Part shown: one piece after another, positions 1-64,000 of the stretch | Numbering within the stretch: position 1 is the first letter of the stretch | Layout of the letters: the number at the start of each line of letters is the position of its first letter | From: Sphingobium sp. V4 | GTDB lineage: Bacteria > Pseudomonadota > Alphaproteobacteria > Sphingomonadales > Sphingomonadaceae | Direction: 5' to 3' | Length of the DNA stretch: 64,000 nt | Assembly (NCBI RefSeq): GCF_029590555.1 | Contig: NZ_CP081001.1 | Location: 1,364,001 to 1,428,000, forward strand | Notes under the pieces: model-generated | Seen by the model: the letters and a program-made list of their open reading frames with translations, nothing else | The model's database searches: none | What the model was told of the DNA's origin: nothing | Translations under genes and position numbers: made by a program

Positions 1-1
1 G

Positions 2-1873
2 GCCGCGCTGGTGACGCCGGATCGCCAATTGGCGACCCGCGTGTCCGCCCATCTGCGGCGCTGGGGCATAGTGGCGGATGATTCCGCCGGCCAGCCCTTG
101 TCGCGCCTGCCACCGGGAACCTTGCTGATCGCCATGGCGGAGGCCGTGGCGGAACGCTTCGCCCCCGTTGCGCTGCTGACGCTCCTCAAGCATCCGCTCG
201 TGATGCGGGGCGATGCGCGGCTCGCCTGGCTGGAGGGGGTGCGTGGTCTTGACCTGCTGCTGCGCGGGCCGCGCCCACAGGCGGGGCTGGTCGGCATCGA
301 CCTCATGCTCGCGGCGCGCGGACCGGATGATCGCGACCGGCGACTGCGCGAAGCGGTGCGGGCCTGGTGGCCCGAGGCGCGGAGCCTGCTCGAACCGCTG
401 GAGGAGGGCGCACGGATCGCCTCGGATCTTGCCGGGCAACTCGCGATGATCCGGACCCAGGCGAGCGCCCTGTCCGGCGACATGGTGTGGTCCGGGCATC
501 AGGGTCATGCCGCAGCGGACATTCTGGCCGAGATGGAGGCTTTCGCTTCGGAAGGGCCGCGCCAGGCCGATATCCGCGCGCTTCCGCTATTGCTCGAACA
601 GATGCTCGGCGGCGTCGCTGTCCGCCCCCCCCAGGGCGGCCATCCCCGCGTCGCGATCCTCGGCCTGATCGAGGCACAACTGGCGCAGGCCGATCTCATG
701 ATCCTCGGTGGCCTGAACGAAGGAACATGGCCGGGCCTGCCGGCGCCCGACCCCTGGCTTGCGCCGCGTTTGCGGCGGGAACTGGGCCTGCCCGGCCTGG
801 AAAGCCGCATCGGCCTTGCGGCCCATGATTTCGCCAGCGCGCTTGGTGCGCCCAATGTGCTCATCACCCGCGCGCGGCGTGGCAGCGGGGGGCCGGCGGT
901 CGCCTCGCGCTTCTGGCTGCGGCTGAAGGCGATGGCGGGCGCGCAGTGGAAGACGGCGGACCGCTACGCCCTGCTGGCACGGGCGATCGACCGTCCAGGC
1001 AGCCACCGGCCCGAACGGCGCCCCGCGCCGGTGCCGCCCCTGGCGGTGCGGCCCAGGGTCATCCCCGTCACCGACGTCGACCGGCTGAAAGCCGATCCTT
1101 ATGCTTTCTATGCCCGTCGCATCCTTCGCCTCGCGCGCCTGGATCCGGTCGATGCCGATGCCGGACCAGCCTGGCGCGGTACGGCCGTGCATGACATCCT
1201 TCAGCGCTGGGCAGAGGAAAAGAGGTTCGACCCGGCCGACCTGGAAGCGCGGGCGAGGGCCATGTTCGAACGGCCGGACGTGCATCCGCTGCTGCGCGCC
1301 CTCTGGCAGCCGCGCCTGATCGAGGCGATCCGCTGGATCGCCGCCGAAGTGGCGCGGGACAAGTCCGAAGGACGCACCATCGTTGCGGTCGAGCAGGAAG
1401 GCCGGGCCGAAGTTGCCGGGGTCACGTTGATGGGGAAGGCGGACCGTATCGATCGGCTGCCGGGCGGCCGCATCGGCATCATCGACTACAAGACCGGCAA
1501 GCCGCCCAGCGCGCGGCAGGTCAAGGCGGGCTTCGCGCTGCAACTCGGACTGCTTGGCGTCATCGCTGAACTGGGCGGCTTCGACGGTCTCGGACCGGCG
1601 CCCAGCGCCGGCGATTTCGAATATTGGTCGCTCGCCAAGAAGGGCGACCAGTTCGGCTATCGCGAAAGCCCGGTCGATCCGTTGGGCAAGCGCGAAAAGA
1701 TCGTCACGGACGCCTTCACCGCCCATGCCCATGAACAATTTGATGGGGTGGCGAGCGATTATCTGCTGGGATCGGCCCCGTTCCGCGCGGAGATCAACCC
1801 GGAAGTGGCCAATTATGGTGATTATGACCAGCTGATGCGGCTGGAGGAATGGTATGGTCGCGACGATGGCTGA
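2..1873 (+). CDS. addB: Double-strand break repair protein AddB (C-terminal part; start outside window)
   Basis: AddB is the helicase-like/nuclease partner of AddA in the AddAB complex, which resects double-strand breaks for RecA. The reading frame is open from the first bases of the window, so the N-terminus is missing; the GTG at 11 is internal. The C-terminal half carries a RecB-type nuclease domain: a GTAVHDIL motif, then GKADRID, then IDYKTGK near base 1485, which are the G-x-x-x-H, D and D-Y-K catalytic elements. No cysteine occurs in the roughly 620 visible residues, so the iron-sulfur staple known from Bacillus subtilis AddB is not there. The gene overlaps addA by 20 bases, so the two are translationally coupled. 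The family assignment is firm. Confidence 0.93.
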   Translation, partial: AALVTPDRQLATRVSAHLRRWGIVADDSAGQPLSRLPPGTLLIAMAEAVAERFAPVALLTLLKHPLVMRGDARLAWLEGVRGLDLLLRGPRPQAGLVGIDLMLAARGPDDRDRRLREAVRAWWPEARSLLEPLEEGARIASDLAGQLAMIRTQASALSGDMVWSGHQGHAAADILAEMEAFASEGPRQADIRALPLLLEQMLGGVAVRPPQGGHPRVAILGLIEAQLAQADLMILGGLNEGTWPGLPAPDPWLAPRLRRELGLPGLESRIGLAAHDFASALGAPNVLITRARRGSGGPAVASRFWLRLKAMAGAQWKTADRYALLARAIDRPGSHRPERRPAPVPPLAVRPRVIPVTDVDRLKADPYAFYARRILRLARLDPVDADAGPAWRGTAVHDILQRWAEEKRFDPADLEARARAMFERPDVHPLLRALWQPRLIEAIRWIAAEVARDKSEGRTIVAVEQEGRAEVAGVTLMGKADRIDRLPGGRIGIIDYKTGKPPSARQVKAGFALQLGLLGVIAELGGFDGLGPAPSAGDFEYWSLAKKGDQFGYRESPVDPLGKREKIVTDAFTAHAHEQFDGVASDYLLGSAPFRAEINPEVANYGDYDQLMRLEEWYGRDDG

Positions 1874-4800
1874 CCGGCCCCGCCCCTTGCAGCGTCTGCT
1901 CGGCGATCAGGCGCGCGCGGCCGCCCCCGCCGCCCATGTCTGGCTGTCGGCATCGGCCGGCACCGGCAAGACCCATGTGCTGACCGCGCGCGTGTTCCGC
2001 CTCCTGCTTCAAGGGGTGCGACCGGAAAATATCCTCTGCCTCACCTTCACAAAGGCGGGCGCGGCGGAAATGGCGGATCGCATCCATGACCGGCTGGCCG
2101 GGTGGGTCCAGATGGATGGTCCCGCCCTGGCCGCGGACCTGATGGCACTGGGCGAGGACCATGATCCGGCGATGCAGGACAAGGCGCGCCGGCTCTTTGC
2201 CGAGGTGCTGGAGTCGACCGGCGGCGGCCTGCGCATCCAGACCATTCATGGCTTCTGCCAGCAATTGCTCGCCGCCTTTCCGCTGGAGGCGGACCTTGCG
2301 CCCGGCTTCCGCCCCATGGACCAGCGCGAGCAGGCGAGCCTCGCCCGCGCGACGCTGGCCGATCTGTCCGTGCGGGCGCAGGAGCAGGGTGACGAACGCC
2401 TGATCGGCGCGCTCCAGGCGCTCAGTCTGCGGCTGGGAGAAGGCGGCGCCGAACGCTTCCTGCTACGCTGCGCGGGTTCGGGGGAGGCGCTGGAGACCCT
2501 GCCGGACTCCATCGCCCCCTGGCTGGCATCCGAACTCGGCCTTCCCGACGGCGACATAGATGAATGGCTCGGCGAACAATGTTCCGACGCCCTGTTCGAC
2601 ATGCGGACGCTCGATGGCATCGTCCGCGCCAATGTCGAATGGGGCAAGGGGCGGGGTCTGGAGCGGTGCGACCGGATCGCGGCCTGGCGGGCGCTCGATC
2701 CTGCGGCCAGGGCGGCCGGGCTTGCGGACCTGCATCGCGCCTGGGCGAAAGCCGATGGCGACCTGATCGATGCCAAGGGCTGGGTGCCGCCGGTCGACGG
2801 CTATCTGGAGATGGCGGCGCGGCTCCACGACCGATGCCGCGAGATGATCGCCGTCAAGCTGCGCGCGGACTATGCCGCGCTCCTGGCGCAGGCGCTCCAT
2901 GCCGGACGGGCCTATGCGCGCGACTATGCGCAGGCCAAGGTGCTGGCAGGCGCGGTCGATTTCGACGACCTGATCGCCCGCACCGCACGCCTGCTGGAAC
3001 AGGACGGCATCGCCGAGTGGATCCGCTACAAGCTGGACCAGCGCATCGACCATATATTGGTGGACGAGGCGCAGGATACCAACGCCGCGCAATGGCGGAT
3101 CGTCCGCACATTGGCGGAGGAATTTTTCGCCAATGAATGGGAAGCGGGCCAAAAGGTCCGCACCATCTTCACCGTTGGCGACTTCAAGCAGGCGATCTTC
3201 GGCTTTCAGGGCACCAGTCCGGCCAATTTTGCCGCCGCGCAGATCCTGTTCCAGCATGATGCCGTCAGCTCCGGGCATGATTTCTTCAACCTCTCGCTGG
3301 ACCAGAGCTTCCGGTCTACGCCGGCGGTCCTGGACGTGGTGGATCGCACCATCGCCACGCTCCGCGCCGAACGGCTGGGGTTGGAGCCGGGGGACGTGCG
3401 GCACATCAGCGCGAACCGCCATCCCGGCGAAGTGCTGCTGTGGAAGCCCGTGGTCGCCAACCTGTCCGAGGAGGCGGAAGGCGAGGAAGACTGGGTCGCC
3501 GATCAGGAGCGCGTCCTCGCCGCCCGGATCGCCGGCCAGATCCGGCAATGGATCGACGATGGCCTGATGCTCGAAAGCCGGGGACGGCCCGTGCGGGCGG
3601 GCGACATCATGATCCTGGTCCGGCGCCGCAGCGAACTGGCGCGCCTGATCGTCGCGCGCCTCTATGAGGAACAGGTCGCGGTCGCCGGCATCGACCGCCT
3701 CCGCCTCAACGCGCCGCTGGCCGTGCGCGATCTGCTCGCGGCGCTTCGTTTCGCGGTGCAGCCGGACGATGAACTGAACCTCGCCTCGCTCCTGGTGTCG
3801 CCGGTCATAGGATGGAGCCAGGACGAACTGATGGAGCGGCTGATCGGCCGCAGGGTTCCGCTGTGGCGGCATCTCAACCAGACATTGTCGGATGCGCAGC
3901 TCGCGCCGTTGCGCGGCCTGCTCGCCGCCGCCGACTTCACGACACCCTATCGCTATCTCGAGGCGATATTGTCGGGCCCGATCGACGGCCGCCGGCGCCT
4001 GGTGGAACGGCTGGGGATTGAGGCTGCGGACCCTATCGAGGAATTGCTGAACGCCGCGCTGGCCTTCGAAGGGGAGGCGCATCCCTCGCTCCAGCGGTTC
4101 ATCGACTGGTTCGACCGGGGCGAGGTGGAGATCGTCCGCGATGCCGCAGGGCAGGGCGACATGCTGCGACTGCTGACGGTGCATGGCGCCAAGGGGCTAC
4201 AGGCGCCTATCGTCATTCTCGCGGATGCGTGCATGGACCCGGATGCCGGCCAGCGCGCCGATTCGCTCGAATGGAACGGCCTTCCGATAATCGCGCCACG
4301 CAAAGGCGAGCGTCAGGGGCCGATCGGCGATGTCGCCGAACAGGCTGCGGCGGAGGAGCGTCGCGAACATTGGCGGCTGCTCTATGTCGCGCTCACCCGG
4401 GCGGAAGAAAAGCTGGTCGTCGCGGGCGCGCTGGGACCGCGCGCCAAGGGGGAGGTCAAGCCCGAAAGCTGGTTCGCGGCGGTGGAGGCCGCCCTGGTTT
4501 CGCTCGGCGCCGAATGGGAGGCGGACCCGCTGTGGGGCGCCACCCGGCGCTGGCGGGGGACAGAGGCATTGCCCGCGCGCAAGGCGGAGCGCGAATCGGG
4601 CGAGGCGCCGCCGGTCATCCAGGAACCGGCATGGCTGCACGCACCCGCGCCGGTCGAGGCCCGCCCGCCCCGGCCACTCGCGCCTTCCGCCGCGGTCGAG
4701 GACGACGTGCCCTATCCGCCGCCGTCTCCCGCCATGCGCGCGGCGGCCGAGCGAGGCCGCTGGCTCCATCGCCTGTTCGAGCGCCTGCCCGACCTGCCGG

Positions 4801-5294
4801 CCGACCGTCGTCGGGATGCCGCCGACCGCTGGCTGGCGCAGCAGGGTGCAGGAGACGCCGCCGTCCGCCGCGATGTCATGGACCAGGCCCTGCGCGTGAT
4901 CGAGGCTCCCGCCTTCGCCGACCTGTTCGCCCCGGATGCGCTGGCCGAAGCGCCGATCGCCGCCGTGGTGGGGGAGGCCGTGATCGCCGGAACGGTGGAC
5001 CGGCTGCACATTGGCGACGATCATGTCCAGCTGGTGGATTTCAAGACCGGCCGCATCGTCCCGCAATCACCCGATGACGCGCCGCTCGCGCATGTGCGGC
5101 AGATGGCTGCCTATGTCGCCGCGCTCGAAGTCATCTTTCCGGGTCGGACGATCAAGGCCGGGCTTCTCTACACCAGCGGCCCGCACCTGCTGACCCTGCC
5201 TCCCGACCTGCTCGCGCGCCACAAGCCGGGCTTTGTCCCCGCGCAGGAGAATTTGCCGCTCTGGCCGGTTGAGCCGGACACACGCGCATCCTAG
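1854..5294 (+). CDS. addA: Double-strand break repair helicase AddA
   Basis: This is the UvrD-like (SF1A) helicase and nuclease subunit of AddAB, 1146 residues. Walker A is at residues 32-40 (SASAGTGKT), the helicase motif VDEAQDT is near residue 403, and the C-terminal RecB-type nuclease motif LVDFKTG is near residue 1060. The ATG at 1854 has a GGAGG six bases upstream, inside the end of addB; an ATG at 1866 would also fit but has a poorer ribosome-binding site. The length and domain order (helicase, then PD-(D/E)XK nuclease) are normal for alphaproteobacterial AddA. trxA follows 28 bases downstream and may be co-transcribed. Confidence 0.95.
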
Positions 5295-5322
5295 ATATCG
5301 CCCAACCAAAGGAGTTTCCGAT

Positions 5323-5643
5323 ATGGCCACAAAGGCAGTTACCGACGTCAGCTTCAAGGCGGACGTGATCGATTCCGATAAGCCCGTGCTCGTCGATTTC
5401 TGGGCCGAATGGTGCGGTCCGTGCAAGATGATCGGCCCGGCCCTGGAGGAAATCTCCGAGGAACTGGCGGACAAGGTCACGATCGCCAAGATCAACATCG
5501 ACGAAAATCCCGACGCGCCCGGTCAGTATGGCGTTCGCGGCATCCCGACGATGATCCTGTTCAAGAATGGCGAAGTCAGCGCGACCAAGGTCGGCGCCGC
5601 GCCCAAGAGTGCGCTCAAGGGCTGGATCGAAAGCGTCCTGTAA
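5323..5643 (+). CDS. trxA: Thioredoxin
   Basis: This is a 106-residue cytoplasmic thioredoxin, which reduces protein disulfides with electrons from thioredoxin reductase. The active site W-C-G-P-C is at residues 30-34 and the cis-proline is in the GIPTM motif near residue 75. The length is typical of TrxA. The ATG at 5323 is preceded by AAAGGAG at 5308-5314, which decides this start over upstream in-frame codons inside the end of addA. It faces the GST-like gene tail to tail with a 22-base gap. Confidence 0.97.
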
Positions 5644-5665
5644 TCAGGTCAGGCCGGCGACTGGC

Positions 5666-6274
5666 CTATGTCAGCGGGATCATCACCGACCAGGCATAGG
5701 CCGGCCGCTCGCGCAGCCGGTCATACCAGGCTCGCACATGCGGCACGTCGGGCCGCTCGATAGCCAATGTAAACCAGGTGTGGGCGTAAACACCCATTGG
5801 CACATCCGCGACACCGAAATGGACACCTGAAAGCCATGGCTGGGCGGCCAGCGCTTGGTCGAGGACCAGCATCGCCGCGCCCGTCGCTTGGGCCGACTTC
5901 GCGATCAACTGTCCATTTCGCTGTCCATCGGGCGTCCGCACCAGTTGCAGGAAGGCGTCCCGCTGTGCATCGGCGAAGGCGAACTGCCAGTCCATCCACT
6001 TGTCCCCTTGCGCCCTTTCGACCGGATCGGCCGGCCACAGCGCAGGGGCATGGCGGGCCGCCAGATAGCGCAGGATGGCGTTGGATTCCCACAGGGTCAG
6101 GTCGCCATCCTCGATTGTCGGGATCAGCGCATTGGGGTTCCTGGCGAGATAGGTCGCGTCCATGCCGAACGCGCCGCCCACGTCATGGCGGACATGGGGC
6201 AGGCCGATCTCGTCCGCGAACCAGACGACCTTCTTCACATTGTGCGAATTCAGCCGTCCCCAGATGGTCAGCAT
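5666..6274 (-). CDS. Glutathione S-transferase family protein
   Basis: The predicted protein has 202 residues and starts at the ATG at 6274 (MLTIWGR). An N-terminal thioredoxin-like domain shows the S-x-N type active-site start (SHNVKK, residues 10-15) and the glutathione-binding segment IPTIEDGDLTLWES. An alpha-helical C-terminal domain follows. This layout is that of a soluble bacterial GST, which conjugates or reduces substrates with glutathione; the substrate cannot be read from the sequence. It lies 11 bases downstream of the inositol-phosphatase-family gene and is probably its operon partner. Confidence 0.85.
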   Translation of the reverse strand: MLTIWGRLNSHNVKKVVWFADEIGLPHVRHDVGGAFGMDATYLARNPNALIPTIEDGDLTLWESNAILRYLAARHAPALWPADPVERAQGDKWMDWQFAFADAQRDAFLQLVRTPDGQRNGQLIAKSAQATGAAMLVLDQALAAQPWLSGVHFGVADVPMGVYAHTWFTLAIERPDVPHVRAWYDRLRERPAYAWSVMIPLT

Positions 6275-6285
6275 TCCCGATCCCT

Positions 6286-7083
6286 CTATCCGAACAATAT
6301 CGACGCCGCCCGGTCCCACAGGCGGGGCGAGGACGCGCCCATCAGCCCGCGGCGCAGATCACCCACGACATAGGGCGTTCCGTCGATCCGCTGGCAACAG
6401 CCGCCCGCTTCATTGACGAACAGGGTGCCCGCCGCATGATCCCAGGGCAAGGTCCGCGCGAACACCGACACGTCATTCTGCCCCAGCACCAGCCGGGGAT
6501 ATTGTTCGGCGGCGCAGCGGGGAATATCCACCAGCGTGAAGCTGGCCTGCGAACGGCGCTGGATGTCGGTCCGCTCCTCGGGCGACATGAAATAGACCGC
6601 CAGTGCCGCGATCGGTATGTCGCCGCCGCTCTCCCGCGCCTGGACATGTTCGCCGTCGATATGGCTGCCGCCGCCCAGCATCGCATGGCACAGGCGGCCG
6701 GTCAGCGGGTCCAATATCCATCCGGCCAGCGTCGTCCCGCCATCGGCCAGCGACACCATGATGCCGAAGGGCGGTTGGCCCGCCGCGAAATTGCCGGTTC
6801 CGTCGATCGGGTCGATGATCCAGTTCAACCCTTCGCCCGCCCGTTCCAATATGGCGGGGTCGGCGGCGCAGGCTTCCTCGCCGATGATGCCCGCTTCCGG
6901 CAGGATATCCGACAGCCCCTCCGCGAGCCGCAACTCGCTTTCCCGGTCGGCGACGGTGACGAAATCGTCGGCCGCCTTCTCGCTGATCTCATGAGCGGCG
7001 AGATTGCGGTAGCGCGGCATCACGATGTCGCGCCCCACTTCGCGCATCAGCGCGACGACCGGTTCATGCAGTTCGAACAGCAT
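6286..7083 (-). CDS. Inositol monophosphatase family protein (SuhB/CysQ/HisN-like)
   Basis: This is a Mg-dependent, Li-sensitive-type phosphatase fold of about 265 residues. The metal-binding motifs are GIIGEE, then IDPIDGTGNF, then the C-terminal WDHAAG. The reading frame continues upstream to 7134, but that would overlap argJ; the ATG at 7083 (MLFELHEPVV) leaves 13 bases after the argJ stop and is preferred. The substrate could be inositol phosphate, histidinol phosphate or 3'-phosphoadenosine 5'-phosphate; motifs alone do not separate these. It sits in a minus-strand run argJ, this gene, GST. Confidence 0.85.
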   Translation of the reverse strand: MLFELHEPVVALMREVGRDIVMPRYRNLAAHEISEKAADDFVTVADRESELRLAEGLSDILPEAGIIGEEACAADPAILERAGEGLNWIIDPIDGTGNFAAGQPPFGIMVSLADGGTTLAGWILDPLTGRLCHAMLGGGSHIDGEHVQARESGGDIPIAALAVYFMSPEERTDIQRRSQASFTLVDIPRCAAEQYPRLVLGQNDVSVFARTLPWDHAAGTLFVNEAGGCCQRIDGTPYVVGDLRRGLMGASSPRLWDRAASILFG

Positions 7084-7096
7084 CCGCCGCGCCTTC

Positions 7097-8320
7097 CTAG
7101 CTGCGATAGTCGGCGTTGATGGAGATGTAACCATGGGTCAGGTCGCAGGTCCAGATGGTCGCGCGTCCTTCGCCCAGGCCCAGCTCGACGCCGATGACGA
7201 TGTCCTGTCCTTTCAGGTGCGCCGCGACGGGTGCCTCGTCATAGCCTTCTACTGCCAGGCCGCCGGTCGCGACCTGCGTGCTGCCGAACCGGATCGACAG
7301 CTTGTCGCGATCCGCCGGCTCGCCCGCCTTGCCGATGGCGGCGACCACGCGGCCCCAATTGGCATCCTCGCCCGCGATCGCGGTCTTGACCAGCGGCGAA
7401 TTGGCGATCGACAGGCCGATGCGGTGCGCGCTCTCGTCGCTGACCGCGCCGTCCACGCTGATCTCCACGAACTTGGTGGCCCCTTCGCCGTCGCGCACCA
7501 CCAGATGGGCGAGCTGGCGGCAAAGATCGCTCAGCGCCGCGTGAAAGGCGTCAGCACCCGCATCGTCCATGTTGGTCAGCGGCGCATTGCCCGCCTTGCC
7601 GGTCGCGAAGGCCAGGACGGTGTCGCTGGTGGAGGTGTCGCTGTCCACGGTGATGCAGGAGAATGTGCGTTTGTTGGCCGTCGACAGCATCTGCTGGAGC
7701 AAAGCGGGGTCGATCGCCGCGTCAGTGAAGATATAGCCCAGCATCGTTGCCATGTCGGGCGCGATCATGCCGGACCCCTTGATGATGCCGACCAGTTCGA
7801 CCCGCGTGTCGCCGATCATGGCGGAGGCCGATGCTCCCTTCGGATAGGTGTCGGTGGTGCCGATGGTGGTGGCGGACTCTTCCCAGCCGCAGGGCGCGGC
7901 GGTGAAGGCGGCGTCCAGGCCCGCTTCGGCCTTGTCGACCGGCAAGGGCACGCCGATCACCCCGGTCGAGGAGATGAACACGTCCGACGGCTGGCAGGAC
8001 AGGTGATTGGCGACCTTCGCCGCGATCGCCTCCACCGCCGCGCGGCCGCGATGGCCGGTAAAGGCGTTGGCGTTCCCCGCATTCACCACCAGAGCCCGCG
8101 CGGCGCCGAGAGGAATGGCGTCACGGCACCATTCGACTTCGGGCGAGGGGCATTTGCTCTGGGTCGTGACCCCCGCGACGGCGGTGCCGGCGTCCAGTTC
8201 GACATAGGTCAGGTCGCAGCGCTCCCACGCCTTGTACCCGGCGCGGGCGACGCGCAGCATGACGCCGCCGATGGCGGGAAGGGACGGAAAGGCGGCTGGA
8301 GCGAGAGGCGATTTTTCCAT
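7097..8320 (-). CDS. argJ: Bifunctional glutamate N-acetyltransferase / amino-acid acetyltransferase ArgJ
   Basis: ArgJ transfers the acetyl group of N-acetylornithine to glutamate, recycling acetyl in arginine synthesis. The protein is about 407 residues from the ATG at 8320 (MEKSPLAP). The self-cleavage site A-T-M-L-G lies near residue 190; the threonine there becomes the N-terminus and nucleophile of the beta chain. STGVIG and the N-G-N-A-type motif (VVNAGNANAF) are present. The frame extends to 8470, but the extra N-terminal 50 residues are low in family character and overlap the divergent gene, so they are rejected. Whether it also uses acetyl-CoA cannot be decided here. Confidence 0.95.
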   Translation of the reverse strand: MEKSPLAPAAFPSLPAIGGVMLRVARAGYKAWERCDLTYVELDAGTAVAGVTTQSKCPSPEVEWCRDAIPLGAARALVVNAGNANAFTGHRGRAAVEAIAAKVANHLSCQPSDVFISSTGVIGVPLPVDKAEAGLDAAFTAAPCGWEESATTIGTTDTYPKGASASAMIGDTRVELVGIIKGSGMIAPDMATMLGYIFTDAAIDPALLQQMLSTANKRTFSCITVDSDTSTSDTVLAFATGKAGNAPLTNMDDAGADAFHAALSDLCRQLAHLVVRDGEGATKFVEISVDGAVSDESAHRIGLSIANSPLVKTAIAGEDANWGRVVAAIGKAGEPADRDKLSIRFGSTQVATGGLAVEGYDEAPVAAHLKGQDIVIGVELGLGEGRATIWTCDLTHGYISINADYRS

Positions 8321-8453
8321 GCCGCCGCCATAAGATGAGCCGCCGCCGATTGCCAGCCTTGCTGCACGGCTTCGGTCGAAAATGACGCATAGCTGCTTGT
8401 GTTCATCACGACGCCGGAGGCATAAGGCGCCATCATCACGAGTGCAGCTTTCC

Positions 8454-9515
8454 ATGACAGTCACCGGCAATCGCCGCTTCGCCTTCTACGCCAAACGCTA
8501 TTCCCGAAAGAAGGCCAGTATTCGGTTGCGCGTGCTGGAGCCGATGGCCGTGCTGCGCGAGGCGGGCGTGGATGTGCGCCGCTATCCCAAGCTGACGGGA
8601 CCGAAAGGTCTCGACGCCGTCATCATCTCCAAGGCGTTCGGACGGGGCGCGGTCAAAGCGACGAAGGCCGCGCAAAAGGCCGGTTGCAGGCTGATATTCG
8701 ACATTTGCGACAATCGCTTCGCCAATAACCGGGTGAAGGGATCGGCGCACCATGGACAGCGCACCAGCAGCCTTCTCGCCCAGGCGGACCTGGTCACGGT
8801 ACCGACCAAGATGATGGGGCAGTTGCTCGTCGCCTCGACCCCGGAGATAGAGGGGCGCATCCGGGTCATTCCCGATATGCTTGAGGACATCTCCACCCTG
8901 TCGACACGGCGCCTGTCGATCACGGAACGGTACCATCTGGCGCGCCTGCAATCCTTTCTTGCGAGCCACCCGCAGGCTCTCCATATCGTCTGGTTCGGCA
9001 ACAACATGGCGGGCATCGCAGGGGTCGGCGAACTGGACGATGCGGTCGCCCAGTTGCGCCAGTTCGCTGCCACGCATCCGATTACGCTGACCATCATCAA
9101 CAACAAGCCGGCCGTCTACCGCCAGGCGTCGGCCGGATGGGGGATTCCCAGCTTCTACATGCCCTGGTCGCTGGTGAGCTTTCCCGCGGCGCTCAAGCTG
9201 CATCGCGTGGCGATCGTACCGGTATCCCGCAATGATTATACTCTGGGCAAATCGATCAATCGCCCTGCGACCGCCATTCTGGCGGGGCTTGGGGTCATCG
9301 CGGATTCGATCGAATCCTACGAGGAGTTGAGGCCCTACATCGCCCTGGACGACTGGCAGGACGGACTTTCCCGCTACGCGTTCGATTGGGAAGGGGAGCA
9401 GGCCAGGCTGTTGCGGGCGCGGGAATATCTGGATCGGAATTACGGCCGACAGCGCATCGCCGCGCGATGGCTCGAGATTCTTGACGAACTCGCGCCTCGA
9501 TCGGCAGATGATTAA
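8454..9515 (+). CDS. Uncharacterised glycosyltransferase-like protein
   Basis: This is a 353-residue soluble protein starting at the ATG at 8454 (MTVTGNRRF). The pattern of alternating beta strands and helices, the segment DADLVTVPTK-like (QADLVTVPTK), and the middle glycine-rich turn after IVWFGN suggest a two-domain GT-B fold like glycosyltransferase family 4. The C-terminal half has an N-D-Y-T-L-G-K-S segment where GT-B enzymes bind the sugar nucleotide. No signal peptide or membrane segment is visible. It lies alone between divergent argJ and secA, so context gives no pathway. The fold call is inference, and the acceptor and donor are unknown. Confidence 0.6.
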   Translation: MTVTGNRRFAFYAKRYSRKKASIRLRVLEPMAVLREAGVDVRRYPKLTGPKGLDAVIISKAFGRGAVKATKAAQKAGCRLIFDICDNRFANNRVKGSAHHGQRTSSLLAQADLVTVPTKMMGQLLVASTPEIEGRIRVIPDMLEDISTLSTRRLSITERYHLARLQSFLASHPQALHIVWFGNNMAGIAGVGELDDAVAQLRQFAATHPITLTIINNKPAVYRQASAGWGIPSFYMPWSLVSFPAALKLHRVAIVPVSRNDYTLGKSINRPATAILAGLGVIADSIESYEELRPYIALDDWQDGLSRYAFDWEGEQARLLRAREYLDRNYGRQRIAARWLEILDELAPRSADD

Positions 9516-9558
9516 TTGCACTGCACGTCATTTCCGCGCCCGGAAGGACGGCGCTGAA

Positions 9559-9586
9559 TTGACGTTCGGGCGACCGATCCCTATTT
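9559..9586 (+). promoter_or_regulatory. Possible sigma70-type promoter for secA
   Basis: TTGACG at 9559-9564 is followed after 16 bases by CTATTT at 9581-9586, in the gap upstream of secA. The -35 match is good and the -10 match is weak. No other clear promoter is visible in this 135-base gap. Confidence 0.25.
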
Positions 9587-9650
9587 GCCGCACAATTGTT
9601 CATCGGCGTCGGCGCTTACGCCTTCAGTCTTTTTCGCTCAGGGAGAGCTC

Positions 9651-12386
9651 ATGTTCGGCGCACTCGCCAAGTCCATCTTCGGATCGTCCAACGAACGTTA
9701 TGTGAAGTCGCTGGGCAAGATCGTCGACAAGATCGCCTCGTTCGAACCTGCGGTCCAGGCGCTGAGCGACGAGGATCTGGCGGCTCAGACGGCGCGATTC
9801 CGCGAACGGCTGGCTGCCGGCGAGACGCTGGACGACCTGCTGCCGGAGGCCTTCGCCACGGTCCGCGAAGCGTCCGTCCGCGTTCTGGGAATGCGGCATT
9901 TCGACGTGCAGATGGTGGGTGGCATCGTGCTGCATCGCGGCGAGATTGCCGAAATGCGCACTGGTGAGGGCAAGACCCTGGTCGCGACGCTCGCCACCTA
10001 TCTCAATGCGCTGGAGGGGAAGGGCGTTCACGTCGTCACCGTGAACGACTATCTCGCTACCCGCGACTGCGAATGGATGGGTCAGGTCTATCGCTTCCTC
10101 GGCCTCACCACCGGCGTCATCGTGCCGAACATCAGCGAGGACCAGCGGCGCGAGGCCTATGCGGCCGACATCACCTACGCGACGAACAACGAACTCGGCT
10201 TCGACTATCTGCGCGACAATATGAAATATGACCGCGGCTCGATGGTCCAGCGGCCGTTCAATTACGCGATCGTCGATGAGGTGGACTCGATCCTGATCGA
10301 CGAGGCGCGCACGCCGCTCATCATCTCCGGCCCGACCGACGACAAGTCGGAACTCTATGTCGCGGTCGATGCGATCGTGAAGCAGATCACCGAATCCGAC
10401 TATGAGAAGGACGAGAAGCAGCGCAGCGTCACGCTGACCGAGGACGGCACCGAGAAGATCGAGCGGCTGCTGGAGCAGGCGGGCCTGCTTCAGGGCGCGA
10501 ACCTCTATGATTTCGAGAATACCGCCGTCGTCCACCATGTGAACCAGGCGCTACGCGCGAACGTGATGTTCCGCCGCGACATCGACTATATCGTGAAGGA
10601 CGGCAAGGTCGTCATCATCGATGAGTTCACCGGCCGCATGATGGATGGTCGCCGCTGGTCCGATGGCCTGCACCAAGCGGTCGAAGCCAAGGAAGCGGTG
10701 AATATCGAGCCGGAAAATCAGACGCTCGCCTCGATCACCTTCCAGAATTATTTCCGCATGTACCCCAAGCTGGGCGGCATGACCGGCACGGCCGCGACCG
10801 AGGCGACCGAATTCTACGAAATCTACAAGATGAACGTAGTCACCATCCCGACCAACCGGCCGGTGCAGCGCGTCGACGAGGAAGACAGTTTCTACAAGAA
10901 TCTGGAAGACAAGTTCCGCGGGATCGCGCGGACCATCAAGGAGCATCAGCTCAAGGGGCAGCCGGTGCTGGTCGGCACAGTGTCGATCGAGAAATCGGAA
11001 ATGCTGTCCGAATTCCTCAACCAGGAAGGCGTCAAGCACGCGGTCCTCAACGCTCGCTTCCATGAGAGCGAGGCGCATATCGTGGCGCAGGCGGGCCGCA
11101 AGGGCGCGGTTACGATCGCCACCAACATGGCCGGGCGCGGCACCGACATCAAGCTGGGCGGCAATCTGGAGATGCGGGTCGAGGACGAACTGCGCGACAT
11201 GCCCGAAGGGCCGGAGCGCGAAGCGGCCATCGCCCGGATCGAGGCCGAGATCGAGGCGGAGAAGCAGGAAGTGCTGGCCGCCGGCGGCCTGTTCGTGCTG
11301 GCGACCGAGCGGCATGAAAGCCGCCGCATCGACAATCAGCTGCGCGGCCGTTCGGGCCGTCAGGGCGACCCCGGCCTGTCGCGCTTCTATCTGAGCCTCG
11401 ACGACGACCTGATGCGTATCTTCGGCCCGGACACGATGTTCGCGAAGATGATCCGCTCCAATCTGGAGGATGGCGAGGCGCTGCCGCCGTCGAAATGGCT
11501 CAGCAAGGCCATCGAGACTGCGCAGAAGAAGGTCGAGGCGCGCAACTACGACATTCGCAAGCAGGTCGTCGAATATGACGACGTGATGAACGACCAGCGC
11601 AAGGTCATCTACGAACAGCGCAGCGACATCATGGATGCCGACACGGTGGACGATGTCGTCGCCGACATGCGGCATGAAACGGTCAACGATCTGGTCGGTG
11701 CATCCTGCCCGCCGGGCACCTATCCCGAACAATGGGATATGGAGCGTCTCAAGGTCCGTACTGCGGAAATCCTGGGCCTGGAACCTGATTTTGATGCCTG
11801 GCTGGCCGAGGATGCCGTCGATCCCGAAATGATCGAGGAACGCCTGGTCGCGCTGGCCGACGAAGCCGTGGCCGAGAAGGTCAAGGAGATCGACGCGGCC
11901 GATTGGCACATGATTGAGAAGTCGATCCTGCTTCAGAGCTTGGACCATCACTGGAAGGAGCATCTGGCGACGCTGGACGCGCTGCGCCAGGTTGTCCATC
12001 TGCGCGCCTATGCTCAGAAGACGCCGATCAACGAATATAAGCAGGAAGCCTTCGCCCTGTTCGAGCGGATGCTGGAAAATATCCGCGAGGATGTGACCGG
12101 GTCGATCGCGCGGGTGCAGTTCCGGATGGAGCAGCCGCCGATCCAGGATTATGGCCTGCCGGTGCTGCCCGATTTCATCACCACGCACATCGATCCGTTT
12201 TCGGGCGAGGACAACAGCGCCGATATCGATGCTGGGCAGCTGGGCGGCATCACGACGACGATCCCGCGTGCGGCGCTCGCCCCGGCATCGCCAGGCGAGT
12301 TCGCCAATCTCGACATCAGCCGCAACGCGCCCTGTCCGTGCGGATCGGGCCAGAAATACAAGCATTGCCACGGTGCGCTGGCCTGA
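9651..12386 (+). CDS. secA: Preprotein translocase subunit SecA
   Basis: SecA is the ATPase motor that pushes unfolded preproteins through SecYEG. The protein has 911 residues. Walker A is at about residues 102-109 (MRTGEGKT) and the DEAD-like box [14 protein letters not shown] is near residue 209. The C-terminus is the zinc-binding tail [14 protein letters not shown], which also contacts SecB. Length and domain order are normal. The ATG at 9651 has GGGAGA seven bases upstream; the in-frame codon at 9585 has no such support. It appears to be monocistronic. Confidence 0.98.
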
Positions 12387-12495
12387 TCCGACATGGGCGG
12401 ACGATGTTCGCCCCAGGCCGTCTTAACCATCGCGCTTAGGAATTTCGCAAGACAAGGCGGCGAGGCTGCATCTGTCCCGGGGGGCTAACCGGGAG
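12387..12495. other. Intergenic gap after secA
   Basis: About 110 bases lie between secA and the PilZ gene. The only structure I see is a short C-C-C-G-G / C-C-G-G-G inverted repeat just before the PilZ ribosome-binding site. No gene is visible. Confidence 0.4.
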
Positions 12496-12858
12496 ATGGC
12501 GATGGACAGCATCATTTATCGCGCGCGCGCCGAACGACGGCGAGAAAAGCGCTTCGCCGCCGATGTCGAAGCAATACTCAGTTGGAGCGGCCTGTCCGAG
12601 CCGGTAGAGATCCGCAATATCTCGATCTACGGCGCACTGCTGGCTGGCGCGTGGCTGCCCCCGGTGGGCGAGCGCGTGACGCTGATCGCCGACCATCTGG
12701 AGGTGTGCGGCACGGTGATCTGGAACGGGCCGGATCGATGCGGCATATTGCTGAGCCGGGCCGTCGATCCCGTGGCGATCATCGGAGAATCGGGCGCGCG
12801 GGCAACGGCGTCCGCTCCCATCACCCTCCGCCAGGTCGCGCCCGGCAGCTACGCCTGA
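12496..12858 (+). CDS. PilZ domain protein (putative c-di-GMP receptor)
   Basis: This is a 120-residue single-domain protein. The c-di-GMP binding signature is visible: R-x-x-x-R at residues 15-19 (RREKR) and N-x-S-x-x-G at residues 41-46 (NISIYG). PilZ proteins bind cyclic di-GMP and alter motility, polysaccharide or cell-cycle targets; no partner domain shows which applies here. The ATG at 12496 follows a GGGAG; the ATG at 12502 is an alternative two codons in. The position between secA and a tRNA gene gives no functional hint. Confidence 0.85.
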   Translation: MAMDSIIYRARAERRREKRFAADVEAILSWSGLSEPVEIRNISIYGALLAGAWLPPVGERVTLIADHLEVCGTVIWNGPDRCGILLSRAVDPVAIIGESGARATASAPITLRQVAPGSYA

Positions 12859-12884
12859 TGCAGATGAGCTGCCAGAGCGCAGGG

Positions 12885-12974
12885 TGGCGGACAGGGTGGG
12901 ATTCGAACCCACGGTGAGCGTAAACCCACGGCGGTTTTCAAGACCGCTGCCTTAAACCACTCGGCCACCTGTCC
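12885..12974 (-). tRNA. tRNA-Ser (anticodon UGA)
   Basis: Read on the minus strand, the 90-base gene has a 7-bp acceptor stem (GGACAGG / CCTGTCC), the D-arm start GCCGAG, anticodon loop CTTGAAA with anticodon TGA, a long variable arm typical of class II tRNA-Ser, and the T-loop GGTTCGAATCC. The 3' CCA is encoded at 12887-12885. The long variable arm and the anticodon both point to serine, reading UCA codons. Confidence 0.97.
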
Positions 12975-13106
12975 GTTGCCCGCTTCCTAACGTGCCGAGC
13001 GGACTTGCCAAGCGCAAAATCACGCGATGCACGGTTCATCGCCTTCTCCGCCATCGATCCCGATAAGGGGTTTCCCGTCTCGCACCGGCTGTGCAACAAC
13101 GGGGTC

Positions 13107-14153
13107 ATGAGAGATTCTGTGCGCTCATCCGCTCTGGCGCTGCTTCTGGGGCTGGCCACCGTTACCGCTACGGTTGCTCCCGTGCCTGCCTTGGCGCAGG
13201 ACAATGCGTCCTTCCAGGCCTATCTGGAAAGCCTGCGTCCGAAGGCGCGGGCCATGGGCATAGGCGACGGAACGCTGAACAGCGTCTTTCCCGGCCTGAC
13301 CCCCAATGCGCGCGTCATCCAGCTTGACCAGAGCCAGCCCGGGGGCGGCGCCTATTCGCCGATCCCCAATTTCGAGCCTTATCGCCGCCAGCATGTCGAC
13401 GCGGCGCGGATCAGTCGCGGCCGCACCGCCTATCGGGCCAATCGCGGCCGACTGGCGCGGATCGAGGCGGAAACCGGCGTTCCGGAAGAGATCATGGTCG
13501 CGATCTACGGCCATGAAACCAATTATGGTTCCTACACGGGCGATTTCGACCTGATCCGTTCGCTGGCGACGCTGTCATGGGAAGGGCGACGGCGCGCGCT
13601 GTTCGAGCCGGAACTGCTGGCGACGCTCAAGATGCTGGACAATGGCGTGCCGCGCAGCCGGCTGGTCGGCAGCTGGGCCGGCGCAACCGGCTATCCGCAA
13701 TTCCTGCCCAGCGTCTATCTGCGCCTGGCCAAGGATGGCGATGGCGACGGCAAGGCTGACATCTGGACCAGCGAGGCCGATGCGCTCGCCTCGATCGCCA
13801 ATTATTTCGTCCAATCCGGATGGCGTCGCGGCCAGCCCTGGGGCGTGGCCGTATCGGTTCCCGCCGGCTTGAACCGCGCGGCCATCGCGGCGCGGACCAC
13901 GCCGCCCCGCTGCCCCCGCGTGTTCAACCGGCATAGTCGCTGGCTGACCATAGCGGAATGGCGCAAGCTGGGGCTGGCGCCGGCGAACGGCATTTGGCCC
14001 GCGGACAGCATGTTGGCCACGCTGCTGGAGCCGGACGGGCCGGGTCAGACCGCCTATCTGCTGACCAGCAATTATCGCGTGATCCTCGATTATAATTGTT
14101 CCAATTTCTATGCCTTGTCGGTGGGATTGCTGGCGGATGCGGTCAAACAATAG
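13107..14153 (+). CDS. Lytic murein transglycosylase, MltB family
   Basis: The protein has 348 residues and cuts the glycan strand of peptidoglycan, releasing 1,6-anhydromuropeptides. A signal peptide ends near the A-L-A-Q-D motif (about residue 31), with no lipobox cysteine, so it is likely periplasmic. The SLT_2 catalytic glutamate is Glu137 in GHETNYG. The segments SWAGATGYPQFLPSVY and the C-terminal NYRVILDYN are typical of the family. The C-terminal peptidoglycan-binding domain found in some members is absent. The start at 13107 (MRDSVRSS) places the signal peptide correctly. It overlaps the next gene by 17 bases. Confidence 0.9.
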   Translation: MRDSVRSSALALLLGLATVTATVAPVPALAQDNASFQAYLESLRPKARAMGIGDGTLNSVFPGLTPNARVIQLDQSQPGGGAYSPIPNFEPYRRQHVDAARISRGRTAYRANRGRLARIEAETGVPEEIMVAIYGHETNYGSYTGDFDLIRSLATLSWEGRRRALFEPELLATLKMLDNGVPRSRLVGSWAGATGYPQFLPSVYLRLAKDGDGDGKADIWTSEADALASIANYFVQSGWRRGQPWGVAVSVPAGLNRAAIAARTTPPRCPRVFNRHSRWLTIAEWRKLGLAPANGIWPADSMLATLLEPDGPGQTAYLLTSNYRVILDYNCSNFYALSVGLLADAVKQ

Positions 14154-15102
14154 CGGGCGCGCGGCAGCCGCCTTGATGCTGGCAATGGCTTGTAGCGCGC
14201 TGGCGGCGCAGCCGAAAAAGACCGTAACGCCGCCGTCAGGCCGGATGGTCGCGGATGCGCCGGTCCTGCTGGGCGAGCCCTATGTCGTTGCCGGTACGAC
14301 CTACACGCCGGCCGATCCGGTCCATTATGACGAAGTCGGCTATGCCGGCATCTCGGACAGCGGCAGCCTGGGGAAGGCGACGGCCAATGGCGAAGCCTTC
14401 GTGTCTTCAGCGGTCGGTGCCGCGCACAAGACCTTGCCCCTGCCCAGCTATGTCGAGGTGACGGCGCTCGACAGCGGCAGGACGATATTGGTGCGTGTCA
14501 ATGATCGGGGACCGATGCGTGGCGACCAGGTGATCGCCCTGTCACCCGGCGCCGCAGCGCAGCTCGGCGTCGGTGATGGGCCATTCCCCGTGCGCGTGCG
14601 GCGGGTCAATCCGCCCGAACAGGAGCGCGCTGCGCTCCGTGCCCACGGCCGCGCCGCCGACCGGCTGGAAACGCCGCCTGCCTTGCTCAAGGCGCTCAGG
14701 AGCAAACTTTCCGCTAGGCCGGTAGCCCCGCCGTCACCACCTCAGCCCCCGATCGCCTCAGCGGCGGCCTCGGCGCCCCGGCCGGGCGCTGATTTCGACA
14801 AGCCGACGCCGCGCCTTCCGCTGAAATCCCCTCTGGCGGCCCCGGCGGCCAGGCCCGCCGCACCCACGGTGGCAACCCCGGCGGGCAAGGGCGGCTATGT
14901 CGTGCAGGTCGGCGCCTTTTCATCGCAGGAACGGGCCGAAACGCTCGCGAGTAGCATGGGCGCCAGGGCCGAACGGGCCGGAAGCTTGTGGCGCGTGCGC
15001 TTCGGCCCCTATCCGACGCGCCAGGCCGCGCAGGCCGGCCTACGCACGGCAACCGCCAAGGGCTTTGAGAATGTCCGCATCATGGCTAATGACGCGCGAT
15101 AG
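14137..15102 (+). CDS. rlpA: RlpA-like septal ring lytic transglycosylase with SPOR domain
   Basis: The protein has 321 residues. Its double-psi beta-barrel domain keeps the three residues needed in Pseudomonas aeruginosa RlpA: Glu in TANGEAF, His in AAHKTLPL and Asp in VRVNDRGPM. The usual W-Y-G at the domain start is replaced by Y-A-G. A proline/alanine-rich linker leads to a C-terminal SPOR domain (GGYVVQVGAFSSQ onward) that binds denuded glycan at the septum. The N-terminus has a signal segment with an imperfect lipobox (A-M-A-C), so lipidation is likely but not certain. The ATG at 14137 overlaps the mltB-like gene by 17 bases. Confidence 0.88.
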   Translation: MRSNNSGRAAAALMLAMACSALAAQPKKTVTPPSGRMVADAPVLLGEPYVVAGTTYTPADPVHYDEVGYAGISDSGSLGKATANGEAFVSSAVGAAHKTLPLPSYVEVTALDSGRTILVRVNDRGPMRGDQVIALSPGAAAQLGVGDGPFPVRVRRVNPPEQERAALRAHGRAADRLETPPALLKALRSKLSARPVAPPSPPQPPIASAAASAPRPGADFDKPTPRLPLKSPLAAPAARPAAPTVATPAGKGGYVVQVGAFSSQERAETLASSMGARAERAGSLWRVRFGPYPTRQAAQAGLRTATAKGFENVRIMANDAR

Positions 15103-15148
15103 GCATCGCGCATCGAAGCGATTCCATCTTGTTCGAAGGCAGTCCCCG

Positions 15149-16312
15149 ATGAAGAAAAGCGTTGCCCTCCTCCTTGCCGTCGGGCTGCTGGCCCAGCCGC
15201 TGATCGCGGCCGCGCCGCCCTACACCAGCGAAGCGCCGATCGCCTATATGAAGGATCTGTCGTCCGGGGCGGTGTTGTACGACAAGGGGGGGCAGACCCG
15301 GATGCCGCCTGCCTCCATGGCGAAGATGATGACGGCCCATGTCGCGTTCCGCCTGATCCAGAAGGGCGAATTGAAGCTCGACACCAAATTCACCGTCCGC
15401 CCGGAGACATGGAAGCAGTGGCATGGGCCGCAGGCGGGATCGACCATGTTCCTCTCGGCTGGAGAGCAGGTTTCGGTGGAAAATCTGCTGCACGGCATCG
15501 TCACACTGTCGGGTAACGATGCCTGCGTAGTGCTGGCCGAAGGCATCGCCGGGACCGAGCAGGCCTTCGTCGCGGCGATGAATGAGGAAGCCAAGCGGCT
15601 GGGCCTCAAGAACAGCCATTTCGGCACCAGCAACGGCTGGCCCGATGAAGGCGTGACCTATGTCACCGCCGAGGATCTGGCCAAGCTGGCCCAGGCGACG
15701 GTCGAGGAGACGCCCGACCTCTACAAGAAATTTTATGCCACCCGGTCCTTCACCTGGGGCAAGACCATGGGCGGCGCTGACATCGCCCAGGGCAATCGCA
15801 ACCCGATCCTGGGCAAGATCGCCGGCGCGGACGGCCTCAAGACCGGCCATACTCAGGAAGCCGGATTCGGCTTCACCGGCTCGGCCGAACAGGATGGCCG
15901 CCGCCTGGTGATGGTGGTCGCGGGCCTGACCAGCTTCAACGGCCGCATCGCTGAATCGGTGCGCTTCATGGATTGGGGCTTCAAGGCGTGGAAGGCCCAG
16001 CCTCTGTTCAAGAAGGGCCAGACCGTCGAGACGGCGGAGGTGCAACTGGGCAGCGCGATGAGTGTGCCGCTGGTCGCACCACAGAATTTGGCCGTCACCC
16101 TGCCGCGCACCGCGTCGGCCAATGTGCAGGTGAAGGTCGTCTACACCGGCCCGATCAAGGCGCCGATCGCGAAGGGGCAGCAGATCGCCCAGCTCATCGT
16201 CCAGACGCCGGACACGCCGCCGCAGATCATGCCGCTGGTTGCCGGTGAGGAGGTCGCGGAGGCCGGCATCTTCGGTCGCCTGTGGAACGGCCTGAAGTCG
16301 CTCTTCGCTTGA
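15149..16312 (+). CDS. D-alanyl-D-alanine carboxypeptidase (PBP5/6 type)
   Basis: The protein has 387 residues and trims the terminal D-Ala of peptidoglycan pentapeptides in the periplasm. A cleavable signal peptide ends after L-I-A-A-A. The penicillin-binding motifs are S-M-A-K at residues 56-59, S-G-N in LSGNDACV, and K-T-G in GLKTGHT. The C-terminal segment GIFGRLWNGLKSLF is an amphipathic helix, as in PBP5, that anchors the enzyme to the outer leaflet of the inner membrane. The symbol could be dacC or dacF; I do not choose. It forms a wall-remodelling run with the two preceding genes. Confidence 0.94.
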   Translation: MKKSVALLLAVGLLAQPLIAAAPPYTSEAPIAYMKDLSSGAVLYDKGGQTRMPPASMAKMMTAHVAFRLIQKGELKLDTKFTVRPETWKQWHGPQAGSTMFLSAGEQVSVENLLHGIVTLSGNDACVVLAEGIAGTEQAFVAAMNEEAKRLGLKNSHFGTSNGWPDEGVTYVTAEDLAKLAQATVEETPDLYKKFYATRSFTWGKTMGGADIAQGNRNPILGKIAGADGLKTGHTQEAGFGFTGSAEQDGRRLVMVVAGLTSFNGRIAESVRFMDWGFKAWKAQPLFKKGQTVETAEVQLGSAMSVPLVAPQNLAVTLPRTASANVQVKVVYTGPIKAPIAKGQQIAQLIVQTPDTPPQIMPLVAGEEVAEAGIFGRLWNGLKSLFA

Positions 16313-16935
16313 ACCAAGGGCGGTTCATCACGCTGGAAGGCGGCGAGGGCGCGGGCAAGTCGACACAGCTTCGTGCGCTGGCGGCGGCATTGCGCGCGCG
16401 CGGACTGGAAGTGGTCGAGACGCGCGAACCGGGGGGCAGCGAAGGGGCGGAGGCGATCCGCGCGCTGCTGCTGACCGGGGGCGCCGATCGCTGGAGCCCG
16501 CGCGCCGAGGCGCTGCTGTTCGCGGCTGCGCGCGCGGACCATGTCGAAAAGACGATCCGCCCGGCGCTGGCGCGGGGCGCCTGGATATTGTCCGACCGCT
16601 TCCTGGATTCCAGTCGCGCCTATCAGGGGCAGGGCGACCTTACCGACGCTGACATATTGATGCTGCACCGGATCGGCAGCGCGGGCTTCCTGCCCGACCG
16701 CACCTTGCTGCTGACCCTGCCCGAGGCCGAAGCGACCGGCCGGGCCAAGGCGCGCGACGGCGATGCGGCGGACCGAATCGGCGGGCGGGCAAGTGATTTC
16801 CACCGCGCCGTGGCCGACGCCTTCACCCGGTTCGCCCGCGAGGAAGGCGAGCGGGTCCGTGCCGTCGACGCGGCTGGTCCGCCCGAGGCCGTGACCGGGC
16901 GACTGTTCGACGCGATCGTAGACCTGCTGCCATGA
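16309..16935 (+). CDS. tmk: Thymidylate kinase
   Basis: Tmk phosphorylates dTMP to dTDP for DNA synthesis. The P-loop is LEGGEGAGKSTQ, the D-R-F motif is SDRFLDSSRAYQG, and the lid is rich in arginine (GRAKARDGDAADRIGG). The start is uncertain: TTG at 16309 (giving NQGRFITLEGGEG) overlaps the upstream stop by four bases and gives the usual N-terminus of the family; a GTG at 16282 would add nine residues. About 208 residues from the TTG is normal length. It is followed by holB with a 4-base overlap, a common pair. Confidence 0.94.
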   Translation: MNQGRFITLEGGEGAGKSTQLRALAAALRARGLEVVETREPGGSEGAEAIRALLLTGGADRWSPRAEALLFAAARADHVEKTIRPALARGAWILSDRFLDSSRAYQGQGDLTDADILMLHRIGSAGFLPDRTLLLTLPEAEATGRAKARDGDAADRIGGRASDFHRAVADAFTRFAREEGERVRAVDAAGPPEAVTGRLFDAIVDLLP

Positions 16936-17903
16936 CGTCACTTCTGGGCCATGACGCGCAAGCCGATATGCTGATCGCCGCCGCGCGCGGCGGACGGATG
17001 CACCATGGCTGGATTTTCGCTGGTCCAAGAGGTGTCGGCAAGGGCAGCTTTGCAAGGGCACTGGCGCTGCGGCTGCTGGCGGACGCCGCCGGGCCGCTGA
17101 TCGGGGGGGAGGGGTTGTCCGTACCGGAAAATCACCCGATCCGGCGGCTGATCGAAGCGACCGCGCATCCCGATTATGCCGAACTGGCGCCACTGGAGAA
17201 GGAAACCGGGACCGCACGCAACATCAGCGTCGATCAGGTGCGGGGGCTGCAAAGGCTGATCCAGTCCGCCCCTTCGCTGTCGAACCGCCGGGTGGTGGTT
17301 ATCGACAGCGCCGACGATCTGGAGCGGGGCGCGGCCAACGCGCTGCTCAAGACGCTGGAGGAGCCGCCGGCCGACATGCTGTTCCTGCTGGTCAGCCATG
17401 CGCCGGGGCGACTGCTGCCCACTATCCGATCGCGGTGCCGCACCCTGCGCTTCGATCCGCTCGATGCGGCGACGATGCGGGCGGTGTTGAAGGCCAGCGA
17501 CGAAAGGCTGTCACCACAGGAGATCGACGAGCTGGTGCGGGCAGGCGAGGGTTCGCCGGGGCAGGCGCTGCGTTTTGCCGGCCTCAACCTCTCGGAAATC
17601 GAACAGACGCTGACGAGTCTCGCGATGCAGGGTGATCCAGGCAATCGTCAAAGGCTGGCGCTGGCCAAGGCGCTGGCGCTCAAATCGGCCAAGCCGCGCT
17701 ATGAGGCCTTTCTGGAACGTGCGCCTGCCTTCATCGCGCAGGCGGCGCGGACGCGGCACGGGCCCGCGCTCGGCCAGGCGCTCGACCATTGGGAGAAGGC
17801 GCGGCATCTGGCGGGCGGCGCGGTGATCCTGTCGCTCGATCCGGCCGCGGTGGTGTTCGAACTGTCCGGGCACGTTGCGGCGCTGGCGCCAAAGGGGGCA
17901 TAA
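16932..17903 (+). CDS. holB: DNA polymerase III subunit delta prime
   Basis: The protein has 323 residues and is part of the clamp loader that puts the beta sliding clamp on primed DNA. The AAA+ P-loop region GPRGVGKGSFA and the SRC motif (TIRSRCRTL) of clamp loader subunits are clear, as is the NALLKTLEEPP segment. The zinc-binding cysteines of Escherichia coli delta prime are not seen. The ATG overlaps the tmk stop by four bases (ATGA), so the two are coupled. Confidence 0.93.
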   Translation: MTSLLGHDAQADMLIAAARGGRMHHGWIFAGPRGVGKGSFARALALRLLADAAGPLIGGEGLSVPENHPIRRLIEATAHPDYAELAPLEKETGTARNISVDQVRGLQRLIQSAPSLSNRRVVVIDSADDLERGAANALLKTLEEPPADMLFLLVSHAPGRLLPTIRSRCRTLRFDPLDAATMRAVLKASDERLSPQEIDELVRAGEGSPGQALRFAGLNLSEIEQTLTSLAMQGDPGNRQRLALAKALALKSAKPRYEAFLERAPAFIAQAARTRHGPALGQALDHWEKARHLAGGAVILSLDPAAVVFELSGHVAALAPKGA

Positions 17904-17944
17904 AGCGGCTTTGCGACGGCGCGAACTGCGGGTAGGGAAGCGCC

Positions 17945-19513
17945 ATGTCCAAGCCCTTCACCATCACCACCGCCATTTCCTATCCTAACGGCCGGCCCCA
18001 TATCGGCCACGCTTATGAGGTGATCGCGACCGACGCGGTCGCCCGCTTCCAGCGGATGATGGGCCGCGACGTCTTCTTCCAGACCGGCACTGACGAACAT
18101 GGGCTGAAAATGGCCCAGACGGCGCGTGGACGCGGTATCGAGCCGCGCGAACTTGCGGATGAAATGGCGTCTTATTTCAAGGATATGAACGACAGGCTGA
18201 ATATCAGCTATGATCGCTTCATCCGCACCAGCGAACCGGATCATCACCGCGCCAGCCAGGCGATCTGGCAGGCGATGGAGGCCAGCGGCGACCTGTATCT
18301 CGGCCGCTACGAAGGCTGGTATTCGGTCCGCGACGAAGCTTTTTACGACGAAAAGGAAATTACGGAAGGAGAAGGCGGCGTCAAGCTGTCCCCCCAGGGT
18401 ACGCCAGTCGAATGGACGGTCGAGGAAAGCTGGTTCTTCCGCCTTTCCGCCTATCAGGACCGACTGCTGGCGCTATACGAAAGCCAGCCTGACTTCATCC
18501 AGCCCGACAGCCGCCGCAATGAAATCCTCCGCTTCGTGGAGGGCGGCCTGTCCGACCTCAGCGTCTCGCGGACCAGCTTCGACTGGGGCGTCAAGGTGCC
18601 AGGATCGGATGGCCATGTCATGTATGTCTGGGTCGACGCGCTCACCAACTATCTGACCGGCTGCGGTTATCCCGACGATGCATCTCGGATGGCGCGCTAT
18701 TGGGCTGAGGGCGGCGACATAACGCACATCATCGGCAAGGATATCGTGCGTTTTCATACAGTTTACTGGCCGGCTTTTCTGATGAGCGCGAAGCTGCCGT
18801 TGCCAAAGCAAGTATTCGGCCACGGTTTCCTGCTCAACCGCGGCGAAAAAATGTCCAAGTCGCTGGGGAACGTCGCCGATCCGATGGAACTGGCCGACCG
18901 TTTCGGCGTGGACCAGTTGCGCTATTTCCTGCTGTCCGAAGTGACCTTCGGCAATGACGGCAGCTATAGCGCGGAAGCGATCGTCCAGCGGGCGAACAGC
19001 GACCTCGGCAATGCCTTCGGCAATCTGGCCCAGCGGACCTTGAGCTTCATCGCCAAGAATCTGGACGGTCGCCTGCCTGCGGTCCATGGGCATGACGCCG
19101 CCGACCGCGAGCTGTTCGCGCTGCTCGACAAGACGATCCGCACCGACATGCCCGCCGCCTTCGCCGATCTCGCGCCGAGCGTCGCGATCGAGGCTTGGCT
19201 GCGCGCCTGTTTCGCCTGCAACCAATATATCGACGCGCAGGCACCGTGGGCGCTGCGCAAGACCGATCCCGAGCGGATGGAGACGGTGCTGGCGACGCTC
19301 TATATCGCGATCGCCCAGCTGGCGGTCGCGATCCTGCCGGTCATCCCGGCGAGCGCCGCCGCGTTGCTCGATCATATGGGCGTGCCGGCCGACAAGCGCG
19401 GCTATGCGGCGATCGGCGATCACTGGTATTCGCCGCTGGCCGATAGCGATTTCCTGCTTGCCGCCCCCAAGCCGCTCTTCCCACGCCTCGACCTGGCCGA
19501 AGCGGACGTCTGA
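17945..19513 (+). CDS. metG: Methionine--tRNA ligase
   Basis: The protein has 522 residues and charges tRNA-Met. The class I signatures are HIGH (in GRPHIGHAYE, near residue 20) and KMSKS (in GEKMSKSLGN, near residue 302). The connective domain lacks the C-x-x-C zinc knuckles, and the C-terminal EMAP/Arc1p-type tRNA-binding domain is absent, so this is the short alphaproteobacterial form. It lies 41 bases after holB and just before a TatD gene, a gene order common in alphaproteobacteria. Confidence 0.96.
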   Translation: MSKPFTITTAISYPNGRPHIGHAYEVIATDAVARFQRMMGRDVFFQTGTDEHGLKMAQTARGRGIEPRELADEMASYFKDMNDRLNISYDRFIRTSEPDHHRASQAIWQAMEASGDLYLGRYEGWYSVRDEAFYDEKEITEGEGGVKLSPQGTPVEWTVEESWFFRLSAYQDRLLALYESQPDFIQPDSRRNEILRFVEGGLSDLSVSRTSFDWGVKVPGSDGHVMYVWVDALTNYLTGCGYPDDASRMARYWAEGGDITHIIGKDIVRFHTVYWPAFLMSAKLPLPKQVFGHGFLLNRGEKMSKSLGNVADPMELADRFGVDQLRYFLLSEVTFGNDGSYSAEAIVQRANSDLGNAFGNLAQRTLSFIAKNLDGRLPAVHGHDAADRELFALLDKTIRTDMPAAFADLAPSVAIEAWLRACFACNQYIDAQAPWALRKTDPERMETVLATLYIAIAQLAVAILPVIPASAAALLDHMGVPADKRGYAAIGDHWYSPLADSDFLLAAPKPLFPRLDLAEADV

Positions 19514-19517
19514 CGCC

Positions 19518-20291
19518 ATGTTAATCGACAGCCATTGTCACCTGAATTACAAAGGCTTGATCGAGGATCAGGCCAATGTGCTGGAACGGGCACGTGCGCG
19601 CGGCGTCGGGCTGATGCTCAATATCGCCACGCGCGAAAGCGAATGGGACGCGGTGCTCGATACCGCGGTGCGCGAACCGGATGTCTGGGCCACGGTCGGC
19701 ATCCATCCCCATGAAGCCGACGAGCATCCCCATGTCGACACCGCCAAACTGGTCGCGCGCGCCGCGCATCCCCGCGTCGTCGGTATCGGCGAGACGGGGC
19801 TCGACTATTATTACGACCATAGTGACCGCGAACGGCAGCAGAACAGCTTTCGTTCGCACATCGCCGCGTGCCGTGAGACCGGCCTGCCGCTGATCGTCCA
19901 TACCCGCGACGCGGAGGATGATACGCTCGCCATCATGCGCGACGAGATGGGGAAGGGCGCCTATGGCGGCGTCATCCATTGCTTCACCGCCAGCGGTGCC
20001 TTTGCCGACGCGGCGATGGAACTGGGCTTCTACATCAGCATTTCGGGTATCGTGACCTTCAAGAACGCGAAAGATTTGCAGGAAACGGCGGCCCGTCTGC
20101 CGATCGACCGGCTGCTGGTGGAAACCGATTCCCCCTTCCTCGCGCCGGTGCCGCATCGCGGCAGGCCGTGCGAGCCTGCCTATGTCGCCGATACCGCCCA
20201 ATTCCTCGCCACCCTGCGCCGCGAAAGCGTTGAGGAACTGGCGGCCGCGACATCGGCCAATTTCCGCGCCCTCTTCTCGAAGGTCGCATGA
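19518..20291 (+). CDS. TatD family metal-dependent hydrolase
   Basis: The protein has 257 residues and a TIM-barrel metallohydrolase fold. The metal ligands are visible in order: DSHCHLN at the N-terminus, GIGETGLDYYY, VHTRDAED, HCFTAS and ETDSPFLAPVPHRG. TatD proteins are 3'-5' DNA exonucleases or related deoxyribonucleases. The ATG at 19518 lies four bases after the metG stop. The next gene overlaps by four bases. Confidence 0.93.
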   Translation: MLIDSHCHLNYKGLIEDQANVLERARARGVGLMLNIATRESEWDAVLDTAVREPDVWATVGIHPHEADEHPHVDTAKLVARAAHPRVVGIGETGLDYYYDHSDRERQQNSFRSHIAACRETGLPLIVHTRDAEDDTLAIMRDEMGKGAYGGVIHCFTASGAFADAAMELGFYISISGIVTFKNAKDLQETAARLPIDRLLVETDSPFLAPVPHRGRPCEPAYVADTAQFLATLRRESVEELAAATSANFRALFSKVA

Positions 20292-21073
20292 GCCTGAAAC
20301 TCACGATCCTCGGCAGCGGCACGTCGTCGGGGGTTCCCCGGATCGGCAATGACTGGGGCGATTGCGATCCCGCCGAACCGAAGAACCGGCGGACGCGCGT
20401 TTCGATCCTGGTCGAAAGCCCGACGACCCGCCTCCTGGTCGACACCTCGCCTGACCTGCGCGCGCAATTGCTGGCGGCCGATGTCGTTCATATCGACGCG
20501 ATCCTGTGGACGCACGACCATGCCGACCACAGCCACGGCCTGGATGATGTCCGGCAAATCTACCACCACCGCCGCAGTCCCGTTCCGGGCTATGCGCGGG
20601 CACAGACGCTAAAGCTGCTCCGGCGCCGCTTCGCCTATGCCTTCGAAGGCGCGAATGGCTATCATCCCACGATCGACGCCCATGTCCTGCCCGACGGACT
20701 GCGGATCGGCGACATCGACATTGCCTGCGTCGATCAGCCCCATGGCGACATCTGGTCGACCGGCTTTCGTTTCCGTCATGATGGCCACTCCATCGGCTAT
20801 GCCACTGATTTCCATGCCATGACGCCGGACATGCTGGCGCTGTATGACGGATTGGACATCTGGGTGGTGGATGCGTTGCGGGAAAAGCCTCATCCGACCC
20901 ACCCCCATCTCGCGCTGACACTGGACGCCATCGCCGCCGCCCGGCCGGGCCGTGCGATCCTGACGCACATGGACCAGAGCATGGATTATGCGACCCTGTG
21001 CGGCACCCTCCCCAATGGCGTAGAGCCGGGCTATGATGGCATGGTGGTCGAATTGAACGGGCAGGGGGCTTGA
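20288..21073 (+). CDS. MBL fold metallo-hydrolase (PhnP-like)
   Basis: The protein has 261 residues and a metallo-beta-lactamase fold. The zinc motif is H-x-H-x-D-H in WTHDHADHSHG, and further ligands are in ATDFHAM and near HPTHPHL. The N-terminal GSGTSSGVPRIG and overall layout resemble PhnP-type cyclic phosphodiesterases and tRNase Z relatives, but no phosphonate genes are nearby. It is coupled to tatD by a 4-base overlap and is a standard follower of metG-tatD; its exact substrate is unknown. Confidence 0.88.
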   Translation: MSLKLTILGSGTSSGVPRIGNDWGDCDPAEPKNRRTRVSILVESPTTRLLVDTSPDLRAQLLAADVVHIDAILWTHDHADHSHGLDDVRQIYHHRRSPVPGYARAQTLKLLRRRFAYAFEGANGYHPTIDAHVLPDGLRIGDIDIACVDQPHGDIWSTGFRFRHDGHSIGYATDFHAMTPDMLALYDGLDIWVVDALREKPHPTHPHLALTLDAIAAARPGRAILTHMDQSMDYATLCGTLPNGVEPGYDGMVVELNGQGA

Positions 21074-21702
21074 TGGACGGCACGGATCAGACGGCATCGA
21101 TCATCTGGTATGTGCTGGCGATCATGCTGGTCGCATCCTCACTGATCGGTCGGCGTCTGGCCTGGGGCGGCCTTTTGCGCATGGCGTTGCTCTGGGTCGC
21201 GATCTTTGCCGGATTGCTGGGCCTCTTCAAATTCGCCCAGAACCAGGGCTATCTGACCGGGCGATGGGCCGAGCAAGGCGGCGTCGCCGCACCCGGCGAA
21301 ACCCCATCCGCGCTGCCGCCCGCCCGGACCGAAGGGCAGGCGCTGCGCGTCCCCGTGGCGCGCGATGGCCATTATTGGGTCGAAGGCTCGATCAACGGTA
21401 CGCCCGCCCGCTTCCTCATCGATAGCGGCGCGACCTTCACCGCCTTGTCCGAAACCACGGCGCGCGCGGCCGGGCTGAACTATGACGTCGGCTCGCCCGG
21501 CGTCATCATGTCCACCGCCAACGGCAAGGTGGAGGCGCGGCGCTCCAGCATTGCCACGCTCGCGATCGGGCCGATCCGCGCGGCCGACCTGCCCGTCGTC
21601 GTTTCCCCCGCGTTCGGCGACGTCAACGTGATCGGCATGAACATGCTGTCCCGCCTTCGCCAATGGGGCGTGCAGAATGGGGAAATGGTGCTGACGCCAT
21701 GA
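21073..21702 (+). CDS. Membrane-anchored retropepsin-like aspartic protease
   Basis: The protein has 209 residues. Two N-terminal hydrophobic segments (about residues 10-25 and 35-52) anchor it, and a single aspartic protease lobe follows with the catalytic motif IDSGAT, Asp117. The hydrophobic FLI-DSG-AT context and the later VIGMNMLSRL match single-lobe retroviral-type (TIGR02281-like) bacterial proteases, which must dimerise to be active. The natural substrate is not known. The ATG at 21073 shares a base with the upstream TGA, and the stop overlaps the next ATG (ATGA). Confidence 0.85.
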   Translation: MDGTDQTASIIWYVLAIMLVASSLIGRRLAWGGLLRMALLWVAIFAGLLGLFKFAQNQGYLTGRWAEQGGVAAPGETPSALPPARTEGQALRVPVARDGHYWVEGSINGTPARFLIDSGATFTALSETTARAAGLNYDVGSPGVIMSTANGKVEARRSSIATLAIGPIRAADLPVVVSPAFGDVNVIGMNMLSRLRQWGVQNGEMVLTP

Positions 21703-23015
21703 CGACACCGGCAGGACAGGGTGCTTCGGCCCCGCAAGCCCCGACACAGCGCGAGCGGCTGAGGGCGATCATCGGCGGTTCCACCGGCAATCTGGTGGAA
21801 TGGTATGACTGGTATGCCTATGCCGCCTTCACCCTCTATTTCGCGCCGCATTTCTTCCCCAGCGAGGATCGCACCGCGCAGTTGCTGAGCGCGGCGGGCA
21901 TCTTCGCCGTCGGCTTCCTGATGCGGCCGATCGGCGCCTGGCTGATGGGCGTCTATGCCGACCGGCATGGGCGCAAGAGCGGTCTCACCCTGTCGGTGGC
22001 GCTGATGTGCGCCGGGTCGCTGCTGATCGGCGTCACGCCCGGTTACGAGACGATCGGAGTCGCCGCGCCGCTGCTGCTGGTGCTGGCGCGGCTGATGCAG
22101 GGGCTGTCGATCGGCGGCGAATATGGCGCGAGCGCCACCTATCTGTCGGAAATGGCGGGCAAGAGCCGGCGCGGATTCTATTCCAGCTTCCAGTATGTAA
22201 CCTTGATCGCTGGCCAGCTGGTTGCGATCTGCGTGTTGTTGCTGCTCCAGGCGACCCTCAGCGAAGCGCAACTCGACGCCTGGGGATGGAGGATACCCTT
22301 CTTCATCGGTGGGGCGCTGGCGATCGTCGTCTTCTGGCTGCGGCGCGGCCTGTCGGAAACGCAGAGCTTCGCGGTGGCCAAGGCGGAGGGCGCGCCCAGG
22401 TCCGGCTTTGTGGAACTCGTCACCCGGCATCCGCGCGAGACGTTGACGGTGATGCTGCTGACGGCGGGCGGGACGATCGCTTTCTACGCCTACAGCATTT
22501 ACATGCAGAAATTCCTGGTGAACACGAGCGGCCTGAGCCGGGAAACGGCGTCGCAGATCAACGCGGTGACCTTGTTCCTGTTCATGTTGTTGCAGCCGGT
22601 GGCCGGCGCGCTGTCCGACCGGATCGGGCGCAAGCCCCTGATGGTCGGCTTTGGCGTTCTTGGAATGTTCCTGACCTATCCGATCTTCGCGACCCTGGCC
22701 GAAACCCGAAATCCACTGGTGGCCGGACTGCTGGTGATGGCGGGCCTGGTCATCGTGACGGGCTATACGTCGATCAACGCGGTAGTGAAGGCCGAGCTGT
22801 TCCCGGCGCATATCCGCGCGCTGGGCGTGGCGCTGCCATATGCGCTTGCGAACACGCTGTTCGGCGGGACGGCTGAGTTGGTCGCTCTGTGGTTCAAGCA
22901 GGTCGGCCATGAAGAGGCATTTTATGTCTATGTCACGGTGATGATCGCGATTTCGCTGACCGTCTATGTGCGGATGCGGGACACGGCGCGGCACAGCATG
23001 ATCCGGGAGGATTGA
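21699..23015 (+). CDS. MFS transporter, metabolite:H+ symporter (MHS/KgtP-like) family
   Basis: The protein has 438 residues and about twelve membrane segments. MFS loop motifs are present: DRHGRKSG after segment 2 and DRIGRKP after segment 8. The N-terminal GNLVEWYDWYAYA segment is characteristic of the MHS branch, which carries alpha-ketoglutarate, citrate, proline/betaine or similar. The sequence resembles the KgtP side of this branch, but the substrate is inference. It is coupled by ATGA to the protease gene, which is an unexpected partner. Confidence 0.88.
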   Translation: MTTPAGQGASAPQAPTQRERLRAIIGGSTGNLVEWYDWYAYAAFTLYFAPHFFPSEDRTAQLLSAAGIFAVGFLMRPIGAWLMGVYADRHGRKSGLTLSVALMCAGSLLIGVTPGYETIGVAAPLLLVLARLMQGLSIGGEYGASATYLSEMAGKSRRGFYSSFQYVTLIAGQLVAICVLLLLQATLSEAQLDAWGWRIPFFIGGALAIVVFWLRRGLSETQSFAVAKAEGAPRSGFVELVTRHPRETLTVMLLTAGGTIAFYAYSIYMQKFLVNTSGLSRETASQINAVTLFLFMLLQPVAGALSDRIGRKPLMVGFGVLGMFLTYPIFATLAETRNPLVAGLLVMAGLVIVTGYTSINAVVKAELFPAHIRALGVALPYALANTLFGGTAELVALWFKQVGHEEAFYVYVTVMIAISLTVYVRMRDTARHSMIRED

Positions 23016-23176
23016 CGCGCGAAAGCCGACAGCGATCTGGACAGCTGAACGACATTGTACGGCGTGACGAAATTTAACATAATCCTTATTATCGAACTTA
23101 TATTGCGGGGCTGGTCAGCTCGGCGTTAAGCCCCTATCGCTGCGGCTAGTCTTCATTTGCGCCACGAGTTCATCCC
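23016..23176 (+). promoter_or_regulatory. AT-rich intergenic region with a possible mazG promoter
   Basis: This 161-base gap is the most AT-rich stretch in the neighbourhood. TTAACA at 23074-23079 and TTATAT at 23098-23103 (18-base spacer) could form a promoter for mazG. An inverted repeat GGGGCT (23107-23112) / AGCCCC (23129-23134) follows and would sit at the start of the transcript. No small gene is visible. Confidence 0.3.
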
Positions 23177-23956
23177 ATGTCCAACGCAAGTCCCGCCGAC
23201 ATCATGCCACTCGCCAAGGTCATGGCCAGGCTGCGCGATCCCGACACGGGTTGTCCATGGGACATAGAACAGGATTTCGCGTCGATCGCCCCCTACACGA
23301 TCGAGGAAGCCTATGAAGTCGCCGATGCGATCGAGCGTGAGGATATGGCGGCGCTGCGCGATGAACTGGGCGACCTGCTGCTCCAGGTGGCGTTCCACAG
23401 CCGCATGGCCGAACAGGCCGGCCATTTCGCCCTGCAGGATGTGATCGACGCGATCACCCAGAAGATGATCCGGCGCCACCCCCATGTATTCGGCGAGGGC
23501 GCGCGCCGTGAGGATGGTCATGCCCAGTGGGAGGTCATCAAGGCTGCCGAGCGCGCCGAGAAGGAGCCGGACCCGAGCGCGCTGGCCGGAGTCGCGATCA
23601 CCCTGCCCGCGCTGGTGCGGGCGGAAAAGTTGCAGAATCGCGCGGCGCGGACCGGATTCGACTGGCCCGACACGGTCGGCGTGATCGACAAGATCTTCGA
23701 GGAACTGGACGAAGTCCGCGAGGCCGAGGACCAGGACGCGCGGGAAGAGGAGATTGGCGACCTGCTCTTCGCCGTGGTCAACCTCGCACGCCATCTCAAG
23801 GTCGATCCGGAAGTCGCGCTGCGCAAGGCCAACGGCAAGTTCGATCGCCGCTTCCGGACGATGGAGCAACTGGCGGGCGATGCCTTTGCCGGCCTGTCGC
23901 TCGACGACAAGGAAGCCTTGTGGCAACAGGCCAAGCGGCGGGAAAAGACGGAATGA
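23177..23956 (+). CDS. mazG: Nucleoside triphosphate pyrophosphohydrolase MazG
   Basis: The protein has 259 residues and hydrolyses (d)NTPs to monophosphate and pyrophosphate, a house-cleaning role also tied to ppGpp control. Two MazG domains are visible. The first has E-E-A-Y-E-V then DELGDLLLQ; the second has ELDEVREAE then EEIGDLLF. These E-x-x-E and E-x-x-D pairs bind magnesium. The CPWD motif near the N-terminus is typical. It overlaps the following GNAT gene by four bases. Confidence 0.95.
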   Translation: MSNASPADIMPLAKVMARLRDPDTGCPWDIEQDFASIAPYTIEEAYEVADAIEREDMAALRDELGDLLLQVAFHSRMAEQAGHFALQDVIDAITQKMIRRHPHVFGEGARREDGHAQWEVIKAAERAEKEPDPSALAGVAITLPALVRAEKLQNRAARTGFDWPDTVGVIDKIFEELDEVREAEDQDAREEEIGDLLFAVVNLARHLKVDPEVALRKANGKFDRRFRTMEQLAGDAFAGLSLDDKEALWQQAKRREKTE

Positions 23957-24432
23957 TCCGCCGCGTCGCGACGGCGGATCATGACGCCATCTGGGCGATC
24001 CTGGAGCCTGTGATCCGTGCGGGCGAGACGCTGGCCATCCCCCGCGACATGAGCCGCGAGGCCACGCTCGCGCTCTGGCTCGCGCCCGACCGGACCGTGC
24101 GGGTGTTTGAGGAGGATGGCCGGGTGCTCGGCCTCTTCTACATCCGCGCCAACCAGGCCGGCGGCGGCGGCCATGTAGCCAATGCCGGCTATGTCGTGGC
24201 GCAGGACGCAACCGGACGCGGCATCGCGCGACGCATGTGCGCCGCATCCCTCGACCTGGCGCGCGACATGGGTTTTCGCGCGATGCAGTTCAACTTCGTG
24301 ATCACGACCAACAGCCGCGCCGTCGCATTGTGGCAGGCCATGGGCTTTGCCATCGTCGGCCGATTGCCCGGCGCATTCCTTCTCCCCGGCGGCGTTTATA
24401 GCGACGCTCTCGTCATGTATCGCGACCTCTAG
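23953..24432 (+). CDS. GNAT family N-acetyltransferase
   Basis: The protein has 159 residues. The acetyl-CoA pyrophosphate-binding motif is DATGRGIARRM, and the C-terminal NSRAVALWQAMGF segment is the usual GNAT motif B. The substrate is unknown. The ATG at 23953 overlaps the mazG stop (ATGA), so the pair is co-translated. Nothing in the sequence links its substrate to MazG function. Confidence 0.88.
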   Translation: MIRRVATADHDAIWAILEPVIRAGETLAIPRDMSREATLALWLAPDRTVRVFEEDGRVLGLFYIRANQAGGGGHVANAGYVVAQDATGRGIARRMCAASLDLARDMGFRAMQFNFVITTNSRAVALWQAMGFAIVGRLPGAFLLPGGVYSDALVMYRDL

Positions 24433-24522
24433 GCCGGCTGCCGAAAAGTCCTTCATTGCAATGCAATTTGACAAGTGCTTGCGATCGCGATAGCTTTTCC
24501 TTGTCTGATGGAGGATCATGCT

Positions 24523-25053
24523 ATGCGCTGGACGTCCCTGCTCCCCGCCTTCTGTGTTTTTGTCGTGCCTGCTTACGCGCAGACCAGCGGAAGCATCACG
24601 CAATCCCCATTCACGCCGATGGTCCAGCCTGTTACGGGCTACGCGTCCTATGATTTCGCTGGCCCTTCCGCCTCGATACCGGGCCGCGACATGCAAAGGG
24701 CGCAGGGGTTCATCGCGAGCGGCAATTTTGCCGAAGCAGACAAGTTGCTCGGTTCGCTGATTGGCAAGACCAGCAGCCGGCAAGTCCGTTTCCTGAAGGG
24801 CGTCGCGAAGCTCGGCCTGAACGACGCGGAAGCGGCACGGCGCTATTTTGAACAAAGTCTATATACAGGACGCAATGGGCATCCCGGCGCCATGTCGGGC
24901 CTGGCCCTGGCGGAAATCCGCCTGGGTAACAGAGATGCCGCTCGCGACATTCTCCAGAAACTGCGTTACCAGCAGGAAAAGTGCGGTAGCGACTGCGACC
25001 GCGCCAAGCCTCTGGACCAGGCAGTGTCGGTCGTTGAAAAGGCGCTGATCTGA
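24523..25053 (+). CDS. Small secreted TPR-like protein
   Basis: The predicted protein has 176 residues. A signal peptide (MRWTSLLPAFCVFVVPAYA) is followed by a linker and two to three tetratricopeptide-like helix pairs, for example GFIASGNFAEADKLLGSL and GLNDAEAARRYFEQSL. Near the C-terminus are two cysteines (EKCGSDCDR) that could form a disulfide in the periplasm. The ATG at 24523 has GGAGGA seven bases upstream. TPR proteins scaffold other proteins; the partner is unknown. It is followed by a strong hairpin. Confidence 0.75.
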   Translation: MRWTSLLPAFCVFVVPAYAQTSGSITQSPFTPMVQPVTGYASYDFAGPSASIPGRDMQRAQGFIASGNFAEADKLLGSLIGKTSSRQVRFLKGVAKLGLNDAEAARRYFEQSLYTGRNGHPGAMSGLALAEIRLGNRDAARDILQKLRYQQEKCGSDCDRAKPLDQAVSVVEKALI

Positions 25054-25065
25054 TACGGAAGAATT

Positions 25066-25096
25066 CCGGCGGCGGGGACATTGTCTCCGCTGCCGG
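25066..25096. terminator. Strong hairpin between convergent genes (probable bidirectional terminator)
   Basis: A 31-base inverted repeat forms a stem of about 14 base pairs (two G-U pairs) with a 3-base loop, 13 bases after the stop of the TPR gene and 37 bases past the hflX stop on the other strand. No T-tract follows on either strand, so intrinsic termination is not certain. Confidence 0.5.
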
Positions 25097-25132
25097 ACGC
25101 CCTATCCAGCGGCGCGCGTCCGCCCGTAAATG

Positions 25133-26467
25133 CTACCCCTGCCCCCGCTTGGTAAAACGGGCGAACGCGGCGTCGGAAAGGCGCACGTCGATGCGCGTTT
25201 CCTCATCTTCCATGATGGTCGAGAGCACTTCGCCATGTTCGTGCAACCAGGCAAGCGCCGCGCCGTCGGATACCGGGATGCGCAGGCCATAAACTTTTGC
25301 GCCGCGCGTCATGCGGTCGCTGATCGTGCGCTGTAGCGCGTCGACGCCTTCACCCGTCAGCGCCGACAGGATCACGACATCATCCCGTCGCGCGGCCTGT
25401 TCACGGATCAGCGCCCCATCCTCCTCGCCCAGCAGGTCGAGCTTGTTCCAGGCTTCGATGATCGGTGGCGCATCCGGCTCGCCTTCCGCCCGCTCCAGCG
25501 CCGCCTCCCCGGCAACGCCCAGTTCGCCGAGCACATCCAGCACGTCATCGCGCTGTGCATCGGTATCGGGATGGGCGATGTCGCGAACATGGACGATGAG
25601 GTCGGCCGACAGGACTTCCTCCAGCGTCGCGCGGAAGGCCGCGATCAACTGGGTCGGAAGGTCGGAAACGAACCCCACCGTATCGGACAGGATCGCCTTG
25701 TCGAGGCCGGGGAGCGATATCTGGCGCATGGTGGGATCAAGCGTGGCGAATAGCAGGTCTTCCGCCATGACGTCCGCGCCCGTCAGCCGATTGAAGAGCG
25801 TCGACTTCCCAGCATTGGTGTAGCCGACCAGCGCGATCACCGGCCAGGGCGCGCGCTGGCGCCGGGCGCGGTGGAGTCCGCGGGTCCGCGTAACCTGGTC
25901 CAGTTCACGGCGAATCTTGGCCATGCGGTCTCGGATCATGCGGCGATCCGCCTCGATCTGGGTTTCGCCGGGGCCGCCGAGGAAGCCGAAGCCACCGCGC
26001 TGTCGCTCCAGATGGGTCCAGCTGCGCACCAGGCGCCCGGCCTGATAATCGAGATGGGCCAGCTCGACCTGGAGCCGCCCCTCATTGGTGGCGGCGCGCT
26101 CGCCGAAGATTTCGAGGATCAGGCCGGTTCGGTCGATGACCTTCGCCTCGCACGCCTTTTCAAGATTGCTCTGCTGTACCGGCGACAGGCTGTTGTCGAC
26201 GATGACCAGCTCGGCATCTTCCTGCCTGACCAGCGTCGCGATCTGATCGACCTGTCCGCTGCCGAACAAGGTGGCCGGCTTGCGGTCGCGGACGCGAAAA
26301 GCCTGGGCCGCGCGCACGTCGATGCCGATGGCAAGCGCGAGTCCGCGCGCCTCCTCCAGCCGCGCATCGCTGTCGCGGCGATCTGCACCATGGGTTTCGG
26401 CATGGACGACGACGGCGCGCGCGCCGCGCGCCACCTCGTCATCGGAGTCGCGGTTGAATATGGCCAT
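25133..26467 (-). CDS. hflX: GTPase HflX
   Basis: The protein has 444 residues and is a ribosome-associated GTPase that splits stalled or heat-damaged 70S ribosomes. The N-terminal HflX domain contains the glycine-rich GPGETQIE motif and the basic helix before it. The G domain shows G1 (GYTNAGKSTLFNRL), G3 (DTVGFVSDLP) and G4 (NKLD). It follows hfq by 65 bases on the same strand, the classic hfq-hflX arrangement. Confidence 0.96.
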   Translation of the reverse strand: MAIFNRDSDDEVARGARAVVVHAETHGADRRDSDARLEEARGLALAIGIDVRAAQAFRVRDRKPATLFGSGQVDQIATLVRQEDAELVIVDNSLSPVQQSNLEKACEAKVIDRTGLILEIFGERAATNEGRLQVELAHLDYQAGRLVRSWTHLERQRGGFGFLGGPGETQIEADRRMIRDRMAKIRRELDQVTRTRGLHRARRQRAPWPVIALVGYTNAGKSTLFNRLTGADVMAEDLLFATLDPTMRQISLPGLDKAILSDTVGFVSDLPTQLIAAFRATLEEVLSADLIVHVRDIAHPDTDAQRDDVLDVLGELGVAGEAALERAEGEPDAPPIIEAWNKLDLLGEEDGALIREQAARRDDVVILSALTGEGVDALQRTISDRMTRGAKVYGLRIPVSDGAALAWLHEHGEVLSTIMEDEETRIDVRLSDAAFARFTKRGQG

Positions 26468-26532
26468 GGCGGCTTAAAGCACCTCGCCGCGCGCCGGTCC
26501 ACTGCAACGGAACCGACGCGCGGCGGAAAGGA

Positions 26533-27015
26533 TCAATCGTCCTGTTCGTTCTCGCCGGTCAGGTCGAGCGCGTGGAGCGGTTGGACCGTCGAAATGGCGT
26601 GCTTGTAGACGAGCTGCACCATGCCGTCGCGTTCGAGCAACATGCAGAAAAGGTCGAAGGCGGCGATCTCGCCCTGAAGCATGACGCCGTTCACCAGGAA
26701 CATCGTCACCGGGCTGCCCGATTTGCGGACCGCGGACAGGAAGATTTCCTGCAACAGCTTGGGCTTGCCATTGCTTTCGCTCGATTTACGCAGGTCGGTC
26801 AGGTCCATCGACTGGGCCGGCATCACGGTCGAGATTGCGTGCTTATACACCAGCTGCGACTGGCCGTCGCGGCGCAGCAGCACGGAGAAATTGTCGAACC
26901 AGGTGATGATGCCCTGCAACTTCACGCCCTTGACCAGAAACATGGTCACCGGGGTCTTGCTCTTGCGCAGGCTGTTCAGGAAAATATCCTGAAGATTGTT
27001 CACTTTATCGGCCAT
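26533..27015 (-). CDS. hfq: RNA chaperone Hfq with two tandem Hfq domains
   Basis: The protein has 160 residues, about twice the usual length, and contains two complete Hfq (Sm-like) domains repeated with a period of exactly 80 residues. Domain 1 (about 7-67) keeps Q9, D10, K32, Q34, D41, F43 and Y57-K58-H59, plus rim residues N14, R17, K18, K20. Domain 2 (about 87-147) keeps Q89, Q114, D121, F123 and Y137-K138-H139 but has E90, M112 in place of the proximal-face lysine, and rim changes S94 and G100. Hfq pairs small RNAs with mRNAs as a hexameric ring; here three chains could build a pseudo-hexamer. hflX follows downstream. Confidence 0.96.
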
Positions 27016-27084
27016 GGTCGTCGCCAGTCCTGTATTCTTGGCGGGACGTTACCCGCTCTCGCACCCTTAAGCAGGATGTCTTGC

Positions 27085-27113
27085 CTGCCCCCGCGCACCG
27101 GAGGCGGGGGCAG
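27085..27113. terminator. GC-rich hairpin between ntrX and hfq
   Basis: CTGCCCCCGC at 27085-27094 and GCGGGGGCAG at 27104-27113 form a perfect 10-bp stem with a 9-base loop. It lies about 80 bases after the ntrX stop, read on the minus strand, and before hfq. There is no U-tract, so it may end ntrX transcription with Rho help or act as a structured element before hfq. Confidence 0.45.
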
Positions 27114-27192
27114 TTCTACCGCAATTGCGAAGAGGCGTCCATGGTCGAGATATGCCTTGGCCAAATTCCGCCGCGGATCGACCAGACCCGCG

Positions 27193-28563
27193 CTATTCCT
27201 TGCCTTCGGTGATTCCCAGCAGCTTCAATTTTCGGTGCAGCGCCGATCGCTCCATGCCGATGAAAGTGGCCGTGCGCGAGATATTGCCGGAAAAGCGGCG
27301 GATCTGGATGCGCAGATATTCGCGCTCGAAACTCTCGCGTGCCTCGCGCAGCGGGGCGCCCATGATGGCGGACTGGCCGATCCCCTCCCCGCCGCCGCCG
27401 CTGGTCAGTTCAGGCGGCAGCATGTCCAGCTCGATCCGGCCGATCCGGTCGCCCGGCGCCAGGATCATCGTGCGTTCGATGACATTACGCAGTTGCCGGA
27501 CATTGCCGGGCCATTCATTGGCCTGGAGCGCGGCCATCGCGTCGCTGGCGATTTCCGGCGGCGGTACGCGTCGGTCAGCGGCGAAGCGGGCGAGATAATG
27601 TTCGACCAGCGGCGGAATGTCGTCGCGGCGCTCGGACAAGGGCGGGATGGCGAGCGGGACGACGTTGAGGCGATAGAAGAGATCCTCGCGGAAACGCCGT
27701 TCCTCGATTTCCGTCGCCAGGTTGAGCGCGGTCGAGGAAATCACCCGCACATCAACTTTGACCTGCCGCTGGCCGCCGACGCGGGTGAAGCTCTGGTCAG
27801 TCAGCACGCGCAGGATCTTGCCCTGCGTCGTCAGCGGCATGTCGGCGATTTCGTCGAGATAGAGGGTGCCGCCATGCGACTGCTCCAGGAAGCCGGGGCG
27901 CACCAGGCCGCTGGGGTCTTCCAGGCCGAACAGTTCCTCCTCCACCCGATCGGGGTCCATCCGCGCGGCGGCGACAATGATGAAGGGCGAATCCGCGCGG
28001 CCGCTCCAGCTGTGGAGCATCCGCGCGGCGACTTCCTTGCCAACGCCGGCGGGGCCGGAGATCAACACGCGACTGCCGGTTCCGGCGACCTTCTTGATCG
28101 TGGCGCGAACGCTGTTGATCGCCGCGGACGTGCCGGTCAGCTCGTCATCCTGGCCGAAACGCGCCCGCAGCACCTGGTTCTCCCGCCGCAGCCGCTCCGT
28201 CTCCGTTGCGCGGGCGACAAGATGGAGCAGCCGGTCGGCCTCGAACGGCTTTTCGATGAAATCGGCCGCGCCCTTGCGGATGGCGGCGACGGCTGTATCG
28301 ATATTGCCGTGCCCCGAAATCATCAGCACCGGTATGCTAGGGTCGCGACGCTTGATCTCGTCCAGCAATTCCAGCCCGTCCATCCGCGATCCCTGGAGCC
28401 AGACGTCGAGCAGCACGAGCGAAGGGCGGCGCGAATCCAGCGCATCGATCGCGCTGTCGCTGTTGGCGGCGGTGCGGGTGGTGAAGCCTTCGTCTTCCAG
28501 GACGCCCGCGACCAGATCGCGAATATCCTCTTCATCGTCCACAATCAGAATATCAAGCGCCAT
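27193..28563 (-). CDS. ntrX: Response regulator NtrX (AAA+ sigma54-type, GAFTGA loop missing)
   Basis: The protein has 456 residues. A receiver domain (Asp53 phosphorylation site, acidic pocket D9-D10, conserved Lys in IEKPF) is followed by an AAA+ domain with Walker A GPAGVGKE and Walker B LYLDEIADM, and a Fis-type helix-turn-helix at the C-terminus (GNISRTATFIGMERSALHRKL). In the loop after EELFG, where sigma54 activators have GAFTGA, the sequence reads LEDPSGLVRPG, so the sigma54-contacting loop is absent. It overlaps ntrY by 11 bases. NtrYX controls nitrogen and redox or envelope genes in alphaproteobacteria. Confidence 0.93.
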   Translation of the reverse strand: MALDILIVDDEEDIRDLVAGVLEDEGFTTRTAANSDSAIDALDSRRPSLVLLDVWLQGSRMDGLELLDEIKRRDPSIPVLMISGHGNIDTAVAAIRKGAADFIEKPFEADRLLHLVARATETERLRRENQVLRARFGQDDELTGTSAAINSVRATIKKVAGTGSRVLISGPAGVGKEVAARMLHSWSGRADSPFIIVAAARMDPDRVEEELFGLEDPSGLVRPGFLEQSHGGTLYLDEIADMPLTTQGKILRVLTDQSFTRVGGQRQVKVDVRVISSTALNLATEIEERRFREDLFYRLNVVPLAIPPLSERRDDIPPLVEHYLARFAADRRVPPPEIASDAMAALQANEWPGNVRQLRNVIERTMILAPGDRIGRIELDMLPPELTSGGGGEGIGQSAIMGAPLREARESFEREYLRIQIRRFSGNISRTATFIGMERSALHRKLKLLGITEGKE

Positions 28564-30808
28564 TGGCCGTCACTTTTCCTTTGGGCAGGGTTATCACCTG
28601 CCCTTCTTCCAGTTTTTCCAGCGCGCCGGCGGCGAACCGCAGGGTCACGCACGCGCCGCCACCTTCGGCATCGTCGAAGCGGATCTCTCCCAGATGCTCC
28701 TCGACAATCTTCTTGACGATCGCCAGGCCAAGACCCGTCCCCTTGGACCGCGTCGTCATATAGGGTTCCAATATTCGTTCGCGTTCGGGCGGCAGGCCGA
28801 TGCCGTCGTCCCGCACGCTGATCAACAGGTCGTCTCCGTCCCGCATGAGCCGCATCCGGACATGGCCACGCGGCCCTCCTTCGTCCGGAACCGTTTTTGG
28901 TTCAATGGCTTCCACTGCATTCTTGACAATATTCGTCAGCGCCTGGCCCAGCTGGCGCCGATCGCAGACCAGGTCCATTTCCTCGGCATCCGCCGAATAT
29001 TCGAAACGGATGTCGGGGTGCGCCACCTCGTGCAGGAACAGCGCATGACGGGCGATGTCGCCGATCGCCTCGCGCCGGAACACCGGCTTGGGCATCCGCG
29101 CGAAGGACGAAAATTCGTCGACGATCCGACGCAGATCGCCCACCTGCCGCACGATCGTGCCGGTCAGGCGGGTGAAGGTCGCCTTGTCGCTCGTGATTTC
29201 ATCGGCATAACGGCGCTGGAGCCGCTCGGCGGCGAGCTGGATCGGCGTCAGCGGATTCTTGATCTCATGGGCGATGCGGCGCGCAACGTCGGACCATGCG
29301 GCGCGGCGCTGGTCGGACAGCTGCTGGGTGATGTCGTCGAAGGTCAGGATATGGCGCGACGCGTCCTGCGCGAGCTTGACGGCCAGCGTGCGCAGATCAC
29401 CATGGGCGCGCACCTGGACGATGCCAGCCGCTTCCTCGGATTCGACGAACTCCGCCAGTTCGGGCGACACGTCCGCCAGCGGGCGACCGACCGGATCATC
29501 CCCCTCCTCGACCAGGATCGCGGCGGCGGAGCTGTTGAGCAGCAGGATCACGCCCTGGAGATCGACCGACAGCACCCCTGCGCTGACGCCCGACAAGATC
29601 GCCTCGATGAAGGCGCGGCGTTCATCCAGCTGGCTGTTGGCCGCGACCAGGGCGCCGGTCTGGGCCTCCAGCCGCTGGGTCATGCGATTGAAGGCGGCCG
29701 CCAGTGTGCCGATCTCGTCCCGGCTCTGCGGACTGGTGACGCGCGCCGACAGGTCGCCGGCGGTGATGCGCCGCGCCGCCGTCACCAGTTCGTTGACCGG
29801 GCGCACCATCCAGTCGGCGACCGCGAGCGCGATGTAGACCGCAATTCCCACCAGCAGCAGCGAACCGACGAACAGGGCGATGTTGAACCGCAACTGGAGC
29901 GCGCGTGACTGAGCCGAGAAGATGTCATAATCGGCCAGCACCTTCTGCGCCTGCGTCACATTGCTGAACGAAGAGGTGCCGGCATTGCGGGTGGCGTAGA
30001 GATAGATTTTGGAATTGGGATAGAGCAGCGTCACCGCCTCGACCTGGTTGGGGCGGGCCTGGACCACGATATCCTCGCCGGCCGCCAGTCGCTTCACCGC
30101 TTCGGGCGAGAGCATTTCCGACGCGGGACGATTTTCCGGATCGACGGTCGCCGCAGTGCGGGCGATGCCGTCCTTGCCGACCTCGATGATCGCGGACCGG
30201 TTCAGCTTGCGGGTGACGACCTGGTAGATATAGCCTTCGGCGAAGCGCGGGCTGGAGACTTCCGACTGGTTGAGATAGTCACGCAGGTCACCCGCCATGG
30301 TCAGCGTTTCGTCCCGCACTTCGCGCAAATTCTGCTCATAATAGCCGCGCGCCAGGTCACTGGCATTCTGCAACATGCCGCGCGCGCTGTCCGAGAACCA
30401 GAATTGCACGCCATATTGAAACAACAGCGAGGCGAAGATCACGACCAGCAGCATCGGCACGCTGGCCACGATCGAAAAGATCGCGACCAGGCGAACGTGC
30501 AACTGCCCGTCGCTGCCGATCGCCGACTGGGCCGCACGACGCTTGGCCACGCGTCGCCCGAGAAGAACCAGCAGGGCGATCGCCGGCACCAGATTCGCCA
30601 CCAGCAGCAACGCCACGATCGGCGGTGTCAGCAATGTGTAGGATTCGCGACTGCCCGACAGGAGATGATAGGTCAGACCTGCCATTCCGAGGAAAAGCGC
30701 CAAGGTGACGCCCTCCACCAGCGGCGCCAGGCGGCCCTTGCGCAGGAAGGGCGGCAAGTGCCTCCGCCATGCGGAGGCCCGCCTGCGAAGGGTAGTCGCG
30801 CCGGTCAT
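28553..30808 (-). CDS. ntrY: Sensor histidine kinase NtrY
   Basis: The protein has 751 residues from the ATG at 30808; a GTG at 30847 would extend it by 13. Several N-terminal membrane segments and a periplasmic sensor region are followed by another membrane segment, HAMP (VADWMVRPVNELVTAA onward), PAS, the dimerisation/phosphoacceptor helix with His514 in [10 protein letters not shown], and the ATPase domain (NIVKNAVEAI, then GTGLGLAIVKK). It is the partner of NtrX, whose gene it overlaps. The signal it senses is not shown by the sequence. Confidence 0.94.
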   Translation of the reverse strand: MTGATTLRRRASAWRRHLPPFLRKGRLAPLVEGVTLALFLGMAGLTYHLLSGSRESYTLLTPPIVALLLVANLVPAIALLVLLGRRVAKRRAAQSAIGSDGQLHVRLVAIFSIVASVPMLLVVIFASLLFQYGVQFWFSDSARGMLQNASDLARGYYEQNLREVRDETLTMAGDLRDYLNQSEVSSPRFAEGYIYQVVTRKLNRSAIIEVGKDGIARTAATVDPENRPASEMLSPEAVKRLAAGEDIVVQARPNQVEAVTLLYPNSKIYLYATRNAGTSSFSNVTQAQKVLADYDIFSAQSRALQLRFNIALFVGSLLLVGIAVYIALAVADWMVRPVNELVTAARRITAGDLSARVTSPQSRDEIGTLAAAFNRMTQRLEAQTGALVAANSQLDERRAFIEAILSGVSAGVLSVDLQGVILLLNSSAAAILVEEGDDPVGRPLADVSPELAEFVESEEAAGIVQVRAHGDLRTLAVKLAQDASRHILTFDDITQQLSDQRRAAWSDVARRIAHEIKNPLTPIQLAAERLQRRYADEITSDKATFTRLTGTIVRQVGDLRRIVDEFSSFARMPKPVFRREAIGDIARHALFLHEVAHPDIRFEYSADAEEMDLVCDRRQLGQALTNIVKNAVEAIEPKTVPDEGGPRGHVRMRLMRDGDDLLISVRDDGIGLPPERERILEPYMTTRSKGTGLGLAIVKKIVEEHLGEIRFDDAEGGGACVTLRFAAGALEKLEEGQVITLPKGKVTANGA

Positions 30809-30919
30809 AGTGGCTTTGTTACAACAAGCCCGTGCCCGTTCAAACACAGTATTTGGGACAAGCCATGTCGCTGGTCGATGCAGGTCGTCATTTCGTCCCG
30901 ATTTGCCACCGAAATCCCG

Positions 30920-32368
30920 TCAATCCCCCAGCCGCAGCTGGAGCGGGTCCAGGCCATGGTCGGTCAACTTCTTGCGCAACGTATTGCGGTTGATCCCCAG
31001 CAGCGCCGCCGCGCGGATCTGGTTGCCATCGACACTGGAGAGAACCTCCTCCAGCAGGACCGGCTCGATCACCGCCAGCAGATCGTCATACAGGCTACGT
31101 TGGGGCTGGCCAATGCCCACGCCCAGTTGCCGCTTCGCCCAGTCGCGCACGGCATTAACCAGCAGGTCGGCGGGTGCGGCATAGTCTGCCGGCACGGCGT
31201 CGATCGGCAGCATGTTCCGCAGCATCTCGCCGGTAATGACGTTTTCGCGGGTGAGCACCGACAGGCGCTGCATCATGTTCTGCAACTCGCGCACATTACC
31301 CGGCCAGTGCCAGGCCATCAGCAATTGCGCCGCATCGTCCGAGAGCGTCTTGCGCGGCAGCCCCTCCTGCGCCGCACGCTCCAGGAAATGGCGCGCCAAC
31401 AGGATCACGTCCTCGCGCCGCTCGCGCAGCGCCGGCAGCGCGATGGGCACGACATTCAGGCGATAATAAAGATCCTGCCGGAAGCGGCCATCCTCGATGA
31501 GCAGCGGCAGATCCTTGTTTGTGGCGGCGATGATGCGGACATTGACCCGCACCGGCTTCGACCCGCCGACCGTCGTGACCTCGCCCGACTGGAGCACGCG
31601 CAACAAGCGAGTCTGCGCCTCCATCGGCATATCGCCGATCTCGTCCAGGAACAGCGTGCCCCCCTGCGCCTGTTCGAACTTTCCGGCGGTCCGGGCGTGC
31701 GCGCCGGTGAACGCTCCTTTCTCATAACCAAATAGTTCTGCTTCGATCAGCTCGCGCGGAATGGCCGCCATGTTGATCGCCACGAATGGCTTGGTGCGGC
31801 GCTGGCCCAGGCTGTGAATCGCTTCGGCCACCAGTTCCTTGCCCGTCCCCGATTCGCCCAGCACCAGGATGGACAGATCGTTGGACAATACGCGGGCGAT
31901 CGTCCGATACACTTCCTGCATCGCCGGCGAACGGCCGACCAGCGGCAGGCCGTCATGGGGCAGGCCGCCCTCTCCGTCCGCTTCCTCCGCGCTGTGCCGC
32001 ATCCCCAGCGCATCGGCGACTGCGCGGGTCAGTTCGTTGAGATCGAAGGGTTTGGGCAGATATTCAAACGCGCCCTTCTCGGTCGCGCGGATCGCGGTGT
32101 TCAGCGTATTCTGCGCCGACAGGATGATCACACTCAGTTCCGGCCTGTTCGCCAGAATCTCGGCCACGCCGTCCAGCCCGTCGCCATCGGGCAGCATGAC
32201 ATCGGTAATCAGAACATCAGGCGCGAAACTGTCCATCAGCGCGGACCGCTCGCGGATGGAGGCTGCGGTCTTGACCTTGTGCCCCTGCCGCCGCAGCGCC
32301 TCGCCCACCACCACGCAGATGGCGGGATCGTCGTCCACGACCAGGATCGTGCCCGTCACGGCCATCAT
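30920..32368 (-). CDS. ntrC: Nitrogen regulation response regulator NtrC
   Basis: The protein has 482 residues (or 481 from the second ATG at 32365). The receiver domain has Asp56 in VLITDVMLPDGDG and Lys in LPKPF. The AAA+ domain has Walker A GESGTGKE, the intact sigma54 loop GAFTGA and Walker B LFLDEIGDM. The Fis-type helix-turn-helix is GNQIRAAALLGINRNTLRKKL minus its flanks. Phosphorylated NtrC activates sigma54 promoters such as glnA under nitrogen limitation. Its start overlaps the ntrB stop. Confidence 0.95.
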   Translation of the reverse strand: MMAVTGTILVVDDDPAICVVVGEALRRQGHKVKTAASIRERSALMDSFAPDVLITDVMLPDGDGLDGVAEILANRPELSVIILSAQNTLNTAIRATEKGAFEYLPKPFDLNELTRAVADALGMRHSAEEADGEGGLPHDGLPLVGRSPAMQEVYRTIARVLSNDLSILVLGESGTGKELVAEAIHSLGQRRTKPFVAINMAAIPRELIEAELFGYEKGAFTGAHARTAGKFEQAQGGTLFLDEIGDMPMEAQTRLLRVLQSGEVTTVGGSKPVRVNVRIIAATNKDLPLLIEDGRFRQDLYYRLNVVPIALPALRERREDVILLARHFLERAAQEGLPRKTLSDDAAQLLMAWHWPGNVRELQNMMQRLSVLTRENVITGEMLRNMLPIDAVPADYAAPADLLVNAVRDWAKRQLGVGIGQPQRSLYDDLLAVIEPVLLEEVLSSVDGNQIRAAALLGINRNTLRKKLTDHGLDPLQLRLGD

Positions 32369-33474
32369 GCCATCCCCATGGGCAGGAGGATGCGAAAGGT
32401 CGATTCGCCCGCCTCGGCGTCACGCGAATATTGAACGAAGCCGCTCATGTCGCGCACCAATTTGTCGACCAGCGCCAGCCCCAGCCCCTGCCCGTCGCGC
32501 TTGCCGGTGATGAACGGATTGAACAGATGGTCCAGGATATGCTCCGGCACACCCGGTCCATTGTCGATCACGACGATTTCGATCGGCAGGACGGCGCTGC
32601 CCTTGCCGCCGCCGACCACGACCGACACGCCATGGCGGAAGGCAGTCTCGACCCGGATGCGCGGCTTGGCGACATGCTCCAGCGCTTCGGCCGCGTTCTT
32701 GAGCAGGTTGATCATCACCTGCACCAGCGCATCCTCATTGATATTGGCGAATGGCAATGATGGATCATAATGCTTTATGATTCTTATATTTCTTGCAAAT
32801 CCTGCGGCCGCGATCCCGGCCGCGCGATCGATCAGCGGATAGATGTTGCCGGGCCGGCATTCCAATGTCCGGTCGGTGGTGAAATCCTGCATCCGGTCGA
32901 TCAAAGCGGCGATCCGGTCCACTTCGTTGCAGATGAGCTGCGTCAGCGCCGCATCCCGTCCGCCATGGCTGGATTCGAGCAGTTGGGCCGCGCCACGAAT
33001 GCCCGACAGCGGGTTCTTGATCTCATGCGCCAGGATCGCCGCGGCGCCCATGGCGGACCGGGCCCCGCCCGACGAGCCGCGATGGCCGATCTTGCGCGCC
33101 TGGCTCTGGGCATGGAGGGACACCACGCGCCAGCCGTCATGATCGACGATCGGCGCGATCATCAGGTCGACCTCCATTTCCGCGGTGCGGCCGGCATGGA
33201 CCTTGATGTCATAGGCCGCAATCGGCTTGTTGTTATGCCAGATGTCGAAGCGGGCGCCCGCTTCCGCGATCCGGATGGTGCGCGCCACATCGCTGCCGAT
33301 GATCGCAGAGCGTGCCATGTTGAGCAGGGTTTCAGCGCGGACATTGGCGTCCGCGATGCTGTTGTCGGGTTTCACCACCAGCGTCGCCACGGGCAGCGCG
33401 GTCATCTGTTCGGCCAGTGAGGGTCCGTCCTGCTGCACGCGAAGCGGCGGGACTGACGTCATCGCCCCGTTCAT
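32365..33474 (-). CDS. ntrB: Nitrogen regulation sensor kinase NtrB
   Basis: The protein has 369 residues, no membrane segment, an N-terminal PAS domain, the phosphoacceptor His150 in [18 protein letters not shown], and the ATPase domain with N box [10 protein letters not shown] and G boxes DNGPGVP and GQGLGLALV. Soluble NtrB phosphorylates NtrC and is switched by PII (GlnB). A second ATG four codons in (33462) could also be used. Overlaps with dusB upstream (four bases) and ntrC downstream make this a tight operon. Confidence 0.95.
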
Positions 33475-34493
33475 GCAGCCCTGCGCAGCTCCGCGGGGTG
33501 GAGGCCGGTGGCGATCAGCGGCTCATAGAAGCGGGCGAGCATGTCAAGCACGGTCTTCGCGTCCGGTTCCTGGTTGACGCTGTGGCGAAACTCGGCCGAT
33601 CCGGGCAGCCCCTTGGTGTACCAGCCGATATGCTTGCGGGCCATGTTGACGCCGGTATAGCTATCATAATGGTCGAGCATTGCATGATAATGCCCGATGA
33701 TCGCCTGATATTGTTCCGCCAGCGTCGGATCGGGGATGCACGTGCCGTCGGTCAGCCAAGCCATGACCTGGCCGATCAGCCACGGGCGGCCATAAGCCCC
33801 CCGCCCGATCATGACGCCATCCGCGCCGCTCTGCTCCAGCGCCGTGTCGGCATCTTCGATGGAGCAGATGTCGCCATTGACGATCACCGGCAGCTTGACC
33901 GCATCCTTGACCGAGCGGACGAACGCCCAGTCGGCGCTGCCCTTGTACATCTGGCACCGGGTGCGGCCGTGGACGGTGATGAGCTGCGCGCCCAGATCCT
34001 CGGCGATATGGGCGAGTTCGGGGGCGTTGAGGCTCGAATGATCCCAGCCCATCCGCATCTTGACGGTGACGGGAACGTCGACTGCCTCGACCGTTGCCTT
34101 GATGAGCGCGGCGGCCAGCGGCAAGTCGCGCATCAGCGCGCTACCGGCATCGCCATTGACGACCTTCTTGACCGGGCAGCCCATGTTGATGTCGATGATC
34201 GCCGCACCGCGATCGGCGTTGAGCTTGGCCGCCTCCGCCATTTCGGTCGGCGAACATCCCGCCAGCTGCATCGACACCGGTTCCTCCAGCGGATGCCAGG
34301 CGGCCTTCTGCAACGACTGGCGCGTCTCGCGGATCATCGCTGCGGATGCGATCATCTCAGTGACGTTGAGGCCCGATCCGTAGCGTCGGACCAGCGTGCG
34401 GAAGGGCATGTCGGTGACGCCGGTCATCGGCGCCAGCACGACCGGCATGTCGATCGTTACCGGACCGATGGCGATGGGAGAAAGCCTGTGCAT
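33471..34493 (-). CDS. dusB: tRNA-dihydrouridine synthase DusB
   Basis: The protein has 340 residues and reduces specific uridines in the tRNA D-loop using FMN and NADPH. The N-terminal [13 protein letters not shown] segment lies in the TIM barrel, and the catalytic cysteine is in the conserved [10 protein letters not shown] motif. The VNGDI and [16 protein letters not shown] phosphate-binding segments are complete. In alphaproteobacteria dusB (nifR3-like) is the usual first gene of the ntrBC operon, as here. It is divergent from ispDF. Confidence 0.95.
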
Positions 34494-34626
34494 GATCTAC
34501 TTTGGGAAAACTGCCTAAAAAACAGGCAGCCTTTAGCGGAAATCGCGTCCGGCGGCAAGGCGCGGACAAGACGGGCCCATGGCGCCGCCCCTTTCAGTCC
34601 GCCGCGCGACCCGCTATGCGCCGCGC
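34494..34626. promoter_or_regulatory. Divergent promoter region between dusB-ntr operon and ispDF
   Basis: This 133-base gap must hold the promoters of both divergent units. It contains a small hairpin, CTGCCT at 34511-34516 and AGGCAG at 34524-34529 with an A-rich 7-base loop, which would lie in the dusB leader. I do not see convincing -35/-10 pairs. Confidence 0.4.
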
Positions 34627-35796
34627 ATGACAGCAAGCAGAAAGATTGTCGCCCTGATCGTCGCCGCAGGCCAGGGGAACCGGGCGGGCGGCGATGCCCC
34701 GAAGCAATTCCGAATCGTCGCGGGCAAGGCCGTCCTCGCCCACGCCCATGACGCGCTGGCGGCGCATGGCCGGATTGACGCCATCCATGTCGTCCTGGGC
34801 GAAGGGCAGGCGGAGACGGCGCGCGCCCTTCTGGGCGATCGTGCGGCCGCCTTCGTCACTGGGGCGAACAGCCGGCGCGGCTCGGTCCGCGCGGGGCTGG
34901 AGGCAATCGCGGCGGCGGGCGGCGCGGACATCGTGCTGATCCACGACGCGGCCCGCCCCTTCCTGCCCGGTGCTGCCATCGACCGGCTGCTCGCGGCGCT
35001 CGACCGCGACGAAGGCGCAATCCCGGTCCTGCCCGTCGCCGATACGCTGGTGCGGGGTGTCGATGGCGTGATGGGCCAGGGCGTGGATCGTGCCGGACTG
35101 CACAGGGTGCAGACCCCCCAGGCATTCCGTTTCGAGTCCATCCTCGCCGCCCATCGCGCCTGGGACGATGCGCGGGAAGCCACCGACGATGCACAGATAT
35201 TACGAGCGTGGGGCCGTGACGTCATGATGGTGCCAGGCGATGAAAGGCTGGAGAAATTGACCTATCCGCAGGATTTCGCGCGCGCCGAAGCCCGATTGGC
35301 GATGGCGTGCACCACGCGCGTCGGCATGGGGTATGACGTCCATCGGCTGGCCCCTGACGAGGAATTGTGGCTGGGCGGCATATTGGTCCCGCACGATCGC
35401 GGCCTGGCCGGGCACAGCGATGCCGACGTGGCCCTCCATGCCATTGTCGACGCCCTGCTCGGCGCGCTGGCGGAGGGAGACATCGGCAGCCACTTCCCGC
35501 CATCCGATCCGCAATGGCGCGGCGCTTCGTCCGATCGCTTCCTCGCCTATGCGCGCGACCGGGTGACGGCGCGGGATGGACGGATCGAGCATGTTGATCT
35601 GACGATCATCTGCGAAGCACCCAAGATCGGCCCGCATCGCGACGCCATGCGCGCGCGGATCGCGGAGATACTGGCGGTGCCGGTCGACCGGGTCAGCGTC
35701 AAGGCGACGACGACCGAGCGGCTGGGCTTTGCCGGCCGGCGCGAAGGCATCGCCGCGCAGGCTGTTGCCACCCTGTCCCTCCCCGCGCTATCCTGA
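34627..35796 (+). CDS. ispDF: Bifunctional IspD/IspF (MEP pathway cytidylyltransferase / cyclodiphosphate synthase)
   Basis: The fused enzyme has 389 residues and does two steps of non-mevalonate isoprenoid synthesis. The IspD half (about 1-225) makes CDP-methylerythritol: nucleotide-binding IVAAGQGNRAGG-DAPKQF and the DAARPF motif are clear. The IspF half (about 232-389) makes the 2,4-cyclodiphosphate: metal ligands D and H in GYDVHRL, and HSDADVALHAIVDALLG. The ATG at 34627 (MTASRKIV) is preferred to 34579, which adds 16 residues without family character. The IspDF fusion is usual in alphaproteobacteria. Confidence 0.95.
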   Translation: MTASRKIVALIVAAGQGNRAGGDAPKQFRIVAGKAVLAHAHDALAAHGRIDAIHVVLGEGQAETARALLGDRAAAFVTGANSRRGSVRAGLEAIAAAGGADIVLIHDAARPFLPGAAIDRLLAALDRDEGAIPVLPVADTLVRGVDGVMGQGVDRAGLHRVQTPQAFRFESILAAHRAWDDAREATDDAQILRAWGRDVMMVPGDERLEKLTYPQDFARAEARLAMACTTRVGMGYDVHRLAPDEELWLGGILVPHDRGLAGHSDADVALHAIVDALLGALAEGDIGSHFPPSDPQWRGASSDRFLAYARDRVTARDGRIEHVDLTIICEAPKIGPHRDAMRARIAEILAVPVDRVSVKATTTERLGFAGRREGIAAQAVATLSLPALS

Positions 35797-35800
35797 TCCC

Positions 35801-36313
35801 ATGCCCGATACCGTCCTACCGACCCAATTGGTCGAACTCGCCGAAAAGGTCATCATCGCCAATCGTCGCGCCGGGCGCACGATCGCCGTCGCGGAAAGCT
35901 GCACCGGCGGGCTGGTGTCGGCGGCGCTCACCGAAATCGCCGGCTCGTCCGAGGTGTTCGAAGCCGGTTTCATCACTTATTCCAATGATATGAAGGCAGA
36001 ACTTCTGAAAGTTTCGCATGATGTGCTGGACACGTTCGGCGCGGTGTCCATCGCCACCGCCTGGGCGATGGCGCAGGGCGCCCTGACCAAGAGCCATGCC
36101 CATGTCGCGGTCGCCATCACCGGGATCGCCGGACCGGGCGGCGGCAGCGAGCAGAAGCCGGTCGGCACGGTCGTCTTCGCCCGCGCCGAACGCGGCGCCA
36201 GCCCGGACAAGGTCGTGGCCGACATGCGCCACTTCGCGGACAATGGCCGGGGCGGTGTCCGCCTTCAGGCGGCGCTGTGCGCGCTGGAACTGCTGTTGCC
36301 CGAAGGGGCATAA
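35801..36313 (+). CDS. CinA family protein (nicotinamide-nucleotide amidohydrolase domain)
   Basis: The protein has 170 residues, the size of the stand-alone C-terminal CinA (PncC-like) domain, which deamidates NMN to nicotinate mononucleotide in pyridine-nucleotide salvage. The active-site segments AESCTGGLVSAALT, ITYSNDMK and ITGIAGPGGGS are complete. The larger molybdopterin-binding half of full CinA is absent. The ATG at 35801 lies four bases after the ispDF stop. Its 3' end overlaps the convergent RatA-like gene by 49 bases. Confidence 0.9.
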   Translation: MPDTVLPTQLVELAEKVIIANRRAGRTIAVAESCTGGLVSAALTEIAGSSEVFEAGFITYSNDMKAELLKVSHDVLDTFGAVSIATAWAMAQGALTKSHAHVAVAITGIAGPGGGSEQKPVGTVVFARAERGASPDKVVADMRHFADNGRGGVRLQAALCALELLLPEGA

Positions 36314-36735
36314 AGCTCGGCCGCCCGCGTCTCGAATGCGCCGATCATCTTGCGCAACGCCTTGTCGAAGAACTGCCCGGCGAGCATCTCGAACAGGCGG
36401 TTCTTGAACTCGAACTCCACTTCGAAATCGACCAGCACGCCGCCTTGCCCGTCGTCCCGAAACCGCCATTCATTGTGCAGATGCTTCAATGGTCCGTCGA
36501 GATAATCGACCCGGACATGATCGGGACGATGCTTGTGGACGCGGGAGGTGAAGCTTTCCTTCACCCCCTTGAAGCCGACGATCATGTCGGCGACCATTTC
36601 CGTGTCGCTGTCGGCGCGCACCCGGATCGCGCTCACCCAGGGCAGGAATTGCGGGTAGGCCGCGACGTCCGATACCAGATCGAACATCTGCCTGGGGGTA
36701 TAGGGAAGCTGGCGCGTCTCTTGATGCTTGGGCAT
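36265..36735 (-). CDS. RatA/COQ10-like START domain protein
   Basis: The protein has 156 residues of the polyketide-cyclase/START fold. The N-terminal Y-T-P-x-Q-M-F-D-L-V motif and the middle DGPLKHLHNEWRF segment match the RatA (YfjG)/COQ10 family. Bacterial members are annotated either as ribosome-association toxin RatA or as ubiquinone-binding COQ10-like proteins; the second role is more plausible in an alphaproteobacterium. It lies seven bases upstream of lipA on the same strand. A serine-rich tail covers the overlap with cinA. Confidence 0.85.
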   Translation of the reverse strand: MPKHQETRQLPYTPRQMFDLVSDVAAYPQFLPWVSAIRVRADSDTEMVADMIVGFKGVKESFTSRVHKHRPDHVRVDYLDGPLKHLHNEWRFRDDGQGGVLVDFEVEFEFKNRLFEMLAGQFFDKALRKMIGAFETRAAELYAPSGNSSSSAHSAA

Positions 36736-36742
36736 TGACGGA

Positions 36743-37684
36743 TCAGGCCTTCGCCGCCGCCTTGGCCAGCTTCGCGTCGCGCGCAGCCTTCATCTCGGCG
36801 AAATCCTGCCCGGCATGATAGCTGGAGCGGGTCAGGGGGCTGGACGCCACCTGCAGGAAGCCCTTGGCCCGCGCGATCGCCGCATAGGCGTTGAAGGCGG
36901 CCGGCGTCACGAATTCCATCACCTTGGCGTGCTTGGGCGTGGGCTGGAGATATTGGCCCATCGTCAGGAAGTCGATGTCGGCCGATCGCATGTCGTCCAT
37001 CACCTGGTGCACCTCCAGCCGTTCCTCGCCCAGGCCCAGCATGATGCCCGACTTGGTGAAGATCGACGGATCGAGCTTCTTCACCGACTCCAGCAGGCGC
37101 AGCGATGCATAATAGCGGGCGCCGGGACGGATGGTGGGATAGAGGCGCGGCACCGTTTCGAGATTGTGGTTGTACACGTCGGGCCGGGCGGCGACGATCA
37201 TCTCGACGGCGCGCTCATGCTTGTTGCGGAAGTCCGGGGTCAGGATCTCGATCGTTGTGTCCGGGGTCGTCCGGCGCAGCGCCTCGATCACCTTGACGAA
37301 CTGCGCGGCGCCGCCGTCGGGCAGGTCGTCACGGTCGACCGAGGTGATGACGATATGCTCCAGCCCCATTTCTGCACAGGCGTCGGCCAGATTCTGCGGT
37401 TCGTTGACATCGACCTTGCGGGGCATCCCGGTCTTGACATTGCAGAAGGCGCAGGCGCGGGTGCAGACATCGCCCAGGATCATCACCGTGGCGTGCTTCT
37501 TGGTCCAGCATTCGCCGATATTGGGGCAGGCCGCCTCCTCGCAGACCGTGTTCAGCCCCTTGTCGCGCATCAGCTTGCGCGTCTCATGATAGGCGGGGCT
37601 GGTCGGAGCCTTGACGCGAATCCAGTCGGGCTTGCGGGCGCGTTCCGGCTTGGCGATGCCGGGAATGGGGGCGATGTCGGTCAT
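36743..37684 (-). CDS. lipA: Lipoyl synthase
   Basis: The protein has 313 residues and is a radical SAM enzyme that inserts two sulfurs into the octanoyl chain on lipoyl domains. Both iron-sulfur motifs are complete: the auxiliary C-x4-C-x5-C ([13 protein letters not shown]) and the radical SAM C-x3-C-x2-C (CTRACAFCN). The C-terminal serine ligand region is [12 protein letters not shown]. The frame extends upstream to 38413, but that part is antisense to the carbonic anhydrase; the ATG at 37684 (MTDIAPIPG) is the true start. Confidence 0.97.
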
Positions 37685-37750
37685 GCGCCCCAGATAGCGA
37701 TGCGCGGCCGCTCTTGCCAGCCCCCTATTTGTGCGGCACATCACGCGGCC

Positions 37751-38389
37751 ATGACCGACTTTGCCGACATGCTCCAGGGCTATCACCGCTTCCGCGACAC
37801 CGGCTGGAGCCAGCAGCGAGAGCGATGGGACGAACTGAACGAGGGGCAAAGCCCGAAGGTGATGGTGATCGCCTGTTCCGACAGCCGGGTCGATCCCGCG
37901 CAGATTTTCGACACCAGTCCCGGCCAGATTTTCGTCGTGCGCAATGTCGCCGCGCTGGTGCCGCCCTTCGAGACCAATCCGGGCCATCATGGCGTGTCGG
38001 CGGCGCTGGAATTTGCCGTGCAAGTGCTCAAGGTCGGCGAGATCGTCGTGATGGGCCATGGCAAATGCGGCGGTTGCAAGGCGGCGCTCAGCCATGACCT
38101 GAAGGATGCGCCTCCGGGCGAAGGCGGCTTCATCCACAACTGGATCGAATTGCTGGATGGCGCGCGCGAGACGGTGGTGGGCCGCTATGGCGAGCAGCGC
38201 GACCGCGACGTGGAGCGCGCGATGGAACTGGAGGCGGTCAAGGTCAGCCTCGCCAACCTGCGCACCTTTCCCTGCGTCCGGTCGAAGGAACGCAAGGGCG
38301 AACTGAAACTGGTCGGCAGCTTCTTCGCCATTTCGGACGGGCAACTGCACGTCCTGGATGAGGAAAGCGGCGCCTTCTCGCCTGCCTGA
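37751..38389 (+). CDS. Beta-class carbonic anhydrase
   Basis: The protein has 212 residues and interconverts carbon dioxide and bicarbonate. Zinc ligands and the catalytic dyad are clear: C42-x-D44-x-R46 in ACSDSRVDP, then H103-x-x-C106 in MGHGKCGG. Length and the NVAALVPPF motif fit plant/bacterial beta-type enzymes. The ATG at 37751 is divergent from lipA with a 66-base gap; upstream in-frame codons back to 36728 are antisense to lipA. It is followed 14 bases later by the NYN gene. Confidence 0.95.
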
Positions 38390-38403
38390 AGGGGTCAGCA
38401 CCG

Positions 38404-39177
38404 ATGGCGACACCGCTGGAAGGCCGGGGCAATATCGCCCTCCTGATCGATGCGGACAACGCGTCGGCGGCGCATTTCGACTCGGTCATGACCGTGCTGG
38501 CGGAGCTTGGCACCGTCAACATCCGCCGTGCCTATGGCAATTGGAGCAAGGCGACGCTGAAGGCCTGGGCGGCGCTGTCCATCACTCAGGCGATTGAGCC
38601 GCAGCAGCAGTTCGACCTCACCAGGGGCAAGAACGCCACCGACATGAAGATGACCATCGATGCGATGGACCTGCTGGCCAGCGGGCGCGTCGACGGTTTC
38701 GGCCTCATGTCCAGCGACAGCGACTTCACCCCGCTCGTCACGCGCCTGCGCCAGAACGGCATTCCCGTCTATGGCTTCGGCAATGCCAATACGCCGGAGG
38801 GCTTCCGCCGCGCCTGCACCCGTTTCATCGACGTCGCCGCGCTGGAGGCGGCCGAGGTGCCGGTGGCGAAGCCGGCCGCGAAGCGCACGGCCAAGGCCGC
38901 GCCTGCCAAGGCCGTGGCGGCCGAAACCGAAGACAGCAAGGCCAAGCCCGTCGATCCCGAGGTGGTGAAACTGCTCATCGACGCCTATGACGCAGTGAAG
39001 CGCGACGAAAAGGGCTTCGCCGCGCTGGGCAGCGTCGGCCAGCTGGCCGGCAACCGGTCCAGCTTCGACGCGCGCAACTATGGCTATAAACGCCTGTCGG
39101 ATCTGGTCCGCGCCATCCCCAATTTCATCGTCGAGGTGCGCGAGGGCGGACAGACCTGGATCAAGCGGCTGCACTGA
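38404..39177 (+). CDS. NYN domain protein with C-terminal OST-HTH/LOTUS domain (putative RNase)
   Basis: The protein has 257 residues. The N-terminal NYN (PIN-like) domain keeps the acidic metal-binding residues: D16, D18 and N19 in [10 protein letters not shown]80 in KNATDMKM, and D105 and D107 in SSDSDFTPL. An alanine/lysine-rich linker (about 145-180) leads to a LOTUS/OST-HTH domain (about 185-257), a fold that binds RNA such as G-quadruplexes. The architecture suggests an RNA-directed nuclease; target and role are unknown. It shares a base with the acylphosphatase start (TGATG). Confidence 0.85.
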
Positions 39178-39458
39178 TGCCGCTTGTCGCCCGCCGCCTG
39201 ATGATCCACGGCCGGGTCCAGGGCGTCTGGTACCGCGCCTGGACGGTCGAGACGGCGCGCGGGCTGGGGCTGGTGGGCTGGGTCCGCAATCGAATCGACG
39301 GCTGCGTCGAGGCGCTGGTTCAGGGCGAGGCGGACCGGATCGACCGCTTCATCGCCCTGGCGCAGGATGGTCCGCCCGCAGCGCAGGTCGCGCGGATCGA
39401 TGCCACGGATGCGCCGGTCGAACCGTTCCATGCGTTTGACAAGCGGGCGACGACCTGA
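39177..39458 (+). CDS. Acylphosphatase
   Basis: The protein has 93 residues and hydrolyses the carboxyl-phosphate bond of acylphosphates. The catalytic Arg20 (in GRVQGVWYRAW) and Asn38 (in GWVRNRIDG) sit at the usual spacing, and the length is typical. The ATG overlaps the upstream stop by one base, so it is co-translated with the NYN protein. The physiological substrate is unknown. Confidence 0.92.
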   Translation: MPLVARRLMIHGRVQGVWYRAWTVETARGLGLVGWVRNRIDGCVEALVQGEADRIDRFIALAQDGPPAAQVARIDATDAPVEPFHAFDKRATT

Positions 39459-39485
39459 ACCTGACCGTCGCCGCGCGGGGGCACC

Positions 39486-39542
39486 TCATCCGGGCTTGAA
39501 CCGGATGACGTCGCCAGGCGCCGCCTTCACGAAGGCCGGCGC
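39486..39542. terminator. Two hairpins between convergent genes (probable bidirectional terminator)
   Basis: TCATCCGG at 39486-39493 pairs with CCGGATGA at 39501-39508 (8 bp, 7-base loop). A second inverted repeat runs from 39518 to 39542 (6 bp plus 4 bp with one bulged base). They fill the gap between acylphosphatase and the convergent TonB receptor. No T-tract is present. Confidence 0.45.
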
Positions 39543-39582
39543 GGGAGGGGAAATGCGAGTTCGGCGCTGTTGCCGCACTGGG

Positions 39583-41586
39583 TCAGCGGCTGAAGCTCAG
39601 GCCGATCCAGAGCGTGCGCGGCGTGCCGAGGTCGATCGATCCGCCCGCATTGCGGGTCACGATCTCCTCGTCGAACAGATTTTCGCCACGCGCCACTAAG
39701 CTCACGCCATGGCCGATTGGCAGACGCGCGACCGCATCCATGGTCAAGGCGTCGGGCAGGACGTCGCTTTGCAGATCATCCTCATATTGATCCGCGACAT
39801 AGCGCAGGGTCGCCGACAGTGACGGCCCCTGCTGCGGCGCCCAGGCCAGCGTCGCGCTGGTGGCATGGCGCGGACTTTGCGCCGGCGTGAAGCCGTCAAA
39901 GGCCGCGCCGGGCGCATGGACCGTGCTGTGGCTATAGGCGTAGGAGGCCGACAGGCGGACATCGCCCAGGGCCGCCGCCGCCGTCAGTTCGATCCCCTTG
40001 GCGACGATCCGTTCGACATTCCGCCGCTGGCGGGTGATGCTGTCGATCGTCACATTGGCGATGGCGTCGTCCAGCCGATTGTAGAAAGCGGTCGCCGACA
40101 GGCTGATCCCCTCGGCCGGGGTCAGGTCGATCCCGGCTTCCGCCCCCTTCAGCTTTTCCGGCACCAGCGCATCGTTGGCCCGTGTCGTGATCGGAAAGAC
40201 GACGAAGGGGCGATAAAGTTCATTCAGCGTCGGCAGGCGGAACCCGCTATAGGCCGCCGCCCGTAACGCCAGTGCGTCGCTGGCCTTGTAGAGCGCGCCC
40301 ACCCGTCCCGACACTTCCCAGTTGGACCGGTCGGCAAAGTCCCCGCCAGTCGCCGCGCCGGTCGTGGCGCTCACCTGCCGGTAGAAGCCGTTGCGGATCG
40401 TCCAGCGATCCGCCCGCGCGCCGCCGGTCAGCACCAGTTTTCCGATGCTCCAGTCGTCCTCGACGAACAGGCCGGTCGTCCGCTGATCGCCACCGGCATG
40501 GCGCAGGAAGGTGCGCGGATTGCTGGCGATATTGGCGTTATAGGCGTCCTCGTACATGTCGCCGGTCGCAAAGCGCGTATCCGCGCCGATTCGCAGCACA
40601 TGGTCGGCGCCCACCGGCGGCCGCAGTTCGATCTTGCCGCCAAGGCCGGTGGATGGCGTGTTGCGCTGGTCGAGCGACTTGCGGAAGCTGGAGGACGAAA
40701 TGACGATGTTGGAGAAGTTGCGCGTTTGGATATAGGCCAGCGCATCGACCTGCCACGGCCCCCGCGAAATATAACGGATGCTGGCATCCTGCCCTTGGCT
40801 CATGCTGTCCGCGCCGACAAAGCGCAGCGTGCGCTTATCCTCGAACAGGGTTGCGCGGAATTGCAGTTCTGACGTGGCGCCGATCGGCGCGACGGCGCGC
40901 AGATTGGTCGACCAGCCATCATAGGCGGCCGGCATGGTCGCGGCGTTGCGCTGGCTCTTTGGCGTTGTCTGGAAACCATCGCCCCGGTCCCAGCGGCCCG
41001 ACAGGGAGACATAGCCGCTGTCCAGGTCGGGCGTCACGGTCGCCGACAATTCGGTCGAATCGCGGCTGCCGTAGAAGGCGCTGGCGGCGACATCGGGCAA
41101 CTGGTCGCGGGTCGCGCTCGCCATCTCGATCGTGCCGGCGACCGCGCCCGCTCCGAAGGCGCCGATGCCGCCTCCGCGGGTGACGCGCACCACCGACAGC
41201 CGTTCAGGAACAAGCGCGCTGAAGGGGATATAGCCGAAGAAGGGATCGGCGATCGGCACCCCGTCGAGCAGCATCAGCGTGCGGCTCGACGCATTGCCGC
41301 CCAGCGCGCGCAGCGTCGCGCCCTGATTGGACGGGTTGGAGGATCGGCTGTCCGACCGGCGGAACTGCTGGAAGCCGGCGACATCGCCCAGCACCGTCTC
41401 GATCCGCCCGGATGCGCTGTCCAGCAGCCGCTGCCGCTCGATCACCACCGATCCATAGGCCGGCGTGCCCGGCGGCAGGTCAAGCCCCGCGCCGGTCACG
41501 ACGATGGACGGCGCATCCCCCGGCGCTTCGGCCCAAGCGACAGTCGGGACAGCCAACAACAGGATGGACAGACACGGCTTCTTCAT
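39583..41586 (-). CDS. TonB-dependent outer membrane receptor
   Basis: The protein has 667 residues. A signal peptide (MKKPCLSILLLAVPTVAWA) is followed by a TonB-box-like SIVVTGAG, a plug domain with TLRALGGNASSRTLMLLDG, and a long beta barrel ending in the outer-membrane signature I-G-L-S-F-S-R. It imports a large or scarce ligand with energy from TonB. It lies divergent from btuB in the B12 island, which makes a corrinoid possible, but it is not downstream of a riboswitch, so the ligand is open. The ATG at 41586 has GAGGGGAG upstream; the frame upstream of it is not coding. Confidence 0.88.
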   Translation of the reverse strand: MKKPCLSILLLAVPTVAWAEAPGDAPSIVVTGAGLDLPPGTPAYGSVVIERQRLLDSASGRIETVLGDVAGFQQFRRSDSRSSNPSNQGATLRALGGNASSRTLMLLDGVPIADPFFGYIPFSALVPERLSVVRVTRGGGIGAFGAGAVAGTIEMASATRDQLPDVAASAFYGSRDSTELSATVTPDLDSGYVSLSGRWDRGDGFQTTPKSQRNAATMPAAYDGWSTNLRAVAPIGATSELQFRATLFEDKRTLRFVGADSMSQGQDASIRYISRGPWQVDALAYIQTRNFSNIVISSSSFRKSLDQRNTPSTGLGGKIELRPPVGADHVLRIGADTRFATGDMYEDAYNANIASNPRTFLRHAGGDQRTTGLFVEDDWSIGKLVLTGGARADRWTIRNGFYRQVSATTGAATGGDFADRSNWEVSGRVGALYKASDALALRAAAYSGFRLPTLNELYRPFVVFPITTRANDALVPEKLKGAEAGIDLTPAEGISLSATAFYNRLDDAIANVTIDSITRQRRNVERIVAKGIELTAAAALGDVRLSASYAYSHSTVHAPGAAFDGFTPAQSPRHATSATLAWAPQQGPSLSATLRYVADQYEDDLQSDVLPDALTMDAVARLPIGHGVSLVARGENLFDEEIVTRNAGGSIDLGTPRTLWIGLSFSR

Positions 41587-41603
41587 GGCGCTCCCCTCGA
41601 TTT

Positions 41604-41649
41604 GGCCCCCTTTGTGGTTTTTCACCGTTTTTGCAAACGGAAAGGGGCC
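41604..41649 (-). promoter_or_regulatory. Structured leader upstream of the TonB receptor gene
   Basis: The 46 bases form a closed structure: an outer stem GGCCCC-CTTT / AAAGGGGCC with one bulge, an inner 6-bp hairpin CCGTTT-TTGC-AAACGG (41625-41640), and a small G-T-G / C-A-C arm. In the minus-strand transcript it ends about 17 bases before the ATG at 41586, next to the ribosome-binding site. There is no U-tract after it, so it is not an ordinary terminator. Confidence 0.4.
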
Positions 41650-41953
41650 GCTTGCGATATCCCTCTCCGGAGATGGCGGGCTTATGACGCTCGACGCCTT
41701 GCGGACTGAAACCGGCGAAATGCCGCATGAGAAGTTCGCTACGGCCCAATGCGTCCCATAGCCCGAAAAAGCACTGGATATTTTCGCGTCAGGATCTGGC
41801 CCGTGGAATGTCCAGCATATGGCGCCATTCGCCTTACATGTTTCCCGGGGTCCATAGCTGGGCTTCCAGCCCCCCAACGCGAAAGCCGTTTGCGAAAATG
41901 GCGCCCGGCGCTATGGGCAGGCGCGTGGGGAGCAGATGCGCCCCACATGATCG
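41650..41953. other. Intergenic region between divergent TonB receptors
   Basis: This stretch separates the minus-strand receptor from the btuB riboswitch and must carry both promoters. I see a 10-base palindrome ATGGCGCCAT at 41819-41828 and a small GCTGG/CCAGC hairpin at 41857-41870. No open frame here has a ribosome-binding site or recognisable protein, and I cannot place -35/-10 boxes with confidence. Confidence 0.4.
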
Positions 41954-42149
41954 CGCCGGTGCCCCTCGGGGCTTGAATGGGAACATGGTGAGGCGGCTTC
42001 GTTCAGAGGTCGGCAAATCCAGGGCTGTCCCTGCAACTGTAAGCGGTGAGCGCGATGCACGGGTTCCGGAACGATCCGGGACGGCCACTGGGGAAACCTG
42101 GGAAGGTGTGCATCGCGCGACGACCCGTGAGCCAGGAGACCTGCCGGCG
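41954..42149 (+). promoter_or_regulatory. Cobalamin riboswitch upstream of btuB
   Basis: The conserved core of the adenosylcobalamin aptamer is readable: GGGAAC and GTGAGGC, then CCCTGCAACTGTAAGCGG, then the CACTGGGG-AAACCTGGGAAGG arm, and the B12 box GCCAGGAGACCTGCC at 42131-42145. Closing stem P1 is CGCCGG at 41954-41959 with CCGGCG at 42144-42149. It lies about 200 bases before the btuB ATG on the same strand. When B12 is plentiful it should lower btuB expression. Confidence 0.93.
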
Positions 42150-42346
42150 TGGGTCGCTCATTGTCCCAGGTCCAGGGAAAGGCCGGGGCACGGAGAATGT
42201 CCGTCGAGCGACGACCAAGCGGCGCGGGCCGCTTCGGCGCAGGGTATGCGGGCGCATGACGCCGGCTCGCCGGTCCTGCGCCGGTCGATCGCACGCTGCG
42301 CATCGGCAGGCCCCGCCTTCGTTGCCGGTGTTCGGAGGGGGCCTCC

Positions 42347-44272
42347 ATGAAATTTGTCACGACCATTTCCCTGATTGCCATAACGGCGGCGGCGCCCGCG
42401 CTGGCGCAAGCGCCCGACGGCGAAGCCAGCGCCCTGCCCGGCGACGCGATCATCGTCACCGCGTCACGCTCCGGCGAGGGCGTGAAGGCGAGCCAGTTGG
42501 GCGCGTCCGTCACGGTGATCGACAATGCCACGCTGGAAGCGCGGCAGACGCGGATCGTGTCCGACGTGCTGCGCGACGTACCCGGCATCGCCGTCAGCCG
42601 CATCGGCGGGGTCGGTGGCCAGACTCAGGTTCGCCTGCGCGGCAGCGAATCCAACCATGTACTGGTGTTGATCGACGGCATCGAGGCGGCCGATCCCTAT
42701 TATGGCGAATATGACTTCGGCACGCTGATCGCCGATCCGGCCGCCCGGATCGAGATATTGCGGGGCCAGCAATCCTCACTCTACGGCTCCGATGCGATCG
42801 GCGGCGTGATCAACTACATCACCCTGTCGGGCCGCGAAGCGCCGGGCATCAGGGGTCGGATCGAGGGCGGCTCCTTTGGCACCGTCAGCGGCGCGGCACG
42901 CGTCGCGGGCGCCGGCGACGCCCTCGATTATGCGCTGTCCGCGTCCTATTACGACACGGACGGCTATCCTACCGCGCGCGGCGGCAGCAGGGACATCGGC
43001 TCGCAAAGCCTGGGCACGAGCGGAAAGCTGAACTGGACGCCGACCGACAATATCAAGCTGACCGGCGTGGTACGCTACAGCCTGACCAAGGCGGACACCA
43101 ACAACAGCGAATTCGATCCGTCCAGCCCGCTCTTCGGCTACACCGTCGACAGCCCCGGCGTGCGGTATCGTAACGAAGCGCTCTATGGCTTGCTTTCGGC
43201 GCAGATCACGGGACTGGACGGTCGTTGGATCAGCACCTTGTCGGGCCAGTTCGCGGACACTACGCGCAAGGGCTATGCCTCCTATGGTTTCGACTATGGC
43301 GACAAGGGACGGCGCTATAAAGGCTCCCTCACCTCCAGCCTGACACTGGGCACCGAGGCGGTCACGCACCGTATTACCGGCGCTGTCGATGTGGAGCGGG
43401 AAAGCTTCCGCAACCTGTCGAGCTTCGCTTTCATGGGCAAGCGGCATACCGACAATCTGGGCGTGGTCGGCCAGTATGAACTGACGGCGGGCGGCCTCTC
43501 GCTCGGCGGTTCGGTGCGCTATGACGAAAATGACCGGTTCGACGACACCACGACCTGGCGGGTCCAGGGCAGCTATCTGCTGCCCACGGGCACGCGCATC
43601 CGCGCCGCCTATGGTACAGGCGTCAAGAACCCGGGCTATTACGAACTTTATGGCTATATGGACGGCACCTATATCGGCAACCCGAACCTGAAGCCGGAAA
43701 AGTCAGAAGGCTGGGAGGCGGGATTGGAGCAGAGCGTCGGTGGCTGGGCGACGATCAGTGCGACCTGGTTCGATTCCACGCTGAACAATGAAATCTATAC
43801 CTCCTATCCCGCACCGGCCTATGTCGCGACGCCCGCCAACCGCGACACGAAGAGCAAGCAGCATGGCATCGAAGCGTTCGTCAGCGCCCAGCCCCTGCCG
43901 CAACTGCGCTTCGACCTGGCCTATACCTGGCTGAAGGCGAAGGAGGATGGCGTCCGCGAAATCCGCCGGCCGAGGCATGTCGCGAGCGTCAACACCACGG
44001 TGACGAGTGCCGACCAGCGCTTCGCGACCACGCTGACGATCCGCTATAACGGCAGGACGACCGACACCGCCTATACCGATCCCAGCTATGTCCCCGTGAC
44101 CGTGTCGATGCGGGAATATGTGCTGGTAAACCTCAGCCTCGACTACCGGGTGTCCCGCAATGTGGCGCTGTTCGGCCGGATCGAGAACCTGGCGGACGAG
44201 CAATATGAGGAAGTGTTCAGCTTCGCGACCGCCGGTCGCGCTGCCTATGGCGGCGTGCGGCTGACCTTCTGA
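42347..44272 (+). CDS. btuB: TonB-dependent vitamin B12 receptor BtuB
   Basis: The protein has 641 residues. A signal peptide ends at A-L-A-Q; a TonB box follows (DAIIVTASR), then the plug domain with QVRLRGSESNHVLVLIDGIE and RGQQSSLYGSDAIGGVINYIT, and a 22-strand-type barrel ending in aromatic phenylalanine (GGVRLTF). The B12 ligand is assigned from the cobalamin riboswitch directly upstream and the neighbouring transport genes. The ribosome-binding site GGAGG (42334-42338) is followed at once by CCTCC (42342-42346), which can pair with it and hide it. Confidence 0.93.
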   Translation: MKFVTTISLIAITAAAPALAQAPDGEASALPGDAIIVTASRSGEGVKASQLGASVTVIDNATLEARQTRIVSDVLRDVPGIAVSRIGGVGGQTQVRLRGSESNHVLVLIDGIEAADPYYGEYDFGTLIADPAARIEILRGQQSSLYGSDAIGGVINYITLSGREAPGIRGRIEGGSFGTVSGAARVAGAGDALDYALSASYYDTDGYPTARGGSRDIGSQSLGTSGKLNWTPTDNIKLTGVVRYSLTKADTNNSEFDPSSPLFGYTVDSPGVRYRNEALYGLLSAQITGLDGRWISTLSGQFADTTRKGYASYGFDYGDKGRRYKGSLTSSLTLGTEAVTHRITGAVDVERESFRNLSSFAFMGKRHTDNLGVVGQYELTAGGLSLGGSVRYDENDRFDDTTTWRVQGSYLLPTGTRIRAAYGTGVKNPGYYELYGYMDGTYIGNPNLKPEKSEGWEAGLEQSVGGWATISATWFDSTLNNEIYTSYPAPAYVATPANRDTKSKQHGIEAFVSAQPLPQLRFDLAYTWLKAKEDGVREIRRPRHVASVNTTVTSADQRFATTLTIRYNGRTTDTAYTDPSYVPVTVSMREYVLVNLSLDYRVSRNVALFGRIENLADEQYEEVFSFATAGRAAYGGVRLTF

Positions 44273-44307
44273 TGACAGGGACGTCGCGCCATCGCTCCGG
44301 AAGCCTG

Positions 44308-45177
44308 TCAGCGATGCGCGCCGTCCAACCGCATGATCTGATCCGCCATGCTACGCGCCGCGCGCGTGTAGCTGGGACCGCCGCACACCGTCCAGGCCTG
44401 TGGGATACTTATGCGTGGAATGTCGCGCAGCGCGGGATGGTGCAGCATTTCGCTGCCCTGATCGGTGATGCGGTCGGTCGCGCTTTCCACGATCAGGAAA
44501 TCGGGCCGGGCGGCCACCATTTCCTCCAGGCTGACCTGCGCCAGCGCCGGCTTCCCCAGTTTTGCGGCAAGGTTCACCAGCCCCATGCGCTGCATCAGGT
44601 CGTCGATCAGCGTGCCGGTGCCGGTCATGAAGCCGCGTCGCTGATAATAGGCGGCGACCCGTCCCGCGCCCGGACGAGGCAGATCGGCGAGTTCGCGCTG
44701 CATCCGGGCGATCATCGCCTCCCCCCTGTCACGATGCCCAACCGCGGCTGCGGTCGTGCGGATCGAACGGTAAATGTCGCCCAGTCGGTCGGCGCTCTCA
44801 AGATCAAGTGTCCTCACGTCACGATCGAGACCCGTCAGAACCGCGTTGCCGCGCGCCGGCATACCCGCCACCAGATCGGGGCCGATGGTCAGTATCTGCT
44901 CGGCGGAATGGGTGAGGATCGGCAATCCGCGCGCCCTTGCCGCTTCGGCCGACATCTGGGTATCGACGGCATTGCGGGTCAATCCCGCGATCTGTCGCCG
45001 ATCGGCCAGCGCCAGCACCAGTTGATCGGCACACAGGTTGAGCGACACGATCCGCTGCGGCGGCCGGGTTGCGCTGGGCGCGGCGCGGAAGGCGGTGGCC
45101 AACAGCCCGGAACCTGCCATGGCGGCACACAGGCAGGCGAAGAGAAGAAAGACCTTGCGCGACATGCGTCTTCCCAT
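44308..45177 (-). CDS. btuF: Periplasmic cobalamin-binding protein BtuF-like (ABC transporter)
   Basis: The protein has 289 residues (285 if the ATG at 45165 is used). A signal segment with a long hydrophobic core precedes the class III binding-protein fold: RIVSLNLCADQLVLAL at the start of the mature part, and GPDLVAGMPARGN and ARPDFLIVES as the interlobe strands. It should hand B12 from BtuB to BtuCD. It is on the opposite strand from btuB and btuC, facing btuB tail to tail with 35 bases and btuC head to head with 32 bases. Confidence 0.85.
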   Translation of the reverse strand: MGRRMSRKVFLLFACLCAAMAGSGLLATAFRAAPSATRPPQRIVSLNLCADQLVLALADRRQIAGLTRNAVDTQMSAEAARARGLPILTHSAEQILTIGPDLVAGMPARGNAVLTGLDRDVRTLDLESADRLGDIYRSIRTTAAAVGHRDRGEAMIARMQRELADLPRPGAGRVAAYYQRRGFMTGTGTLIDDLMQRMGLVNLAAKLGKPALAQVSLEEMVAARPDFLIVESATDRITDQGSEMLHHPALRDIPRISIPQAWTVCGGPSYTRAARSMADQIMRLDGAHR

Positions 45178-45209
45178 AATCGCACCTTCATGCGTGGCAA
45201 GGCGATAAG

Positions 45210-46211
45210 ATGACAGAGACGACGCACAATCGCGCCATGCTCCTTGCCGGGTTGGCGGCCGTGGCGGCCGCTGCGACCATTGGCTCGCTGCTGCTCGGCC
45301 CGGTCGACATTCCGATCGCGCGGATCTGGGCGGCGCTCTTCGGCGGGGCGGATCATGCTACACGCGTGATCCTGTTCCAACTGCGCCTGCCCCGGACGCT
45401 GATTGCCCTTGCCGTCGGCGCTATGCTGGGGCTGGCTGGCGCCGCGATGCAGGGCTATCTGCGCAATCCTCTGGCCGAACCGTCGGTGCTCGGCACATCG
45501 AGCGCCGCGGCGCTGGGCGCGGTCGCCGCGATCTATTACGGCCTTGCAAACATCCATCCGGTGATGCTGCCGCTTCTGTCGATTGGCGGCGCCTGTCTCT
45601 CGCTGCTGCTGCTGTTCCTGCTGGCCGGTCGGTCGGAAAGTCCATTGACGCTGATCCTGGCCGGGATCGCCGTGGCGACCGTGGCGCAGGCCGGGATTGC
45701 CCTGGCGCTGAACCTGTCACCCAATCCCTTCGCCGCCATGGAGATCATGACCTGGCTGATGGGTAGCCTGGAAAATCGGTCGTTCGACCATCTCTGGATC
45801 GCCCTGCCCTGCATCGTCGCCGGCCTGGCGTTATTGCTGTGGAATGCACGATCGCTCGATGCACTCACCCTTGGCGAGGATGGCGCGCAGGCGCTGGGCG
45901 TCGACCTTCGCCGCACGCGGTTGCGGCTGATGCTGGGCACGGCCATCGGCGTGGGCGGCGCAGTAGCCGTGTCGGGCGCGATCGGTTTCATCGGCCTCAT
46001 CGTGCCGCATCTGCTGCGCCCGCTGACGGACCGCAGCCCTTCGGCGATCCTGCTGCCCTCGGCGCTGGGCGGCGCGGCATTGCTGACCCTCGCAGACATG
46101 GCGGTGCGGTTGATCGACACGGCGAACGAGTTGAAGCTGGGCGTGGTGACAGCATTTCTCGGCATCCCGATCTTCCTCCTCCACCTGATGCGCGAGCGGC
46201 GGCTATGGTGA
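45210..46211 (+). CDS. btuC: Cobalamin ABC transporter permease BtuC (FecCD family)
   Basis: The protein has 333 residues and about ten membrane segments of the FecCD/BtuC type. Family signatures include LRLPRTLIALAVGAMLGLAGA, the NPLAEPSVLGTSSAAALG segment and the C-terminal GFIGLIVPHLLR loop that contacts the ATPase. It works with BtuD and BtuF to bring cobalamin across the inner membrane. Its start lies only 32 bases from the divergent btuF start. Iron-siderophore transport is the alternative for this family; the B12 neighbours decide. Confidence 0.9.
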   Translation: MTETTHNRAMLLAGLAAVAAAATIGSLLLGPVDIPIARIWAALFGGADHATRVILFQLRLPRTLIALAVGAMLGLAGAAMQGYLRNPLAEPSVLGTSSAAALGAVAAIYYGLANIHPVMLPLLSIGGACLSLLLLFLLAGRSESPLTLILAGIAVATVAQAGIALALNLSPNPFAAMEIMTWLMGSLENRSFDHLWIALPCIVAGLALLLWNARSLDALTLGEDGAQALGVDLRRTRLRLMLGTAIGVGGAVAVSGAIGFIGLIVPHLLRPLTDRSPSAILLPSALGGAALLTLADMAVRLIDTANELKLGVVTAFLGIPIFLLHLMRERRLW

Positions 46212-47002
46212 TGCTCGAACTGGACCGGGTCTGCGTCGCACTGGGCCGCCGCCAGGTGCTGAGCGGCGTTTCGGCAACCTTCGGCGCCGGGGCGCTGGTA
46301 GGGATCGTCGGTCCCAACGGCGCCGGCAAATCCACCCTCGCGCGGGCCATGCTGGCGCTGGTACCCGCGCAGGGGCGCGTCCTGATCGACAGCTCAGATG
46401 TGGCCGCCATGCGCCGCGATGACCTCGCCCGGCGGATCGCCTATCTTCCCCAGGGCCAGACGCTGCACTGGCCTCTGACGGTCGAGCGCCTGGTCGGCCT
46501 CGGTCGCCTGCCCCATCTCGGACCCATGTCGCGGATCGGCCCGCACGATGCCGCCGCCATCGAGCGGGCCATGACGCGGGCCGATGTGCTGGACCTGCGG
46601 CAGCGAGTCGCGACCGAATTGTCCGGCGGCGAACGCGCACGTGTACTGCTGGCAAGGGCGCTGGCGGTCGAAGCGCCCACCCTGATCGCCGACGAACCGC
46701 TCGCCAGCCTGGACCCCGGCCACCAGATCGACGTCATGGACCTGCTCCGCGCACAAGCGCATGACGGCGCGCTCGTCATCGCCGTCCTTCATGACCTGAC
46801 CATGGCGGCTCGCTATTGCGACCGGCTCCTGCTGATCGATCAGGGAAGGCTGGTCGCCGACGGCACGCCTGCGGATGTCCTTACCAACGGCCATCTTCGC
46901 GATGTCTATGGGATCGAGGCGGAGGTGCATCTGGGCGGAGCCTGGCCAACGGTCACGCCGCTGGCGCGCAGCCCGTTGACCGCGCCATCGAAATCGATGT
47001 AA
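46205..47002 (+). CDS. btuD: Cobalamin ABC transporter ATP-binding protein BtuD
   Basis: The protein has 265 residues (263 from an ATG at 46211). Walker A is VGPNGAGKST, the signature is LSGGERARVLLARAL, Walker B is LIADEPLASLD and the switch histidine is in AVLHDLTMA. It is the FepC/BtuD-type ATPase paired with BtuC, whose stop it overlaps. The second cobalamin riboswitch begins directly after its stop. Confidence 0.91.
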   Translation: MVMLELDRVCVALGRRQVLSGVSATFGAGALVGIVGPNGAGKSTLARAMLALVPAQGRVLIDSSDVAAMRRDDLARRIAYLPQGQTLHWPLTVERLVGLGRLPHLGPMSRIGPHDAAAIERAMTRADVLDLRQRVATELSGGERARVLLARALAVEAPTLIADEPLASLDPGHQIDVMDLLRAQAHDGALVIAVLHDLTMAARYCDRLLLIDQGRLVADGTPADVLTNGHLRDVYGIEAEVHLGGAWPTVTPLARSPLTAPSKSM

Positions 47003-47011
47003 CGCGGCGTC

Positions 47012-47173
47012 GCGACAGGTTCCCCGGAGACGGGGACGAAGATGGGAACGGGACAAACCCGGCTGCCCCTGCAACTGTACGCGGCGAGCCATCGGCCATA
47101 TGCCATTGGGACGAATGTCCCGAGAAGGCGGCCGACCGGCGCTGACCCGCAAGCCAGGAGACCTGCCTGTCGC
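47012..47173 (+). promoter_or_regulatory. Cobalamin riboswitch upstream of the DUF1636-cobT operon
   Basis: The aptamer core is clear: GATGGGAAC, GGCTGCCCCTGCAACTGTACGC (split here only for length), the GCCATTGGGACG...CCCGAGAAGGCGG arm, and the B12 box GCCAGGAGACCTGCC at 47153-47167. P1 is GCGACAGG at 47012-47019 with CCTGTCGC at 47166-47173. A copy of the 5' P1 strand, CGACAGG, recurs at 47229-47235 and could compete for the 3' strand. It should repress the salvage operon when B12 is present. Confidence 0.94.
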
Positions 47174-47350
47174 CGTCGTCTTTCGCGCGGACAGGGTGAG
47201 CCGGGCGGACGGGGGTCAACCCGAGCGACGACAGGGAAGCCGCGCGAAGCGCGGTCGATGTCGTGCGCGCCAGGGCAATCGCATCGGCCGGTTCGGGCGG
47301 CATTGTCGATGGGGGGTAGCCGTGCCGATATTTGTTGAGCGAGATGTCCA
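47174..47350 (+). promoter_or_regulatory. Expression platform and leader after the second riboswitch
   Basis: The 177-base leader holds the alternative P1 partner CGACAGG (47229-47235), followed directly by a GC hairpin CCGCGC-GAA-GCGCGG (47240-47254). No U-tract follows that hairpin, so control may be at translation or through Rho. No small gene with a ribosome-binding site is visible. Confidence 0.5.
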
Positions 47351-47758
47351 GTGCTGAAGCCGGTCGATACGGGACCGGCCGTGGTGGCGTGCAACACTTG
47401 CCGTCACAGTCGCGACGCGCGGGAAGATCAGGACGGCGCGCGCGGTGGCGCGCGACTGGCCGCCGCCCTGAAACGCGTGAAGGCCAGCGATCCGCGCTAT
47501 GATGGCATCGCCGTGCAGGAAATGCCGTGCCTCTTCGCCTGCCAGGATTTCTGCACCGTCCACCTGCGCGCGCCGGACAAGGTCGGCTATGTGCTGGGCC
47601 GTTTCGAGCCGGGCGAAGAGTCCGCCCGCGCCATCCTCGACTATGCCGTCCATTATGCGGCGAGCGAACATGGCCGCGTGCCCTTTTCACACTGGCCCCA
47701 GGGCGTCAAAGGTCATTTCATCACGCGCACGCCGCCACCGGGATTTGTCGCCGAATGA
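47351..47758 (+). CDS. DUF1636 family cysteine-rich protein
   Basis: The protein has 135 residues and starts with GTG at 47351. Five cysteines are arranged as C14-x-x-C17 and C60-x3-C64-x3-C68, in a layout like thioredoxin-fold [2Fe-2S] ferredoxins. The biochemical role of DUF1636 is not established. It is the first gene after the second cobalamin riboswitch and is coupled to cobT by ATGA, so a role in corrinoid salvage, cobalt handling or redox supply for Co(II) reduction is plausible. That role is inference only. Confidence 0.8.
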   Translation: MLKPVDTGPAVVACNTCRHSRDAREDQDGARGGARLAAALKRVKASDPRYDGIAVQEMPCLFACQDFCTVHLRAPDKVGYVLGRFEPGEESARAILDYAVHYAASEHGRVPFSHWPQGVKGHFITRTPPPGFVAE

Positions 47759-48771
47759 CCAGCTATGGCTCGATCGCCGCCTTCGAAGCCGCGCTGTCCG
47801 ACTTGCCTGCGCCGGATTGGGTGGCGGAGGCGGCCGCCCGCGCGCGGCAGGCGCAATTGACCAAGCCGGCTGGCTCGCTCGGTCGCCTGGAGGACGTCGC
47901 TATCTTCCTGGCGGGCTGGCAGCGCCGGGAACGCCCCCGAATGGACCGGGCGCGCGCGGCCGTCTTTGCGGGCAATCATGGCGTCACTGTCCACGGCGTC
48001 AGCGCCTTCCCGACCGGCGTCACGGCGCAGATGGTCGCCAACTTCCGCGCGGGCGGCGCGGCCATCAACGCATTGTCGGGCGCGGCCGGGCTGGACCTCA
48101 AGGTCGTCGCTCTCGACCTGGACCGGCCCACCGCCGATTTCTCGGCGGTGGCTGCCATGACGGCCGCGGAATGTCTCGACGCGCTGAATGCCGGAGCGGC
48201 GGTGGTCGAAGAAGGCCTGGACCTCCTCGTCCTCGGGGAGATGGGCATCGGCAACTCTACGTCCGCCGCTGCCATTTGTGCGCGCAGCTTCGGCTCCGCA
48301 GCGGAAACCTGGGTCGGTCCGGGCACGGGCGTCGATGACGCGGGCATCAGCCGCAAGATCGACGTCATAGACCGCGCGATCGCACGCCACGCCTCGGCGC
48401 CCCGCTCCGCCTTCGAGACATTGCGCCTCGTAGGCGGCCGGGAAATCGCGGCCATCGCGGGCGCGGTGCTGCGCGCGCGCCAGCTCTCGGTGCCGGTGCT
48501 GCTCGACGGTTTCATCTGCTGCTCTGCGATCGCGCCGCTCGCCGTCGAACGTCCCGCGATCACGGCGCATTGTCTTGCTGGCCATTGTTCGGCCGAGCCA
48601 GGTCATGCCCGATTGCTCGAACAGCTCGACCTTGCGCCGCTGCTGTCGCTGGGGATGCGTCTGGGGGAAGGTAGCGGGGCAGCGGTCGCCGCTGCCGTCG
48701 TCCGCGCTGCCTTGGCCGCGCATGATCAGATGGCGACTTTCGCGCAAGCCGCCGTCTCCGGATCGACATGA
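47755..48771 (+). CDS. cobT: Nicotinate-nucleotide--dimethylbenzimidazole phosphoribosyltransferase
   Basis: The protein has 338 residues and makes alpha-ribazole 5'-phosphate, activating the lower ligand of B12. Family signatures are LTKPAGSLGRLE, VFAGNHGVT, GEMGIGNST, the GPGTG loop, and the C-terminal catalytic glutamate in LGMRLGEGSGA. The ATG at 47755 overlaps the DUF1636 stop, and the next gene overlaps its own stop by four bases, so the salvage genes are strictly coupled. Confidence 0.96.
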   Translation: MTSYGSIAAFEAALSDLPAPDWVAEAAARARQAQLTKPAGSLGRLEDVAIFLAGWQRRERPRMDRARAAVFAGNHGVTVHGVSAFPTGVTAQMVANFRAGGAAINALSGAAGLDLKVVALDLDRPTADFSAVAAMTAAECLDALNAGAAVVEEGLDLLVLGEMGIGNSTSAAAICARSFGSAAETWVGPGTGVDDAGISRKIDVIDRAIARHASAPRSAFETLRLVGGREIAAIAGAVLRARQLSVPVLLDGFICCSAIAPLAVERPAITAHCLAGHCSAEPGHARLLEQLDLAPLLSLGMRLGEGSGAAVAAAVVRAALAAHDQMATFAQAAVSGST

Positions 48772-49337
48772 ACAGCTTTCCGCTGCACCTGCTGCGCCAT
48801 GGCGCACCGCTGCATCCCGGTCTGATGCTGGGGTGGAGCGACGACGCGCCCACGACGGAGGGCATCAGCGCCTGCGTGCGGCAGGTGGCGGATCTCGATG
48901 TCGAGCGACTGGCCACGTCCGACCTGCAACGATGCAGCCTGACCGCCAGCGCGATCGGCGATGGCCGGCACCTGCCGGTGGAGAGCGATCCCCGCTGGCG
49001 CGAACTGGACTTTGGCGCATGGGACGGTTTGCCGGCCAGCGCCATTGATCCTGACGCGATCGGGCGCTTCTGGAACGATCCCGACCTGCACCCCCCGCCC
49101 GAAGGCGAGCGCTGGGCGGCCTTGGTCGACCGCATCGGCGCGGCCATTGCGGACCTCGCGCCCTGCCCCACGCTGGTCGTGACCCATGGTGGCGCGATGC
49201 GTGCCGCGCTTCACATCCTCTGCGGCATCCCCCTGCCGCAGCTGTGGGCATTCGACCTGCCTTATGGTGCGCTGCTTTCGCTGGACGTCTGGCCGGGCAC
49301 GCCCCGCGCCGCCCGGATCAAGGGGTTGCGCGCATGA
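48768..49337 (+). CDS. Histidine phosphatase family protein (probable alpha-ribazole phosphatase)
   Basis: The protein has 189 residues. The phosphoglycerate-mutase-like active site is complete: the phosphohistidine in LLRHGAP, an arginine and glutamate in WRELDFGAWDG, and the second histidine in VTHGGAMRA. Its place between cobT and cobS makes it the likely CobC-type alpha-ribazole-5'-phosphate phosphatase of B12 assembly. Assignment to this substrate is from context. Confidence 0.88.
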   Translation: MNSFPLHLLRHGAPLHPGLMLGWSDDAPTTEGISACVRQVADLDVERLATSDLQRCSLTASAIGDGRHLPVESDPRWRELDFGAWDGLPASAIDPDAIGRFWNDPDLHPPPEGERWAALVDRIGAAIADLAPCPTLVVTHGGAMRAALHILCGIPLPQLWAFDLPYGALLSLDVWPGTPRAARIKGLRA

Positions 49338-50053
49338 AGGGGCTGATCCTCGCCATCCAGTTCCTGACCCGCCTGCCGATGCCCCGCGTCACCGCGGACG
49401 GCGGGGATTTCGCTGCCTCGATCCGCTGGTTTCCGGCGGTCGGCTTGATCATCGGCGCGATGATCGCGGTCGCTGCCTGGGGTGGCGCGCTGATCGATCC
49501 GTGGCTCGGCGCCCTCGGCGCATTGACCCTGTGGGTTCGGATAACGGGTGGGCTTCATCTCGATGGGCTGGGCGACATAGCCGATGCCGCCGGCGCAGCG
49601 CACAAGGACCGCGCGCGGCTGATCGCGGTCCTTGCCGACCCCCATGTGGGCAGCTTCGCGGTCGTGACCATCGTCCTGCAACTGATCGCCAAGCTGATCC
49701 TGCTCCGCCTGCTCATCGAGACGCAGGCTTTCTCCATGATCGCGGTCATCCCATTTGCCGCGCGTATCGGTCCCCTCTTCTGGTCCCGCGCCCTGCCGCA
49801 ACTTCATGATGGGCTGGCGGCGCAGTTCCGCAACGCGGTTCGTGTGCGCGATCTTGCGATATGGACCGCGGCCCTCGCCGTCATTGCACTGGCCTCTCCC
49901 CCGCTGCTCGCGACGCCCCTGATCCTGCCGCTCTGGGCCATGTGGCTCCGTCGCCGCATCGGCGGCATTTCGGGTGACGGGCATGGCGCGGGCATCGAGG
50001 TGGCGGAAAGCCTGCTGCTCCTGTCTGCCTTGCTGTGGGTTCAGGCGGCATGA
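49334..50053 (+). CDS. cobS: Adenosylcobinamide-GDP ribazoletransferase (cobalamin synthase)
   Basis: The protein has 239 residues and several membrane segments. It joins adenosylcobinamide-GDP to alpha-ribazole (phosphate) in the inner membrane. The acidic catalytic segment GGLHLDGLGDIADA is typical of CobS, as are the N-terminal FLTRLPMP and the DGHGAG segment near the end. It overlaps both neighbours by four bases. Confidence 0.95.
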   Translation: MKGLILAIQFLTRLPMPRVTADGGDFAASIRWFPAVGLIIGAMIAVAAWGGALIDPWLGALGALTLWVRITGGLHLDGLGDIADAAGAAHKDRARLIAVLADPHVGSFAVVTIVLQLIAKLILLRLLIETQAFSMIAVIPFAARIGPLFWSRALPQLHDGLAAQFRNAVRVRDLAIWTAALAVIALASPPLLATPLILPLWAMWLRRRIGGISGDGHGAGIEVAESLLLLSALLWVQAA

Positions 50054-51030
50054 CGGACATCTGGACCTGGCATGGCGGCGCGCTGGAGGCGGCGAAACGC
50101 CATTTCGGGGCGGGCGCGGAACCGTGGATCGACCTGTCGACCGGCATTAATCCGAAAGCCTGGCCCGGCACGGCGGGACTCTCCATCGACTGGCGGCGCC
50201 TGCCCGAACCCGACAGTTTGCGACAACTCGAAACCGCAGCAGCTGTCCATTTCGGTGTCGACCCGCAGCATGTCTGCGCCGTACCGGGAACCGAAACGGG
50301 GTTGCGACTGGCGGGGTGCCTGATCGGCGGCCCGGCCCGCCATGTCGCTCCCAGCTATCGCACCCATGGCGAAATGATCGTAGGCTCCAGAGCGATCGAA
50401 TGGATCGCCACGGGCGGCTCATCGGAAACGCTGATCCTCGCCAATCCCAACAATCCCGACGGTCGGTGGCTGGACCGGGAGCAAATGCGCGCATTGCTGG
50501 AGGCGCGCGCGCATCACGGCTGGCTGCTGGTCGACGAAGCCTTTGCGGACAGCGATCCGGCGATCAGCGTTGCATCTTTGGTGAGCGAAACGCGAAGGCT
50601 GCTCGTCTTCCGCTCCTTCGGCAAATTTTTCGGGCTGGCCGGCGTGCGCCTTGGCTTCGTGATCGGCCCCTCGCAAGTGCTGGCGCCGTTGCGGGAGCAG
50701 TTGGGCGCCTGGCCACTTTCCACGGCGGCGATCGCGATCGGGACCGCCGCCTATCGCGATCGACCGTGGATCGCGGCAACCCGCGAGCGGTTGGACCACG
50801 AAGCCGCGCGGCTTGACGCCGTGCTTGTGCGATGCGGGCATCAGCCGATCGGTCGCTGCCCGCTGTTCCGGCTCATCGAGACGGACGAGGCGCCTCAACT
50901 GTTCGACCGGCTGGCCCGCGCGGCGATCCTGACGCGGCCCTATGAGCCCGACCGTCGCTGGTTGCGGATCGGACTGCCGCCCGACCAGGCGGCGCTTGAC
51001 CGTCTTGAGCGGGTCATGGCGCATGGCTGA
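50050..51030 (+). CDS. cobD: Threonine-phosphate decarboxylase-like PLP enzyme (CobD/CobC type)
   Basis: The protein has 326 residues of the class I/II aminotransferase fold. The PLP lysine is in FRSFGKFFGLAGVRLG, and NPNNPDGRW and LVDEAFAD carry the cofactor contacts. In Salmonella CobD decarboxylates L-threonine phosphate to the aminopropanol phosphate linker of B12; the Pseudomonas denitrificans name is CobC. A histidinol-phosphate aminotransferase is the nearest alternative, but position between cobS and cbiB decides. Confidence 0.92.
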   Translation: MTDIWTWHGGALEAAKRHFGAGAEPWIDLSTGINPKAWPGTAGLSIDWRRLPEPDSLRQLETAAAVHFGVDPQHVCAVPGTETGLRLAGCLIGGPARHVAPSYRTHGEMIVGSRAIEWIATGGSSETLILANPNNPDGRWLDREQMRALLEARAHHGWLLVDEAFADSDPAISVASLVSETRRLLVFRSFGKFFGLAGVRLGFVIGPSQVLAPLREQLGAWPLSTAAIAIGTAAYRDRPWIAATRERLDHEAARLDAVLVRCGHQPIGRCPLFRLIETDEAPQLFDRLARAAILTRPYEPDRRWLRIGLPPDQAALDRLERVMAHG

Positions 51031-51961
51031 TCCGGTCGCGCTGGGCGCACTGATGCTGGACGCCGCGCTCGGCTGGCCCCATTCGCTCTATCGCCGCATA
51101 GGCCATCCGGTCGGATGCTTCGCGCGCCTGATCGATGGATGCGAGACGCGCTGGAACCGGCCGGAGCGATCATTCGCCGTGCGCCGGGCGCTGGGTATTG
51201 TCACGGTCCTGATGCTCGTACTGAGCAGCGGCGGCCTGGCCTGGATGCTGGCTCGCCTCGCAGCCCAGGTTCCGGGAGGTCTTGCCTGGACGGCTCTTGC
51301 CCTGTTCGCTTGGCCGGGACTGGCCCAGCGCAGCCTGTTCGATCATGTCCGCCCGGTAGCCATCGCGTTGGAAACCGGCGATCTGCCGGCCGCCCGCATC
51401 GCCGTAAGCGCCATTGTCGGCCGCGACACGGCGGCCCTTGAAGAATGCGGGGTCGCACGGGCCGCCATCGAAAGCCTCGCCGAAAGCTTTTGCGACGGGG
51501 TCGTGGCTCCGCTCTTCTGGCTGTTGGTCCTGGGGCTGCCCGGCATCTGGGTCTATAAGGCCATCAACACCGCGGACAGCCTGATCGGTCATTATGAGCA
51601 ACGCTGGCGCGCTTTCGGCTGGGCCGCAGCCAGGACGGATGATCTGCTCAATATCATCCCGGCGCGACTGTCCGGCCTGCTGCTCTGCGTTGCGGGCGGG
51701 GGCGGCTGGCGTATATTGTTGCGCGACGCGCGTAACCATGCGTCCCCCAACGCCGGGTGGCCCGAAGCGGCCATGGCGGGGGCGCTTCGTGTCCGCCTTG
51801 CCGGCCCCGTATCCTATGACGGTCATGTCCATGCCAAGCCATGGATCGGGGACGAGGGACTGGATGCGATCGCCGGCGATGTCGGACGTGCGCTCGCCAT
51901 TTACCGCCGCGCCTGCATTCTGCTGTGGCTGATCGCCGCTGTCGTCGCGTGGTTGTCATGA
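51023..51961 (+). CDS. cbiB: Adenosylcobinamide-phosphate synthase CbiB
   Basis: The protein has 312 residues with several membrane segments. It attaches aminopropanol (phosphate) to adenosylcobyric acid. Family signatures include GWPHSLYRRIGHPVG near the start, IVGRDTAALEE, the ESFCDGVVAPLFW segment and DLLNIIPARLSG. It is called cobD in Pseudomonas denitrificans naming, which should not be confused with the upstream gene. The start overlaps the previous stop by eight bases. Confidence 0.94.
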   Translation: MADPVALGALMLDAALGWPHSLYRRIGHPVGCFARLIDGCETRWNRPERSFAVRRALGIVTVLMLVLSSGGLAWMLARLAAQVPGGLAWTALALFAWPGLAQRSLFDHVRPVAIALETGDLPAARIAVSAIVGRDTAALEECGVARAAIESLAESFCDGVVAPLFWLLVLGLPGIWVYKAINTADSLIGHYEQRWRAFGWAAARTDDLLNIIPARLSGLLLCVAGGGGWRILLRDARNHASPNAGWPEAAMAGALRVRLAGPVSYDGHVHAKPWIGDEGLDAIAGDVGRALAIYRRACILLWLIAAVVAWLS

Positions 51962-51983
51962 CCCTGCCCAAAAGGAGCTTTGC

Positions 51984-52496
51984 ATGGACGGACATCGCCT
52001 TTTCGTGCTGGGTGGCGCCAGATCCGGCAAGAGCCGCCATGCCCAACACCGCGCCGAGTCGCTTGAAGGACGCCTGACATTCGTCGCGACCGCCCAGGCC
52101 CATGATGATGAAATGCGCGACCGCATCGCCCGGCATCAGGCCGATCGCGACCAGCGCTGGAGGACGATCGATGCTTCCGTCGCTCTCCCCGAAGCGATCC
52201 AGGCGCTCGACGGCCGGGACCATGTCGTACTGGTCGACTGCCTGACCCTGTGGTTGTCCAACCTCTTGCTGATGGATGCCGACATTCCTGCCGCGTGCGA
52301 TCGGTTGACGCGGGCCATCGGTGACTTCTCCGGTCACATCATCCTCGTCGCAAATGAGGTCGGGTTCGGGATCGTCCCCGACAATGTGCTTGCCCGCCGG
52401 TTTCGCGACGATGCCGGTCGGTTGAACCAGCGGGTGGCGGCGATTGCCGATGAAGTCCTGCTGGTCGCAGCAGGGCTGCCGCTCCGTCTGAAATAA
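51984..52496 (+). CDS. cobU: Bifunctional adenosylcobinamide kinase / guanylyltransferase
   Basis: The protein has 170 residues. The P-loop is GGARSGKSRHAQ, followed by the ATAQAHDDEMRDRIARH segment with the guanylylated histidine, and NEVGFGIVP. It phosphorylates adenosylcobinamide and transfers GMP, preparing the substrate of CobS. The ATG at 51984 has AAAAGGAG upstream. It is the last gene of the salvage operon; a gap of 137 bases separates it from the next gene. Confidence 0.95.
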   Translation: MDGHRLFVLGGARSGKSRHAQHRAESLEGRLTFVATAQAHDDEMRDRIARHQADRDQRWRTIDASVALPEAIQALDGRDHVVLVDCLTLWLSNLLLMDADIPAACDRLTRAIGDFSGHIILVANEVGFGIVPDNVLARRFRDDAGRLNQRVAAIADEVLLVAAGLPLRLK

Positions 52497-52633
52497 ATCC
52501 GTGCGCCGCCAGTAGAATATCTGCCGATCGGGCCATTGCGGCGCTCCGCCTTCCATCGCTACAATGCAGCCTGCACCGTCCGTTGGAACATATCGCGTCA
52601 TGCCTTTGCCGGCCCATCTTCCGAACAGCCGAC

Positions 52634-53587
52634 ATGACTGAGATCGCAGTCGCACGCACGCAGGACATGCGCTTCGTGCCTGGTGGAACCTTCCTGATGG
52701 GCTCGGACCGCTTCTATCCGGAGGAAGCGCCCGCCCGGCGGGTCCAGGTCGACGGCTTCTGGATAGACGAGGCGCCCGTCACCAACCGGGATTTCGCCCT
52801 GTTCGTCGCGGCCACCGGTTACCGTACACTGGCGGAAATCGCGCCGGACGCCAAGGATTATCCCGGCATGGACCCGGCCATGGCGCGGGCCGGATCGCTC
52901 CTCTTCCAGCGCACAGCCGGCCCGGTGGACCTTTTCGATTACAGCCAGTGGTGGACTTTCAGCTTCGGCACGGACTGGCGCCATCCCCACGGCCCGGACA
53001 GCAGCGCGGAGGAATTGCCCGATCACCCCGTGGTTCATGTCGCTTATCAGGATGCCGAAACCTATGCCCGCTGGGCCGGCAAGGCGCTGCCGACCGAGGC
53101 CGAATGGGAATATGCCGCACGGGGCGGCCTGGACGGGGCGGACTATGCGTGGGGCGACACGCTTGCGCCTGACGGACGGATGCTTGCTAATTACTGGCAG
53201 GGCGCCTTTCCCTACGGCAATACGCTGGAGGACGGCTATGAGCGCACGTCGCCCGTGCGCTCCTATCCCGCCAATGGCTATGGCCTCTACGACATGATCG
53301 GCAATGTATGGGAATGGACGACAGACTGGTTCGCCCAGCACCGGATAGAGCGCAAGGCGAAGGGGAGTTGCTGCGTGCCGTCCAACCCCCGCGGCGGGAC
53401 GAAACGTGAGAGCTTCGACCCAGCGACGCCCCGCGTCTCCATCCCCCGCAAGGTGCTGAAGGGCGGATCGCATTTGTGCGCCGCCACTTATTGCCAACGC
53501 TATCGGCCGGCAGCGCGCCATCCCCAGGCGGTGGACAGCGCGACCAGCCATATCGGCTTCCGCTGCATCGTTCGCGATCATGGATGA
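52634..53587 (+). CDS. Formylglycine-generating enzyme family protein
   Basis: The protein has 317 residues of the SUMF1/FGE fold. The catalytic copper-binding cysteine pair is present as Cys282 and Cys287 in SHLCAATYCQRYRPAAR, matching the C-x4-C of aerobic FGE, which oxidises a cysteine in C-x-P-x-R to formylglycine in sulfatases. GGTFLMGSD, the LPTEAEWEYAARGG segment and the GNVWEWT motif are complete. No signal peptide is seen from the ATG at 52634. No sulfatase is encoded in the window. The stop overlaps the next gene by eight bases. Confidence 0.9.
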   Translation: MTEIAVARTQDMRFVPGGTFLMGSDRFYPEEAPARRVQVDGFWIDEAPVTNRDFALFVAATGYRTLAEIAPDAKDYPGMDPAMARAGSLLFQRTAGPVDLFDYSQWWTFSFGTDWRHPHGPDSSAEELPDHPVVHVAYQDAETYARWAGKALPTEAEWEYAARGGLDGADYAWGDTLAPDGRMLANYWQGAFPYGNTLEDGYERTSPVRSYPANGYGLYDMIGNVWEWTTDWFAQHRIERKAKGSCCVPSNPRGGTKRESFDPATPRVSIPRKVLKGGSHLCAATYCQRYRPAARHPQAVDSATSHIGFRCIVRDHG

Positions 53588-53930
53588 AGATAGCGCGGAA
53601 CCCTGCACGCCACAGACCATTGTCGCCGGCGTGACAAAAGCCACTCCCTTCACGCTCGCCTTCGACTGCTGGAGCCTCGGCGTCGAGGCCTGGTCCGTGA
53701 TCGGGCTGCGCATTCCCCGCCTGATGGCCGGCAATCCGGCGGCCGCGATCGAGGCGCACCGGATGGTTGCGGAAAAGATCGAGGCAGTCGCAATCCTGCA
53801 ATGGAAGATGATGACGGGCGAACTCGGACGAACGGGCCACGAAGCGCTCGCCCATTCGGTCGCCCATTACCGCAAGGCGGTGGCGAAGAACCGGCGCCGT
53901 CTGGGCGGAAGGCGCGCCGCGCGGGGATAA
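53580..53930 (+). CDS. Small alpha-helical protein of unknown function (phasin-like)
   Basis: The protein has 116 residues. I do not recognise a defined family. The body is predicted helical, with an amphipathic stretch from about residue 25 to 95 (for example NPAAAIEAHRMVAEKIEAV) and a strongly basic tail (KNRRRLGGRRAARG). The layout resembles short phasin-like proteins, but this is weak. It overlaps the FGE stop by eight bases and is likely co-translated with it. Confidence 0.7.
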   Translation: MDEDSAEPCTPQTIVAGVTKATPFTLAFDCWSLGVEAWSVIGLRIPRLMAGNPAAAIEAHRMVAEKIEAVAILQWKMMTGELGRTGHEALAHSVAHYRKAVAKNRRRLGGRRAARG

Positions 53931-53992
53931 ACGCGATCGGCACCAAATGAAACGGGTGCGGAACAGACTGGTCGCCTCGGCGTCTCACCAGG

Positions 53993-54856
53993 ATGGACGA
54001 TCATTTGAAACCCGACCATGCGCTCTCGGCAGATGAAGCGCGCGACGTCAACCAGCGGCGCGCGAGTTCGCCGATGGTCGTCCACGAGGTCGTCCGGCTA
54101 CAGGGCGAGGAGGAGTTGAAGCGGCCCATCCTGTCGATGGTCCTGTCCGGCATGGCAGCTGGCCTTGCGATCAATGCCTCGCTCCTCACCGAACTATATC
54201 TGCGTATGCGCCTGCCCGACACACGGTGGGCGGAACTTATTTTTCTCCTCGGCTATCCGGTCGGCTACGTCATCGTCATCATGGGGCGGCTTCAGCTGTT
54301 CACGGAAAGCACCATCACGGCGGTTCTGCCCGTCGCGGCGCATCCGGATTGGGAAAATCTGGGTCGGCTGCTCCGCCTCTGGTCCACCGTTCTCCTGGCG
54401 AACCTGCTTGGCGTCGTCATCGTGGCTGCGCTGATGGCGAACGAAGTCATCATCACACATGACCAGCGTCTGATCGCACTGGATATATTGGAGAAGCTGC
54501 CGCGCCAGGAGGGGCTTCAGACCCTGACCCTTGGTATCCCCGCCGGTTTCCTGATGGCGGCCATCGCGTGGATACTTCCGAGTGCGAAAGGCAGCGAATT
54601 CTGGGTCATTTCGATGCTGACTTACGTCATCGCGCTAGGCGGGTTCAGCCATGTCGTGACAGGTTCGTCCCAGAGCGCGTTTCTCTGGCTGAACGGCGTC
54701 ATGTCCTTGTCCGAGATGATGGCCGACTTCATCCTGCCTGCGCTCGTCGGCAATGTCATCGGAGGAACTGGCCTGTTCGCGGTTCTGGCCCATGGGCAGA
54801 TGCGGAGCGATGTAAAGGCTGCGGAGCAGGATGCCGACGCGGCCCCTCCGTCCTGA
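53993..54856 (+). CDS. Formate/nitrite transporter family channel protein
   Basis: The protein has 287 residues and about six membrane segments, matching the FNT family of pentameric channels for small monovalent anions (formate, nitrite, hydrosulfide). The segments SGMAAGLAINAS, GRLQLFTESTITAV and GFSHVVTGSSQSAFLW fit the YfdC-like subgroup. The cytoplasmic N-terminus is unusually polar. The transported anion is not decided by sequence, and no formate or nitrite enzyme is nearby. Confidence 0.85.
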   Translation: MDDHLKPDHALSADEARDVNQRRASSPMVVHEVVRLQGEEELKRPILSMVLSGMAAGLAINASLLTELYLRMRLPDTRWAELIFLLGYPVGYVIVIMGRLQLFTESTITAVLPVAAHPDWENLGRLLRLWSTVLLANLLGVVIVAALMANEVIITHDQRLIALDILEKLPRQEGLQTLTLGIPAGFLMAAIAWILPSAKGSEFWVISMLTYVIALGGFSHVVTGSSQSAFLWLNGVMSLSEMMADFILPALVGNVIGGTGLFAVLAHGQMRSDVKAAEQDADAAPPS

Positions 54857-54991
54857 TGGCGATGCGTCGCGGGAACTCTTTGCGGATTTGCTCGTTCGTG
54901 CGGAGCGGCCGCGCGGGGGCCGGCATCTTTGCAAGGGGGTATTGATCCAGTGCGTCGCGGTCGGCCGGCCGCTCGTCCAGATCCGATCATC

Positions 54992-57900
54992 ATGAAGAAC
55001 AAGTACGCTGGTAGCACCAATTTCGTCCAGGGCTGGCTCTATGCAGGGCTGATCGCCCTGCTCATGCTGCCGTTTCTCGCAGACCTTGTCTTCCCGCTGG
55101 GGACGGCCGTGTGGGTGGCTTATCTCCTTCCGGTGGTGCTGGCCTATCTGGCCCGGCGACCACAGGTACCATTGATCACCGCCACGGCGGCGACCATCTT
55201 GACCGCGACGGGCTTTTTCTACGCGCCGGCCGGCGTCGATCCGACGGTTGCCTTTCTCAATCGTTCACTCGTCGTAGGCGTCTTCTGGATTCTTGCCGTC
55301 ATCGGATTGCTTTTCATCCGCAACAGGCTGGCGATCTTGCAGGAGGAATGGTTGCGCGGAGGGCAACTCGGCCTGGCCAAGGCGGTCGGCGGCGAACAGC
55401 CCTTGGCTGAACTGGCCAACAGCGCGCTGACCTTTCTGGCCGAATATCTCCAGGCGCAGGCCGGCGCGCTGTATATCGCCAACGGCGACGGCTTCCGCCG
55501 TTACGCCACCTATGCCGTTCCCGCCGATGCGCCCCTGCCGGAGCGGTTCGACGCCGGCGACGGATTGCTGGGACAGGCCGTCGCCGACCGTCGCAGCTTC
55601 CATCTCGACAAGGTTCCGGCGGACTATCTGTCCTACGGATCGGCCCTTGGTTCCGCCAGGCCCGAGACGCTGGTCATCGCCACCGCTCAGGCGGGTGGCG
55701 CGATCAATGCGGTGATCGAACTCGGCCTGCGCGCTGGCGCGGGTGACAATGCACTTGCGCTGCTCGATCGGGTTCACGATCAACTCGGCGTCGCCATCCG
55801 ATCGGGCAAATATCGGGCGCGGCTGCGCGAACTGCTGGAAGAGACGCAGCAGCAGGCGGAAGAATTACAGGCGCAGAGCGAAGAATTGCGCGCCAATAAC
55901 GAGGAACTGGAACAGCAGAGTCGCCAGCTCCAGGAATCTGCCGCACGGCTGGAGGCCCAGCAGGCGGAAATGGAGCAGACCAACGTCCAGCTCGAGGAGC
56001 AGGCCCGCCAGCTGGAAATTCAGCGCGATGACCTGTCCCGGTCGCAAAAGTCGCTCAAGACCCAGGCAGAAGAACTCACACAGGCGAGCCGTTACAAATC
56101 CGAATTCCTCGCCAATATGAGCCATGAATTGCGCACACCGCTCAACTCGCTGCTCATCATGGCGCGATTGCTGGCGGAAAATCGGGGTGGCAACCTGTCT
56201 GGTGAACAGATCCGCCATGCCGAGACGATCGAAACGTCGGGGAATGACCTGCTCAACCTCATAAATGACATTCTCGACATATCGAAGATCGAGGCCGGCA
56301 AGCTGGAGTTGCAGCCGCGCCGCATCCGCATCGCTGCGATGCTGGACAAGCTGACCGCGATCTTCGGCCCGTCCGCGGAGGCCAAGGGGCTGAGCTTTGC
56401 GGCGGACGCCGGCCCCGGCACGCCCGTCGACATGGAGAGCGACCCGCTTCGGATCGAGCAGGTGCTCAAGAACTTCCTCTCCAACGCGATCAAGTTCACC
56501 GATCGAGGCTCGGTGTCGCTGGAGGTGGCCAGTCGAGACGATGGCCGCATCGCCTTCACGGTCCGTGACACCGGTGTAGGTATTGCGGCGGACCAGCAGC
56601 AGCTTATCTTTGAGGCGTTTCGACAGGCGGACGGAACCATCAGCCGGAAATATGGGGGAACCGGGCTGGGTCTCTCCATCTCCCGCGAACTGGCCCGGCT
56701 GCTGGGAGGGCAGGTCGAGGTAGAGAGCAAACCCGGTGAAGGCAGCGCTTTCACGCTCATCCTCCCCGAGCGCTTCGATCCTGCTGTAGCGACGCTGGCG
56801 GATGTGCCGCAGGGAACCGCCACGCTCCGCACGCCGCCATCGAACCCGAAACCCGGTCGCACGCGCCCCGGTCCGGCGACGCTGGATGATCGCGAGCAGC
56901 TCTCCGGTGACGCCCGGGTCATTCTGATCGTCGAGGATGATCCGGTATTTGCCCGGATTCTGTGCGACATCGCCCATGAACTCGGGTTCCAGTGCCTGGT
57001 GGCGGGGACGGCGGATGAAGGCGCGCTGATGGCACGGCAATATGTGCCGAATGCCGTCATCCTGGATATGAACCTGCCCGACCATACCGGCCTTTCGGTG
57101 CTGGACAGGATCAAGCGCGACGTGCGGACGCGGCATATTCCGGTCCATGTCGTTTCCGTGGACGACGACAGCCAGGCCGCTCTTTCCAGTGGCGCCATCG
57201 GCTATCTCTTCAAGCCTGTGAAGCGCGAGGCACTGACCGACATGCTCGCGGGGCTGGAAGCCCGCATGTCCCAGCGTGTGCGGCGGGTGCTGGTGGTCGA
57301 GGATGACGCGCAGCAGGCCGAAAGCGTCAAGCTGCTGCTGGCCTCGCGTGATGTCGAAACCATCCAGGCTCATTCGGCCGCCCAATGTTTCGAGCAGCTG
57401 GGTCAGGAAACCTTCGACTGCATGGTGCTCGACCTCAACCTGCCCGACAGTTCCGGCCTCGACCTGCTCGATCGGCTGAGCAATGATGATGCGGTCGGTT
57501 TTCCGCCGGTCATCGTCTATACCGGCCGCGACTTGTCCCATGACGAGGAAATGCGCCTGCGACGCTATTCCAAGTCGATCATCGTCAAGGGCGCCAAGTC
57601 GCCCGAACGACTGCTCGATGAAGTGACGCTGTTCCTGCATCAGGTCGTGTCGGACCTGCCGGAACCGCAGCAGGCGCTGATCGCCAAGTCGCTCAATCGC
57701 GATGCCGCGCTGGACGGGCGCAACATTCTCGTGGTCGAGGACGACATCCGCAATGTCTATGCCCTGACCTCGATATTCGAACCGCACGGCGCGAATGTCC
57801 GGATCGGGCGCAACGGGCGCGAAGCGCTGGACCTGCTCGACGAAGCTGCCAAAGGTCTGGCCGATCCGGTCGACCTGGTGCTGATGGACGTGATGATGCC

Positions 57901-58099
57901 GGAGATGGACGGGCTCACGGCCACGCGGGAAATCCGGACCAAGCCCTGGGGCAAGCAATTGCCGATCATCGCGCTGACCGCCAAAGCCATGGCACGCGAC
58001 CAGCAGGATTGCCTGGATGCGGGCGCCAATGACTATCTCGCCAAGCCGCTGGACGTCGACAAACTGCTCAGCCTGACCCGAGTCTGGATGCCGCGATGA
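54992..58099 (+). CDS. Hybrid sensor histidine kinase with three receiver domains
   Basis: The protein has 1035 residues from the ATG at 54992; a GTG at 54950 behind AAGGGGG is an alternative. Order: membrane segments (about 10-110), a GAF-like domain (about 125-275), a long coiled coil rich in Gln/Glu (about 275-370), HisKA with His378 in MSHELRTPLN, the ATPase domain, then three receivers with phosphoacceptors Asp692, Asp814 and Asp966. It is a multi-output phosphorelay hub, coupled to cheR by ATGA. The signal is unknown. Confidence 0.93.
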   Translation: MKNKYAGSTNFVQGWLYAGLIALLMLPFLADLVFPLGTAVWVAYLLPVVLAYLARRPQVPLITATAATILTATGFFYAPAGVDPTVAFLNRSLVVGVFWILAVIGLLFIRNRLAILQEEWLRGGQLGLAKAVGGEQPLAELANSALTFLAEYLQAQAGALYIANGDGFRRYATYAVPADAPLPERFDAGDGLLGQAVADRRSFHLDKVPADYLSYGSALGSARPETLVIATAQAGGAINAVIELGLRAGAGDNALALLDRVHDQLGVAIRSGKYRARLRELLEETQQQAEELQAQSEELRANNEELEQQSRQLQESAARLEAQQAEMEQTNVQLEEQARQLEIQRDDLSRSQKSLKTQAEELTQASRYKSEFLANMSHELRTPLNSLLIMARLLAENRGGNLSGEQIRHAETIETSGNDLLNLINDILDISKIEAGKLELQPRRIRIAAMLDKLTAIFGPSAEAKGLSFAADAGPGTPVDMESDPLRIEQVLKNFLSNAIKFTDRGSVSLEVASRDDGRIAFTVRDTGVGIAADQQQLIFEAFRQADGTISRKYGGTGLGLSISRELARLLGGQVEVESKPGEGSAFTLILPERFDPAVATLADVPQGTATLRTPPSNPKPGRTRPGPATLDDREQLSGDARVILIVEDDPVFARILCDIAHELGFQCLVAGTADEGALMARQYVPNAVILDMNLPDHTGLSVLDRIKRDVRTRHIPVHVVSVDDDSQAALSSGAIGYLFKPVKREALTDMLAGLEARMSQRVRRVLVVEDDAQQAESVKLLLASRDVETIQAHSAAQCFEQLGQETFDCMVLDLNLPDSSGLDLLDRLSNDDAVGFPPVIVYTGRDLSHDEEMRLRRYSKSIIVKGAKSPERLLDEVTLFLHQVVSDLPEPQQALIAKSLNRDAALDGRNILVVEDDIRNVYALTSIFEPHGANVRIGRNGREALDLLDEAAKGLADPVDLVLMDVMMPEMDGLTATREIRTKPWGKQLPIIALTAKAMARDQQDCLDAGANDYLAKPLDVDKLLSLTRVWMPR

Positions 58100-58959
58100 G
58101 CGAGCCGATCTTCGCACCCCATGAAGAACTGGAACTGGATCTCCTGCTGGAGGCGATCCACCGCCATTGCCATTATGACTTTCGTGGCTATTCGCGAGGC
58201 TCCCTTCACCGTCGCCTCGCTCGCGCGCAGCAACGCCACCATTGCGAGAGCCTGTCACAGCTGCAGCATCTCGTGCTGCGCGACCCCTCGGTTTTTGCTG
58301 ATCTGATGGGGTTCCTCACCATCCAGGTGAGCGAGATGTTTCGCGACCCGGCCTATTTCCGCGCGCTCCGCGAACAGGTGATCCCGCACCTGCGCACATA
58401 TCCTTCGCTGAAGGTCTGGATCGCGGGATGCGCAAATGGCGAGGAATTCTACTCGATGGCTATCCTGTTCCGGGAGGAGGGACTGGAAGATCGCACCATA
58501 TTCTATTGCACCGACATCAGCCCGGCCGCGCTGGAGAAGGCGGAGGCGGGTATCTATGATCTCGACCGAATCCAGCAGTTTACCGAGAACCATCGGCTGG
58601 CGGGCGGCAAGACGTCACTGTCGGACTATTATACCGCGGCCTATGGTGCGGCCGTGTTCGACAAGGGCCTGCGTCGCCGTGCAGTCTTTGCCGAGCATAA
58701 TCTGGCCAGCGATGAGGTGTTCGCTGAGGCGCAGCTGGTTTCCAGCCGCAATGTCCTGATTTATTTCGACCGTGACTTGCAGGATCGGGCACTCGGCCTG
58801 TTCGGCGGTTCGCTCGTGCGAGGCGGCTTCCTGGGGCTGGGTTCGAAAGAGACATTGCGGTTTTCGCGCTACTCCGATGCCTTCGCTGATTTTGACGAAC
58901 ATCAGAAAATCTACCGCCGCAACCTCATCGACCTGAAAGCGCTCGACCATGCTGCCTGA
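58096..58959 (+). CDS. CheR-type protein-glutamate methyltransferase
   Basis: The protein has 287 residues. The CheR N-terminal helical domain is followed by the SAM-binding domain with motif GCANGEEFYSMA, CTDISPAAL and the FDRDLQ-type NVLIYFDRDLQ segment. CheR methylates glutamates of chemoreceptors; here no receptor and no CheB demethylase are encoded nearby. It lies between two kinase genes, overlapping both (ATGA upstream, 11 bases downstream), so it is part of the signalling module rather than a flagellar che operon. Confidence 0.92.
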   Translation: MSEPIFAPHEELELDLLLEAIHRHCHYDFRGYSRGSLHRRLARAQQRHHCESLSQLQHLVLRDPSVFADLMGFLTIQVSEMFRDPAYFRALREQVIPHLRTYPSLKVWIAGCANGEEFYSMAILFREEGLEDRTIFYCTDISPAALEKAEAGIYDLDRIQQFTENHRLAGGKTSLSDYYTAAYGAAVFDKGLRRRAVFAEHNLASDEVFAEAQLVSSRNVLIYFDRDLQDRALGLFGGSLVRGGFLGLGSKETLRFSRYSDAFADFDEHQKIYRRNLIDLKALDHAA

Positions 58960-60802
58960 GACCGCAAAAATCCTCGCCGTCGACGATGTCGAGGAAAATC
59001 TGACGGCGATCGAGGCGTTGCTCAAGGCGGACGGGATCGAGATCATCAAGGCCCGGTCCGGACTGCAAGCACTGGAACTGCTTCTCGTCGAGGATGTCGC
59101 GCTGGCTCTGCTCGATATCCAGATGCCCGGCATGGACGGGTTCGAACTGGCCGAACTGATGCGCGGCACCGAAAGGACGCGCCGTGTGCCGATCGTATTC
59201 CTGACCGCCGTCGGCACCGACGAGATGCGGCGCTTCCGGGGCTACGAGGCCGGGGCGATCGACTATCTGTTCAAGCCCGTCGACCCGGACATTCTGCGGC
59301 ACAAAGTCAGCATTTTCATCGAACTGTTCCGGCAGCGACAGGAATTGGCGCGGGAAAGGGACCAGCACGCCGCCGCCCTTTCCCGTTTGCAGGCACATGG
59401 CGACAACTCCCCGCTCGGTATCGTCGAGTTCGACGCGGGCCAGCACATCATCTCCTGGTCGGCCGGCGCCGAGCGGATGTTCGGCTGGCGCGCGCCCGAA
59501 GTGGCGGGTTTTAAGGCGCTGGAATTCGATTGGCTCGACCCGGACGACGCCGGAGCCTTCAGCACGCTGATCGGCGACATGATTGCCGGGCGCAGGCCGA
59601 GGGACATGCAGCCATTGCGAATGCGTACTGCGCAAGGGACCAGCCTGGATTGCGAATGCTATTGGTCCGCTTTGCTCGATGCGCGCGGACGCCTCGTGTC
59701 CGTTAACGCCCAGATCCTTGACGTTACCGAACGCAAGCGCGCCGAAGAGACGCAACGCCTGCTCGTCGGCGAACTCAACCATCGGGTCAAGAACACGCTC
59801 GCTTCGGTTCAGGCCATTGCCGTGCAAACACTTCGCCATTCCAACGGCCCCTCCGATTTCGCACCGACCTTTACCGGCCGCATACATGCGCTCGCCCGCG
59901 CCCATTCGCTCCTGAGCAGTTCTACCTGGCAGGGCGCGCGGCTGAGGGAACTGATCGATGGTCAGGTGGACATCGGCGCGGTCGATGTCGGGCAATGGGA
60001 CATTAATGGGCCGGAACTGGAACTTGCGCCGGAGTTGGCGCTGCATCTCGCGCTCATCCTGCACGAACTGGTCACCAATGCCCATAAATATGGGGCGCTT
60101 TCGATGCCGGGAGGACGATTGAGCCTGAACTGGGCAGTCAGGGACGATCGCCTGCTCATTAACTGGGAAGAGCGCGGAGGTCCGAGCGCAGGTACCCCGA
60201 CGCGAAAGGGCTTCGGCACGGCGCTGATCGAGCGTAGTATGCGCGCCGAAGGCGGCGCGGCAGTGGCTGACTACGCATCCGAAGGCGTGCGCTGGACCTT
60301 GTCCCTTCCGATGGGGCCGCGCATCAATCGCGTCGTGTCGCGCGACGCGGGAAAGGAACTGACGAGCAGCGACCGCAGCGGGCCACCGGTCGCCATTGCC
60401 GGCCGCAACATCCTCCTGATCGAGGACGAGCCGCTTGTCGCGATGGAACTGGCCGCGCTACTCGAAGATCATGGCGCCGTCGTCCCGGCGGTCGCCGCAT
60501 CGGCCGACGAAGCCATGGCGCTGGTAAAGACCGGCGGTTTCGACGCCGCCCTGCTGGACGGCAATCTTCAGGGCGCACCGGTCGATGCCATCGCACAGGC
60601 ACTCGCCACCAACGGCATTCCGTTTGCGTTTGTTACCGGCTACGGCCGCGAAAATCTGCCGGCCGGCTTCGACAGCCATCCCGTTATCGGCAAGCCTTTC
60701 GACCGGTCGACCATCCTCAATGGCGTGACAACTCTGTTTTATTCATGCCAAGGAAGTGCCGCCTGTGCGCAAGGCACAATCCAGCGCCCTGGCGTAGGAT
60801 GA
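58949..60802 (+). CDS. Receiver-PAS-HWE histidine kinase-receiver protein
   Basis: The protein has 617 residues. An N-terminal receiver (Asp56 in LLDIQMPGMDG) is followed by a PAS domain (about 150-265), an HWE/HisKA_2-type kinase with His278 in GELNHRVKNTLASVQA, its ATPase part (HELVTNAHKYGAL), and a C-terminal receiver (Asp537 in ALLDGNLQG). There is no membrane segment. HWE kinases are common in alphaproteobacterial stress responses and often feed PhyR-type pathways. The short C-terminal tail with two cysteines is unusual. Confidence 0.92.
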   Translation: MLPETAKILAVDDVEENLTAIEALLKADGIEIIKARSGLQALELLLVEDVALALLDIQMPGMDGFELAELMRGTERTRRVPIVFLTAVGTDEMRRFRGYEAGAIDYLFKPVDPDILRHKVSIFIELFRQRQELARERDQHAAALSRLQAHGDNSPLGIVEFDAGQHIISWSAGAERMFGWRAPEVAGFKALEFDWLDPDDAGAFSTLIGDMIAGRRPRDMQPLRMRTAQGTSLDCECYWSALLDARGRLVSVNAQILDVTERKRAEETQRLLVGELNHRVKNTLASVQAIAVQTLRHSNGPSDFAPTFTGRIHALARAHSLLSSSTWQGARLRELIDGQVDIGAVDVGQWDINGPELELAPELALHLALILHELVTNAHKYGALSMPGGRLSLNWAVRDDRLLINWEERGGPSAGTPTRKGFGTALIERSMRAEGGAAVADYASEGVRWTLSLPMGPRINRVVSRDAGKELTSSDRSGPPVAIAGRNILLIEDEPLVAMELAALLEDHGAVVPAVAASADEAMALVKTGGFDAALLDGNLQGAPVDAIAQALATNGIPFAFVTGYGRENLPAGFDSHPVIGKPFDRSTILNGVTTLFYSCQGSAACAQGTIQRPGVG

Positions 60803-61017
60803 CGTTTGAGCTAATCCTTCGAGGTTCGCTTGCAGGATTTGCTGATCCCGGCGACTGGCGGGGCGAGGCAGACTTGCAAATCCGTACTACTGATCAAGAA
60901 CTGGGGAGACGCCATGGGAATAAGCAGGCTGGCTAGATACCCGTCCGAGACGGCGAAAAACTACTCCATAATTACATTCCGCGTCCGTGGTACTGCATAA
61001 GGCGCTTCCCACGGGAC

Positions 61018-61221
61018 TCACTGAAACGGAGCGGCGGAAAGCTCCAGCAAAGGCCGGTTGACAGGCGCGGCTTCCACCCCACCGGCTTCCGCGCGGCGGC
61101 GGAATTCTGCCGCCATTGCCTGGTGCATCTTGCGCGCCGAAACGTCGTCCGTGCTCCTCGCGAGTTGTTCGTGCATACGCGCCCGCTCCAGGCATTCTGC
61201 GGAGGTAATATCATTCACCAT
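61018..61221 (-). CDS. Small conserved-looking hypothetical protein
   Basis: The predicted protein has 67 residues from the ATG at 61221, which has AGGAG six bases upstream. It is charged and helical (SAECLERARMHEQLARS, then ARKMHQAMAAEFRRRAEAGG), a pattern seen in many short alphaproteobacterial proteins of unknown function. The frame reaches further up to 61296, but the ribosome-binding site supports 61221. No function can be given. Confidence 0.65.
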   Translation of the reverse strand: MVNDITSAECLERARMHEQLARSTDDVSARKMHQAMAAEFRRRAEAGGVEAAPVNRPLLELSAAPFQ

Positions 61222-61353
61222 GACGCACTCCTGCTGTTTCGCGAGTACTCCGTCGCGTGCCACCCGCAGAAAACGCGCGGATTTTAACGCTTCCACCGCC
61301 GAATGGAAATGGAATCTTCACCGATGCGGCAAACGGCGCGATCACGGCCAATC

Positions 61354-62895
61354 CTAGCACAGCCAGTTGAGCCTGGGTTGGGCGACATGGTTCTTCAGTT
61401 CGCGCCGCGTATCGGCATCAACCTCTTTCAGGGCGACTTCATAACCCCATAGATTGGCGAGGTTTTGCAAAACCAGGACGGCGTCACCGGGATCGAGCAC
61501 CACCCCGTCCAGCACCGAATGCTCCAGCATCAGTCTGCGGTCGCCAGCCAGATCGACATCGACGACCTGAATGTCCGGTTCTTGTCGCCCGATATCATAT
61601 TCGCGCGCCAAAGCCCGCCGGATCCGTCGGTAGCCGCGTTCGTCATGAATTGCGTCGACCCGCAATTCCGACTCGCCCGTCCGATCGACAATGCTGAACA
61701 GCCGCCAGTGTCGGATCAGGCGGGGGCTGAGAAATTGGGAGACGAAGCTTTCGTCCCGATAATTGGCCCATATATCCTTCAGCACCTCGACCGGATCGCC
61801 GTATCCGGCAATCGTGCCAAACCATTCACGATCTTCCTCTGTCGGTTCCCGGCAGATCCGGTCGATATCCGACATGATGCCGAAGCCCAGCGCATAGGGG
61901 TTGAAGCCGCCGAAGTGGCCGGAATCATAGGTAGGTTGATAGACGACATTGGTATGCGACTGGAGAAATTCCATGAAGGCGCCGTCGGTGAGCAGGCCAC
62001 GCTCATGCAGCGTCGTCATGATGCGATAATGGGTATAGGTCGCCGCCCCCTCATTCATCGCCTTGGTCTGGCGCTGGGGATAGAAATATTGGGCGATCAG
62101 GCGGACGATACGCAGCACTTCACGCTGCCAGCTCTCCAGCCGGGGCGCCGTCTTTTCCAGGAAATAGAGGATATTTTCCTGGGGCAGACCGAGCGCGGCG
62201 CGGCGTGCGTCGCTGGGCACCGCGTCGGCGCGAGCGCCGACGGGCACAGTGCGCCACAAATCGTCATAGATGCGGTCGCGATAAGCCTGCCGCTCAGCCT
62301 CCCGCGCGGCCTCGCTCTTGAGGTCACGGGGACGGACGCGGGGATAGCGATGAACGCCCTGGTTCATCAGTGCATGGGCCGCGTCCAGCACACGCTCCAC
62401 CGCCAACTGGCCATAACGTTCCTCGCACTGGGCGATGTAGCGCTTCGCGAATTCCAGATAATCGAGAATCCCTTCCGCATCGGTCCATTGCCGGAAGACA
62501 TAATTATTCTTGAAGAAATGATTATGCCCAAAGGCAGCATGGGCTATCACCAGCGTCTGCATGGTCGCACTATTTTCCTGCATCAGATAGTTGATGCAGG
62601 GATTGCTGTTTATGACCAGTTCATAGGCCAACCCCCGCTGTCCCTTTCGATACAGCATTTCATTGGTCACGAACTGTTTGCCGAAGGACCAATGTTTGTA
62701 GAAGAGCGGCATACCGATCGACGAATAGGCGTCCAGCATCTGTTCCGCGCTGATGATTTCTATCTGGTTGGGATAGATATCCAGCTTCATTTCCTTGAGC
62801 GCGATCGGCTCGATCGCATCATGGATACGGTTGATAAGAGCAAAATCCCAATCGCTGCCCGTGAACAGCGGGGCATCCGCCTGCCTCGCCTTCAT
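61354..62895 (-). CDS. SpoVR family protein
   Basis: The protein has 513 residues and belongs to the SpoVR (YcgB) family, named from a Bacillus spore cortex gene but widespread in proteobacteria that do not sporulate. Recognisable segments include EMKLDIYPNQIEIISAEQM, the GFNPYALGFGIMSDIDRIC segment and the histidine-rich AHAAFGHNHFFKNN. The molecular role is not known. It overlaps the DUF444 gene by four bases; this pair usually follows the serine kinase gene prkA, which would lie beyond the window. Confidence 0.93.
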   Translation of the reverse strand: MKARQADAPLFTGSDWDFALINRIHDAIEPIALKEMKLDIYPNQIEIISAEQMLDAYSSIGMPLFYKHWSFGKQFVTNEMLYRKGQRGLAYELVINSNPCINYLMQENSATMQTLVIAHAAFGHNHFFKNNYVFRQWTDAEGILDYLEFAKRYIAQCEERYGQLAVERVLDAAHALMNQGVHRYPRVRPRDLKSEAAREAERQAYRDRIYDDLWRTVPVGARADAVPSDARRAALGLPQENILYFLEKTAPRLESWQREVLRIVRLIAQYFYPQRQTKAMNEGAATYTHYRIMTTLHERGLLTDGAFMEFLQSHTNVVYQPTYDSGHFGGFNPYALGFGIMSDIDRICREPTEEDREWFGTIAGYGDPVEVLKDIWANYRDESFVSQFLSPRLIRHWRLFSIVDRTGESELRVDAIHDERGYRRIRRALAREYDIGRQEPDIQVVDVDLAGDRRLMLEHSVLDGVVLDPGDAVLVLQNLANLWGYEVALKEVDADTRRELKNHVAQPRLNWLC

Positions 62896-64000
62896 CCGCT
62901 TTTCTCCGCCATGCCCCTGCGCTGGAACAGTTCGCGGAAGACTGGATAGATTTCCCGCCGATGATGCACCTTGCGCATCACGAAATGGCGATGCGCTTCA
63001 CTGACCGGTGCATAGGCCTGCCACAGGCCGGTGGTGGTGCCGATCATGTCGACATCGGCAAACTCCTCGCGCCCGACCTCCAGATAAGCGACATATTGCG
63101 ACATGGGCAGGATGTCGTCCTGCATCAGGTTCACCACTCGGCCATTGTCCGACTGCATCGTATCGCCGTCCGAAGCCTGCGCCACATAGATGTTCCAGTC
63201 GTCGGGCCGATAGCGTTCCTTGATCACTTCCAGCAGCTTCTCAAGCGCGCTCGATACCAGCGTCCCGCCCGTCACCGTGCTGTAGAAAAAGGTCTGCTCA
63301 TCGACCTCCGCCGCCCGGTCGGTGTGATGGATGAACACCACTTCAACATGCTCATAGCAGCGTGACAGGAACAGATGGAGCAGCGCGAAGAACCGCTTGG
63401 CGAGATCCTTCATATGCTCGGTCATGGAGCCGGACACGTCCATCAGGCAGAACATCACCGCCTGCGCAACGGGCTTGGGCACCGTTTCGAAGCGGCGGTA
63501 GCGCAGGTCGACCGGGTCAATATAGGCGATCAGGTTGCGCCGACGGATGATATGTGCCCGCTCCTCACGCAGCGCTTCCAATCTTGCGGCACCGTCGGGT
63601 GTGGGCGGACTCTGGCGCTCGATCTCGGCGATCTCGTCCTCGATCCGCCGCAGCTCGCCGCCACTCGGCCGGCGCAGCGCCAGCCGACGCGACAGCGCCT
63701 TTTGCATGGTGCGCGGCACGGACAGGTTGGACGGATTGCCTGCGGTCGAATAGCCCGCGCGCCTGATCCCGTCGACTGCGCCCCCGATCAGCCTACGCTT
63801 CGCCAGGTCGGGCAACTCCAGATCATCGAGGAAAAGGTCTAGAAATTCCTCGCGGCTGAGCACGAACCGGAAATCATCTTCCCCCTCGCCCTGCCCCGCC
63901 TGCGATCCCGCTCCCCCACCGCCGCCGGGGCGCTTGATCCTGTCGCCCTCCATATAGTCGCGATTGCCAGGCAGTACGCGCTCGCGATTGCCGCCCTGCG
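62892..64000 (-). CDS. DUF444 (YeaH/YhbH) family protein, N-terminus outside window
   Basis: At least 368 residues are visible; the frame stays open to the window edge, and the visible end contains NRERVLPGNRDYMEGDRI, part of the family N-terminal region, so the true start lies beyond 64000. A von Willebrand A-like domain has the metal-binding motif CLMDVSGSMTEHMKD. A glycine-rich segment (RPGGGGGAGSQAGQG) follows the N-terminal part. YeaH works with the PrkA kinase in stress and stationary-phase responses. It is upstream of and coupled to the SpoVR gene. Confidence 0.92.
   Translation of the reverse strand, partial: QGGNRERVLPGNRDYMEGDRIKRPGGGGGAGSQAGQGEGEDDFRFVLSREEFLDLFLDDLELPDLAKRRLIGGAVDGIRRAGYSTAGNPSNLSVPRTMQKALSRRLALRRPSGGELRRIEDEIAEIERQSPPTPDGAARLEALREERAHIIRRRNLIAYIDPVDLRYRRFETVPKPVAQAVMFCLMDVSGSMTEHMKDLAKRFFALLHLFLSRCYEHVEVVFIHHTDRAAEVDEQTFFYSTVTGGTLVSSALEKLLEVIKERYRPDDWNIYVAQASDGDTMQSDNGRVVNLMQDDILPMSQYVAYLEVGREEFADVDMIGTTTGLWQAYAPVSEAHRHFVMRKVHHRREIYPVFRELFQRRGMAEKSG

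Follow-up and report, generated by a model that had tools for sequence, protein, structure and literature searches.

A tandem double-domain Hfq in Sphingobium with reciprocal changes at two distal-face positions of its domains

Hfq proteins with two domains in one chain are already known from sphingomonads. According to the accessible text of Yang et al. (2010, PMC2877685), the Hfq of Zymomonas mobilis (ZMO0347) has two Sm-like domains, an hfq insertion mutant tolerates several inhibitors less well, the same arrangement occurs in six other Sphingomonadales species, and a ring of three chains is a possibility; that text does not compare the two domains residue by residue. Z. mobilis Hfq has also been studied in ethanol tolerance (PMC9797736, in whose text the words trimer and hexamer are absent). 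Besides, Novosphingobium aromaticivorans appears among organisms with two hfq-like gene copies in the available part of PMC3474761, and the sRNA SuhB is described as acting Hfq-dependently in Sphingopyxis granuli in the available part of a review (PMC6563040). The NCBIfam model NF010691 (PRK14091) names the tandem protein only and is silent on symmetry, and among the 35 PDB sequences that matched Hfq there was no double-domain protein, each match being one stretch of at most 114 residues. A Novosphingobium case was reportedly noted by Sun et al. in 2002. In ordinary bacteria, all six Hfq sites come from one single-domain gene, so whether they need to be equal is hard to test; the sphingomonads, which range from Sphingobium to Novosphingobium and Erythrobacter and include Zymomonas, an ethanol producer, as well as degraders of pollutants, offer a natural experiment with two site types in one chain.

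We analyzed 64,000 nucleotides of Sphingobium sp. V4 (contig NZ_CP081001.1, positions 1,364,001 to 1,428,000), referred to below as the window. The window hfq (26533..27015, minus strand) starts with ATG and encodes 160 residues. The initial annotation had read two Hfq domains in this chain, and profile searches bore this out: PF17209 matched two stretches (E value, 2.7e-57; 190.7 bits against a curated cut-off of 27), as did TIGR02383 (182.7 bits; cut-off, 61.7), and the 176-position model NF010691 covered residues 1 to 160 with 316.2 bits against a cut-off of 270. The protein is a full-length member of the NF010691 family with no difference found, and resembles ZMO0347 in its two Sm-like domains. 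Both domains keep the Y-K-H motif (residues 57 to 59 and 137 to 139), as had been noted. In this genome, Hfq matches occur nowhere but at the hfq locus, which has two of them. The minus-strand gene order is ntrC, ntrY, ntrX, hfq, and hflX; the response regulator gene ntrX (27193..28563) lies 177 bp upstream of hfq and the GTPase gene hflX (25133..26467) 65 bp downstream, both recognized by Pfam and NCBIfam models. Scans for promoters and terminators near hfq gave no hits. Among the matches listed, the nearest proteins with a genus name were from Sphingobium. The window gene is an ordinary chromosomal Hfq gene and a genuine member of the known fused family, and the suspicion in the annotation that the fusion had been seen before was right in substance. 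Elsewhere in the window, two cobalamin riboswitches were detected on the plus strand (41941-42162, 95.7 bits; 47000-47184, 117.6 bits), near genes that resemble, with scores below the curated cut-offs, those for a B12 receptor of the TonB-dependent type, for a BtuC-like permease, and for CobD.

A duplication artefact of assembly or sequencing, for which single-domain hfq genes in close relatives had been named as the sign, finds no support at this locus, although five triple-domain metagenome proteins on short contigs do resemble such artefacts. Only 45 of 73 aligned columns are identical between the two halves of the window protein, each of the 10 further genomes sampled from the genus has two matches, and 79 of the best 80 named loci listed are doubles, the remaining one being a single. 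The diverged halves and the doubles across the genus refute this explanation for the window gene, and we give it practically no chance.

The core of domain 1 (residues 8 to 66; 26818..26994, minus strand) is a canonical Hfq with a net charge of +5, and it matches along its length single-domain alphaproteobacterial Hfqs such as those of Caulobacter (PDB 6gwk) and Sphingosinicella microcystinivorans (P0278). The core of domain 2 (residues 88 to 146; 26578..26754, minus strand) is a diverged Hfq with a net charge of -1. A fast-evolving linker of near-neutral charge lies between them (residues 67 to 87; 26755..26817, minus strand), and an acidic C-terminal tail follows domain 2 (residues 147 to 160; 26536..26577, minus strand).

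We aligned the domains of 65 double Hfqs and 45 single-domain Hfqs to E. coli numbering. The doubles comprised 45 from outside a genus coded g13 and 20 of the 22 g13 genomes, the duplicates L002 and L112-L116 being left out. The repeat period of exactly 80 residues, as first described, holds for the window protein but not generally, since the motif spacing ranged from 72 to 83 and was 80 in 14 of the 63 doubles in which it was measured (the other two have no motif pattern). The residues on which the claim of asymmetry had been built (D10, N14, R17, K18, K20, K32, E90, S94, G100, and M112) are correct in translation, and the conserved asymmetry of a true tandem fusion was confirmed by the domain alignment and the double-Hfq relatives. 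K32 had, however, been taken for the proximal-face lysine, whereas it aligns with K31 of E. coli Hfq, a distal-face residue (PMC12262471, accessible text), and the partner change in domain 1, K29, had been missed. In the window Hfq, the distal-face site of domain 1 reads K29-G-V-K32 (26920..26931, minus strand), with lysines at E. coli positions 28 and 31, and that of domain 2 reads N109-G-V-M112 (26680..26691, minus strand), with no lysine.

This pattern is nearly invariant. Position 28 is N in 45/45 singles, K in 65/65 first domains, and N in 64/65 second domains. Position 31 is K in all 45 singles and K or R in domain 1 (56 and 9 of 65, respectively), and it is M in 58 of the 65 second domains (45/45 outside g13 and 13/20 within it). 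Eight further singles of the family also have N28 and K31. Thus, N28K in domain 1 and K31M in domain 2 are reciprocal, nearly fixed changes on the distal face. Counting K and R at positions 28 and 31 gave two in domain 1 and none in domain 2 in 63 of the 65 doubles (two and one in the other two), and this sum of two is what two ordinary Hfqs carry together. The unchanged lysine total would be expected from compensation within one shared ring; the bookkeeping could also be a coincidence. The combination of K28 in domain 1 with M31 in domain 2, present in the window Hfq, is a signature that we propose here and that lies outside the definition of NF010691. It was found (as K28-K31 and N28-M31) in 79/79 doubles among the best 80 named loci listed, a biased sample, as the search patterns favor K28 and the nearest matches. 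The pattern can be relaxed, as seen from the drift of domain 2 at position 31 in g13 (7/20 without M) and from the replacement of Q33 in about 10 of 65 second domains. No description of the reciprocal change was found in the largely open-access literature searched. The fusion itself is already known; the interesting part is this specific, nearly invariant redistribution of distal lysines.

For E. coli Hfq, the accessible text of PMC12262471 places K31 and Y25 on the distal face, R16 on the rim, and D9 on the proximal face, and reports that K31A lowered S-chimeras in RIL-seq almost fourfold, with an effect on regulation called mild. Since K31A is mild there, the functional effect of the asymmetry may be small. 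In the available portion of PMC6422490, the A site consists of L32, Q33, and Q52, the R site of Y25 with residues 26, 30, and 32 of the neighbor, and residue 31 touches a phosphate with its backbone amide; simulations in PMC8121710, as far as that text is accessible, have residue 28 contacting the N nucleotide through its backbone. Because the contacts at 28 and 31 run through the backbone, both domains should retain their base pockets, the change being one of side-chain charge. Q33 is kept in 64/65 first and 55/65 second domains, and Q52 in all. We infer that the protuberances involve the K31 side chains.

The domains also differ at the rim and in charge. N13 is present in 65/65 first domains versus 6/65 second domains, and R16 in 65/65 versus 40/65. 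Position 17 of domain 2 is acidic in 25/65 and basic in 25/65 (R in 19, D in 16, E in 9, K in 6, and Q in 4). Rim loss in domain 2 of the window Hfq, as originally claimed, stands for S94 and G100, but R97 and K98 are still there. Thus, the basic rim of domain 2 is much reduced in many relatives and less so in the window Hfq, and in the doubles of one genus (g35) the reduction goes further than in the latter. Outside g13 (n = 45), domain 2 has Q63 in 45 (M in singles), L41 in 41, and A38 in 40. Mean core net charges outside g13 were about +4 for singles, +4.7 for domain 1, and -1.5 for domain 2; within g13 they were +4.4 for domain 1 and -0.65 for domain 2, and domain 1 exceeded domain 2 in 64 of the 65 doubles. 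Linkers of 13 to 23 residues had net charges of -4 to +2 (median, 0). The tails of singles carry -1 to -6, and those after domain 2 are mostly acidic too, nine doubles having tails of only 0 to 4 residues. In g13, nine fast-evolving double Hfqs (L037, L042-L045, L047, and L052-L054) are 140 to 143 residues long with short linkers and hardly any tail, and the same set, 9 of the 20 g13 proteins, has a gap at positions 14 and 15 of domain 2.

On the proximal face, the description of domain 2 as a weak site was incomplete. Its pocket is mostly kept, with Q8 in 64, F42 in 57 (Y in 8), Y55 in 58 (F in 7), and K56 and H57 in all 65 second domains; H57 is replaced by Q in 4 of 65 first domains, all from g13. 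Both domains of the window Hfq have the Q8 and F42 equivalents in the alignment. As domain 2 keeps most of the proximal pocket, any alternation of sites concerns the distal face and the rim.

Purifying selection on both Hfq domains is strong. By the NG86 method with 11 sequences (the window, L005, L006, and L173-L180; 44 to 55 of the 55 pairs could be used, depending on the region), mean dN/dS was 0.029 for domain 1, 0.055 for domain 2, 0.42 for the linker, and 0.24 for the tail, values that are rough because dS was near 1. AlphaFold2, run on the single chain with a 64-sequence alignment, predicted each domain with the N-terminal helix and five strands of the Hfq fold (pLDDT, 89.5; pTM, 0.85). 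For two equal domains, this pTM suggests a defined packing of the two, ring-neighbor geometry lying beyond what pTM reports; the structure comparison of the model covered residues 4 to 75, that is, domain 1. It is very unlikely that domain 2 is a non-ring appendage or decaying copy and that domain 1 alone works as Hfq. Such a role would fit the lower conservation and weakened basic rim of domain 2, but not the strong purifying selection on it, the near-complete retention of its Q8, K56, and H57 positions, or the fact that 339 of the 388 Hfq-bearing family genomes have two matches, tandem order having been read in the fetched ones.

We favor, with a probability of about 0.7, an ordinary Hfq that arose by one duplication and in which three chains would close into one six-domain ring, with domains 1 and 2 in alternation. 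The redistribution of distal lysines supports such a ring short of proof. With the proximal U-pocket residues (Q8, F42, Y55, K56, and H57 equivalents) mostly kept in both domains, binding of sRNA 3' ends should remain, and the ARN pockets of the distal face would likewise keep most of their base-contacting residues in both domains. The distal lysines, however, would be gathered so that three doubly charged positions alternate with three uncharged ones, the total of six being unchanged. In many relatives, annealing at the basic rim would fall mainly to domain 1, and each ring would carry three acidic tails instead of six, unlike single-domain Hfq, which has one domain per chain and N28, K31, and an acidic tail on every subunit. 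The distal face would thus be threefold rather than sixfold symmetric, an exact prediction that the reciprocal change at 28 and 31 allows for a global regulator. Eukaryotic Sm/Lsm hetero-rings (PMC2877685, available text) likewise have nonidentical Sm-fold positions, but with seven positions made by separate chains, whereas the double Hfq has two kinds of domain per chain and six expected positions. It is unlikely that assembly is instead homotypic, with a domain 1 ring and a domain 2 ring joined by linkers into a double ring or mesh. Both domains keep the Hfq core residues and linkers of 13 to 23 residues might permit this, but the first ring would then hold 12 lysines at positions 28 and 31 and the second none, leaving the constant pair total of two without a reason, and the single-chain pTM suggests that the domains pack on each other.

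Tentatively, and at rather less than even odds, the duplication may have created an obligate pseudo-threefold Hfq, a bacterial one-chain hetero-ring in which selection redistributed the distal lysines into three K28/K31 pairs between three uncharged positions, rims alternate between basic and neutral or acidic, and the ARN repeats of mRNAs are held in a fixed register, tight and loose triplets taking turns; if so, its history would resemble the way in which hetero-oligomeric Sm rings arose from homo-oligomers. It is also possible, although we would not wager on it, that the same mixed ring of three chains has an asymmetry with no specific function, in which redundant sites let domain 2 drift until the state was locked in (constructive neutral evolution). 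Domain 2 has diverged more from singles than domain 1 has (best identity averaging 62% versus 77% over the 45 doubles outside g13), its rim varies by genus at position 17, and it has decayed further in g13. Drift alone, however, does not predict N28K, a gain in the conserved domain 1 of 65/65 doubles, nor the near-uniform domain 2 changes outside g13 (K31M and M-to-Q at 63 in 45, N41L in 41, and W38A in 40 of 45), and the dN/dS of domain 2, about 0.055, is low for it.

As to its origin, single-domain Hfq genes of the family occupy the same ntrX-hfq-hflX place as the double ones. hflX lies downstream of hfq in the same orientation in 46/46 loci read with flanks, singles and doubles alike, and ntrX lies upstream in 39/46, including 15/15 family singles and 22/23 doubles. 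In a quick LG+G4 tree of NtrX and HflX (45 rows; the fragmentary L129 and the partial NtrX of L116 dropped; seven of eight outgroup rows and the double L148 represented by HflX only), 23/23 doubles formed one clade (SH-aLRT, 99), below which 14 family singles branched in five lines, L125 being nearest. In the domain tree, the 65 first domains formed one clade and the 65 second domains another (98 and 99), on only 70 columns and with warnings on the long g13 branches. The shared locus, the neighbor-gene tree, and the domain tree together point to a single in-place event, without clear loss, that doubled the domain in tandem within hfq in the common ancestor of a large clade of sphingomonads. 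A second duplication in single-domain lineages was rejected, as the matches of 107 to 144 aa that were read proved to be truncated doubles or singles with extended starts. Triple-domain Hfq was also rejected as a real class: the five metagenome proteins (P0001-P0005; 241 to 248 aa, on contigs of 791 to 1621 bp) mix domain types, by their residues at 28 and 31, as KK-NM-NM or KK-KK-NM and are probably assembly chimeras between two repeats, rare recombinants being the lesser possibility.

We surveyed the distribution of the fusion in 397 genomes drawn evenly from the window's family (code f1, which is wider than the NCBI families, where Sphingosinicella belongs to Sphingosinicellaceae and Zymomonas to Zymomonadaceae). 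Hfq was found in 388 of them, 47 with one domain match, 339 with two, one with three, and one with four, and nine had none. Tandem order in one frame was read directly in the 65 doubles and in 79 named ones. Of the 47 single-match genomes, 46 come from 14 genera that yielded no double, and the last one (G825) is fragmented and belongs to a genus with doubles. Among the 339, G583 has two equal-score single-domain matches near both ends of one contig, perhaps an overlap, and the sequence of one of the two copies was read. Neither of the two genomes with extra matches holds a third copy in tandem. In G777, the surplus is another double, partly N-masked and on a different contig; in G792, it is a domain 1 at a contig edge. 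In the order sample, 172 of 296 genomes passed the double-Hfq cut-off. With the domain model, the 44 family genomes among 66 selected ones split into 11 singles and 33 doubles; the remaining 22, from seven other families, showed no tandem Hfq (in G001, a fragment lies on a separate contig). In the class sample, Hfq was present in 237 of 289 genomes, and two matches were limited to the four genomes of the family and to G354, from another alphaproteobacterial family. The two matches of G354 are separate genes (L157 and L169); the second gene is Hfq-like, divergent and single-domain, sits on a different contig, and reads FKR at the YKH motif. In the phylum sample, 17 of 398 genomes scored above the NF010691 cut-off, all from the family, one of whose doubles (G071) fell just under it (261 bits). 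Outside the family no score in this sample exceeded 146 bits, and an independent double Hfq was rejected on this basis.

The named doubles among the matches listed included Sphingobium, Sphingomonas, Novosphingobium, Sphingopyxis, Sphingorhabdus, Erythrobacter, Qipengyuania, Tsuneonella, Croceibacterium, and Aurantiacibacter, among others. The Hfq of S. microcystinivorans is a single-domain protein of 82 aa with the same sequence as L014 from the single-domain genus g44. Many doubles of the Novosphingobium/Erythrobacter group (L198-L250, including Qipengyuania and Tsuneonella) carry an N-terminal extension of about 20 to 50 residues, which the window Hfq does not have. This extension starts with a conserved TL(S/T)xR motif, mostly as RTLSARP or RTLTARP, and a regular expression for the motif matched 32 of the best 80 named loci listed.
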